From contig LFSK01000193.1 of NCBI GenBank assembly GCA_001512555.1, forward strand, positions 1 through 44,728: a stretch of 44,728 nucleotides of DNA. Direction: 5' to 3'. This stretch comes from Clostridiaceae bacterium DTU059. Lineage in GTDB: Bacteria > Bacillota > Clostridia > DSM-8532. Both the position numbers and the translations under genes were made by a program. Below, piece after piece: positions 1 through 44,728 of this stretch (the stretch's first letter is position 1; the number at the start of each line of letters is the position of its first letter). Under the pieces are notes generated by a model that saw only the letters and a program-made list of their open reading frames with translations, did not search any database and had not been told where the DNA came from.

Positions 1-440
1 CTTACATCTACCAGCGTACCGCTTTCGCCGCTGATAGCCGTTGCCGATCCGCTTCTCAGTATGACCTCTGATCCGCCTCCCAGTTCAAGGGTCTGTCCCT
101 TCTTCATTGAAATGACCGTGAACCCGTTCTCAATGACAGTAACCCTTTTGTCCAAATCCTGAATATCTGCTAACGCATCGATGATGAATTTGGTCAGATC
201 TCCCACATCGGTTTTCAGCTGTTCAATTTCGGCCGAACTGACGCTGCCTGAGGATCCTCCTTTTGAAGAGCTGTTGATTTTTGCGGACAGCTGGGCTATC
301 TGCTGGTCAACATAGCTCTTGGTCACAAGCGGATCACTGCTGCTTCCCGGCTCTCCGGCAGCCTGTGCAAAAACGACGGCAACCAGAAGAAACAGTATGG
401 CAAACAGCGGATATGCGATCCTTCTCTTCTCACTATTCAT
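1..440 (-). CDS. Exported protein of unknown function, 3' end outside window
   Basis: The reading frame opens at an ATG at 440 and stays open to the left edge, giving at least 146 residues. A GAGGGGG ribosome site lies 7 bases before the ATG. The product starts with a charged N-terminus (MNSEKRR) and a hydrophobic segment ending near AQAAG, which looks like a signal peptide or anchor. A Ser/Gly-rich linker and a short helical segment (SYVDQQIAQL) follow, then a region rich in Gly and beta-branched residues. It starts 38 bases after the mazF stop and is probably cotranscribed with it. I recognise similar exported proteins in Clostridia but know no function. The C-terminus lies outside the window. 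Confidence 0.75.
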   Translation of the reverse strand, partial: MNSEKRRIAYPLFAILFLLVAVVFAQAAGEPGSSSDPLVTKSYVDQQIAQLSAKINSSSKGGSSGSVSSAEIEQLKTDVGDLTKFIIDALADIQDLDKRVTVIENGFTVISMKKGQTLELGGGSEVILRSGSATAISGESGTLVDV

Positions 441-478
441 CTTTTGTCCCCCTCTACCCAGACCTTCGGTACGGGCTT

Positions 479-838
479 TTACTGCACGTATGTAACGCTC
501 AGGCCAACGCTCGTACGAAGGGCTTGATCTACTTTTTTCATCAGGTAATCATCCAGGTGTCCTGCTTTCTCTCTAAGCCTTCTCTTATCGATGGTTCTCA
601 CCTGCTCAAGCAGGATCACAGAGTTTCTGCTGAGTCCATAGACTTCGCCCCTGAATGGGATGTGGGTTGGAAGTCTTGCCTTGTCCAGTTGTGAGGTGAT
701 GGCTGAAATAATAACCGTTGGGCTGAATTTGTTGCCTATATCGTTCTGGATGACCAGAACCGGCCTTATTCCTCCCTGCTCCGACCCTACAACCGGGCTT
801 AAGTCAGCATAGTAGATATCGCCTCTTCTAATCAGCAA
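479..838 (-). CDS. mazF: MazF/EndoA-family endoribonuclease toxin
   Basis: This 119-residue protein is a full-length PemK/MazF toxin, a sequence-specific mRNA endoribonuclease. The N-terminus ([13 protein letters not shown]) and the [12 protein letters not shown] and AITSQ motifs are intact, including Arg25 and Thr48, which match the catalytic pair of Bacillus subtilis EndoA. The start is a TTG with AGGAAG nine bases upstream. In Bacillus the gene order is alr, antitoxin (ndoAI), toxin. Here only 185 bases separate the alr stop from the toxin start and no antitoxin frame fits. A promoter at 893-921 could give the toxin its own transcript. The missing partner is the unusual point; the family assignment is secure. 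Confidence 0.93.
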
Positions 839-892
839 TGGTCATCACTTCCTAAAAGGTATTTACCTACAATGCATGACCCCTTTACCAAT

Positions 893-921
893 ATTATAGA
901 GATTCGGGCTATGGATCGCAA
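893..921 (-). promoter_or_regulatory. Sigma-A-type promoter for mazF
   Basis: On the minus strand a TTGCGA hexamer (921-916) and a perfect TATAAT (898-893) are separated by 17 bases. The promoter sits in the short gap between alr and mazF, so the toxin could be expressed independently of alr. Confidence 0.6.
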
Positions 922-1023
922 ATTAAAATTGAGTTACGCCCTCATAAAATATTGTTACACATTTTTTCAAGGCATATACATGAACCGGTGGATTTTTATA
1001 GAATCAAAAATTATATGGGGCTG

Positions 1024-2193
1024 TTACAAAAGATAGTTCAAAACATTGACAACCGAACCATTCCTTATGTATACCCTCGGAATGCGTTTGCCGATAACGC
1101 AGATGGTCTCATAGGGAATTGTCCCGATGAGATCGGCGATTTCCTCGGCGGTGATTTCATTCTCGCCCTGGCGGCCGATGAGAACCACTTCATCCCCGAC
1201 CTTAACTTCCCCCGAGATATCGGTAATGTCCACCATTAACTGATCCATACAGATATTGCCCACAACCGGCGCATACTGCCCGTTAATCAGGACGCGGCTC
1301 TTGTTTGACAAAAGGCGGGAATAGCCGTCTGCATAGCCGATGGGAACGGTTGCGATCCTTGAGGGGCGCCGGGTGGTGAACTTTCTGCCGTAGCTTATGG
1401 ATATTCCGGGCTCAACATCTTTGACCAAAACAATATTGGCCTTCAGTGACATGGCAGGCCTAAGGTCAATGACACTCCTGTCCACCTCATGGGAAGGATA
1501 GATACCATAGAGTATGATCCCCGGCCGAACGGCCTCTAAAGTCATCTCCGGATACTGGAGAATGGCGGCGCTGTTGGACACATGCCTGATGGGTATGAGT
1601 ACCCCTATCCTGTTAAGTTCCTCAATGATACTCTCAAAGAGCTCAAATTGATGGAGGGTATATGTTCTGTCCTTCACATCGGCAACGGCAAAATGGGAGA
1701 AGATTCCCTCTATGATGATGCCTTCCAGCTTCATGATGGCAAGAACATCCTTAACGGCTCTATAACCGGGCATAAAGCCCACTCTGGTCATGCCGGTGTC
1801 TATCTTTATATGAACCTTCGCCTTGGTTCCCTGTCTGATGGCTTCTTCCGACAGGGCTTCGGCCATTTCATGGCTGTAAACAGTCTGGGTGATACCGTAT
1901 TCAAGAACTTCGCTGAGCCTTCTGAAAGCGGTGTGGTTAAGAACAAGAATTGGAACATCTATACCTATTTTCCTGAGCTGAATAGCCTCATCCAACATGG
2001 AAACCGCCAGCCGGGTGACACCGTTTTCCAGCAGCGTATCCACCGTCTCCAGGGTGCCATGGCCATAGGCATCCGCCTTCACCGCAGCAATGATCTCGGT
2101 TCTTTTTCCCGCAAGTCTTCTGACTTCTTTCACATTATGTGCTATATTATCCAGGTCGATCTCAGCCCATGCACGGTTGAATGTATAGTTCAT
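1024..2193 (-). CDS. alr: Alanine racemase
   Basis: This enzyme interconverts L- and D-alanine with pyridoxal phosphate, supplying D-Ala for peptidoglycan in the cytoplasm. The PLP lysine is Lys39 in AVKADAYGHG, and the second catalytic tyrosine fits ISYGRKF. The motifs SNSAAILQYPE and VRPGIILYG and the length of 389 residues are typical. I chose the ATG at 2193 because GAGGTGA lies seven bases upstream; a TTG two codons earlier would leave no room for a ribosome site. It follows nnr by 12 bases and is probably in the same operon. Confidence 0.95.
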   Translation of the reverse strand: MNYTFNRAWAEIDLDNIAHNVKEVRRLAGKRTEIIAAVKADAYGHGTLETVDTLLENGVTRLAVSMLDEAIQLRKIGIDVPILVLNHTAFRRLSEVLEYGITQTVYSHEMAEALSEEAIRQGTKAKVHIKIDTGMTRVGFMPGYRAVKDVLAIMKLEGIIIEGIFSHFAVADVKDRTYTLHQFELFESIIEELNRIGVLIPIRHVSNSAAILQYPEMTLEAVRPGIILYGIYPSHEVDRSVIDLRPAMSLKANIVLVKDVEPGISISYGRKFTTRRPSRIATVPIGYADGYSRLLSNKSRVLINGQYAPVVGNICMDQLMVDITDISGEVKVGDEVVLIGRQGENEITAEEIADLIGTIPYETICVIGKRIPRVYIRNGSVVNVLNYLL

Positions 2194-2205
2194 CAGCAAA
2201 TCACC

Positions 2206-3753
2206 TCATCTGTCTCCCCAAATGGCTTGCAGTTCGGCACCGATTCCTTCCGAAATATCGGAGGCAGTCATTCCCCAGGCTCCCTTTTCGGCAGCAGCCC
2301 GGTCTCCGGCAAGGCCATGGATGAATACAGCTGCCACTGCTGCCTCATAAGGCGCTACATCCTGACCCAGCAAAGAAACAATCATTCCTGCCAGAACATC
2401 ACCCGAGCCTGCTGTAGCCATTCCGCTGTTGCCGGTGGGATTGATGGAGACCCTCCCGTCGGGTCCGGCTATGACAGTGCCGGCACCTTTCAGCACCACT
2501 GTTAGTCCATATTCTTCTGCAAAGGCCTTTGCTGCACCTATCCGGTCGGACTGGACCCTTTCGGTGTCGGTACCCAGAAGCCTGGCCATTTCAGCCGGAT
2601 GCGGGGTTATTACGGCTTCGCACTTTAGCCGGCTTAAAACTTCGGTATCAGAAGCTATTGCATTGAGGGCATCTGCATCCAGAACCAGCGGTTTTCGGCA
2701 CAAATCTATCACCTGATGAACCAGCTGATGGGTATCCTCATTGCAGGACAACCCCGGCCCTACCAGAACGGAATCGCAAGAATCCAGAAGTTCCTTGAGA
2801 AGAGCCCTGTCAGTGCGGGCAATATGCCCGTCACGGCTCTCCATTGGAGCATAGACCGCCTCGGTCACGCCGGCGGTAAGAATTGGAACAATTTCCCTCG
2901 GCACAGCAAGTTTTACAAGGCCTGACCCCATACGGTATGCCGACTGGGCACACAGGATGGCTGCACCGGGCATTGCATAGGATCCGGCAATGACCAGAAC
3001 CTTGCCGAAGGTTCCCTTGTGCCCGTCTTCAGGCCTTGGCGGCAGGATATTAGAAACCATGCCGCCATCGGTTAAGTCAATCATTTCCATATCATCGGCC
3101 AGGGCATAGGGTATGCTGATATCGGCAACAGTAAGCTCCCCAAGATAAGCTGCTCCCGGATACTGAACCATACCCAGCTTGGGCAGGAAAAACGTTACAG
3201 TATAATCAGCCTTGACGCAACTGCCGCATATCCTTCCCGTAAGCCCGTCAATGCCCGAGGGTATATCTATGGAAAGGGTGCAGCCCGAATACCGGTTGAT
3301 TATATCAACCACTTCAAGGGCAATGCCCTCAATATTCCTGTTCAGCCCCGTCCCAAATAAGCCGTCAATGACCAGGTCGGCTTCCATACAGCTTTCGCAG
3401 AATCTATCCAGATTGGCGGGTTCTAAAAGTTCCATGGTAAAGCCCATGTTTTTAAGAATACTGGCATTAATAGCCGCGTCACCTTTTAGGGATTCCAGGG
3501 GAGAAAGCATGTATAATGAAACCCAATAGCCCATGGAAAGCAGGTGCCTTGAAACAGCAAAAGCGTCGCCTCCATTGTTGCCGGCTCCTGCCACTACAAG
3601 AACCAGGCGGCCATTTTTCTGGTTAAGTATTTCCGCTGCCTTCATGGAAACATGGAAGGCGGCGTTTTCCATTAGTACCACACCGGGAATACCTATCTTT
3701 TCTATGGCTTCCTGATCAATTTTCCGCATCTGCTCCGGAGTTATCAGTTTCAT
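2206..3753 (-). CDS. nnr: Bifunctional NAD(P)HX epimerase and ADP-dependent NAD(P)HX dehydratase
   Basis: The 515-residue protein repairs hydrated NAD(P)H. The N-terminal YjeF-type epimerase domain (about residues 1-215) contains GAGNNGGDAFAVSRHL and a DGLFGTGLNR motif. The C-terminal ribokinase-like dehydratase domain (about 230-510) contains LVGPGLSCNED, VITPHPAEMARL and the catalytic NSGMATAGSGDVLAGM segment. GGAGGG lies upstream of the ATG at 3753. The start overlaps the 3' end of the upstream coiled-coil gene by 38 bases, which suggests translational coupling. The alr gene follows 12 bases after its stop, an arrangement common in Firmicutes. Confidence 0.95.
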   Translation of the reverse strand: MKLITPEQMRKIDQEAIEKIGIPGVVLMENAAFHVSMKAAEILNQKNGRLVLVVAGAGNNGGDAFAVSRHLLSMGYWVSLYMLSPLESLKGDAAINASILKNMGFTMELLEPANLDRFCESCMEADLVIDGLFGTGLNRNIEGIALEVVDIINRYSGCTLSIDIPSGIDGLTGRICGSCVKADYTVTFFLPKLGMVQYPGAAYLGELTVADISIPYALADDMEMIDLTDGGMVSNILPPRPEDGHKGTFGKVLVIAGSYAMPGAAILCAQSAYRMGSGLVKLAVPREIVPILTAGVTEAVYAPMESRDGHIARTDRALLKELLDSCDSVLVGPGLSCNEDTHQLVHQVIDLCRKPLVLDADALNAIASDTEVLSRLKCEAVITPHPAEMARLLGTDTERVQSDRIGAAKAFAEEYGLTVVLKGAGTVIAGPDGRVSINPTGNSGMATAGSGDVLAGMIVSLLGQDVAPYEAAVAAVFIHGLAGDRAAAEKGAWGMTASDISEGIGAELQAIWGDR

Positions 3754-4420
3754 TCTTCAAACCCTCCAGCCCATATTGGCTCTCAAGCCTTTTTACCAGA
3801 TCGGTCCCCAATAGCTCGGTAAAATGTACCGCAAAAGAGGTCCAGTCCAGATTTATGGAGTCCAATTCCTCCTTTAGGGCATCCTCTCTTTGCTTAATCA
3901 GCTCAAGCTCCCGGGTTATGGTCTCAGCTCTTTCCTTGTTGCTTTTTAGTGTGGAAAAGATATAGTCCACTGTCTCATTGAGGAGTCTCACATTGGCTTC
4001 CCGAAGCTCATCATGGGTCTTTTCAATATCCTCGAGGATTTTGTCCATCCTCTCGTTGATTTTCTCTATATCCTTCCTGCATTTCTTAAGCTCTGACTTG
4101 GCTGCGTCATCGTTTTCTTCAAAGGCATCCTTTGTGAGGCTTATTATCTTTTTCATAAACCTCTTCTTGTTGGGTTCCAGATTATCCTGCTCTTGCTTCA
4201 GCATAGCCTCTTTTTTGATGAGTTCATTCATTTCGTTTTGCAGTTTTTCAATAGCCGGACTCATGGGCAGGTTAGTAAAAAGCTTGGTCCACCTTTCATC
4301 GATGGTCAGGCGTGAAATGTTATTCCGCCTCAGTACGGATTTGTCTATATAGGGATACATTTCTTCTTCAGGCTTTTCAAATTTCTTGCCAGTAATCTTC
4401 CTCTTTCGGAAAAATGCCAT
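3716..4420 (-). CDS. Coiled-coil protein of unknown function
   Basis: This 234-residue protein has no domain I recognise. It begins with a basic stretch (MAFFRKRKITGKK). Much of residues 55-200 is a charged, heptad-rich coiled coil dense in Glu, Lys and Leu, and it ends in an acidic tail. There is no signal peptide or membrane segment, so a cytoplasmic scaffold role is possible but unproven. I chose the ATG at 4420 because GGGAGG lies seven bases upstream; an in-frame start at 4444 has no such site. Its 3' end overlaps nnr by 38 bases, so expression is probably coupled to nnr and alr. Confidence 0.8.
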   Translation of the reverse strand: MAFFRKRKITGKKFEKPEEEMYPYIDKSVLRRNNISRLTIDERWTKLFTNLPMSPAIEKLQNEMNELIKKEAMLKQEQDNLEPNKKRFMKKIISLTKDAFEENDDAAKSELKKCRKDIEKINERMDKILEDIEKTHDELREANVRLLNETVDYIFSTLKSNKERAETITRELELIKQREDALKEELDSINLDWTSFAVHFTELLGTDLVKRLESQYGLEGLKNETDNSGADAEN

Positions 4421-4502
4421 AATAAATCCTCCCTGACACAACACCCCTGATCAATACACGATTGCATTTTCCATATGTTTTATGCTCTGTATTTTTTCTT
4501 TA

Positions 4503-4508
4503 AGTATA
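4503..4508 (-). promoter_or_regulatory. Extended -10 promoter for the coiled-coil/nnr/alr operon
   Basis: On the minus strand TGATATACT forms an extended -10 element (TGn followed by TATACT). The -35 region is A-rich and poor. It is the best promoter candidate in the gap upstream of 4420. Confidence 0.4.
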
Positions 4509-4572
4509 TCACACGGCTATGTTTTTTTTAACAACCAGTATCATCGTCCTGCCCCCGTTATTGGAAGTTTAG

Positions 4573-4602
4573 TTGACGAATTAGTGTGGTAGTTGATTTA
4601 AT
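4573..4602 (+). promoter_or_regulatory. Promoter for the vanW-like gene
   Basis: TTGACG (4573-4578) and TTTAAT (4597-4602) are separated by 18 bases, about 40 bases before the start codon at 4641. It lies back to back with the minus-strand promoter at 4503-4508. Confidence 0.5.
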
Positions 4603-4640
4603 AGAATAGAGTATGTCAGATAAACATTGGTCGGTGATCC

Positions 4641-6299
4641 ATGGAATTTAAGAAATTGAACCTGATACTGCAGCGTTTCAGGGATCCGCATTTAAAAACT
4701 AAAAAGCTGTTAAAGCTTCTGGTAGCTGCCCTTCTTGTGGTGGTTCTGTTTATGGCAGCCTTTTTCCTTATGAACTCCATCCTTGATAACCCCAATGTTT
4801 ATAACGGGGTATTCATCAACGGCTATGATGTTGGCGGCATGAGCCCGTCTGATTTGCGGAGCTATATCAGAGATCGCTACGAAACATGCCTTGATGGAGC
4901 CCATCTGGTATTTTTCACAGAGAACTTTGAAAGGGAGCTCAGCTATAAGGATATTGGAGTTTCCATAAATATGGAAAGTATGGAGAAACAGGCTCTGAGC
5001 GTGGGAAGGGAGGGCTTCTTCCTCAGCAGATTGATTGAGATCTCAAGGCTGAACAAGAATCCGGTGCGAATCCCTCTGGCTCTTGAAACCGATGAAGCAC
5101 AGCTCGATACGGTTATTGAAGATCTTAACCGTTATTTCAAGACAGATGTAACTGTTCCCAAGGTTGTTATTATGGGGGATCAGGCAACCCTTTGTGCAGG
5201 TGAATCGGGCTGGGAGATCGATAAGGAGCTTCTCAGGTGCAAAATTCTTGAATCGGTTCAGGACATGAAAACAGCGTATATTTATATCCCCCTCAGGGAA
5301 ATACCGCCCCCAAAAATAGACGTCGATACGGTGTATGATGCCATAATCCAGGATCCTGCCGATGCGGAAATCATCAAATGTGATGACGGATCAGCAGCTG
5401 TAAAACCCCAGATAAACGGCAGATCCATAGATAAGGCTGAATTAAGGAGCATTGTGAATCGCCTGGAGGAAAGGGAACTAAAAATCTATGAAGAAATACC
5501 CCTTCCCGTACAGGTAACCGAGCCGGAGGTAAAAACAAGGGATCTGGAAGCCCTGCTGTTTCGGGATGTTCTGTCCTCTACAAGCACCAGCTTCACCACC
5601 AACTCCCCCAACAACAGAAACAGGGGCATCAATATACGGCTTGCTGCCACAGCCATAGATGGCACTGTTCTCTTTCCCGGGGAGGAGTTCTCCTTCAACC
5701 AGATAGTGGGACCAAGAACACCTGAAAAGGGCTATACCATTGCCCATATTTACAGCGAGGGTGAGGTGAGGAATGGCTACGGCGGCGGGATCTGCCAGGT
5801 GTCCACCACCCTCTATGATGCGGCTCTGTTGGCCAACCTGACGGTTACCGAGCGCCACAACCATATGTTTACCGTAGGATATGTCCCGCTGGGAATGGAT
5901 GCTGCCGTATCCTATGGATATGCAGACTTAAAGTTTAAAAACACCACCAATTATCCCATCAGAATCGATGCCCGGGTTTCGGACAGCAATGTCCTGACCT
6001 TCAGTATTGTTGGAACCAACCTGTACCCGGAAGTGAAGGTGAGGCTGGTTTCCCGTGTGATCAGCGTTACAAAAACAACAACCCAGTACATAGAAGACCC
6101 GCAACTGGCTGAAGGTCTGGAAGTGGTCGTGGAAAATGGTATGGATGGGGCTGTGGTGGATACATATATTCAGGTCTATAACGGGAATGATCTGATCAAG
6201 GACTACAAGATTCACCGAAGCACTTATCAGATGCTGCCGCGTAAGGTACGCAGGGGTGTTATGAGACTGACCCAGTCCACATATCCTGAAACGGAGTAA
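4641..6299 (+). CDS. VanW-family membrane-anchored wall protein
   Basis: The 552-residue protein has a short basic cytoplasmic tail and one membrane segment (about residues 24-48), so the rest should face the wall. Residues about 55-290 look like the peptidoglycan-binding-type repeat region often found before VanW domains. The VanW domain spans about 330-450, with FPGEEFSFNQIVGPRT, GYGGGICQVSTTLY and NHMFTVGYVPLGMDA. A basic tail with PRKVRRG ends the protein. VanW takes its name from vancomycin-resistance clusters but its biochemical role is unknown, and this copy is not next to van genes. The pseudouridine synthase gene starts one base after its stop. Confidence 0.88.
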   Translation: MEFKKLNLILQRFRDPHLKTKKLLKLLVAALLVVVLFMAAFFLMNSILDNPNVYNGVFINGYDVGGMSPSDLRSYIRDRYETCLDGAHLVFFTENFERELSYKDIGVSINMESMEKQALSVGREGFFLSRLIEISRLNKNPVRIPLALETDEAQLDTVIEDLNRYFKTDVTVPKVVIMGDQATLCAGESGWEIDKELLRCKILESVQDMKTAYIYIPLREIPPPKIDVDTVYDAIIQDPADAEIIKCDDGSAAVKPQINGRSIDKAELRSIVNRLEERELKIYEEIPLPVQVTEPEVKTRDLEALLFRDVLSSTSTSFTTNSPNNRNRGINIRLAATAIDGTVLFPGEEFSFNQIVGPRTPEKGYTIAHIYSEGEVRNGYGGGICQVSTTLYDAALLANLTVTERHNHMFTVGYVPLGMDAAVSYGYADLKFKNTTNYPIRIDARVSDSNVLTFSIVGTNLYPEVKVRLVSRVISVTKTTTQYIEDPQLAEGLEVVVENGMDGAVVDTYIQVYNGNDLIKDYKIHRSTYQMLPRKVRRGVMRLTQSTYPETE

Positions 6300-6300
6300 T

Positions 6301-7248
6301 ATGCGAAGGATAATTGTAGAGAGCAGGGATGATCAAAAACGCATAGACAGGTTCCTGATTGACCGGTTTGTCGGATTGCCGGCCTCTGTCTTTTTCAAAG
6401 CCTTTCGAAAGAGGAATATCCGTGTTAACGGCAAACGGGTCAGGAATGATTTTTGCCTGCACACAGGCGACCTTGTGGAGATCTTCATACCCGATGAGTA
6501 TCTTGACTCAGAAAAAAGAAACAATCAAAAAATCCTGATCGAAATTCCCTATGAGGACGAATACATCATGGTTGTAGCCAAACCCCAGGGCATCCCCGTT
6601 CATGAGGACAATAACCGGGAAGGGGTTGTACTGGACCAATACCTGCAGGCCATGGCGGCGGACAGAAAGGATGGCGGGGTGCTCAAGCCGGGTTTTCCCG
6701 CTCTCTGCCACCGGATTGACAGAAACACCGGAGGGCTTGTCATCCTTGCCAAGGACTATAAAACTCTGGAGATCATGCAGGATAAATTCAGAAACCATGA
6801 GATCAAAAAATTCTATCTTGCCTGCATCCATGGCGTCCCCAGGGAGAAAGAGGCGGAATATGAGGCATTTCTGAGAAAAGACGCAGAAAAGAGCCGCGTT
6901 AAGATATTTGACAGGCAGGTTCGCGGTTCTGTAAGAATAGTCACACGGTTCCGCCTTCTAAGATCCGTGAATCCCTACTCTCTCCTTGAGGTTGAACTGG
7001 TTACAGGAAAAACTCATCAGATACGCGCCCATCTGGCCTGGCTGGGTTATCCCATACTGGGTGACGCCAAATACGGTATCACTGACATAAATCGATCTCT
7101 CGGGCTAAAAAAGCAGGCCCTTTTCTCCTACAAGCTGAGATTTGAGTTTCAAAAAGGGGCTTCACACCTGGATTATCTCAACGGCCGGGAGATTACTCTA
7201 CCCATGATCCCGTGGGAAGAAGGCATTAGGGATACCGGTCTGATCTAG
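6301..7248 (+). CDS. RluA-family RNA pseudouridine synthase
   Basis: The 315-residue enzyme isomerises uridine to pseudouridine in structured RNA, probably 23S rRNA. An S4-like RNA-binding segment (about residues 10-65) precedes the catalytic domain. The signature HRIDRNTGGLVILAKD contains the catalytic Asp140, and VTGKTHQIRAHLAWLGYPILGDAKYG is the conserved late motif, seen here in pieces. The family resembles RluC/RluD, but the exact target base cannot be read from sequence. The ATG follows the VanW stop by one base, so the two genes are cotranscribed. Confidence 0.9.
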   Translation: MRRIIVESRDDQKRIDRFLIDRFVGLPASVFFKAFRKRNIRVNGKRVRNDFCLHTGDLVEIFIPDEYLDSEKRNNQKILIEIPYEDEYIMVVAKPQGIPVHEDNNREGVVLDQYLQAMAADRKDGGVLKPGFPALCHRIDRNTGGLVILAKDYKTLEIMQDKFRNHEIKKFYLACIHGVPREKEAEYEAFLRKDAEKSRVKIFDRQVRGSVRIVTRFRLLRSVNPYSLLEVELVTGKTHQIRAHLAWLGYPILGDAKYGITDINRSLGLKKQALFSYKLRFEFQKGASHLDYLNGREITLPMIPWEEGIRDTGLI

Positions 7249-7259
7249 CTTGAATTTGT

Positions 7260-7288
7260 TTGAATAACAGCATGGAATCACATATAAT
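7260..7288 (+). promoter_or_regulatory. Promoter for darA
   Basis: TTGAAT (7260-7265) and a perfect TATAAT (7283-7288) are 17 bases apart, starting 12 bases after the rlu stop. The predicted transcript would carry a leader of about 75 bases that contains the hairpin at 7331-7347. Confidence 0.65.
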
Positions 7289-7330
7289 TAAAGTGTGGAA
7301 AACAGGCTTCAATCAGCAGTGTAACCGAAG

Positions 7331-7347
7331 AGCGGGTACCGCCCGCT
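7331..7347 (+). promoter_or_regulatory. Hairpin just upstream of the darA ribosome site
   Basis: AGCGGG (7331-7336) pairs perfectly with CCCGCT (7342-7347) around a five-base loop. It ends eight bases before the GGGGAGG ribosome site. It could influence translation of darA or simply stabilise the leader; no ligand-binding class is recognisable. Confidence 0.4.
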
Positions 7348-7369
7348 ATATCATAGGGGAGGTATGGTT

Positions 7370-7699
7370 ATGAAGTTGATCTTTGCGGTGGTAAGCGATG
7401 AGGATAGCAATATACTCGCTGACAACCTCAACAAGGAAGGCTTTGGCACAACCAAGCTGTGTTCCAGCGGAGGATTCCTGAAAAGCGGTAATACCACCTT
7501 CTTAATAGCCACTGATGATGATAAGCTGGATCGCGCCCTGGCCATCATCAAGGAAACCTGTAAGAGCAGACGCAGGATGATCGCTCCGGAGAAACTGCCA
7601 GGGAGCTTTGGCGCATTCAATCTCGCCATGCCCGTTGAAGTCAATGTGGGCGGCGCCACTGTCTTCACATTGAACATTGAACAATTCATGAAACTATAG
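7370..7699 (+). CDS. darA: Cyclic-di-AMP receptor, PII-like protein DarA (YaaQ/DUF970)
   Basis: This 109-residue cytoplasmic protein belongs to the PII-like family that binds cyclic di-AMP in Firmicutes. Its N-terminus (MKLIFAVVSDEDSNILADNL), the GFGTTKLCSSGGFLKSGNTTFLI stretch (in pieces) and the RRRMIAP segment are diagnostic. The output of the protein is not established in most species. I chose the ATG at 7370 because GGGGAGG ends seven bases before it; the ATG at 7364 is only one base from that site. It has its own promoter (7260-7288). In many Firmicutes it neighbours tmk and holB; that context is absent here. Confidence 0.92.
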   Translation: MKLIFAVVSDEDSNILADNLNKEGFGTTKLCSSGGFLKSGNTTFLIATDDDKLDRALAIIKETCKSRRRMIAPEKLPGSFGAFNLAMPVEVNVGGATVFTLNIEQFMKL

Positions 7700-7854
7700 A
7701 AGAAAAAATAAAATACCATCCGGTATATATGGTATATATGGATTCTTTCATTTCAGGGAAGACCCATCCTGATCGTTTTGTGATACTGGCTCTACCACAG
7801 GCGCAGCTGCCTGATCTGGCATCAGTATTTCCCTTTTAAACCTTCAGTATGAGT

Positions 7855-7884
7855 TTGCACCCGGAGAAAAGAAGGGTTTATAAA
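7855..7884 (+). promoter_or_regulatory. Promoter for the cupin gene
   Basis: TTGCAC (7855-7860) and TATAAA (7879-7884) are separated by 18 bases. Transcription would begin near 7891, giving a leader of roughly 115 bases. Confidence 0.5.
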
Positions 7885-7890
7885 AGCTTC

Positions 7891-7974
7891 GACGCATCTG
7901 GCGGCGGCCTCATAGGCTATGGGGCCGCTATTGGAGATCACAGCTTGTGAGAGCATTTGGAGGAAACAGATCTG
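7891..7974 (+). promoter_or_regulatory. Structured 5' leader, possible three-way junction
   Basis: Three helices can be drawn in the cupin leader. A closing helix pairs ATCTG (7896-7900) with CAGAT (7967-7971). A long helix pairs 7904-7914 with 7918-7928, eleven pairs including one G-U, with a GGC loop. A short helix pairs TCACA (7938-7942) with TGTGA (7946-7950). There is no following U-tract. I do not recognise a known riboswitch class. Confidence 0.35.
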
Positions 7975-8007
7975 AAGAAACATTAAGTCCGGAGGAGGTT
8001 AATTGTT

Positions 8008-8358
8008 ATGTTTAAGAGAATGGAAGATATGACAAAGGAAATACGGGAACGAATGAGGGGCGGAAAGGGTACGATACAGCTCCAGCATATATTCACCCAG
8101 GATGAACTAACTGGAAAATGCCGTTTATTTGCACGGGTTACCCTTGAGCCGGGCTCTTCCATCGGAGCCCACAGCCATGACCGGGAGGAAGAGATCTACT
8201 ATATCATCAGCGGCAGCGGAACCGTGGACGATAATGGCAATATTCAGACCCTTCGCCCCGGCGATGCTGTTATCACCGGCAATGGAGCATATCATTCAAT
8301 AGAGAACACGGGCACCGAAGACCTGGTTCTCATGGCTGTTATACTGCTGTACGACTGA
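8008..8358 (+). CDS. Small single-domain cupin protein
   Basis: The 116-residue protein is a cupin beta-barrel. The first cupin motif is visible as GAHSHDREEEIYYIISGSG, with two His and a Glu as metal ligands. The second is LRPGDAVITGNGAYHSIENTG, with one His. Metal binding is therefore likely, but the substrate is unknown; related proteins include sugar isomerases, dioxygenases and sensors. A GGAGGAGG ribosome site lies nine bases before the ATG. The gene stands alone, behind its own promoter and structured leader, and converges on the HAD gene at 8380. Confidence 0.85.
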   Translation: MFKRMEDMTKEIRERMRGGKGTIQLQHIFTQDELTGKCRLFARVTLEPGSSIGAHSHDREEEIYYIISGSGTVDDNGNIQTLRPGDAVITGNGAYHSIENTGTEDLVLMAVILLYD

Positions 8359-8379
8359 CATAGCCCGGGCTGATCTTCC

Positions 8380-9033
8380 CTACCCCAGGTAATTAATAAG
8401 ATCCATGGGGTCATGAATGATGTTTTCGGCTCCTGCCCGGGTCAGACCCTCCACTCCCCGGAACCCCCAGGATGCACCGACAGGAAGAAACCCTGCGTTC
8501 TTTGCCGTCATGATGTCCACCTCACTGTCGCCTAGGTACAAACATTGATGAGGTGAAAGGTTCAGATCGGCAAGTATGCTCAGCGCCCTGGCGGGGTCGG
8601 GTTTTTTAGGCATCTGCGGGGTGGTTCCTAACACCCGCAAGAAAGTGAAACGCGGGAAGAAATGTGCCGCAATTTTCTTCGCCACCCCTTCGTCCTTGTT
8701 GGTATCGATGGCAAAACTTATTTGATGTGCCTGAAGATATTCAAGCAATTCCTCAATACCATGGTAGACATGCATGCCATAGCCCCAGTGCTGGTCATAC
8801 AAAGCCCGCAATCTGGAGAGGTATAGGCTTATCTCTCCATGACTCCTGTGTCCTTCGGGTACAGCACGCCTCACCAGTTCTATGAAACCATTGCCTACCA
8901 TCCTCTTGCATTCTTCTATGCTGTGGACAGGGAAACCGTTTTCGGTCAGCATCATATTCAATGAATAGGCTATTCCCTGTATCGAGTCCACCAGAGTTCC
9001 GTCCAGATCAAAAATAACTGCTTTAATACTCAA
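8380..9033 (-). CDS. HAD-family phosphatase, phosphoglycolate phosphatase-like
   Basis: This 217-residue cytoplasmic hydrolase has all HAD motifs. Motif I is VIFDLDGTLVDS with both Asp residues. A helical cap domain lies at about residues 15-95. Motif II is SFAIDTNKD, a lysine lies in PKKPDPARAL, and motif III is YLGDSEVDIMTAKNAG. It resembles Gph/PpaX phosphatases, but substrate cannot be assigned by sequence. The start is a TTG with GGAGAAGG upstream. It lies 31 bases after the murG homologue and is probably its operon partner. Confidence 0.88.
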   Translation of the reverse strand: MSIKAVIFDLDGTLVDSIQGIAYSLNMMLTENGFPVHSIEECKRMVGNGFIELVRRAVPEGHRSHGEISLYLSRLRALYDQHWGYGMHVYHGIEELLEYLQAHQISFAIDTNKDEGVAKKIAAHFFPRFTFLRVLGTTPQMPKKPDPARALSILADLNLSPHQCLYLGDSEVDIMTAKNAGFLPVGASWGFRGVEGLTRAGAENIIHDPMDLINYLG

Positions 9034-9064
9034 TGCCTTCTCCTTCTGTGTTTAACTACAGATG

Positions 9065-10123
9065 TCAGATTTCTTCCAGTATCTTTATGATCTCATGTGT
9101 TCCGTTGGTCTGGCCGTATCTTGCCATGGCCTTTTTGTATTCCTGCCGGTTCTCATATAGGGTCTTCACACTATCCACCATGGTATCGGGAGTCAGGTCC
9201 TCCTCTGGCAGAACCATGCTGAAGCCCTGTTTTCTGAAGGACTCCGCATTCAGAATCTGATCGCCCCGGCTGGCCTGCTTTGATAGAGGAATCAGCAGAT
9301 TTGGCTTTTTCAGGGCAAGAAGCTCAAAGATGGTCGTGGCGCCTGCTCTCGATATTATGACGTCCGAGAGGGCAAAAAGATGGGGCAGTTCATCCCGGAT
9401 ATATTCAAACTGCTTATATCCCCTGACGCTTTGATATTGCCCGTCCACATTGCCTTTGCCGCATATATGGCAGATGTTAAAATCCTTCACCAGCCTGCCC
9501 AGGCTTTTTCTGACGGCCTCATTTATCCTCACAGCTCCCTGGCTTCCGCCTATGACCAATAAAACAGGCTTGGCATCTTCAAAACCGCATATCATGCGAC
9601 CCGTGGCTCTATTCCCCTCAAGCAGGGCTTTTCTGATTGGGATACCGGTTAGCACGCCCTTCTTCTGTGGGATATGTTTTGTCGATTCCGGAAAGGTATA
9701 GCACACCCTTTTGGCAAAGGGCATGGAGAGCTTGTTGGTCAGGCCGGGAGTGATATCGGACTCATGGATGACAACCGGAATCCTGCACAACCAGGCAGCC
9801 CATACCACTGGGCAGGAAACAAATCCGCCCTTACTGAACACCACATGGGGCTGAATCTTTCGCAAGAGGGAAACCGACTGCCTGAGTCCCCCCACCACCC
9901 GGAACATATCGCTGAGATTTTTGAGGCTCAGGTATCTTCTCAGTTTACCTGCGCTGATGCCATGATAGGGAATGCCCTCGGCTTCAATCAGCTGTTTTTC
10001 CATGCCGTTTTTTGAGCCAATATATTCTATATGGTAGTTCAACGCCTTAAGTTCAGGAATTAACGCTATATTGGGAGTTACATGCCCCGATGTACCCCCG
10101 CCCGTCAATACGATTGTTTTCAT
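9065..10123 (-). CDS. murG: MurG-family undecaprenyl-PP-MurNAc-pentapeptide GlcNAc transferase
   Basis: This 352-residue GT28 enzyme transfers GlcNAc from UDP-GlcNAc to lipid I, forming lipid II on the inner membrane face. The N-terminal glycine-rich loop is GGGTSGHVTPNIALIPEL. The C-terminal half has VIGGSQGAVRINEAV, the ISRAGATTIFELLA sugar-nucleotide motif and PLSKQASRGDQILNAE. It is not in a division and cell wall (dcw) cluster: its neighbours are a glycosyltransferase and a HAD phosphatase. Clostridia often carry a second MurG-like gene, so this may be a paralogue. It has its own promoter at 10157-10184. Confidence 0.88.
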   Translation of the reverse strand: MKTIVLTGGGTSGHVTPNIALIPELKALNYHIEYIGSKNGMEKQLIEAEGIPYHGISAGKLRRYLSLKNLSDMFRVVGGLRQSVSLLRKIQPHVVFSKGGFVSCPVVWAAWLCRIPVVIHESDITPGLTNKLSMPFAKRVCYTFPESTKHIPQKKGVLTGIPIRKALLEGNRATGRMICGFEDAKPVLLVIGGSQGAVRINEAVRKSLGRLVKDFNICHICGKGNVDGQYQSVRGYKQFEYIRDELPHLFALSDVIISRAGATTIFELLALKKPNLLIPLSKQASRGDQILNAESFRKQGFSMVLPEEDLTPDTMVDSVKTLYENRQEYKKAMARYGQTNGTHEIIKILEEI

Positions 10124-10156
10124 TTGTTACACGTCCTAAAAAATCATTTCATCCAC

Positions 10157-10184
10157 ATTATACTATTAAGCGGGATAACATCAA
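10157..10184 (-). promoter_or_regulatory. Promoter for the murG homologue
   Basis: On the minus strand TTGATG (10184-10179) and a perfect TATAAT (10162-10157) are 16 bases apart. They lie in the 72-base gap after the glycosyltransferase gene, so murG and the HAD gene can be transcribed separately. Confidence 0.55.
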
Positions 10185-10195
10185 AGACCTGAGGT

Positions 10196-11434
10196 CTATT
10201 GCCAGTCATCGGCAGTCCAAAGCATCACCCTGTCCTTCAGCAAAATATCACGGGATACCATGAACAGCCAGACCACCGCCACAAGATTTATCAGCGAAAA
10301 GACCCGGGTTGTTATGTTAAAGGCGGGAGTAACGAAGGGCATGGTATCTTTATAACTGACATAAAAGAGAACAGCGAACTGATTGATGAATACTGTAAGG
10401 CTAAGCAGTGCAAAGAAACCGAATATCCTCCTGTCCCTGCAATAGATGAACACCATGATCAGGAGCATGACGGCAGGATACAGGTATCTTTCATGCATTC
10501 GCCCTGTGAACATGAATACTCCGGCCTGCAAAACCAGAGCAGCTGTAAAAATGCGGTTTTCGGTGTTGGATTTAATATAAAGGTACAGAAAGAACCCCAG
10601 TACCACCAGGGTTAAAAGATAGCTCCACGTCCTATAGGGCATAAACAGAAACATAGTGTTATCCCTGACCATATCCCCTCCCACCAGGGAAAAGAGGTTA
10701 TGGGCATGGAGAGATGCATATGAATACTTAGAATAATCCCCTGCAAAGAGCCTGACAATCCACCAGACATCCCTCCACAAAGAAAAAGGCAGAATGATTA
10801 AGAAGCCAGTAAAAAGTCCTGTGGCCATGCAAAGGAGAAACTTCTTCAGGCTCTTTCTACGGATCAGTTCCAAAAACAGTACCGGTAGAAAGATAAAGCC
10901 CTGGGGTTTCATCAGGCAGGCACAGGCAAAGAAGAAGGCTGACACCATGATCCTGTCGTGGTAGAGTCCTAAGAGCCCCACCACCACAAGCAGAGTCATT
11001 ATACCGTCGGTCTGCCCCCACATGGCAGAGTTGACCAGTATGGCAGGATTAAACAGATACAGCCCTGAGAGGATTAAGGCTGTTTTCTTTGACATCTTCC
11101 TGGCGGTCACCATATAGACCAGTATGCCCGAAAGTATATCCGCCAGTATGGCAGGCATTTTGATCAGGATAATCCCAAAGATTGAGTCGGGAGCCCAATT
11201 CAGTCTCAGCAGCACCTTGCCGATGTAGCGCAGGATATAGAGGTACAGGGGCGGGTAATCCACATTACCGCTTCCATATACCAAAAGAAAATCCTCGGCT
11301 GCTGCCTCGGCCCATCCCCTGTAATAATCAAGATCCCCGTCATATCCGTGTACGCTGGCGGCCAAAATCAGCCGGATAATGAGAGAAAACAAGAGTAAGA
11401 GAATAAAAACGAGATTGCGGCTGTTTCTTTTCAA
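10196..11434 (-). CDS. Polytopic membrane glycosyltransferase (GT39/GT87-like)
   Basis: The roughly 412-residue protein has about ten membrane segments. An acidic loop after the first segment (HGYDGDLDYYRGWAEAA) resembles the catalytic loop of polyprenyl-phosphate-sugar-dependent GT-C mannosyltransferases. Later cues are VDYPPLYLYIL, SAMWGQTDG, CLMKPQGFIFLP and FTGRMHERYLYPA. The acceptor is unknown. The frame is open from 11566, but an intrinsic terminator (11479-11518) lies inside that extension. I therefore chose a TTG at 11434, preceded by GGGTGA. An ATG at 11473 is a weaker alternative. Confidence 0.78.
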   Translation of the reverse strand: MKRNSRNLVFILLLLFSLIIRLILAASVHGYDGDLDYYRGWAEAAAEDFLLVYGSGNVDYPPLYLYILRYIGKVLLRLNWAPDSIFGIILIKMPAILADILSGILVYMVTARKMSKKTALILSGLYLFNPAILVNSAMWGQTDGIMTLLVVVGLLGLYHDRIMVSAFFFACACLMKPQGFIFLPVLFLELIRRKSLKKFLLCMATGLFTGFLIILPFSLWRDVWWIVRLFAGDYSKYSYASLHAHNLFSLVGGDMVRDNTMFLFMPYRTWSYLLTLVVLGFFLYLYIKSNTENRIFTAALVLQAGVFMFTGRMHERYLYPAVMLLIMVFIYCRDRRIFGFFALLSLTVFINQFAVLFYVSYKDTMPFVTPAFNITTRVFSLINLVAVVWLFMVSRDILLKDRVMLWTADDWQ

Positions 11435-11478
11435 TCCATCACCCGTGACATCCTGACTTCTTTCATGCCACATCCGGC

Positions 11479-11518
11479 AAAACAAAAAGGGAAGCACTCC
11501 ACAAAAAGAATGCCTCCC
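11479..11518 (-). terminator. Intrinsic terminator after the thioesterase gene
   Basis: On the minus strand an eleven-pair stem (11518-11508 with 11499-11489, two G-U pairs) is followed by TTTTTGTTTT. It ends transcription of the gene at 11588-11983. It also argues against the long N-terminal extension of the glycosyltransferase frame. Confidence 0.8.
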
Positions 11519-11587
11519 CAATATTCTGCGTCTCCAGAGATTTTTCATGCAGGGCAAAGCTTCCAAATCCAGCTACGCCCTCGCCAG

Positions 11588-11983
11588 TCAGACCTTATCC
11601 TTCTTCATATAGCCGGTAGCTGTAAGCCTTGCGATGAGTTCATTGTCTTCATCCAAGACATCCACATTATAAGAACAGAGCCTGTTGGTGGAGGATATCT
11701 CTTTGGCCTTTGCAGTCAGGATCCTACCCTTTGGAGTCCTGAAAAATGAAATATTGGCGCTGATGCCAAGAGTAGCGCTGCCCTTTGAGTTGGAAGCGGC
11801 GGCAAATGCATAATCTGCCAGGGTGAAAATTGCACCTCCCTGAACAAAGCCCACCCCATTGAGGTGATGGGGCTGAACCTCCATTTGAACAACAGCATAT
11901 CCGGGTTCGACGGTTATCAGCTTAAGACCTATGAAATGTGCAAATTTATCATTTTTAACAAATTTGATCATGTCCATATCCAT
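11588..11983 (-). CDS. PaaI-type hotdog-fold thioesterase
   Basis: This 131-residue cytoplasmic protein has the PaaI/YdiI hotdog pattern. HHLNGVGFVQGGAIFTLADYA includes the conserved glycine-rich hinge and the acidic residue (Asp) on the central helix. GSATLGISANISFFR and SSTNRLCSYNVDVLDEDNELIARL complete the fold. Such enzymes hydrolyse acyl-CoA thioesters, often aromatic or hydroxylated ones; the natural substrate here is unknown. AAAGG lies seven bases before the ATG. A terminator follows it, so it is probably a single-gene transcript. Confidence 0.87.
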   Translation of the reverse strand: MDMDMIKFVKNDKFAHFIGLKLITVEPGYAVVQMEVQPHHLNGVGFVQGGAIFTLADYAFAAASNSKGSATLGISANISFFRTPKGRILTAKAKEISSTNRLCSYNVDVLDEDNELIARLTATGYMKKDKV

Positions 11984-12053
11984 GCCAAAGCCTTTCGTGT
12001 TTTCTTAAAATCATACTACAACCGTGAATAATATAAAAGCCTGTTTTACCGGA

Positions 12054-12089
12054 TTTAAAAAGAGTGGCAGGGAAAACATCCCTGCCACT
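12054..12089 (-). terminator. Intrinsic terminator after the GHL10-amidase gene
   Basis: On the minus strand a perfect eleven-pair stem, AGTGGCAGGGA with TCCCTGCCACT (12089-12079 and 12073-12063), encloses a five-base loop. CTTTTTAAA follows. It starts 22 bases after the stop codon of the gene at 12111. Confidence 0.9.
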
Positions 12090-12110
12090 GCTGCTTTTCA
12101 ACCTGGCATC

Positions 12111-15011
12111 CTATTTTCGAAAATAAGCGGTTATGGCCTCGGCGATATTCTTTGCCAGGCGGGTCTGTTCTTCTTCGTCTGTTAGCCATTCGAACTCCTG
12201 GGGATTGGGAACAAATCCGGTCTCCAGAAGGATGGACGGAGCCCAGGTCCCCCGCGTGACATAGAAATTACGAACATGCATCCCTTTTCCGGTGCGGTGC
12301 AAAGAGCTTGTAACATGATCATACAGCAGCTCAACCAGGGGTGCGGCCAATTGTTCCCTGTACCATACCGAGAATCCATCCACCTTGGATATGTCAACAT
12401 TATCCGGCATGCTGTTGGCATGAAGGGAAATGAACAGATCCGGAAGCATCAGCCTGGACATCGAGAGCCTGTCATCCAGGGATAGGTTGATATCACTATC
12501 TCTTGTAAGGTATACCCTGGCTCCCAATGACTCAAGTTCGGACTGTAGTTTGTGAGCCAGGCTGAGGTTTATATCCTTTTCAGCATAAGCCCATCCCAGG
12601 GGCCCAATTGCACCCGGGTCGGTGCCACCGTGCCCAGGATCCAGAATGATGGTTATACCTCCCAGAGGCTGGCTTTGATTTTTCACCACTGCCTTACGCC
12701 TGATTTTCAGCTCCAGACCGGTTGCGGTTTTTTCAACATAGTACCCTCCCAAGGTCTCACCCGGCTTTATGTTGAGGGTAATTTGGGTCCCGCTGCCGCC
12801 ATTCCTGGAGATGTCGAAAGAGGATACGAGGGCGTTAGCAGGCAGCTGCGGTGCAGAAGCCGAGGAAAAAGCCGAGACCGTGAGTGTTAAATCAGTTCCA
12901 TCAAAGGAGGCAAAAGCTGCCGGAGATAATGTGGTCTCAAGCCTCAGTGTATCCCAGACGTTTCCGGTCTTGTATTCCATATTTTTGATAACGGGTTCAA
13001 GCTTGAATCCCGGTTCATAAATATTCACATCACTCTTGCCGATCCACTGCCCGGAAGACAGGCGGACATAACTACCGGACATCCCTGTGATGGAATCCAC
13101 CATTCCGGAATAGAGCTGGTGTATCCCCCCATTGGTTGATGACGGCTCATTGAAGGTATATGCCATGGATGCCTTCACCTCTGCGTAGTAGGGTGTGCCC
13201 TTCATTATAACGCCGATTCGTGCCCCTCCGTTTTGGGTGCTGGCCACGCCTTTGTAATCCATGGTATACACCGGAACACCCAGATCGACAATTCTTGGGG
13301 TTCCTGTATAAGTGGGCAGTGTATACTCATAGGTAAAGGTAGCGGTATGAATTCCGGTTCCACCGGGCGTGGGGGTTGTTTGCTTCATATTGTAGCTTTT
13401 GCCGTCCAGCTGTACCTTTACGCTGGATCCGGCGGGAGCCTGACAGGAAAGTGTTATTGTCTCACCCGGCATCCCGTAAAATTGTGATCTCGGGAATGTG
13501 GATGCCGGAATGATTTCGGCCTTGCTCATTTTCCCTGATCCGGAAGGAACAGTTCTAGTGATCACACGAGTTACAGATGATCCTGCCTGGGAGAATGTGA
13601 AGCTGTTCTCACCCGGCTGCAGCGGCACAAGAACCCCAAAATATCCCTGCTCAGACCGATCAAGGATAGGAATATTATTCAAGAACAGTGGTTTGTCGGG
13701 ATCCGACGCACCGTTGATATAGTACTTATCAAGGCTTGTGGAGATGTTGGAAGAAGGTCTTGATACACTGACCTTGATCTGGGCCGCCATCTGATCCCAC
13801 TTTGAATAGACTTCTTTTATGGCTTCAGTCAGAGCCGGGTAGTTGGCCAGGGAATTGTAGGTAAACATGATGCTTCCCTTGACCTCCTCCACGGTGGAGT
13901 TCAGTTCAAGCTGCCTGACAATCTCCTGTGTGCCATACCATGGGCTTGACGGGTTGGAGTCACCAGCCTTATATGCTGCCTGCCCGATATAGAGATCAAC
14001 CCCGGTTCCTGAGACAGCGTTCTTCCACCAGGCAAGCAGCTTGCTGTAATCGGCAACAGAGTATCCGATATTCCAGTAAAGCTGTGGTGCGATATAGTCT
14101 ATGATGCCATCCTTCACCCATTTCAGGGAATCGGCGTAGTGGCCTGAGTAGGACTGGAATCCGCTGGTATCGCTGCCCTTTGGATTGGATGAACGATTAG
14201 CCCATATTCCAAAGGGACTGATACCGAACCTGACACTGCTCCGGGCTGCCTTAATTGCCTTGTAGCAATCCCGGATCAGGGTATTCACGTTTTCCCTGCG
14301 CCAGTCGTCAAGGCTCTGGCCAGAAGGCCTGTATTTATTATAAGTGGTCTGGTCATTGAAAGTGGTTGAAGGATAAAAATAATCATCAAAGTGGATGCCA
14401 TCCACATCATAGTTGCGAATAATTTCAAGTACCCCGTCAATGATGAGCTGCCTCACCTGGGGAAGCCCAGGATCAAAGTAGAGGTTGCCGTCGGAGTGCT
14501 TAACCACCCACTGGGGGTTAAGAACAGCAGGATTATTGGATGACAGCGAAGCAAAATCATGGGCGGGCTGGCCTGCCTCTTTCTTGGTCACTCGATAGGG
14601 ATTGATCCATGCGTGAAGCTCCAGTCCCCGCTTGTGGGCTTCGGTGACCCAGAATTCAAGAGGATCAAAACCTCCGGCCGGTGCAACGCCCTGTTTCCCG
14701 GTAAGATATTTAGACCATGGGAAGATCTGGGATTTATAGAATGCATCTGCAGTAGGCCTCACTTGGAGAAACACAGCATTAAAACCAGTATCCTGTGCCA
14801 GATCCAAGATCCTTATGGCTTCCTTTTTCAGCGTTTCAGGATCGGTGGTCGGCTTGACAGGATAATCAATGTTCACAACCGTTGATACCCATAGCCCACG
14901 AAAATCGCTTTTGCCAGATGGGTGCGAAAACGCAGTCTCTGCCGCAAATGCGGGGCAGGCTATAGAGATGATCAATAAGACGACAATAAAAACCCTCGCC
15001 AAGTTCTTCAT
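12111..15011 (-). CDS. Secreted GHL10-domain and N-acetylmuramoyl-L-alanine amidase fusion
   Basis: The 966-residue exported protein joins two wall-related domains. A signal peptide ends near AFAAE (about residue 24). Residues about 37-400 form a GHL10 (DUF187/YddW-like) glycoside-hydrolase-like barrel with DFRGLWVSTVVNIDYP, AWINPYRV and VDGIHFDDYFYP. A long, mostly beta middle region (about 405-780) has no family I recognise. Residues about 784-966 form an Amidase_3 domain with the zinc ligands His794 (DPGHGG), Glu811 (AEKDINL) and His864 (SLHAN), and the catalytic Glu930 (LLETGF). It should cleave peptidoglycan side-chain amides and perhaps also glycan. Confidence 0.9.
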   Translation of the reverse strand: MKNLARVFIVVLLIISIACPAFAAETAFSHPSGKSDFRGLWVSTVVNIDYPVKPTTDPETLKKEAIRILDLAQDTGFNAVFLQVRPTADAFYKSQIFPWSKYLTGKQGVAPAGGFDPLEFWVTEAHKRGLELHAWINPYRVTKKEAGQPAHDFASLSSNNPAVLNPQWVVKHSDGNLYFDPGLPQVRQLIIDGVLEIIRNYDVDGIHFDDYFYPSTTFNDQTTYNKYRPSGQSLDDWRRENVNTLIRDCYKAIKAARSSVRFGISPFGIWANRSSNPKGSDTSGFQSYSGHYADSLKWVKDGIIDYIAPQLYWNIGYSVADYSKLLAWWKNAVSGTGVDLYIGQAAYKAGDSNPSSPWYGTQEIVRQLELNSTVEEVKGSIMFTYNSLANYPALTEAIKEVYSKWDQMAAQIKVSVSRPSSNISTSLDKYYINGASDPDKPLFLNNIPILDRSEQGYFGVLVPLQPGENSFTFSQAGSSVTRVITRTVPSGSGKMSKAEIIPASTFPRSQFYGMPGETITLSCQAPAGSSVKVQLDGKSYNMKQTTPTPGGTGIHTATFTYEYTLPTYTGTPRIVDLGVPVYTMDYKGVASTQNGGARIGVIMKGTPYYAEVKASMAYTFNEPSSTNGGIHQLYSGMVDSITGMSGSYVRLSSGQWIGKSDVNIYEPGFKLEPVIKNMEYKTGNVWDTLRLETTLSPAAFASFDGTDLTLTVSAFSSASAPQLPANALVSSFDISRNGGSGTQITLNIKPGETLGGYYVEKTATGLELKIRRKAVVKNQSQPLGGITIILDPGHGGTDPGAIGPLGWAYAEKDINLSLAHKLQSELESLGARVYLTRDSDINLSLDDRLSMSRLMLPDLFISLHANSMPDNVDISKVDGFSVWYREQLAAPLVELLYDHVTSSLHRTGKGMHVRNFYVTRGTWAPSILLETGFVPNPQEFEWLTDEEEQTRLAKNIAEAITAYFRK

Positions 15012-15063
15012 ATCATTTCTCCTGTGTATGGTTTTTGGGATTCCCTGCCTTTCATTTTAGCAG

Positions 15064-15109
15064 AAAAAAACAGCTTCCTACCGGTTTATCCGGTGTTTTA
15101 AGGAAACTG
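15064..15109 (-). terminator. Intrinsic terminator after the RAYT gene
   Basis: On the minus strand CAGTTTCCT (15109-15101) pairs with AGGAAGCTG (15079-15071). An inner ACCGG/CCGGT helix lies inside it, and seven T residues (15070-15064) follow. It separates the transposase gene from the amidase gene. Confidence 0.8.
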
Positions 15110-15185
15110 TAATGGTAAGGTAACAATATGGAATTCCAAAGGTTTTACAAGACAATAGCAGAATAAAAAACGAATGGTGAACGGC

Positions 15186-15959
15186 TCATGCCCTGTGGAT
15201 CAGGACATGGGAAACACCAATAATCCGTGCCGCCTGTCTTAAAGATATTCCGTCAATGGCCCTGATCTTTCTTAAAATGGCATTTCGCTCCGATGTGGGC
15301 AGGTCTTTGATCTGAGAGAACTCATAATCGCCTGCAACCTGCTTTATAGCCTGCACAGCATCTTCATCGGACAAGCGCCCCGGGCGGGTTATATCCATGC
15401 ACCAGTCCTGACTTTCCTCCTCGTTATACTGGATGAACAGCCTTTTGGCAAGATCGTTATCGTCGTCAAACATTGAAAGGACCATATTCTCATCCAAGAG
15501 ACCGTCGGGATAGCCGGGAAAACCATAATATGGTCTGCAACTGCTCCACTTCCACTTGCCCGGATATCCTACCAGCCCGGCCTTTACAGGGTTCTGGTGA
15601 ATGAAGCGTATAAGGGTCATCAAATAAAAATCCTGCTCCACAACCTCACTTTTGAATCGATCATGGAAAACAGGACCCTTACTTTGATATTTCGAATTAT
15701 AGTACCATACATAACTGACTGTGAGACGCTTAATGGTGTTGGACAGGTTCTCGCTTCCTTCTTTAATAAGCAGATGAACATGATTTCTCATCAGGCACCA
15801 GCCATAGACGTCTATCCCGCTCTTTTCCTTGCACAGATAAAGAGTATCAAGAAATCTGGCATTATCTTCGTCGTCACGAAAGATATCCTGCCCGTTTTTT
15901 CCCCGCAGAAGGACATGATATATTCCGCTTTCGCTCTTTTTTCTTGCTACCCTTGGCAT
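15186..15959 (-). CDS. REP-associated tyrosine transposase-like protein (Y1_Tnp, RAYT)
   Basis: The 257-residue protein belongs to the single-strand DNA transposases related to IS200. The HUH metal-binding motif is His60-Val-His62 in RNHVHLLI. The conserved IHQNPVKAGLVGYPGKWKWSS block follows, seen here in pieces. At the position aligned with the catalytic tyrosine of Escherichia coli RAYT (YIYINPV) this protein has Phe119 (RFIHQNPV). The C-terminus holds a short helix-turn-helix (SLRQAARIIGVSHVLIHRA). It has its own promoter and terminator and no flanking inverted repeats, so it behaves as a resident gene, not an insertion sequence. It sits directly downstream of the V-ATPase operon. Confidence 0.88.
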   Translation of the reverse strand: MPRVARKKSESGIYHVLLRGKNGQDIFRDDEDNARFLDTLYLCKEKSGIDVYGWCLMRNHVHLLIKEGSENLSNTIKRLTVSYVWYYNSKYQSKGPVFHDRFKSEVVEQDFYLMTLIRFIHQNPVKAGLVGYPGKWKWSSCRPYYGFPGYPDGLLDENMVLSMFDDDNDLAKRLFIQYNEEESQDWCMDITRPGRLSDEDAVQAIKQVAGDYEFSQIKDLPTSERNAILRKIRAIDGISLRQAARIIGVSHVLIHRA

Positions 15960-15988
15960 GGTTCTCCTTGCAATACTATTTAATGGAT

Positions 15989-16017
15989 ATTATATCATGG
16001 CCTGACAGACCGAACAA
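15989..16017 (-). promoter_or_regulatory. Promoter for the RAYT gene
   Basis: On the minus strand TTGTTC (16017-16012) and a perfect TATAAT (15994-15989) are separated by 17 bases. GGAG lies shortly before the ATG at 15959. Confidence 0.6.
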
Positions 16018-16056
16018 CTTACAGGAAAGGTCTCCCCTTATCATACGGCATAATGC

Positions 16057-16734
16057 CTATTCCTGCATTAGCCCATCTCTTTCCAGGTGCTGCTGCCTGA
16101 CCTGTTCCAGCATCATATCCTTCACCTTCATCAGGCGGGTGAGATTGCCCCGCTCATTCTCATCAAGCTTCATGATGATATACTTGATGGTATCTTCCAA
16201 ATTGGGAATGAGTACATACTCCAGCGCATTGACACGGCGCCTGGTCTTCTCTATTTCATCGGAGAGAAGCTGTGCGGACTTTTCCAGCTCTGCCAGCCTG
16301 AGCATATGGGGCAGCGCCTCTGAAAGAGCCTGAATGGCCCCGTCCAGTTCACCGGAGGTATTGGCAAAGCCATAGGGAAAGATATCTTCATCACCGGTTC
16401 CCTCAGTGGTGAACTCAAGCACCGGAACGTCCACGCTCATGATGTTCCGGGTGGATGTGTTCAGAGATGCTCTCCGCTTGGGGAACATGAGCGCCTCTTC
16501 CAGCATTTCATTGCTCATGAGGGCACGAGCCATAATGAAGCGGGAATGCACATCCATTAGCAGCTGTTCCACGATCTCCCGCTCCCTGCGATTCTCCCGG
16601 ACAATCTCCAGGAACTTCTTCATGAGCTCGTCCCGCTTGTCTTTAAGCAGCTTATGGCCGCGCCTGGCCGTTCTAAGCCTTTTTTTCAAACCCGTAAGCA
16701 CCATACGGGTGGGGTTTACATTGAGTCTGGCCAT
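16057..16734 (-). CDS. atpD: V-type ATP synthase subunit D
   Basis: The 225-residue subunit forms the central rotor shaft linking the A3B3 head to the membrane ring. Its start (MARLNVNPTRMVLTGLKKRL) is diagnostic. Both ends are long coiled coils, as expected for the shaft, and the middle (about 95-140) carries the less helical segment. It begins four bases after the subunit B stop and is the last gene of the operon. No clear terminator follows, so some readthrough towards the RAYT gene is possible. Confidence 0.95.
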   Translation of the reverse strand: MARLNVNPTRMVLTGLKKRLRTARRGHKLLKDKRDELMKKFLEIVRENRREREIVEQLLMDVHSRFIMARALMSNEMLEEALMFPKRRASLNTSTRNIMSVDVPVLEFTTEGTGDEDIFPYGFANTSGELDGAIQALSEALPHMLRLAELEKSAQLLSDEIEKTRRRVNALEYVLIPNLEDTIKYIIMKLDENERGNLTRLMKVKDMMLEQVRQQHLERDGLMQE

Positions 16735-16738
16735 TTGC

Positions 16739-18136
16739 TTACCACTCCATATCCTGCAGCTGTTCCTTCCTGGGATGATACTTCTTGATATATTCGCTCT
16801 TTATGCGCTTAAGCTCCGATACAGGAAGGATATCGAGAAGCTCCCAGCCAAGATCCAGGGTTTCGATGATGGATCTGTCGGTATTGTAGCCTTGTGAAAC
16901 ATAGCGCTTCTCAAACTCATCTGCAAACTTCGCATATAATTTGTCAACATCTGTAAGAGCCGCTTCACCCAGGATTGAGGCCAGTTCCTTGCATTCCTTG
17001 CCCCGGGCATAAGCAGCAAACAGCTGATTCATGGTGTTAGCATGATCCTCACGGGTTTTCCCGGCTCCAATACCCTTATCCTTCAGACGGGACAGGGAAG
17101 GAAGAACATCTATGGGCGGAGTCAGCCCCTTTTTGTACAGCTCACGGCTGAGGATGATCTGACCCTCAGTGATATATCCTGTCAGATCGGGGATGGGATG
17201 GGTTTTATCGTCCTCAGGCATGGTCAGGATGGGTATCAGAGTGATGGAGCCATCCTTATCCCGCATCCGGCCTGCTCTCTCATAGATTGTTGCCAGGTCG
17301 GTATATAGGTAACCCGGATAACCACGGCGTCCCGGCACTTCCTTACGGGCTGCCGATACCTCACGGAGGGCTTCAGCGTAGTTGGTTATATCTGTGATGA
17401 TTACAAGGACATGCATATTCTGGTCAAAGGCCAGATACTCAGCGGCTGTAAGAGCCATTCTGGGGGTTGCTATACGTTCCACTGCCGGGTCATTGGCAAG
17501 ATTCATAAACAGTACCGCACGGTCGATTGCCCCCGTCTTTTTAAAGTCGGTGATGAAGTAGTCAGCCTCCTCATAGGTTATACCCACGGCGGCGAAGACT
17601 ACGGCAAACCTGCCTTCTGTTCCTAAAACCTTTGCCTGACGTGCGATCTGGGCAGCCAACTGGGCATGGGGAAGACCCGATCCCGAGAATATGGGAAGCT
17701 TCTGACCCCTTACGAGGGTATTCAGACCGTCAATGGCTGAAACACCGGTTTGGATAAACTCATTGGGATAGTCACGGGCTGCCGGGTTCATGGGCAGGCC
17801 ATTTATGTCCATCCTCTTATCGGGGATGATGGGCGGACCTCCGTCGATGGGACTGCCCAATCCGTCAAAAACACGGCCCAGTATATCCGGGGATACGGGA
17901 AGTTCAAGGTTTCTTCCCAGAAAACGTACCTTACTAGTGGCCACATTGATGCCTGCGGCGCTTTCAAAAAGCTGAACAAGAGCATTGCTGCCATCCACTT
18001 CCAGCACCCTGCAGCGCCGGATCTCACCGTTGGCAAGTTCTATCTCTCCCAACTCGTTAAAGGTCACACCCTCAACACCTCTGACCAGCATCAGAGGGCC
18101 GGCAACCTCTGCGATGGAACGATATTCCTTAAGCAT
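16739..18136 (-). CDS. atpB: V-type ATP synthase subunit B
   Basis: This 465-residue subunit is the non-catalytic partner of subunit A in the A3B3 head. Its hallmarks are [21 protein letters not shown] (in pieces), [20 protein letters not shown] in place of a Walker A loop, and [22 protein letters not shown]. The arginine finger region [17 protein letters not shown] is present. GGAGG lies before the ATG at 18136, two bases after the subunit A stop. Length and motifs are normal for the family. Confidence 0.97.
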
Positions 18137-18137
18137 A

Positions 18138-19919
18138 TCAGCTATCCTCCTTTGCTGTCAGTGCATCCATCTGGGTCTCCAAATCCTTCTCCATATCGTC
18201 GTAGATCTGGTTCACCTTTTCTTCAGGAACGAATTTGGCTCTGCCAATCCTTTCCCTGATGGGCAGGCTGAATATCTCATTTATTCTCGCTCCGGCACTG
18301 ACCGCATCCCTGGCCTTGTAATAGAAGTTCATGATCAGCCTGAGCATGCGCAACTGTTTGTTCAGTGTCGAATAGGTATCAACGTCATTGAAGGCATCCT
18401 GCTGCAAATAGTCCTCCCTAATGGATCTGGCAGCCTCAAGGGTTACCCTGTCCATTGGTGAAAGGGCATCCACGCCTACAAGCTGAACTATTTCCTCCAG
18501 TTCTGCTTCCTCCTGGAGAATGCGCATCATATCCCCGGTAAGCCTGACCCAATCCCTGGACACGTTTTCAGTGTACCAGTCCCTCAGCCTTTCCTCATAG
18601 AGAGAGTAGCTTATAAGCCAGTTGATAGCCGGGAAATGCCTCCTGTAAGACAGGTTGTAGTCCAGTCCCCAGAAGACTTTGACAATTCTCAGGGTTGCCT
18701 GGGCTACGGGCTCAGATATATCGCCGCCCGGAGGTGAAACCGCACCAATGGCACTCAATGATCCAATGCGTTCCCCGGAACAGAGAGTCTTTACCTTGCC
18801 CGCCCTTTCGTAGAACTGAGCCAGACGGGAGGAGAGGTAAGCCGGGTAGCCTTCCTCACCGGGCATTTCCTCAAGACGCCCCGACATCTCACGAAGAGCC
18901 TCTGCCCACCTGGAAGTGGAGTCAGCCATAAGAGCAACACTATATCCCATATCCCTGAAATACTCAGCTATGGTAATGCCTGTGTAGATAGACGCCTCGC
19001 GGGCAGCAACCGGCATGTCCGAGGTATTGGCTATGAGAACCGTCCTCTTCATGAGGGATTTACCGGTTCGAGGATCCTTAAGCTCCGGAAACTCCATAAG
19101 AACATCGGTCATCTCATTTCCGCGCTCACCGCATCCTATGTAAACCACAAGATCCGCTGCGGCCCACTTTGCCAGCTGGTGCTGGACAACGGTCTTACCG
19201 CTTCCGAAAGGCCCGGGTATTGCAGCGACGCCGCCCAGGGCTATGGGGAAAAGGGTATCGATGATGCGCTGCCCGGTGATGAGGGGCTCATCCGGCGCCA
19301 TCTTTTCCTTATATGGACGCTCCCGGCGCACAGGCCACTTTTGCATCATGGTGAGATCATGAACCCTGGTGGTTCCGGATCCTGTCCGGATTTCCACGCG
19401 GGCTATGGTATCCTCAATCGTGTACTGGCCTTCAAATATATCAATGAGGGTTCCTTCTACTCCATAGGGAACCATGATCCTATGCTCAAACACCTCATTT
19501 TCCTGAACCACACCGATTATATCGCCGGACTGAACATGGTCTCCCACTTTGGCTCTGGGAATGAAGTGCCATTTTTTGCTCCGGTCCAACGCAGGGATGG
19601 AAATCCCCCTGGTAATATTACCGCCGGTTTTCAGGCGCATCGCTTCCAAAGGCCTTTGTATGCCATCAAAGATATTTTCAATCAGACCCGGACCTAGTTC
19701 CACACTTAGTGGCGCCATGGTTGAAACCACGGGTGCTCCTGGTCCAAGACCCGATGTTTCCTCATAAACCTGAATGGAGGCTCTGTCATCATGAATTTCC
19801 AGGATCTCGCCGATCAGATTCTCCTTGCCGACTCGCACCACGTCGAACATGTTGCTGTCACGCATACCTTCAGCTATGACCAGCGGCCCTGAAACCTTCA
19901 CTATTCTGCCCTCGTTCAA
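18138..19919 (-). CDS. atpA: V-type ATP synthase catalytic subunit A
   Basis: The 593-residue subunit hydrolyses or makes ATP at the A/B interface. The Walker A loop GPFGSGKT lies at residues 236-243. The [12 protein letters not shown] motif holds the catalytic glutamate, and the extra non-homologous region specific to V/A-type A subunits lies at about residues 115-190. The start is a TTG with GAGGG six bases upstream. An 82-base gap after subunit F contains a weak long-loop inverted repeat (GCCGGA with TCCGGC). The subunit B gene follows directly. Confidence 0.97.
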
Positions 19920-20001
19920 TACTATCCCTCGCTTTCAATACCTATCGTCCCTGCCGGAACATGTGATCCACCTTCTCTTTATCCGGCGAACCCCACAACA
20001 A

Positions 20002-20319
20002 TTAATCCTTGAATAGGATATCTGCGCCAACAGCCTTTTCCACACTTTTCTTCACTGAGCTCATGCCGATGCCCAAAGAGCCCTGGTTTCCAGGAATGGG
20101 CACAATTGCGGGAAAACGACTGAAACGATACCGCTCGATATCCTCTGTTATCATGGACGCAAACTGTTCGGTTATATAGATCACTGCATACCCGCTATCG
20201 GCCAGATGGGTCAGCCTTTCAGAGGCTTCCTCACGGGAAATTACCGGATACACATCGAATCCCACAGCCTTGAATCCCAAAACGCTGTCCCTTTCCCCAA
20301 TCACTCCAACCTTACGCAT
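20002..20319 (-). CDS. atpF: V-type ATP synthase subunit F
   Basis: The 105-residue subunit is a small alpha/beta protein of the central stalk that contacts subunit D. The opening MRKVGVIGERDSVLGFKAVG and the segment YAVIYITEQFASMI are typical. Its start overlaps the end of subunit C by eight bases, implying translational coupling. The order C-F-A-B-D is standard for bacterial V-type operons. Confidence 0.94.
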   Translation of the reverse strand: MRKVGVIGERDSVLGFKAVGFDVYPVISREEASERLTHLADSGYAVIYITEQFASMITEDIERYRFSRFPAIVPIPGNQGSLGIGMSSVKKSVEKAVGADILFKD

Positions 20320-21325
20320 ATGCCCTCAACCTCTCACGAATAATTTTATGGGAAATGCCATTGATTTTCCCGGTGAGTATCAGCCTTACATTCCTGATCT
20401 CTGCCTCCTTGTAAAACAGCCAGGCAATAACCGGCTCCACACCCATGGCGATATATCTGCTCTTTTTTATAAAGCCCATCAAATATTCATCCAGAATCTT
20501 TTCCATGCCCGAGATCCCTTCATTGTTTTTGAAAGCCTCAGACAGCCCTGGAGTTAGATCCGACAGAGCTGTGAACTGAATAGCTTCAAAGAACTGGTCC
20601 AAAGGCTTATCGGAAAGATCAAGATAAAACTTTTTATTTATGCCGCTCCCCTCAAGAAGAGCCCTCTCCATAAAAGCCCTTGTCTTATTCAGCAGCTTTG
20701 CACGAATGAAAATCCTGATATTTGCTGTGTCATGGAGAAGTGCCACCAGTTCGCTGATATAGGGTACCTTGATCATACGGGCGTCACTTTCCATGTTTTC
20801 ATACATCGCTCTGTCAAGGATGAAGTCAATCATCTGGGGGTCGCCGGAACGCCCATAGTAATCTATAGATTCAAGAATGGCCTTTCTGAACACTTCAGGA
20901 AGATCAGCCAGGCTTCTGTCTACAATCATGCTGCGGAGCCTGGATGGATCAACAGTGCCTGAATGGGCATATACCCCGGGATTATCACTACCCAGAAAAC
21001 TACCCTTGAGTATCAGTTTTGCGTTGAGGTAATCATTGCGGCGCATAAAAAGGGTGATAGCCTCAGGAAGGGGCAGTATTTCGTTTAGCAGGGCATAGGC
21101 CTTCTTCATCTCATCGGAAAGAAGCCTCTCCGATACATAAACCGCAGGCTGGGAGATATCTACATCACCCATCCCATATCCCTGCTCCACCAGCATCTTT
21201 ACAATATCTTCAGCGCTTGACGCATCCAGCATCCGCTCATATTGCTGAGGAGTGATCAGTTTGTTCTCCATTGCACGTATCCGTGCTGTGGCATATGCAT
21301 AATCCTCATCCAAAATCCGTGCCAT
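20312..21325 (-). CDS. atpC: V-type ATP synthase subunit C
   Basis: The 337-residue subunit links the central shaft to the membrane ring (the d subunit of eukaryotic nomenclature). The start MARILDEDYAYATARIRAME and the largely helical composition with repeated R/E-rich helices match the family. It ends with AEIRNVRLILTGKINGI, the conserved C-terminal helix. AAGGAG lies before the ATG at 21325. Confidence 0.94.
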   Translation of the reverse strand: MARILDEDYAYATARIRAMENKLITPQQYERMLDASSAEDIVKMLVEQGYGMGDVDISQPAVYVSERLLSDEMKKAYALLNEILPLPEAITLFMRRNDYLNAKLILKGSFLGSDNPGVYAHSGTVDPSRLRSMIVDRSLADLPEVFRKAILESIDYYGRSGDPQMIDFILDRAMYENMESDARMIKVPYISELVALLHDTANIRIFIRAKLLNKTRAFMERALLEGSGINKKFYLDLSDKPLDQFFEAIQFTALSDLTPGLSEAFKNNEGISGMEKILDEYLMGFIKKSRYIAMGVEPVIAWLFYKEAEIRNVRLILTGKINGISHKIIRERLRAYA

Positions 21326-21347
21326 AGCTACTCCTTATCACAGTGTA

Positions 21348-21950
21348 TCACGCCTTGAACAGAATCGAAGCAACCTCTGCCTCCAGCTGAGGTCTCAACA
21401 TACTGAAGATGATTTCAAGTGTGCTGTTTATCTCCATATCTCCATACTTCAACACAAAACCGCCCCTGTTGGGGATTGTGTTACCGGAGAGTCTTAACAC
21501 TGAGGTTTTCCCTTCTGCTCTGAGGCTTGTGTTGATTTCCTCAACATATTGGAGGCCCAGCCTTGACCTGTCGGCCTCATTGAATAGAATCTCGCCCTCT
21601 CCCTCCCGGACCGATTCAAGGATAAAGCCCTTGATCAACCTGCCATACTCATCCACAGGCAGTTTCAGAGTTTCCTCAAAGGCAGCCTCAAATGCAGCCT
21701 CCACCATTTCCTGCCGAACCTTGAGCATGCGCTTTCTTTCCTCAAGGCTGGATACTGCATCCATTGTTTTCCTGATGTTTTCGGCTTCCGCCGTAGCGGC
21801 CTGTTTGGTATTTTCGGTTTCCTGAAGGGCCTGTTTCTGTGCCTCGGCGATAATTCTTTCAGCTTCCTGTCTCGCCCTGTTCAGGTTCTCATCAGCAATT
21901 CCCCTTGCATCATCAAGAATTTTGGCTTTGATTCTGTCAATTCCAGTCAT
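21348..21950 (-). CDS. atpE: V-type ATP synthase subunit E
   Basis: The 200-residue subunit forms the peripheral stator stalk with the small G/H-type subunit. Residues about 1-90 form a long Ala/Glu/Lys/Arg-rich helix. The C-terminal half (about 95-200) is a compact alpha/beta domain that contacts the A3B3 head, with RGGFVLKYGDMEINSTLE. GGGG lies before the ATG at 21950. A 99-base gap upstream carries a GC-rich hairpin and a possible internal promoter. Confidence 0.93.
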   Translation of the reverse strand: MTGIDRIKAKILDDARGIADENLNRARQEAERIIAEAQKQALQETENTKQAATAEAENIRKTMDAVSSLEERKRMLKVRQEMVEAAFEAAFEETLKLPVDEYGRLIKGFILESVREGEGEILFNEADRSRLGLQYVEEINTSLRAEGKTSVLRLSGNTIPNRGGFVLKYGDMEINSTLEIIFSMLRPQLEAEVASILFKA

Positions 21951-21980
21951 CTGAATTCCCCTTTGTTAACTGCCTGATTC

Positions 21981-22031
21981 ATTATAGTATTCCAGGCGCT
22001 TCATTGAATCCGCCGGACGTCTATCCCGGCG
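21981..22031 (-). promoter_or_regulatory. Hairpin and possible internal promoter between subunits K and E
   Basis: A perfect six-pair GC stem (22031-22026 with 22016-22011) lies just after the subunit K gene and has no U-tract. Further on, TTCAAT (22008-22003) and a perfect TATAAT (21986-21981) are 16 bases apart. The site could stabilise the K mRNA 3' end or restart transcription for the stator and head genes. Confidence 0.35.
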
Positions 22032-22049
22032 CATCCCAATGGCAATCTC

Positions 22050-24476
<2,427 letters not shown>

Positions 24477-24490
<14 letters not shown>

Positions 24491-24812
24491 TTAAGTCCAC
24501 AATCCTTCCCAGAATAAATTGAATAGCTGCATCCAGTTTTTCCTCAGCGCTACGCGAAAGCTGCAGAGCCGTCTCCTCCACGGCCTCTTCCCTTGCTTTC
24601 ATCTCCGCCTCCAGATCCTGGCGGGCTCGCTTTAATATTTCAGACCTCAGGGCTTCACTTTCGGCTCTGCTCGTTTCAAGAATGGCCGCAGCATCCTGCC
24701 TGGCTTTGGCAATCAGCTCGCGGGCCTCCTTTTTGGAGTTTTCTTCGATTTGCGCCGCTTCCTGTTCAGCTTCAATGATTTGGTTTAAAATTGTTTCAGA
24801 CAAGCCGGTCAC
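24477..24812 (-). CDS. V-type ATP synthase subunit G/H (peripheral stalk)
   Basis: The 111-residue protein is almost entirely one long helix rich in Ala, Glu, Lys and Arg, typical of the stalk partner of subunit E. Its place as first gene of the operon also fits. The start is uncertain: a GTG at 24812 lies only two bases after GAGG, and a TTG three codons later is also possible. The GGDEF gene ends 39 bases upstream with no terminator visible, so the two may share a transcript. Confidence 0.85.
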
Positions 24813-24851
24813 ATCCTCAAATGTTTATTTTTAAGATTTACCCTTATTAAG

Positions 24852-26069
24852 CTATTTTGAAACACGGTTTCTGCCGCCACTTTTTGCCCGGTACAGAGCT
24901 TCATCGGCTTTTTTAACCACGTCCAGGGCGGTTTTCAGGCTCTCGGTTTTTTGGGCGACTCCTATACTCACAGTGACATTGATCCGTCCCTTTCCTCCAC
25001 TGTAACCAGTAATTTTCTCGGGTTTCTTTTCAGGACGGCTATCCGATCTTATGATGAAAGGACGCCGTTCCACCGCTTTTCTCACACGCTCCAGCAGTGC
25101 CATGACTTCAGACATTCTCTGTCCCTGAAAAATAATTGCAAACTCTTCTCCTCCGTATCGAAACGTCCTGGCTCTGTATGAAATCTTGTTGAGGATTGAT
25201 GCCACCATTTTCAGCACCTCATCCCCCACATCATGCCCATATGTATCATTGACACGCTTGAAATGATCTATATCCACCATGGCTATACAGTATTGTTTCC
25301 CCAGCCTGTCCAATTCCTGCTCAAAGGCTCTCCTGGAGAGCACTCCAGTAAGTGTGTCGTAAAAAGCCAAAGAGTAGGAGACCTCAAATAATGCTGAAAC
25401 CACCACAATAAAGACTGAGCCGGTAAATACAGCGAGGATCACGGGCCTATGGGCGAAATGAAGGGATATATACGTAGTTATCAGTACTGAGATGAATACC
25501 ACATAGATGTATTGGCCTTTCAAAATATAATTGATCAGCAAAAATCCAATGGCAAGGATATAGAGGATGATGGCCGGGGCAGGAATGGCCATGGCATGAT
25601 CCGGACTCAACATACCGCTGGTCAGGTCATCAGATTTTCTAAGTATGTTGATCAAAACCCACACAAACTGCAGGCCGATCAGAATGGCCTTGTTTGCCCC
25701 ATAACTGGTGATGATACCTCTTTCATTGATGAACGCAAGCCAGATCATGTTGATAGGAATTAATATACTTATCTCAGTCACTGCCTCAATCAACATGGCT
25801 TCCTTTGAAGAGGCGATTTTTAATATGATATAGGAAAGCAGTATAAAGACCGTAAGAAAGAAGAAGCGGCTGTTTTTGTACCAAATGCTCATGAAAATCG
25901 ACAGAATAGCAATCACAAAGGGGAGTACGAGCATGACTGAATTGACGGCATCGTTAAAAGACGCAGCCTGTGAAGCTGTCATCCATGCAAGCAGAATGAC
26001 TGCAAAGGGAATCAGTCCCGCCATGATCTTTCTCATGCACCCGTCGTTCCTCTCTATGGAAAGCTCCAT
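24852..26069 (-). CDS. Membrane GGDEF-domain protein, probable diguanylate cyclase
   Basis: The 405-residue protein has about seven membrane segments over residues 12-235 and a cytoplasmic GGDEF domain (about 240-400). The domain starts with YDTLTGVLSRRAFEQEL, contains VDIDHFKRVNDTYGHDVGDEVL and has the active-site variant GGEEF at 306-310, a form usually compatible with cyclic-di-GMP synthesis. The RxxD inhibitory site normally just before it is absent (YRARTFRY). The membrane half resembles no sensor family I can name. AAGGA lies six bases before the ATG. Confidence 0.9.
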   Translation of the reverse strand: MELSIERNDGCMRKIMAGLIPFAVILLAWMTASQAASFNDAVNSVMLVLPFVIAILSIFMSIWYKNSRFFFLTVFILLSYIILKIASSKEAMLIEAVTEISILIPINMIWLAFINERGIITSYGANKAILIGLQFVWVLINILRKSDDLTSGMLSPDHAMAIPAPAIILYILAIGFLLINYILKGQYIYVVFISVLITTYISLHFAHRPVILAVFTGSVFIVVVSALFEVSYSLAFYDTLTGVLSRRAFEQELDRLGKQYCIAMVDIDHFKRVNDTYGHDVGDEVLKMVASILNKISYRARTFRYGGEEFAIIFQGQRMSEVMALLERVRKAVERRPFIIRSDSRPEKKPEKITGYSGGKGRINVTVSIGVAQKTESLKTALDVVKKADEALYRAKSGGRNRVSK

Positions 26070-26088
26070 TTTCGTCCTTGGTATTTGC

Positions 26089-26118
26089 TTATTCTTTGTT
26101 GTATGGCAGTGAAGTCAA
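26089..26118 (-). promoter_or_regulatory. Possible promoter for the GGDEF gene
   Basis: On the minus strand TTGACT (26118-26113) and GAATAA (26094-26089) are separated by 18 bases, just before the start codon at 26069. The -10 match is moderate and the leader would be short. Confidence 0.35.
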
Positions 26119-26218
26119 TCCCTTAATATGTATATCGTTATTTTTCATAAGAAAAAGAACCCTGTCATTGATGATTTATACATTGATTTTGCTTTTTAAC
26201 CCCCCGGCGGTAGATAGC

Positions 26219-26246
26219 AAAAAAAGGAGGACGTTTCAGTCCCCCT
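26219..26246 (-). terminator. Intrinsic terminator after the Cys/His-rich gene
   Basis: On the minus strand AGGGGGAC (26246-26239) pairs with GTCCTCCT (26232-26225) with one G-U pair, and a run of seven T residues follows. The stem begins at the last base of the stop codon. Confidence 0.85.
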
Positions 26247-27124
26247 TATCGCTTCTTTACATCTTCACCCAATTCATCATCTGCCGGAAAATCAAATTTC
26301 TGCGGCGGGAAGAACTGGTCAAGAGGGAATTCGATGGTATCAAAGATCTCGCAAGGCTCCTCGTTGGTGGAAGCTATGCATTCCTTGTTGGGGTAGCAGA
26401 AATTGAATGCAGGAATAAGGAGCTGTACCAGCCGAACCAGTTTTATGATGGAGAACAGTCCCAGTGTTACAACCACCCTTCTCTGAGGAAGAACAATGTT
26501 TTCGGCATTACCCTTTTCCTCATCATCGCAAAGGCGATGTTTATGGTGATGGTGGTGGTGATGTACCCTCTTAATCCTCGTATTCAGAACCAGGGGCTCT
26601 GCAACCTCAACCTTCACATTGGGCAGATTATCCTGCTCAACAAGGGATCCGCCGCAGCTGTCACCGCAGGAATCGCCATAGAGGGGGCCATTAGGTGCGG
26701 GGTCCATACTCTTGAAGATCTTGATCTTGCCTTCAGATCCGAAGAGGATAACTGTTTTTTCAAACCCCACAAACCCAACCTTTGGGCACGAGGAAACCAG
26801 GTTTCCATTCATATCCCTGTAGCAGAATTCCACCATGACCTTGATCTGATAGCGTACATTTACGGTGTAAAAACCTCTTTTGAATGGTACGGGTTCCAGA
26901 TCTGCAAATACGGCCACTACCTCGGCATCTTTAGTTTTTACCTTTACCGCATTATTGATGAGGTCCTGAACATTTTCATTAAAATCTACAACCGCATCCT
27001 CAATACAGTCTTTCTCGCGGCAATTGTCATATACTTTTTCCACGTGGACGCAAACGGCTTCACGGAGCTTGCATATGTCTTCGCCGCAGATTAGTCCGGG
27101 AACGATTTGATCTTTGCAACTCAT
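26246..27124 (-). CDS. Cys- and His-rich protein of unknown function, possible spore-layer protein
   Basis: The 292-residue protein has 14 cysteines, including CGEDICKLREAVC, CREKDC, SCGDSCGG and CYPNKEC, and a run of seven histidines at residues 188-194 followed by KH. There is no clear signal peptide. I recall similar proteins in spore-forming Clostridia but know no assigned function. The composition suggests metal binding or disulfide cross-linking, as in spore coats; this is inference. GGAGG precedes the ATG at 27124, a SigK/SigE-like promoter lies at 27165-27192 and a terminator at 26219-26246, which together support this strand over a long antisense frame. Confidence 0.8.
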   Translation of the reverse strand: MSCKDQIVPGLICGEDICKLREAVCVHVEKVYDNCREKDCIEDAVVDFNENVQDLINNAVKVKTKDAEVVAVFADLEPVPFKRGFYTVNVRYQIKVMVEFCYRDMNGNLVSSCPKVGFVGFEKTVILFGSEGKIKIFKSMDPAPNGPLYGDSCGDSCGGSLVEQDNLPNVKVEVAEPLVLNTRIKRVHHHHHHHKHRLCDDEEKGNAENIVLPQRRVVVTLGLFSIIKLVRLVQLLIPAFNFCYPNKECIASTNEEPCEIFDTIEFPLDQFFPPQKFDFPADDELGEDVKKR

Positions 27125-27164
27125 TGCATCGGTCCTCCATTCGAAATATTAGCCTTCACACTGA

Positions 27165-27192
27165 CATAATATGCCTATGGGTTGTTTTGGTG
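27165..27192 (-). promoter_or_regulatory. Possible sporulation (SigK/SigE-like) promoter
   Basis: On the minus strand CACC (27192-27189) lies 15 bases before CATATTATG (27173-27165). These match the general mACm and CATAnnnT pattern of mother-cell sigma factors. No good SigA promoter is seen in the gap. The match is short and could be chance. Confidence 0.3.
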
Positions 27193-27280
27193 ACTGCACG
27201 GCATATTCAGCCGGGGACATAAATATTCATATAAGTATATGAGGCAATTAGCTTATTAAATCCTTAAGGGGTTGTCCAAT

Positions 27281-28399
27281 GTGCCGTATTTTGAGAGTTT
27301 GCGCCATGTTGTAAAAAACAGCATGGGGGTAACATACTGTATTTGGTATAAGAACGGACTATTTATGAGCATGCTGGAAAGCGATAATCACTGGGGGCCG
27401 CCATTCTTGCTCTCAGAGAATGCCACGCCGGATTTTTCTGTTTCCATAGGCCAGGATGACACTATACGGTCATCCTTCGTTGACTATGCCGGAAGGCTGC
27501 TTTTTGTTCAGGCCTGCGAGGAACGGAAGGAACCCGTTGTACTTCTGGAAAGCCGGATTGTAGGAAGCGCACCATACAGTGTTGTGCTCTCAGAATCAAA
27601 AAACGCCACCAATGTATTTTATGTGGTCAGCCATAACCGAAAACAGCTTCTTACCTATCAGCGAATAGAAAATGGGAGTTTTACCATGCCCGAGGTTGAA
27701 GGGGTAATTGTAAGGGGTTGTGAGAACTTTTCGGCATGCTCTGATGGCTCTTCTACACATCTTTTTTTCCTGACCGAGATACAGGACGTAAACCTGATAG
27801 TTCATCGGCGCATCAACTCGGAAGGAAAGGCCATGAAACCAAACAGCGCTCCATTTCCCCACAAGGTTTCAAAAAGGCTGCAGTCGGTCACAGGAAAAGG
27901 CAAGCCCATCTATGTGCTTTTGTCTGGCGGGGAGGATGACGAAAGCACCCTTCTATACCGGTTTGACCCCGAAACCAACAGGTTTTCCAAGGGACTGGAG
28001 GTCTTTAATCCTTCCACCCCAAGGGGATTTGATTCTCTTATTATGGTGGACAACTATCCCTCGGTGGTAAGGACTTGTAATAGCCATATGCTGCTGGCCC
28101 GGGTCAATGCCGATGCCTCCTCGGTGCTGGCAGAAACAAAATTTGACCTGACGACGACAAATCCTCCCCTGAGATGCGGGTATTTATCCAATTACAAGGA
28201 CGATATCAATTTTGCCTGTGCTGATCTGCCCATAATATTCGGCAGCGGTCTGCGCTTTCCCTTGGACTGGAGAACCTACGCCAGCGGGAAATTTGAAAAA
28301 TCCAACGATGAAAAAGATCTGCTCCAAGGCCGCATTAAAGAGCTTGAGGGACGTGTTGAATTCCTTGAAAACACGCTTCGCGAAATGCTTAGGCCATAG
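27281..28399 (+). CDS. Propeller-like protein with C-terminal coiled coil, unknown function
   Basis: The roughly 372-residue protein is rich in short beta-strand pairs over residues 1-320 with recurring turns of the type GSS-T-HLFFLT and KPIYVLLSGG-DESTLLYRF, suggesting a beta-propeller; the fold is inferred. The last 40 residues form a heptad-rich helix (LLQGRIKELEGRVEFLENTLREML), seen here in pieces. There is no signal peptide. I chose the GTG at 27281, nine bases after AAGGGG; a TTG at 27272 abuts that site. It is divergent from the Cys/His-rich gene, so both could share spore-related control. I know no function. Confidence 0.75.
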   Translation: MPYFESLRHVVKNSMGVTYCIWYKNGLFMSMLESDNHWGPPFLLSENATPDFSVSIGQDDTIRSSFVDYAGRLLFVQACEERKEPVVLLESRIVGSAPYSVVLSESKNATNVFYVVSHNRKQLLTYQRIENGSFTMPEVEGVIVRGCENFSACSDGSSTHLFFLTEIQDVNLIVHRRINSEGKAMKPNSAPFPHKVSKRLQSVTGKGKPIYVLLSGGEDDESTLLYRFDPETNRFSKGLEVFNPSTPRGFDSLIMVDNYPSVVRTCNSHMLLARVNADASSVLAETKFDLTTTNPPLRCGYLSNYKDDINFACADLPIIFGSGLRFPLDWRTYASGKFEKSNDEKDLLQGRIKELEGRVEFLENTLREMLRP

Positions 28400-28516
28400 A
28401 CAAATTAACCTATCCGTCGTCAATTTCTGACAATGCGCTATTGATGACATCAGATCAGTATGTTAGCATAATAAGAAAAGATGGAAAAAAGCTTTTCTGA
28501 CAGAGGAGCAGCATTT

Positions 28517-29509
28517 ATGGGACTGATTTTATTGATATGCTCAGGCGGAATTTTGATTATCTTGGCCGCCTATATGATCATAAGTCGAATGATCAATAAC
28601 AGGTGGCTCAAACAGCCCCCAGATGAAGGCAAATTTCTGGACAACAGTGGAAAAAAGCTTTTCTATCGCACAAGGGGGAAGGGGGACCCCGCAGTAATCA
28701 TTCTCCATAATAGCGGAAGCTCATCCATGGAGTGGTGGTCAGTTCAGAACGAGATACAGAATGCCAGGGTTATCAGTTTTGAAAGACCAGGTTATGGCTG
28801 GAGCTCGGGGTGCCAGGCTTCCGGAGTCGCCTCGGATATTTCCGATATCCTTGACTCCATAATTAAGTTCGAGCGTATAAAAAAGCCCGTCATCCTTCTT
28901 GCTGACGGCCATGCATCCATCTACGCCCACCACTATTCCTGCACCAGGCCTCATCAGGTTGCCGGTGTGGTATTGGTTAATCCCGTTCCCGTGGACTACA
29001 GGCACTGGATCACCTCTCTCAAGGAACTGGAAGACTATAAATGTCCTGAAAAGGTTGCGGAAAAACGCATGACCCTTGCAAAAGCCGGCCTTTTCCGTCC
29101 TCTGTCACCCTATAAACGCCAATTCGAGCGCAATAAATACGGAAAGCTCATAGCAGAATTCTATAACTCTCCAACGGTGTATGCAGCTTCGATAATCGAG
29201 CAGTCAATGGTAGAAAGGAGCATGGATGAAATCAGGGAATCTAACGGTTTCCCCAACATCCCCCTTAGTGTTCTGTTTTACAGCGAGGAGGCTCTTATCC
29301 GGGAATGGGTGAGAAATGGCACCTCCGACTATACGGCACGTAATGCCGGGCGCATTTACAGGATACTGTCCATGGACAACCTCTATCTGTCCCCCAGGTC
29401 CCAGATGGTGGAATTGCAGGACAGCCTTGATCCCGTCCACATAGATGACCCCAAGACCATCGCGGCTCATGTCAACAGTATGATTAAGTCCATAGCTAAA
29501 GAAAAGTGA
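28517..29509 (+). CDS. Membrane-anchored alpha/beta-hydrolase fold protein, nucleophile missing
   Basis: The roughly 330-residue protein has one N-terminal membrane segment and an alpha/beta-hydrolase domain. VIILHNSGSSSMEWW is the oxyanion-hole region, ERPGYGWSSG the following conserved loop, and VAGVVLVNPVPVDY the strand after the nucleophile. The nucleophile elbow, normally GHSxGG, reads ADGHAS at about residues 129-134, so glycine occupies the usual Ser position. A His near the C-terminus (DPVHIDD) fits the catalytic His. It may be a pseudo-enzyme. I chose the ATG at 28517 because GAGGAG lies eight bases upstream. Confidence 0.82.
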   Translation: MGLILLICSGGILIILAAYMIISRMINNRWLKQPPDEGKFLDNSGKKLFYRTRGKGDPAVIILHNSGSSSMEWWSVQNEIQNARVISFERPGYGWSSGCQASGVASDISDILDSIIKFERIKKPVILLADGHASIYAHHYSCTRPHQVAGVVLVNPVPVDYRHWITSLKELEDYKCPEKVAEKRMTLAKAGLFRPLSPYKRQFERNKYGKLIAEFYNSPTVYAASIIEQSMVERSMDEIRESNGFPNIPLSVLFYSEEALIREWVRNGTSDYTARNAGRIYRILSMDNLYLSPRSQMVELQDSLDPVHIDDPKTIAAHVNSMIKSIAKEK

Positions 29510-29526
29510 GATCTATGAATTCATCA

Positions 29527-29550
29527 GAGCGGCTTCAAAGCCGCTCTTTT
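29527..29550 (+). terminator. Intrinsic terminator after the hydrolase gene
   Basis: GAGCGGCT (29527-29534) pairs perfectly with AGCCGCTC (29539-29546) around TCAA, and TTTT follows. It begins 18 bases after the stop codon. Confidence 0.85.
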
Positions 29551-29587
29551 AATTTCAACTGTACTGCCATCCTCTTATATGCTGCCA

Positions 29588-29674
29588 GATCGCTTCGTCC
29601 CTTCGCCATTTGCAATGACGTAAAGAGGTGTCATTGCGAGCGGCTCTAAGTGAAGCGCGGCAATCCCATATAAA
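29588..29674. repeat. REP/BIME-like imperfect palindrome
   Basis: Two arms face each other. The left arm runs from about 29588 to 29619 and the right arm from about 29630 to 29674. The inner GCAATGAC/GTCATTGC helix (29612-29619 with 29630-29637) is perfect; outer matches around GATxGC and CTTC are partial. The sequence resembles the widespread family of repeats containing TCATTGCGAG and GAAGC. Only one copy is in this window. It may be a substrate of the RAYT-type protein at 15186, which is inference. Confidence 0.6.
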
Positions 29675-29720
29675 AAGAATTGAGGAGTTTAATGCTGGAT
29701 GTTAGCAGGTTAAACACGGC

Positions 29721-29946
29721 AAAAGGCTGTTCATTACGAACAGCCTTTGCTCCCAAGGTGCCGTTCCCTGTATGTTGACACCTGGCTCTCAACCAGGTGG
29801 GCGCCTGTTAACCATTTTATACTTCCGCCGCCGGCACTTTCGTGACGGAATTAGCTTGCGGCCTGTACTACATGATTAAACTTCCAGCTCCCAAGTCAAT
29901 AATAGCAGGTTCAAAATTACAGGTATTACGCACACCTCAGGATCCT
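29721..29946 (-). ncRNA. ssrS: 6S RNA
   Basis: 6S RNA binds the housekeeping RNA polymerase and mimics an open promoter. The 5' part (TCCTGAGGTGTG, then TTTTGAACC) resembles Bacillus 6S RNA. Its first ten bases (29942-29933) pair with CACCTTGGGA (29760-29751) through ten pairs with two G-U. Inside, a CACCTGG/CCAGGTG hairpin sits on the 3' strand, as in other 6S RNAs, and the centre is poorly paired. A perfect promoter (29953-29981) and a terminator hairpin (29722-29748) frame it. Predicted length is about 226 bases. It was identified by eye, without a covariance model. Confidence 0.75.
29722..29748 (-). terminator. Terminator hairpin of 6S RNA
   Basis: AAAGGCTGTTC (29748-29738 on the minus strand) pairs perfectly with GAACAGCCTTT (29732-29722), with a five-base loop. 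The U-tract is short (four T residues ending near 29721). Confidence 0.65.
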
Positions 29947-29952
29947 ATACAC

Positions 29953-29981
29953 ATTATATCATAACCAAAAAAGGCTCTCAA
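29953..29981 (-). promoter_or_regulatory. Promoter of 6S RNA
   Basis: On the minus strand TTGAGA (29981-29976) and a perfect TATAAT (29958-29953) are separated by exactly 17 bases. Transcription would start near 29946, matching the 5' end of the 6S-like fold. Confidence 0.75.
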
Positions 29982-30046
29982 CATGTTAATAATGCTAAAA
30001 AAACCGTTACTATTTCTATGAAATGCTTTTCTGATGCTGTTTTCGC

Positions 30047-30778
30047 TTAGGGCTGCTTCTCCACAAGGTGCTTCCAGTACCTATAGGGCATGAAGGATCT
30101 CTGAAGCTTAGGGTTCTTCCGGATCTCTATGGCAATCGTAGCAAAGTACCTCTTCCACAGTTCCTCATATTCCTCTTCGCATGCCAAATGGTCAAGGTCT
30201 GGAAGCTCTGATGTGAAGATTACTTCTTCGCCGTTATAAAGGGCAAAGATATTTCTTTTCCTGTCGTGAATAATCCATGCCTGGTCAGCAAGACGTCTGG
30301 CAAAATGATCGGTAATTAGTTGAGTGATATTGTTATCGGGCTCATAACAGGCATAGAAAACGCCATTCTTCAGCTTTTTGAACCTCAGGATGCCAAGGAA
30401 CAGGTGGACTTCCTTTCCCACCCTGCGGCTAAGATCATGAATAGCCTGAACATCGGGATGCTGCAGGTACTCCTCTACTTTACGGCCGAGGTTGAGGCCC
30501 AGCCTGATATAACGATATATATACAGCCCAACCCGTGGATGTTCGCTGAGATATGCCTTGTACAGGTCTTCAAGGGATTGCTGTGAGATTTTACTCTGCA
30601 CGCCACGCCAGACCCTGTCAGACTTTTCAGCGTCGACAGGTATTTCCCTGACATCTGTACCCAAAGGGAGCTGAAAATCTCCGCCCAGAGTTATCTCTTC
30701 GGGTTCCTCCTTATTTCTGAAGGCTTCGAATACCGCTGTAAGAATTCCTTCAAAGCTTCCATCGGTAACATAAACCAT
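30047..30778 (-). CDS. DUF4130-family DNA metabolism protein paired with the radical-SAM gene
   Basis: The 243-residue protein belongs to the family I recognise as TIGR03915/DUF4130, usually encoded next to a radical-SAM DNA repair or modification protein. Recognisable parts are MVYVTDGSFEGILTAVFEAF, VWRGVQSKISQQSLEDLYKAYLSE (in pieces), YRYIRLGLNLGRKV and MPYRYWKHLVE. Its chemistry is unknown; in other bacteria the domain is fused to uracil-DNA-glycosylase-like domains. I chose the ATG at 30778 because AAGGA lies seven bases upstream and family members start at this point; the frame is open to 30820. It begins 34 bases after the radical-SAM stop and is cotranscribed with it. Confidence 0.88.
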   Translation of the reverse strand: MVYVTDGSFEGILTAVFEAFRNKEEPEEITLGGDFQLPLGTDVREIPVDAEKSDRVWRGVQSKISQQSLEDLYKAYLSEHPRVGLYIYRYIRLGLNLGRKVEEYLQHPDVQAIHDLSRRVGKEVHLFLGILRFKKLKNGVFYACYEPDNNITQLITDHFARRLADQAWIIHDRKRNIFALYNGEEVIFTSELPDLDHLACEEEYEELWKRYFATIAIEIRKNPKLQRSFMPYRYWKHLVEKQP

Positions 30779-30812
30779 AGAATCATCCTTCTGCGCAATG
30801 CAAATCCATCGG

Positions 30813-32054
30813 TCAGCCAAACATGGAAATCTGCCCTGCCATCACCTTTTTGTTTGCCTTATCCGAGAGCAGAGGATAGAGCAGCCCCGCATCCAGATCC
30901 ACGCCGCCACTATACCGGCCGTTACAGGTGATAAAATAGCGGGCGCGCTTCAGCACTACCCTCATGCGCTTAAGATCTTCAAAGGTGAGAGGGCCTAGCC
31001 TTCTTGCCCGGATGATCCTGGCTGCCATCCTGTAGCCGATCCCGGGAACCCTGAGCAGCATCTCCATAGGGGCTTTATTGATCTCTACAGGAAATTGATC
31101 CAGATGTCTTAAGGCCCAATCGCATTTTGGATCCAGATGAGTATCGAAGCTGGGATGGCCTTCATCCAGCAGTTCATCAGCCCTGAAGCCATAAAAGCGC
31201 AGAAGCCAGTCAGCCTGATAGATGCGATGCTCCCTCAGAAGGGGCGGGCTGGTATTGATGGACGGAAGGTTCTGATCATCATTGATCGGAACATAGGCCG
31301 AATAATATACCCTCTTGAGCTGATACCTACGGTACAGATGCTCGGTGAGGTTCAGGATTTTCAGGTCGCTGTCCTGGGTGGCGCCAACAATCAGTTGGGT
31401 GGTCTGTCCTGCTGGAACAAATGACTGGGGCTTTTTATACAGAACAAGCTCCCTGGATTCCATGATCCGCTCCCTTACAAAGCTCATGGGCTCAAGGATG
31501 GAGATCGGGTCTTTCTGGGGAGCCAGAAGCTTAAGGCTGGCAGTTGATGGCAGCTCAATATTGATGCTCATCCTGTCAGCAAGCAATCCTGCTTCATGAA
31601 TTAGCCTCATATCGGCTCCGGGTATGGATTTTAGGTGGATGTAGCCATTGAAACGGTATTCATGACGCAGTTTTTTCAAAGCCTTTATCATCAGTTCCAT
31701 GGTGTAATCGGGATTCCTGATAACTGCAGAGCTCAAGAAAAGCCCTTCAATATAGTTACGCCTGTAGAACTGTATGGTCAACTCGCAGAGTTCGTCGGGT
31801 GTGAAGCTTGCCCTCCTGATATCGTTGGAACTGCGGTTTATGCAGTATTTGCAATCATAGATGCATACATTGGTAAAAAGGATCTTAAGCAGGGAAATGC
31901 ACCGACCATCGTCGGACCAGCTGTGGCAAATCCCTGGCAGGGAGGCATTACCCACACCACCGGGGCGATTGCTCCTGTTGCTACCGCTTGATGAGCACGA
32001 AACATCGTATTTGGCCGAATCGGCCAGTATCTGCAGCTTGTCCAGCAGTTTCAT
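30813..32054 (-). CDS. Radical-SAM protein with helix-hairpin-helix, putative DNA repair or modification
   Basis: The 413-residue protein fits the TIGR03916/COG4277 family. The radical-SAM cluster ligands are Cys64, Cys68 and Cys71 (CIYDCKYC). Three more cysteines precede them (20, 43 and 52, in DVSCSSSG and GICHSWSDDGRC) and may bind another cluster. A helix-hairpin-helix DNA-binding motif lies at about 333-350 (LLRVPGIGYRMAARII). The extreme C-terminus, GQISMFG, resembles the bacterial sliding-clamp-binding pentapeptide. The substrate is unknown. The promoter region holds an SOS box (32075-32086), so damage induction is likely. The DUF4130 gene follows. Confidence 0.9.
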   Translation of the reverse strand: MKLLDKLQILADSAKYDVSCSSSGSNRSNRPGGVGNASLPGICHSWSDDGRCISLLKILFTNVCIYDCKYCINRSSNDIRRASFTPDELCELTIQFYRRNYIEGLFLSSAVIRNPDYTMELMIKALKKLRHEYRFNGYIHLKSIPGADMRLIHEAGLLADRMSINIELPSTASLKLLAPQKDPISILEPMSFVRERIMESRELVLYKKPQSFVPAGQTTQLIVGATQDSDLKILNLTEHLYRRYQLKRVYYSAYVPINDDQNLPSINTSPPLLREHRIYQADWLLRFYGFRADELLDEGHPSFDTHLDPKCDWALRHLDQFPVEINKAPMEMLLRVPGIGYRMAARIIRARRLGPLTFEDLKRMRVVLKRARYFITCNGRYSGGVDLDAGLLYPLLSDKANKKVMAGQISMFG

Positions 32055-32074
32055 TATCCTGCCCCCAAATAAAC

Positions 32075-32086
32075 AAACATATGTTC
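32075..32086 (-). promoter_or_regulatory. LexA/DinR SOS operator
   Basis: On the minus strand the site reads GAACATATGTTT and matches all twelve core positions of the Bacillus/Clostridium SOS consensus GAACRNRYGTTY. It starts seven bases downstream of the -10 element and so overlaps the transcription start of the radical-SAM/DUF4130 operon, a position suited to repression. Confidence 0.75.
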
Positions 32087-32092
32087 TTATTT

Positions 32093-32098
32093 ATTATA
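32093..32098 (-). promoter_or_regulatory. -10 element of the radical-SAM/DUF4130 operon
   Basis: A perfect TATAAT lies at 32098-32093 on the minus strand. The -35 region (around 32116-32122) is only T-rich, suggesting a weak basal promoter. Confidence 0.55.
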
Positions 32099-32343
32099 CC
32101 ACATATTATTTTTTTGAAAACACAGCTTTTACATTGGAGAACAAATACAGGATGAATCTTGAAGGATGTTTTTAAAGCCATTACAGGCCAGTTTACACAA
32201 TGCTATCTGATAACGAGGTTTATGTCCTGACGATCGGAGAAGGTGAAAGCCTGAAAGAATTGATAATGCATTAATTGATCAGAGCTATAAATTGACAGAT
32301 ATCAAATAAGTAATATATAAAAAACGAATATTGAATTGAGCGG

Positions 32344-32369
32344 AAAAGGACGGATGTACTCCGTCCTTT
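32344..32369 (-). terminator. Terminator after the threonine aldolase gene
   Basis: AAAGGACGGA (32369-32360 on the minus strand) pairs perfectly with TCCGTCCTTT (32354-32345) around five bases. The U-tract is only four T residues, so strength is uncertain. It lies seven bases after the stop codon. Confidence 0.65.
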
Positions 32370-32375
32370 ATTAGT

Positions 32376-33398
32376 TTACTGTGCCAATGCTCTTCTGAAC
32401 ACGTCCGCCGTCTTTGTTACCATCTCCGGATCTATGTAGTAGTGGGTGACCAGACGCATTACCCCGTTAATGGGTGGGTTGGCGAGAATACCGCCGGTCC
32501 TGAGCTTTCCCATAAGCTCATCAGCATTTACAGGACGCTGGAATTGAATGAAAACCATATTGATATGGACGTCCTCCATCCATACTCTCACTCCCGGGAT
32601 TTGTCCCAGCAGGGATGCCAGTTGTAATGCCGTTTCATGATCCTCATGCACCCTCAGGCTCATCTCTTCCAGAGCGATGATGCCGGCAGCGGCCAAAATA
32701 CCCGCCTGACGCATTCCACCACCCATGATCTTTCTTTTTAGCCTTGCCCTTTTGACGAAATCTGAGGTTCCTGCCAGGATGGAGCCCACAGGAGCACAAA
32801 GCCCTTTGGAAAGGCAGAACATAACCGAATCCGCATATTGAGCGATTGTTGCCGCATCCACCTTCAGCCAGGCTGCTGCGTTGAAGATTCGTGCCCCGTC
32901 CAGATGAATGGGCACATGATGCCTGTCGGCTATTTCCCTCACCTGGCGCATATAGTCAAGATCATGCACAACACCTGAGGAATGGGCATTTTCCATGCAA
33001 ATCAATCCGGTTTTGGGAGCTTCCTCCGATCTGCGTATTGTACTTTCAATATCGTGAAGGTCTACACGGCCTTTCACGGATCTTAGACAGCGGAGCTGAG
33101 CTCCGGCTATGATGGCAGCCGCTCCTGCTTCATGCATTACGATGTGGTTGTCTTCCGCGGTAATAACCTCATCACCCCTTTGAATATGGGTGAATATGGC
33201 TAACTGGTTGCCCATGGTTCCGCTTGGAACAAAGAGGGCAGCCTCCTTCCCCAGCCTTTCGGCAGCCATTTTTTCCAGCTGTTTCACGGTGGGGTCGTCC
33301 CCATAGACATCATCGCCTACCTCAGCCTGGGCCATAGCCCGCCGCATTTCCTGAGTTGGCCATGTGACGGTATCACTTCTCAGATCGATATATTTCAT
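32376..33398 (-). CDS. ltaE: Low-specificity L-threonine aldolase
   Basis: The 340-residue PLP enzyme cleaves L-threonine or L-allo-threonine to glycine and acetaldehyde in the cytoplasm. The N-terminus [18 protein letters not shown], the [12 protein letters not shown] motif, HLDGAR (about 166-171) and the PLP lysine Lys198 in [13 protein letters not shown] are all present. Length is normal. GGAGG lies before the ATG. It starts three bases after the stop of the upstream HAD gene, so the two form an operon driven from 34173-34201. Confidence 0.94.
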
Positions 33399-33401
33399 AA
33401 A

Positions 33402-34049
33402 TTATTCCTCCAGCTTCAACGCCTGCAATATGGCACCCAGGTGGGGAAATACCGGCGCACCCGTCTTCAGCAGTCTCTCCTCACTGCAATGCCCGTTGGA
33501 AACCAGAAAACAATGTGCCCCAATATTTCTTGCAATCTCGTAATCGTGGAGAGTATCGCCTATAAACAGCACTTTTGCCGGATCTGCATTTATTTCAGCC
33601 ATAAGGTTCATGGCAAGATGCTCCTTGCTGTCGCCTCTTTTATCCTTCTGTCCTGAAATGGTATCAAAATACTCCGTGATCCGGTGTTCGGAAATCTGAT
33701 CAACAAGGATTCCGTATTCCGATGCTGATACAATATGCTGGCGAACGCCTCTTTCCTTGAACCAGGCAAGCGCGTTGGCTGCATTTTCATGCAAGGTTAT
33801 GGTAGAAGCATACTCCTGGTAGTTTCTGGCATACTCTTCACACATATCCTCATAGCTCTCATTGATGAGATCAAAGCCTGCATCATAGTAAAGCTGGATA
33901 ACCGGATAGGTGATGCGCTCCCGGTACTCTTCCGGGGTTATAGATCCCAGATTCCGGTGCCGCAGCATGAGATCGAGCGCCTTAACAGTGGCAACGCGAT
34001 CATTCAGCAGGGTACCATTCCAATCCCATATGACATGTTGATATTTCAT
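33402..34049 (-). CDS. HAD-family hydrolase with DWNGT motif
   Basis: The 215-residue protein has HAD motif I as VIWDWNGTLLND: the nucleophile Asp is kept but the usual second Asp is Asn, a known variant in this family. A cap domain (about residues 20-80), the HIVSASE motif, the KDKRGDSKEHL lysine region and VLFIGDTLHDYEIARNIG follow. The substrate is unknown. The frame is open from 34211, but a strong promoter at 34173-34201 lies within that extension. The ATG at 34049 has GGAG six bases upstream, so I start there. It forms an operon with ltaE. Confidence 0.86.
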   Translation of the reverse strand: MKYQHVIWDWNGTLLNDRVATVKALDLMLRHRNLGSITPEEYRERITYPVIQLYYDAGFDLINESYEDMCEEYARNYQEYASTITLHENAANALAWFKERGVRQHIVSASEYGILVDQISEHRITEYFDTISGQKDKRGDSKEHLAMNLMAEINADPAKVLFIGDTLHDYEIARNIGAHCFLVSNGHCSEERLLKTGAPVFPHLGAILQALKLEE

Positions 34050-34172
34050 ATATTTCTCCATTCCTGTTAAGTAATTGGCTCCCTGAATATGAAGGAACAC
34101 TCCAGTCTGAAAAGAATTCATGGAGCTCAAAGGAAAAAACCTGCGGCTCGTACTATGAATCCTATGGAGGAT

Positions 34173-34201
34173 ATTATACCCGCCATTTCTCAAATATGCA
34201 A
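34173..34201 (-). promoter_or_regulatory. Promoter for the HAD-ltaE operon
   Basis: On the minus strand TTGCAT (34201-34196) and a perfect TATAAT (34178-34173) are separated by 17 bases. The leader would be about 115 bases. I see no recognised riboswitch in it. Confidence 0.65.
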
Positions 34202-34308
34202 AGGATAACATGCTTCCGGAATTGCCCCGATGCTGGTATGGAGCATGCTCTTGCCTTGCTGGAAAAGAAATTCAGTATCTTAAATTTAAAGACTTTTACC
34301 TGTCGTTT

Positions 34309-34317
34309 TGGTATAAT
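34309..34317 (+). promoter_or_regulatory. Extended -10 promoter for the Usp-like gene
   Basis: TGGTATAAT forms an extended -10 element with a perfect TATAAT at 34312-34317. The -35 region is poor. It lies about 40 bases before the start codon. Confidence 0.5.
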
Positions 34318-34356
34318 GTAATGGAGAGAATACTATTCTGATAAATTCTGGAGTTG

Positions 34357-34764
34357 ATGCGCTTGAATAGATATAACAATGTATTGGCCTGTGTTACACA
34401 ACAAAAATCCTGTGAGAGACTCATACATAAAGCAGCAAACTTAAAATCTGAAGACGGATCACTCTACGTGATTCATGTATCAAAACAAAAGTGGAACTTT
34501 TTTGACAACACAAAAGATGGAGAAGCAATGGAGTATCTTTTCTCGGTATCAAAGTCCTATGGTGCCGATATGACCGTTCTCAACTCGGATCGTGTTGTGG
34601 AAACCATCGCCCAGTTTGCCCAGCATTACCAGATAGATCTGATTGTTATCGGAGAAGCCCCGGAAGGCAAATCCAACGAATTTGCCCAAAGACTTCAAAA
34701 TCTCCTGGGAGACAGCAAAATAGCCATTCAGGTCGTAGCCATGGAGCATGTAAAATCCTGCTGA
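34357..34764 (+). CDS. Universal-stress-protein-like (Usp) domain protein
   Basis: The 135-residue protein has the alpha/beta Usp fold. The first strand and loop are NNVLACVTQQKSCERLIHKAANL, seen here in pieces. LYVIHVSK is the second strand, and IDLIVIGEAPEGKSNEFAQRL the late motif. The canonical ATP-binding GxxGxxxxG loop is not convincing, so nucleotide binding is doubtful. It resembles the Usp segment of KdpD-type sensors but stands alone. The ATG at 34357 has GGAG only four bases upstream; a TTG two codons later is also possible. It is isolated and converges on rsmI. Confidence 0.75.
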   Translation: MRLNRYNNVLACVTQQKSCERLIHKAANLKSEDGSLYVIHVSKQKWNFFDNTKDGEAMEYLFSVSKSYGADMTVLNSDRVVETIAQFAQHYQIDLIVIGEAPEGKSNEFAQRLQNLLGDSKIAIQVVAMEHVKSC

Positions 34765-34774
34765 CGACAGGGTA

Positions 34775-35614
34775 TCATAACAGCGACCGGTAGACATCCC
34801 TTTTGGATATCCCAAGATCCCTTGCGGCCTGCTTCATAGCCTCCATGCGGCTTAAACCCTGCTCCTCATAATGGCGGACAAGTTCCTCAGTGCTCAGTTG
34901 GGAAAGGTCGGGGGATTCTTCTTTATCCTCGCCGTTGTTTCCTTCAACAATAATGACGAACTCACCCCTTGGCGGCCTGGCTTCAAACTTGGACAACAAC
35001 TCCGACAGATTCCCCCGCATGACTTCCTCATGGAGCTTGGTGAGTTCCCTGGCCAGGGCACATTGCCGTTCTCCAAACACTTCAAGAATATCAGCCAGCA
35101 TATTAAGGATACGATGAGGACCCTCGTAAAAGATCAGGGTTCTTTCTTCATTTGAAAGCTCTTTCAGGCGTTTGATACGATCACTGCGTTTATGGGGAAG
35201 GAAACCCTCAAATGCAAATCTTTGTGTGGAAAGCCCCGACACCACAAGACCCGCCAGGGCCGCATTACAGCCAGGGACAACCGTTACCCGGATATTCTCC
35301 TGAGCACACATTCTTACGAGTTCCTCACCGGGATCGGAGATGGCCGGCATTCCGGCATCGCTGACAAGGGCTATGCACTCCCCCTTCTTCAGCCTGGCCA
35401 CCAGCTCACCTGCACGGGACAGCCTGTTATTATCATGGTAACTGATGAGGGGCTTTTTTATCTGAAGGTGATTCAAAAGCTTCAATGAATGGCGGGTGTC
35501 TTCCGCAGCGATCAGATCTACCTCAGACAGTATCCTCACAGCCCGGTAGGTGATATCCTCCAGATTTCCTATTGGTGTTGCTACAAGATAAAGTGTTCCC
35601 TGTTCCCTGTCCAT
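34775..35614 (-). CDS. rsmI: 16S rRNA (cytidine-1402 2'-O)-methyltransferase RsmI
   Basis: The 279-residue enzyme methylates the ribose of C1402 in the 30S decoding centre using S-adenosylmethionine. The start LYLVATPIGNLEDITYRAV, LIAAEDTRHSLKLLNH, ALVSDAGMPAISDPGEELV and RFAFEGFLPHKRSDR are diagnostic. The C-terminal tail ends in a short helical region with DLGISKRDVYRSLL. It lies 100 bases after the fumarase alpha gene. Assignment is secure. Confidence 0.95.
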   Translation of the reverse strand: MDREQGTLYLVATPIGNLEDITYRAVRILSEVDLIAAEDTRHSLKLLNHLQIKKPLISYHDNNRLSRAGELVARLKKGECIALVSDAGMPAISDPGEELVRMCAQENIRVTVVPGCNAALAGLVVSGLSTQRFAFEGFLPHKRSDRIKRLKELSNEERTLIFYEGPHRILNMLADILEVFGERQCALARELTKLHEEVMRGNLSELLSKFEARPPRGEFVIIVEGNNGEDKEESPDLSQLSTEELVRHYEEQGLSRMEAMKQAARDLGISKRDVYRSLL

Positions 35615-35714
35615 ATTTCATCCAATCCCCGCTCTGTGATAAACGGTAATTTAAAAAGCGCGACTGCACCGGAAGATGCCGGACGTCGCCTGTGCCAGGA
35701 AAATCATGCAGAAT

Positions 35715-36557
35715 CTAAAGTACGGCCGAGCGGTGCCGGGTTGCATGACAGCTGATGTTGACGGCCACAGGAAGCCCTGCGATATGGGTGGGATAAGCCT
35801 CAATCATGACTCCAAGAGCCGTGGCTCTGCCACCCAGGCCAGCCGGGCCTATACCAAGCATATTGATCTCCTCCAGCAACAATCTCTCCAGATCCTCAAG
35901 ATGCTTCTTCGGATTCTTTGAGCCAACCTTCCTCAATAAAGCTTTTTTGGCCAAAAGGGCACACTTTTCCATACTCCCGCCAATCCCAACTCCTACTATG
36001 ACCGGGGGGCATGGATTTGGACCTGCATTGCTGACTGTTTCCACCACAAACCGCCTTATACCTTCAACGCCATCCGATGGCTTAAGCATTTTCAATGCAC
36101 TCATGTTCTCGCTGCCAAAGCCCTTTGGCACCACATCGATCTGCAATTGATCTCCTTCCACTATGTCATAGTGTATGACCGCCGGTGTATTGTCTCCGGT
36201 ATTCTTCCTGATGATGGGGTCCTCAACTATTGAACAGCGAAGATACCCTTTTTGATAACCACGTCTTACACCTTCATTGATAGCCTCTGTGAGACTTCCA
36301 CCGGTAATTCTTACATCCTGACCCATTCTGACAAATACAACGGCCATACCAGTATCCTGGCATATGGCCATACCCTCCCCGGCAGCAATCTCGGCATTTC
36401 TGACAAGGCTTTTGAGAACTGTTTTCCCGCTTTCAGATTCCTCAAGCCTCTGTGCCTCTGTCAGGGATTCTCTGATATCATCATTAAGATAGATATTTGA
36501 ATCTATGCACAGCCTCTCAACCACATCAATGATTCGCCTGGTACTTACCTCTTTCAT
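35715..36557 (-). CDS. Class I fumarate hydratase alpha subunit
   Basis: The 280-residue protein is the N-terminal half-enzyme of the iron-sulfur (class I) fumarase or L(+)-tartrate dehydratase family. It interconverts fumarate and malate when paired with a beta subunit. Cluster-ligand cysteines fit [16 protein letters not shown] and NISCHATRH. The beta subunit usually follows directly, but here the next gene is rsmI, and no beta frame is in the window. Its start overlaps the upstream radical-SAM gene by four bases. Fumarase is more likely than tartrate dehydratase, but sequence alone does not settle it. Confidence 0.88.
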
Positions 36558-37618
36558 AACCTATCTCCCCCATAGAGAGCGAATACCCGGACCTGGCCGG
36601 GCAACAGATCCTCTTCTCTCACCTTGATATAAGAATATCCATATTTTTCCTTCAGCGCTTTTATATTAACTTTTTTATGTCCCAGTGTTTTCGACAGAGC
36701 ACCCTTCCAGGTATGAATTTCAATGCCCGAACAGCCCATTAGGCCGTCTTCCTCAATAATACCCATGATCCGGTTCAGAATGACCCGTGCCTCCACCATT
36801 TCACCAAAGGCCGGGTGAAATGGCCCTGCCACAACAGCATCTTCAAGGAGTTCCGAATAATGAAGCCCAATCCGGATGATCCTGATGGCAGCCTTTCTGA
36901 ATATGGGAACCATAACGGCGCACCATCTTACAGCCTCTTCAAGGGTGAGGGGTGTGTAGGAACCCGCCTTATACATTTCCTCCATTTCTGTGCCCTTAAG
37001 GACGATGGCCGGATAGATTCGAACCTGGCTGGGCGCCATTTCCACAACTTTATTTGCTGTTTCCAGTGTTTTTTCCAGGGTATCTCCGGGAAGCCCCGGC
37101 ATGATCTGAATGCCGTATTCAAATCCAAAGTCTCTTATCTGTTTAACGGCCTTAATCACATCTTCCCCGGTATGACCCCGCTTGCTCCTGGCCAGTACAT
37201 CCTCATCCATGCTCTGGACACCAAGCTCTATGATCTTCACACCATACCTTCCTAAAATGTCCAGAACCTCATGGTCTATATAGTCGGGGCGTGTTGAAAG
37301 CCTGATACTGCTCACAACACCCTTCTCCAGATACTCCCTGGCCACATCAAGATAAGCCATCATTTGATATCGGGGTATTCCTGTAAAGCTGCCCCCAAAG
37401 AAGGCAATCTCCAGATAATCCTCGCTCGATGATGTGGTCAGGTATTTCTCAATCGTCTCTCTTATATTGTCGGTAGCAACAGGATCGCATGCGCCGCTGA
37501 TTCTCCGCTGATCGCAGAATACGCAGGTGTTGGGACAACCCATGTGGGGAATAAAGATTGGTATGTTGATATGCCTGCCTTGGGCACCGCCATGATCCAT
37601 ATCTTTCCTTTGCTCCAT
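36554..37618 (-). CDS. COG1243-type radical-SAM protein
   Basis: The 354-residue protein has a radical-SAM cluster motif CPNTCVFC, the FFGGSFTGIPRYQM motif and IELGVQSMDEDVLARSKRGH, as in Elp3-related COG1243 proteins. The acetyltransferase domain of true Elp3 is missing. Related genes follow rnc in many Clostridia; a role in tRNA modification has been guessed but not shown. It starts three bases after the rnc stop and overlaps the fumarase gene by four, so the three are cotranscribed. Confidence 0.88.
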   Translation of the reverse strand: MEQRKDMDHGGAQGRHINIPIFIPHMGCPNTCVFCDQRRISGACDPVATDNIRETIEKYLTTSSSEDYLEIAFFGGSFTGIPRYQMMAYLDVAREYLEKGVVSSIRLSTRPDYIDHEVLDILGRYGVKIIELGVQSMDEDVLARSKRGHTGEDVIKAVKQIRDFGFEYGIQIMPGLPGDTLEKTLETANKVVEMAPSQVRIYPAIVLKGTEMEEMYKAGSYTPLTLEEAVRWCAVMVPIFRKAAIRIIRIGLHYSELLEDAVVAGPFHPAFGEMVEARVILNRIMGIIEEDGLMGCSGIEIHTWKGALSKTLGHKKVNIKALKEKYGYSYIKVREEDLLPGQVRVFALYGGDRL

Positions 37619-37621
37619 GTT

Positions 37622-38338
37622 TTATGACGTTTTCATGCGCTCAAGAGCCTTTTTGGCTGCTTCCTGCTCAGCTTCCTTCTTGGACTTGCCGCAGCCGGTT
37701 CCCAGAAGACGATTATCGGCATATGCCGCCATCTTGAACAATTTGTCGTGATCCGGACCGGTGGCCTCAATAAGTTTGTAATGAATCTTCATGTCTCCGG
37801 ATTTCTGAAGCTCTTCCTGAAGGCGGGTCTTGTAGTCCATGAAAAGCTCTCCTCTGACAGCCTTCTGGTAAGTATCCCCCAGCAAAAACATGATAAAGCC
37901 TTCAGCTTCGTCCATGCCGCCGTCGAGATAAATACTGCCAATTAAAGCTTCAAGACAGTCTGAAAGAATGGAAGGCCTGTTTCTCCCGCCATTGGCATCC
38001 TCTCCTTTTCCAAGAAACATGAGCTCCCCCAGACCAAGAGAACGGGCGCTCTCTGCCAGGGATGCCTCACACACGATCAGCGCCCTGGTCTTACTCATCT
38101 CTCCCTCGGACATTTCCGGATGGTTATTATACAGCATCATCCCCATCACAAAGTCAAGAATGGCGTCCCCCAGAAACTCAAGGCGTTCGTTGTTCTTAAG
38201 CCTGGGATCCAGATGGTTTTCGTTGACATAGGAACTGTGGATCAAAGCATTCAGTGCATAGTCCTTGTTCCTGTAGCAATAGCCTATTTTCTCCTCAAGC
38301 TTCTGTACCTGTTTATAGAGTTGTTCCTGTTCTGGCAA
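37622..38338 (-). CDS. rnc: Ribonuclease III
   Basis: The 238-residue enzyme cleaves double-stranded RNA in rRNA maturation and mRNA decay. The catalytic domain has the NERLEFLGDAILDFV signature and the late acidic motif DCLEALIGSIYLDGG. The C-terminal double-stranded RNA-binding domain (about 165-236) ends with GKSKKEAEQEAAKKAL. The frame is open upstream, but AGGAGG lies five bases before a TTG at 38338, so I start there. A terminator separates it from fabF. Confidence 0.95.
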   Translation of the reverse strand: MPEQEQLYKQVQKLEEKIGYCYRNKDYALNALIHSSYVNENHLDPRLKNNERLEFLGDAILDFVMGMMLYNNHPEMSEGEMSKTRALIVCEASLAESARSLGLGELMFLGKGEDANGGRNRPSILSDCLEALIGSIYLDGGMDEAEGFIMFLLGDTYQKAVRGELFMDYKTRLQEELQKSGDMKIHYKLIEATGPDHDKLFKMAAYADNRLLGTGCGKSKKEAEQEAAKKALERMKTS

Positions 38339-38400
38339 TTTGACCTCCTGAAAAACCCGGTTGCTGCGGATACGGAAAAAGCGCATATACAGCCTGTAAT

Positions 38401-38436
38401 AAAAATGGACACAATACCTCTACAGGTATTGTATCC
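38401..38436 (-). terminator. Intrinsic terminator after fabF
   Basis: On the minus strand a thirteen-pair stem with one G-U (38436-38424 with 38419-38407) has a four-base loop and is followed by ATTTTTATT. It ends the fatty acid transcript before rnc. Confidence 0.85.
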
Positions 38437-38494
38437 ATTATTTTATCACAAGTATTACAGCGATTCCAATGCTGACAGTACCATGTCAGAATCA

Positions 38495-39745
38495 TTACCC
38501 ACCTGATAAACCCTCATATCTCTTAAAGATCAGAACGCCGTTATGCCCGCCAAAACCAAGGGCATTGGAGAGGGCATACTCAACCTGCTTTTTTCGCCCC
38601 ACATTGGGGATGTAGTCAAGATCACATTCCGGATCCTGGTTGTTCAGATTAATGGTTGGAGGAAGGAAACCATCACGAAGGGACATAACCGTGATAACAG
38701 CCTCAATACCACCGGCAGCACCCAAGAGATGTCCCGTCATGGATTTGGTGGAACTGACCGATACGTTTTGGGCGTGTTTTCCCAGCACCCTCTTGATAAC
38801 TGCCGATTCCATGGGATCGTTGAGGGGAGTACTGGTACCGTGGGCATTAATGTAGCCAAGCTGCTCCGGCTCTATTCCGGCATCCTCCAAAGCCATCTGC
38901 ATACAGCGGACACCCGCATCACCATCGGGGGATGGGGCCGTGATATGGTAGGCGTCACAGGTGCATCCATAGCCTACCAACTCTGCAAGGATATTGGCTC
39001 CGCGGTTTTTAGCATGTTCATACTCCTCAAGAATCAGTATTCCCGCTCCCTCACCCATGACAAAACCATCACGATCCTTATCAAATGGCCTGCAAGCCGT
39101 GTTAGGATCTTCATTTTCAGTCATAGCTCTGGATGCACAGAAACCCACAAATCCCAGTGGAGTTATGGAAGCCTCGCTTCCGCCCGTTATCATCACATCT
39201 GCATAACCATTCTGAATGACGCGCATGGCATCTCCAATGGAATGATTAGCAGTGGCACATGCTGTTACAACACAGGCGTTGTAACCCTTGAATCCATAGC
39301 GGATAGCCACCTGGCCTGATGCCATATTGGCAATCATCATAGGCACAAAGAACGGGCTCACCCGCTTGGGTCCCTTTTCGAACAGTACTCTGCAGTTGTT
39401 TTCCAGGGTCTCTATTCCGCCAATACCCGACCCGATCAGAACGCCTGCCCGGTAAGGATCCATTTTTGCAGCATCAAGGCCAGCCATGTCAATAGCCTGC
39501 TGGGCGGCAACAATGGCGTATTGGGAAAACAAGTCCATCCTCTTCGCGTCTTTTTTGTCAATATAGGCACTGGGGTCAAAATCATCGATCTGGGCTGCAA
39601 CCTTGGTGCTGAAATCGGTAGTATCGAACTTTGTTACAGTGCTGATACCGTTTTTGCCTTCCTTAACAGAATTCCAAAAAGTATCTATATCCTTACCGAG
39701 CGAATGGACTACGCCCATCCCTGTTATGACTACTCGTTTTTTCAT
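38495..39745 (-). CDS. fabF: Beta-ketoacyl-ACP synthase II
   Basis: The 416-residue enzyme condenses acyl-ACP with malonyl-ACP in chain elongation. The catalytic Cys163 lies in TACATANHSIGDAMR, and the two histidines are in INAHGTSTPLND and SMTGHLLGAAGG. The start MKKRVVITGMGVV is typical. I chose the ATG at 39745 because AGGAGG lies nine bases upstream; an ATG two codons earlier is too close and the longer frame to 39814 has no site. It is separated from acpP by a terminator (39889-39927). Confidence 0.95.
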   Translation of the reverse strand: MKKRVVITGMGVVHSLGKDIDTFWNSVKEGKNGISTVTKFDTTDFSTKVAAQIDDFDPSAYIDKKDAKRMDLFSQYAIVAAQQAIDMAGLDAAKMDPYRAGVLIGSGIGGIETLENNCRVLFEKGPKRVSPFFVPMMIANMASGQVAIRYGFKGYNACVVTACATANHSIGDAMRVIQNGYADVMITGGSEASITPLGFVGFCASRAMTENEDPNTACRPFDKDRDGFVMGEGAGILILEEYEHAKNRGANILAELVGYGCTCDAYHITAPSPDGDAGVRCMQMALEDAGIEPEQLGYINAHGTSTPLNDPMESAVIKRVLGKHAQNVSVSSTKSMTGHLLGAAGGIEAVITVMSLRDGFLPPTINLNNQDPECDLDYIPNVGRKKQVEYALSNALGFGGHNGVLIFKRYEGLSGG

Positions 39746-39888
39746 AAACATTGACCTCCTGAAAATCCTGCAATGGCGAGTTAATAAAGATCTAGCCATG
39801 ATCCGCGCCGCCACCGCACAAGAAGAATGAGAATTCCGGTCATTAAGCTTTTGAATGGGACGAAAACCAGTAGAAGCCAGGCCGGTAT

Positions 39889-39927
39889 AAAAAGAGTCCC
39901 AACCAAATTCAAGTTGGGACTCTTTTT
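39889..39927 (-). terminator. Intrinsic terminator between acpP and fabF
   Basis: A perfect ten-pair stem, GAGTCCCAAC with GTTGGGACTC (39894-39903 and 39913-39922), has T-runs on both strands (39893-39889 on minus, 39923-39927 on plus). On the minus strand it follows acpP and precedes fabF. Confidence 0.85.
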
Positions 39928-39948
39928 ATTCCTTTTTTGAATCATTGA

Positions 39949-40176
39949 TCATTGATGAGCCTTAATGTATTCAACCGCATCACCGACGGTTGTTATCTTT
40001 TCTGCTTCCTTGTCTGGTATTTCCAAATCAAACTCCTCTTCGAGAGCCATTATAAGCTCAACGATATCGAGTGAATCTGCTCCGAGATCATCGATAAAAG
40101 AAGCTTCCATCTTTACTTCGCTTTCATCAACGCCCAGCTGTTCAACAATGATATCCTTCACCTTGTTAAATACCAC
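39949..40176 (-). CDS. acpP: Acyl carrier protein
   Basis: The 75-residue protein carries growing acyl chains on phosphopantetheine. The attachment site is Ser35 in [13 protein letters not shown], and the protein is acidic as expected. I chose a GTG at 40176, giving [16 protein letters not shown], because AAGGGGG ends eight bases before it. A GTG at 40185 abuts the same site. It lies 67 bases after the fabG stop and is followed by a strong terminator. Confidence 0.95.
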
Positions 40177-40243
40177 ACTGTTCACCCCCTTCCAGACAGG
40201 AATTGGCTGTACCTAAATATTATCGCTATCTTAAGAAATAATA

Positions 40244-40987
40244 TTACATATAAAGTCCACCGTCAATATTAATTACCTGCCCCGTAATATATTGAGCCCC
40301 GTCGGAGGCGAGAAACACAGCTAGATCAGCCACATCGGAAGTCGTCCCAGGCCTTCCGAGGGGAATGCTCCTTATGTAGTTTTCCTTAACCTCCTCAGGG
40401 AGTGAACCCGTCATCTCAGTCTCAATGAAGCCGGGTGCGATGGCATTACAGGTAATACCCCTGCGGGCGTATTCCTTGGCCACCGATTTGGTAAAGCCTA
40501 TCAAGCCAGCTTTTGAAGCAGCATAATTGGCCTGACTGGAATTACCCGTGCGCCCAACCACCGAAGATACATTGATGATGGTGCCCCGCTTCTTTTTCAT
40601 CATGATTTTAACAGCTGCTTTGGTCAGGAAAAAGGCGCTTTTCAAGTTGATGTTCATCACATCATCCCAATCCTCTTCCTCCATCTTGATGAGCAGCTTG
40701 TCGCGGGTTATTCCGGCATTATTCACCAGAACTTCCAGACTTCCAAAGGCTGCAAGGGTCTGATCAATGAGAGCCTGTGCGGTCTCCGGCTCAGTCAGGT
40801 TCCCGACAAAACCGGAAGCACTGTAACCCTTGCTTTTTAAATCGTTCACCATATCATGGACTCTGTCGGTTGTACCGCAAATCATGACATTGGCACCAAG
40901 TTCAGCGAACCTTGTTGCGATTCCCTTTCCGATCCCTCTGGTGGATCCTGTGACAATAACCGTCTTTCCTGAAAATTTCATGCTCAC
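40244..40987 (-). CDS. fabG: 3-oxoacyl-ACP reductase
   Basis: The 247-residue short-chain dehydrogenase reduces 3-ketoacyl-ACP with NADPH. It has the nucleotide motif TGSTRGIGKGIA, the NNAG motif, the catalytic SSVVGRTGNSSQANYAASKAG block (Ser, Tyr, Lys), seen here in pieces, and the C-terminal GQVINIDGGLYM. The GTG at 40987 has AGGA six bases upstream. It starts three bases after the fabD stop. Confidence 0.96.
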   Translation of the reverse strand: MSMKFSGKTVIVTGSTRGIGKGIATRFAELGANVMICGTTDRVHDMVNDLKSKGYSASGFVGNLTEPETAQALIDQTLAAFGSLEVLVNNAGITRDKLLIKMEEEDWDDVMNINLKSAFFLTKAAVKIMMKKKRGTIINVSSVVGRTGNSSQANYAASKAGLIGFTKSVAKEYARRGITCNAIAPGFIETEMTGSLPEEVKENYIRSIPLGRPGTTSDVADLAVFLASDGAQYITGQVINIDGGLYM

Positions 40988-40990
40988 ACA

Positions 40991-41926
40991 CTATCCTTTC
41001 AGAATCTCCAGGGTCTTATCCAGAGATGCCTTGTCTTCCACATTCAATGTCCTGAGCCCCCTGTCTATCTTTTTGACAAAACCGCTCAGAACCTTGCCTG
41101 GTCCTATCTCAACAAATGTATCCACTCCGGCGTCAATCATGGTGCGGACGCTGTCCTCCCAGAATACCGACTTACTTACCTGCTGAACCAACAGATCCTT
41201 CACCTGATCCTCCGAGGGTATGACCTTTCCTGTCACATTAGCCACAACGGGAATGGTCATAGGGTTAACAGCAACGTCTTCCAGCACTGTTCTCAATTTT
41301 TTGCCGGCCGGTTCCAGCATGACACAATGGAAGGGGGCGCTGACATTTAGCAGCACTGCGCGCTTCGCACCTCTTTCTGTAGCTATTTTGATGGCTTCAT
41401 CAATAGCTGCAGTCTCACCCGCAAGAACAATCTGTCCCGGACAATTGAAATTGGCAGGCCCGATGACGCCAGCACTCTGGGCCATCTCACATATATCTAT
41501 AACTTCCTCACGGCTAAGCCCCAATATGGCCGCCATAGCCCCAAGCCCTACGGGAACCGCATCCTGCATATATTTCCCACGTTTTCTGACTACTCTAACC
41601 GCGTCCTCAAAGGAGAAGGTTCCTGCCAGAACATGTGCTCCATATTCGCCAAGACTTAACCCGGCAGTATAATCAGGCTTGATACCGGCCTCCAGAAGAG
41701 GCATAAGGCATGCTATGCTGGCAGTAAGTATGGCGGGCTGGGTATTCTCTGTGATGGTAAGGGTTTCGTCATCACCATGGAAGATCATCTCTCTTATATC
41801 AAAGCCCAGGGCATTATTGGCACGCTCGAAAATATCCGCCGCCGCTGGGTACAGTTCTGAGATCTCCTTAGCCATCCCTATATATTGGGCTCCCTGCCCG
41901 GGAAATATAAAAGCAATCTTACCCAA
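40991..41926 (-). CDS. fabD: Malonyl-CoA-ACP transacylase
   Basis: The 311-residue enzyme moves malonyl groups from CoA to ACP. It has FPGQGAQYIGM, the nucleophile Ser91 in AGLSLGEYGAH, and the catalytic His in VSAPFHCVML. QVVN-like motif residues fit NVTGKVIPSEDQ. The start is a TTG with GGGAGG upstream. It lies 30 bases after fabH; the fabK gene that many Clostridia carry at this point is absent. Confidence 0.96.
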   Translation of the reverse strand: MGKIAFIFPGQGAQYIGMAKEISELYPAAADIFERANNALGFDIREMIFHGDDETLTITENTQPAILTASIACLMPLLEAGIKPDYTAGLSLGEYGAHVLAGTFSFEDAVRVVRKRGKYMQDAVPVGLGAMAAILGLSREEVIDICEMAQSAGVIGPANFNCPGQIVLAGETAAIDEAIKIATERGAKRAVLLNVSAPFHCVMLEPAGKKLRTVLEDVAVNPMTIPVVANVTGKVIPSEDQVKDLLVQQVSKSVFWEDSVRTMIDAGVDTFVEIGPGKVLSGFVKKIDRGLRTLNVEDKASLDKTLEILKG

Positions 41927-41955
41927 AACTCATCCTCCCTTCAGGTATTCAGGCA

Positions 41956-42951
41956 TCACTTGGACCACTGGAGCAGCATGGCTCCATAGGTCAGGCCACC
42001 GCCGAATGCCACAAGCACAATTTTGTCGCCCTTTTTCAGTCTACCTGCCTTTGAAGCCTCATCAAGACATACCGGTATACTGGCGGCGGATATGTTGCCT
42101 GTATGCTCCAGGTTGGAATACACCTTCTCTATTGGGTATTCCAGCCGTTTGACAGCATTCTTAAGTATCCTGGCATTGGCCTGGTGGGGAAAGATATGAT
42201 CCAGATCACCCACAGAGAGTTGTGCATCGGATACCACCCTGAGGGTCGCCTCAGCCATTATCCGGGCGGCAAAGGTAAATACCTCGCTGCCGTCCATCCA
42301 AATCACCTGTTTCTTGCCCTCGTTGCGCTTTTCCCTGTCTTCCTCGGTGGAGTACAGGCACGGTATGGTCAGATTATGCCCCAGCTCACCATATGCGCCG
42401 GCGGTACACCCAATAATCCCTGCACTGTCTTCAACCCTTCCTACAACAGTGGCTCCGGCACCGTCCCCAAACAGAACACAGGTCTTCCGGTCCTGGTAGT
42501 CGGTCACCCTGCTCAGGGCTTCTGCCGCCACAACCAGAACATATCTGCAGGCTCCATTTTCGATGAACTGTTGGGCAACATTGAGAGCATAGACAAAGCC
42601 AGTACAAGCTGCATTCATATCAAATGCCGGCACCCCGCTAAGTTGCAGTTCTTTCTGAACAGAGCATGCCAGGTTCGGGGTCAGATAATCGGGTGTGAGT
42701 GTGGCTGCTATAATCAGCTCTATCTCTTCTTTGACAATACCCGCATCGTGTATGGCATTTTCAGCAGCTCTGGCAGCAAGCTTTGCAAGGGGCAAATCAT
42801 CATCAATGATCCTGCGTTCGCGTATCCCGGTTCTCTTTGTGATCCATTCATCGGATGTTTCAACAATATTTTCCAGTTCAGCATTAGTCAGCTTCCTTTC
42901 GGGAAGACAGCTGCCCGTACCCAAGATGCCAGCTTTATAAAGCTTCGTCAT
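41956..42951 (-). CDS. fabH: Beta-ketoacyl-ACP synthase III
   Basis: The 331-residue enzyme starts fatty acid synthesis by condensing a short acyl-CoA with malonyl-ACP. The catalytic triad is Cys116 in NAACTGFVYAL, His in IFPHQANARI and Asn in EHTGNISAAS. I chose the ATG at 42951 because GGAGG lies five to six bases upstream; the frame is open to 43011 without such a site. The start overlaps plsX by 17 bases. Confidence 0.96.
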   Translation of the reverse strand: MTKLYKAGILGTGSCLPERKLTNAELENIVETSDEWITKRTGIRERRIIDDDLPLAKLAARAAENAIHDAGIVKEEIELIIAATLTPDYLTPNLACSVQKELQLSGVPAFDMNAACTGFVYALNVAQQFIENGACRYVLVVAAEALSRVTDYQDRKTCVLFGDGAGATVVGRVEDSAGIIGCTAGAYGELGHNLTIPCLYSTEEDREKRNEGKKQVIWMDGSEVFTFAARIMAEATLRVVSDAQLSVGDLDHIFPHQANARILKNAVKRLEYPIEKVYSNLEHTGNISAASIPVCLDEASKAGRLKKGDKIVLVAFGGGLTYGAMLLQWSK

Positions 42952-43960
42952 AAGCACCTCCGACTTCCATTTTGGAGAATATGTTTCGTATTTGTTCCAG
43001 AACGGTAACACATGCCGAACTACATGCTTTAATGATAGTATTTTTAAAGGCCTTTGCCTTGGAATTGCCGTGACATTTATAGATGATTCCGTTGACTCCC
43101 AGGATGGGGGTTCCGCCCACTTCCTCAGGATCTATCTGTTTTTTTAGCTTTTTTAATTCGTGCCTTATCATTAAAAAGCTGATCTTGGAGGCCAGGCTCA
43201 TGGAGTAGATGCGCTTGAGGTAATCCATAAAAAATCTTCCCGTGCCCTCCATAACCTTGAGCATGGCATTACCCGTCAGCCCATCGCATACCACAACGTC
43301 TACCTTTCCCTCGGTTATATCCCTTCCTTCAACATTACCAATAAAATTGAGGTTGGAATTCTTAAGAAGATCATAGGCCTGTTTGAGAGCATTATTCCCC
43401 TTGTTCTCCTCGGTTCCCACATTCACAAGACCAACTCTAGGGCTCTCCACACCGAACATCCTCTTCATATACTCTGTGCCCATTATCCCAAACTGCATAT
43501 AGTTGATGGGCTTTATTTGAGTATTCATCCCGGCATCGATGATCATGGTGTTTTTCCCGCCCTCCGAAGGTACAACGGGAGCCAGTGCAGGTCTTACAAC
43601 ACCTTTCATGCGGCCGGTGATGAGTAGTGATCCGGCTAAAAGGGCGCCGGTGCTCCCTGCTGAAATAAAGGCATCCCCTTCTTTATCCTTCATCTTTTTA
43701 AGGCCGATTACAATGGATGAATTCTGCTTCTTCTTTATGGCCTCAGTAGGCGTATCGTTATTTGTAATCTCTTCCTTGGCATCAGTGATAAAAAGCCTGG
43801 AGGCGTCGTATGAACGCTTCTTCAGACATTTCTCGATCTTTTTCCTGTCTCCTATCAATTCGATTTCGACTGTCTTATTGATGCTCAATGCTTCCAGACA
43901 ACCCTTTACAACTTCTTCCGGAGCATTGTCCCCACCCATGGCATCCACAATAATTCTCAA
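42935..43960 (-). CDS. plsX: Phosphate acyltransferase PlsX
   Basis: The 341-residue enzyme converts acyl-ACP to acyl-phosphate, the first step from fatty acid synthesis to phospholipids. The start MRIIVDAMGGDNAPEEVVKG and the motifs SAGSTGALLAGSL and NVEGRDITEGKVDVVVCDG are diagnostic. I chose a TTG at 43960, nine bases after AAGGAG; a TTG at 43969 abuts that site. It lies 71 bases after fapR in the usual Firmicute order. Confidence 0.95.
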   Translation of the reverse strand: MRIIVDAMGGDNAPEEVVKGCLEALSINKTVEIELIGDRKKIEKCLKKRSYDASRLFITDAKEEITNNDTPTEAIKKKQNSSIVIGLKKMKDKEGDAFISAGSTGALLAGSLLITGRMKGVVRPALAPVVPSEGGKNTMIIDAGMNTQIKPINYMQFGIMGTEYMKRMFGVESPRVGLVNVGTEENKGNNALKQAYDLLKNSNLNFIGNVEGRDITEGKVDVVVCDGLTGNAMLKVMEGTGRFFMDYLKRIYSMSLASKISFLMIRHELKKLKKQIDPEEVGGTPILGVNGIIYKCHGNSKAKAFKNTIIKACSSACVTVLEQIRNIFSKMEVGGAYDEAL

Positions 43961-44031
43961 GACGGTCAACTCCTTACCTCGGTTATGCTGTATTTCTATG
44001 AATCCATTGTTTCCATATTACCCGATTTTTT

Positions 44032-44592
44032 TCAAATTGCCACCAGAATAAATTTGCCGCGGAAGACTTCAACCTGCTTGTTATAGATCATCACCCAAAC
44101 AATAAATTTACCCTTATCACGTTTTTCCTTTACTGTAACTTTTGCAACAAGCTTGCTTCCTGAGTAGACCGGTTTCTTGTATTTAATATTTGCTACGCCC
44201 ACAAGGGCTACGTCAGCATCGATAACCGAAATGGCAATGGATTCGGCCATTGAGTATATATAATGACCCCTTACAATTTTGGAATGGGCAAAGACCATCT
44301 GATCGGTGGTATCCAGAACAGAGATGGCGCTTTCCCCGAGATTCAACTCCACAATCTCTCCAATAATATCATCAGCCTGGAGGGAGCGCACCTTATTGTG
44401 GTTTCTGGATGCCATTTCCTTAATTCGCTGTCTGAGTTCGGGAACACCCAGTTCCAGACGGTCCAGCCTCACCGTGGGAACACTGACATTTAATATCTCG
44501 GCTATTTCTTCATCGGTCAGAAAAGGATCCTCCCTAAGGGTTGCTGTCAATCGTTCATGTCTTTCCTGTTTCGCTTTTGAATCTCTACTCAA
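44032..44592 (-). CDS. fapR: Fatty acid and phospholipid synthesis repressor FapR
   Basis: The 186-residue regulator has an N-terminal helix-turn-helix (about residues 10-60, with FLTDEEIAEILNVSVPTVRLDRLELG, seen in pieces) and a C-terminal hotdog domain that binds malonyl-CoA in Bacillus. Malonyl-CoA relieves repression of lipid genes. I chose a TTG at 44592, six bases after AGGTG, giving MSRDSKAKQERHERL; a GTG at 44601 has no room for a site. A FapR-like operator lies in its own leader (44611-44627), so autoregulation is likely. Confidence 0.95.
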   Translation of the reverse strand: MSRDSKAKQERHERLTATLREDPFLTDEEIAEILNVSVPTVRLDRLELGVPELRQRIKEMASRNHNKVRSLQADDIIGEIVELNLGESAISVLDTTDQMVFAHSKIVRGHYIYSMAESIAISVIDADVALVGVANIKYKKPVYSGSKLVAKVTVKEKRDKGKFIVWVMIYNKQVEVFRGKFILVAI

Positions 44593-44610
44593 ATCGCTCA
44601 CCTGTCATAA

Positions 44611-44627
44611 TTATTACCAGATAATAA
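44611..44627 (-). promoter_or_regulatory. FapR operator
   Basis: The site reads TTATTATCTGGTAATAA on the minus strand. It is a perfect 6-5-6 inverted repeat, and it matches 13 of 17 positions of the Bacillus consensus TTAGTACCTGATACTAA. It lies about 11 bases downstream of the -10 element. Confidence 0.7.
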
Positions 44628-44638
44628 ATTCTGTTGAT

Positions 44639-44667
44639 AGTATATATGATTTTCGATTGGGTTGCAA
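44639..44667 (-). promoter_or_regulatory. Promoter for the fapR-plsX-fab operon
   Basis: On the minus strand TTGCAA (44667-44662) and TATACT (44644-44639) are separated by 17 bases. The FapR operator lies in the early transcribed region. Confidence 0.7.
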
Positions 44668-44681
44668 TACCATGTTTATAT

Positions 44682-44707
44682 CTGTCAGAATGGTTTTTGA
44701 CTGACAG
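44682..44707. repeat. Short inverted repeat at right edge
   Basis: CTGTCAG (44682-44688) and CTGACAG (44701-44707) can pair around a 12-base loop. It may be the remains of a terminator of a gene beyond the window edge. Nothing else is seen in the last 60 bases. Confidence 0.25.
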
Positions 44708-44728
44708 GCGCTTTATAAGCCCATTGCA

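Follow-up and report, generated by a model that had tools for sequence, protein, structure and literature searches.

A cysteine-rich gene of Clostridia with a sigma-K-type promoter, probably encoding a late spore-surface protein, is interrupted at fixed sites by serine-recombinase elements in many relatives

Introduction

Intervening elements have been described in sigK, spoVR, spsM, gerE, yabG and other sporulation genes, and the accounts in PMC6957869, PMC10747680, PMC5025042 and PMC5595907 place them almost always in genes of the mother cell. The preference is explained by the fate of the two cells: the element persists in the spore, and the mother cell is lost. Within clostridia, the skin element of sigK is called an exception in the text of PMC5025042. 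The literature that we found treats the programmed excision of such elements one sporulation gene at a time. Our search, which took in few subscription papers and no preprints, returned neither a survey of interrupted clostridial sporulation genes nor a report on the gene described below.

Here, we describe a gene in a 44,728-nucleotide stretch of clostridial DNA (hereafter the window, meaning the whole stretch analyzed). It most likely encodes a Cys-rich spore-surface protein made late in spore formation. The logic of the published elements fits this gene as well, since a gene of sigma-K type would be required in the mother cell alone, and there only at a late stage. The gene is intact in the window and split by inserted DNA in many of its relatives, where the inserts probably must be removed for spores to be completed.

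Results

A cysteine-rich gene, intact in the window

The coding sequence lies on the minus strand at positions 26246 to 27124 (stop codon included), begins with ATG and is preceded by a GGAGG ribosome-binding site (27134 to 27138). Its 292-residue product contains 14 cysteines (residues 3, 13, 18, 25, 35, 40, 101, 113, 153, 157, 199, 243, 249 and 258) and seven consecutive histidines (His188 to His194, codons at 26543 to 26563), which confirms the Cys/His-rich protein proposed in the initial annotation. The extent given there, 26246 to 27192, covers the reading frame; its upper end takes in the promoter and is not the limit of the coding sequence. Cysteine makes up 4.8% of the protein, the highest share among the 31 open reading frames of at least 250 residues in the window (mean 1.65%), a mechanically compiled set in which some frames are not genes. 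The genome of origin carries a single match. Matches were found in 47 of 61 searched genomes, that genome counted, and the frame is therefore not a chance one. Its closest named relative, in Thermoclostridium caenicola, shares 89% identity; both T. caenicola DSM 19027 and Petroclostridium sp. X23 carry the gene uninterrupted. A consensus scan places a terminator-like hairpin and its T tail where the gene ends (26224 to 26247, minus strand), so that the gene is probably a single-gene unit. On the other side, a divergent frame of 375 residues (27272 to 28399, plus strand) without a Pfam match has a homologue in 38 of the 80 family loci, and this co-occurrence suggests that the two genes may function together.

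A conserved family with invariant terminal cysteines

No Pfam or NCBIfam family matched the window protein above its cut-off, and scanning 80 aligned members one by one against both collections gave only scattered chance rows. Against the PDB, the window sequence returned nothing significant (best E 0.1, with most rows centered on the His run) and the family profile no match. The earlier statement that no domain is recognizable thus stands for Pfam, NCBIfam and PDB; it needs amending insofar as the protein belongs to a large conserved clostridial family. Six cysteines are invariant in all 80 members: C25, C35 and C40 in an N-terminal motif (27005 to 27052, minus strand) and C243, C249 and C258 in a C-terminal one (26351 to 26398, minus strand). 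Further conserved motifs are LFGSxG and FPxxxFxPP. The other eight cysteines of the window protein vary across the family, whose members contain 14.1 cysteines on average (range 6–22). AlphaFold predicts a core of confident long beta strands for the protein. Of two models made (mean pLDDT 73.8 and 69.4), neither matched anything in Foldseek at E≤0.001. The best VIA-align row was a SecB-like arrangement with a Z score of 3.9, within the noise of that tool. We make no claim of a novel fold from these models.

The initial annotation had proposed metal loading or cross-linking. A protein that stores or loads metal in the spore through its His run and cysteines would account for the seven consecutive histidines and 14 cysteines of the window protein, and NCBIfam does list a His-rich family at chance level (E 0.6; 11 bits, where the cut-off is 44). 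However, no family passed its cut-off, and the run itself is not a family trait: it counts seven histidines in the window, six in one relative and at most four in 78 of 80 members, with six members lacking histidine altogether. It also falls in a variable linker where the model is unreliable and of low confidence. Since the run is not conserved, we rejected metal loading by it and regard a metal-storage role as highly improbable. Cross-linking, the other half of that proposal, may occur through the invariant cysteines.

The distribution of the family was determined in a class-wide draw of 293 genomes at least 90% complete, sampled evenly across the class. The family profile matched 157 of them at E≤0.001. 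We kept as close homologues the 105 with a best E of 6e-47 or better and set aside the other 52 (4e-19 or worse), whose matches represent a wider superfamily of mostly shorter proteins. In the wider superfamily (L044–L047, L049, L187–L197), the N- and C-terminal motifs are common to both groups, and the four divergent members that we scanned matched no Pfam family.

A sigma-K-type promoter in spore-forming relatives

The initial annotation had described the promoter as SigK/SigE-like. In C. difficile, according to PMC3789822, sigma-K promoters have AC in the -35 element and sigma-E promoters ATA. The window gene is preceded by a CACC element (27189 to 27192, minus strand) that supplies the AC at 27191-27190, followed after 16 bases by CATA, the beginning of the -10 element CATATTATG (27173-27165). 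The AC-type -35 thus narrows the earlier call to a promoter of sigma-K type. We scanned the 100 bases before the start in 80 loci, one of which was too short and one identical to the window, taking as controls the other mechanically listed frames of at least 150 residues in the same loci. The pattern AC-N15..17-CATANNNT was present in 72 of 79 family upstream regions versus 5 of 379 controls, and the exact CATATTATG in 55 of 79 versus 1 of 379. A reverse-complement control was discarded as invalid because the -10 element is nearly palindromic (CATATTATG / CATAATATG, 27165-27173), so that 64 of the 79 loci were also positive, with CATANNNT, on the reverse strand. Such a box could serve the divergent neighbor as well.

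The family was largely confined to spore formers, as judged from SpoIVA, which was found in 220 of the 293 genomes. Both were present in 152 genomes, the family alone in 5, SpoIVA alone in 68 and neither in 68 (Fisher p 4e-22, uncorrected for kinship). The suggested spore role, for which homologues in non-spore-formers had been named as counter-evidence, is thus supported by SpoIVA in 152 of 157 family-positive genomes; conversely, 68 of 73 SpoIVA-negative genomes lack the family. Spo0A_C was matched in all five genomes with the family and without SpoIVA, but also in two of five genomes with neither, making it a weak discriminator. An alternative is a sporulation-specific mother-cell protein that is not itself a coat component but, say, assists or regulates coat assembly as a chaperone or regulator, for which the missing fold and family matches and the weak SecB-like row could be cited. 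That row lies within noise, though, the promoter is of the type used by coat genes, and the high cysteine content includes invariant residues. We consider a non-structural role a minor possibility beside that of a spore-surface component.

Homologues are interrupted at five fixed sites

Of the 105 close-homologue genomes, 24 have the gene in at least two pieces, separated by 1.4–40 kb of inserted DNA where measurable. The breaks fall at five fixed sites, one or more of which are used per gene. Both pieces of at least one junction lie on one contig in 14 of the 24 genomes, and on different contigs in the other 10. We aligned 29 junctions in 26 genomes, namely the 24 of the draw plus G315 and G323 from the family of G164. 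Most fall at site D (16 junctions, VVE/VVDP) and site A (8 junctions, after YDSC), followed by site B (3 junctions, TD/VEPV) and sites C (near residue 100) and E (STD/D.PC) with one each. The same codon positions are broken in different families. All five equivalents in the window, on the minus strand, are empty: site A at 27011 to 27019, site B at 26897 to 26902 (residues 75-76), site C at 26822 to 26830 (around residues 99-101; occupied in G100 only), site D at 26603 to 26608 (E173-V174) and site E at 26363 to 26368 (T253-N254). The inserts measured 1.37–7.7 kb in the 12 junctions with both ends in one fetched stretch; contig coordinates revealed larger ones in G296 (about 20 kb), G123 (35.8 kb) and G175 (40.5 kb). 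Two apparent breaks were put down to contig ends. The match of G027, from the family of the window itself, ends at residue 72 at a contig end, and one of the gaps between the three matches of G287 is a contig edge.

Interrupted and intact genes occur side by side among close relatives. In the family of G164, 9 of 18 matching genomes hold both pieces, 1 only the 5' piece and 8 an intact gene. The family of G041 counts 9 genes in pieces (G327 and G332 being new), 12 intact and 2 represented by one piece only, among 23 matching genomes. Intact sisters within the same genus are found beside G143 (G318 and G319) and beside G327 (G328 and G329). The gene of G327 itself is divided into four pieces, in order on one strand of one contig and spanning about 50.7 kb, by three inserts, at site A (about 37.9 kb), site B (about 7.0 kb) and site E (about 4.9 kb). 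The last two each yielded a recombinase, and the fetched part of the first yielded none. Six relatives were found in IMG/VR. One is intact, and the break is at site A in four and at site D in the last. Three of the four genes broken at site A have a neighboring recombinase that belongs to the site-A group; around the fourth, and around the piece from site D, the model detected none. One IMG/VR contig has a second, different recombinase.

As most of these genomes are drafts and the pieces often lie on different contigs (for example in G041, G198 and G076), the breaks might be thought to arise from assembly. Against this, both pieces occur in order on one contig and strand at 18 junctions (15 of the 29 aligned and the three of G327), and the same breaks are seen in IMG/VR contigs. 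Moreover, when rplB, a gene of similar length, was searched in the same draw, a second match appeared in only 3 of 286 genomes. Splitting in 24 of 105 genomes is beyond what assembly breakage alone explains, and draft artefacts as its source are exceedingly unlikely. Among sporulation genes, YabG showed a kilobase-scale interruption in 1 of 59 cases (G224); six gave frame-shifted pieces that abut or overlap, and nine had a second match that was short and N-terminal. The G224 gene (contig C1, 160536-168310) has about 6.9 kb between its pieces, a candidate yin-like element. SpoIVA, also the product of a mother-cell gene, gave two or three matches, copies or pieces, in 13 of 220 genomes, including G152, G203 and G235 (genus g32); some interruption or duplication of sporulation genes may therefore be general.

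Inserts carry site-matched serine recombinases

A serine recombinase is encoded in the insert at 27 of the 29 junctions, mostly directly beside the break (25 full frames and 2 partial frames at contig ends, one weak). Their domains are PF00239 and PF07508, often with PF13408. No recombinase was present in the DNA fetched for G076 or for the site-C junction of G100, and none in the 605,107 bases holding the 80 intact loci. The recombinases group by site (19 compared): those of site D are 34–95% identical to one another and about 20–31% to the others, mutual identity is 47–48% at site B and 44–58% at site A, and the single site-E enzyme is 38–42% identical to those of site B. All 11 further recombinases matched the group of their own site best, one of them weak and partial (G100, 26% over 105 residues).

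The elements vary widely in content. Terminase and head genes in the 40.5-kb site-A insert of G175 imply that prophages use this site. In smaller inserts, the tested frames that gave a match have non-viral functions, among them GAF, HAD and sugar metabolism. Of the small elements, the two that were tested for it (L131 and L134) both contain a GAF-domain match. Several site-D inserts are very small, 1.37–2.9 kb (L131, L132, L134–L136, L145 and L182), with serine recombinases of about 290 residues; those of L131, L132 and L145 were scanned and gave no zinc-ribbon match.

An earlier search for the longest shared string failed in most loci, and joins were instead placed by family score among candidates of the same phase without stop codons. 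All 29 in-frame joins matched the family consensus, with restoration of the frame largely built in because of this selection. The direct cores measure 2–12 bp across the 29 junctions. Ten of the 29 circle joints have inverted repeats around them at p<0.05 (Fisher combination over all rows, which are not independent, 2.5e-9). With a less refined measure, for which some joints were misplaced, the figure was 8 of 29.

The two halves could, in principle, be products of permanent breakage or gene fission, acting as separate proteins or decaying; both are open frames, and the joined gene is our reconstruction. Several observations speak against this. A family-type promoter of sigma-K type within 220 bases is kept on 21 of 25 5' pieces (the exceptions being G099, G315, G143 and G100) but found on none of 25 3' pieces, G287 excluded. 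The recombinases in nearly all inserts, the recurrence of the same codon positions across families and the intact sisters within a genus are likewise hard to reconcile with fission. Finally, both pieces are under purifying selection in the one genus tested, g67, where both pieces are present in seven of the eight genomes sampled and the remaining one shows just the 5' piece. There, dN/dS was 0.00–0.03 for the 5' half (10 pairs of 5 genomes), 0.007–0.17 for the 3' half (15 pairs of 6 genomes) and 0.05–0.155 for the recombinase (13 of 15 pairs computable), dS being near saturation in many pairs. Permanent breakage is thus improbable, and by analogy the interrupted homologues would correspond to elements of the skin, gin and yin type that are excised in the mother cell. 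What sets off excision may be a directionality factor under mother-cell control, a guess taken from the skin element of C. difficile. Within 220 bases upstream of the recombinases themselves, none of 21 has a sigma-K-type promoter.

Discussion

We propose that sigma-K would drive the gene in the mother cell late in sporulation and that the product would join the spore coat or exosporium. There, the invariant N- and C-terminal cysteines could link beta-rich subunits by disulfides into a layer, a structural role suggested by cysteine content and timing and by analogy with CsxA-type arrays. If the terminal mother cell is the sole user of the gene, the gene would be a safe docking place for mobile DNA. 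Serine-recombinase elements, from tiny non-viral ones to 40-kb prophages, would accordingly settle at fixed codon positions in relatives; the mother cell would cut them out and restore the reading frame, and the spore would retain the interrupted copy. We hold with good confidence that the product is a late mother-cell protein of the sigma-K regulon, likely of the coat or exosporium, and that its gene hosts excisable elements in relatives. It also seems reasonably likely that this late spore-surface gene of Clostridia is a general platform for mobile DNA, with recombinase groups specialized by site (A, B, D and E, the last distantly related to B), prophages at one site, up to three elements per gene and several excisions in one mother cell amounting to a form of DNA splicing.

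One conserved spore gene is thus interrupted in about a quarter of the sampled close-homologue genomes, at fixed sites and with matched recombinases. This offers a comparative system in which to ask why mobile DNA settles in mother-cell genes, how its removal is timed, and how a cell deals with more than one element in the same gene, as well as a source of serine recombinases with known target sites. The gene product, unnamed in Pfam and NCBIfam, is moreover a strong candidate for a surface protein of clostridial spores.

Several described systems resemble this one in part. In skin of B. subtilis and C. difficile, as presented in PMC5025042, a serine-recombinase element likewise splits a mother-cell gene, and excision to an intact gene was shown there, whereas here it is a prediction. 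Unlike skin, whose target is a sigma factor, the elements reported here occupy a Cys-rich coat-like gene at five sites, up to three per gene, and some are only 1.4 kb long. The gin element in gerE of B. cereus ATCC10987 (PMC5595907) is non-viral and uses serine recombination, and its att core lies within inverted repeats, as seen in part of our junctions. In that description gin is 28.6 kb long, has three recombinases and was shown to be excised; our smallest elements, by comparison, measure 1.37–2.9 kb, encode a recombinase of about 290 residues and would be excised by the same logic. For the yin element in yabG of C. botulinum V73, PMC10747680 describes a prophage-like element in a clostridial sigma-K gene, with a recombinase carrying PF00239, PF07508 and PF13408 as here. 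That account concerns a single strain, against 24 of 105 sampled genomes and several sites in the present family. SP-beta in spsM of B. subtilis (PMC4191935) is likewise a prophage in a late spore-surface gene and may be compared with the site-A element of G175; the target gene differs, and the likeness is one of description rather than of recombinase sequence. As for the protein itself, CsxA, CotY/ExsY (PMC7333573) and CdeC are self-assembling Cys-rich spore-surface proteins whose disulfide-linked arrays serve as our model, again compared by description, with 25 cysteines reported for CsxA in PMC7333573 and 14 in the window protein.
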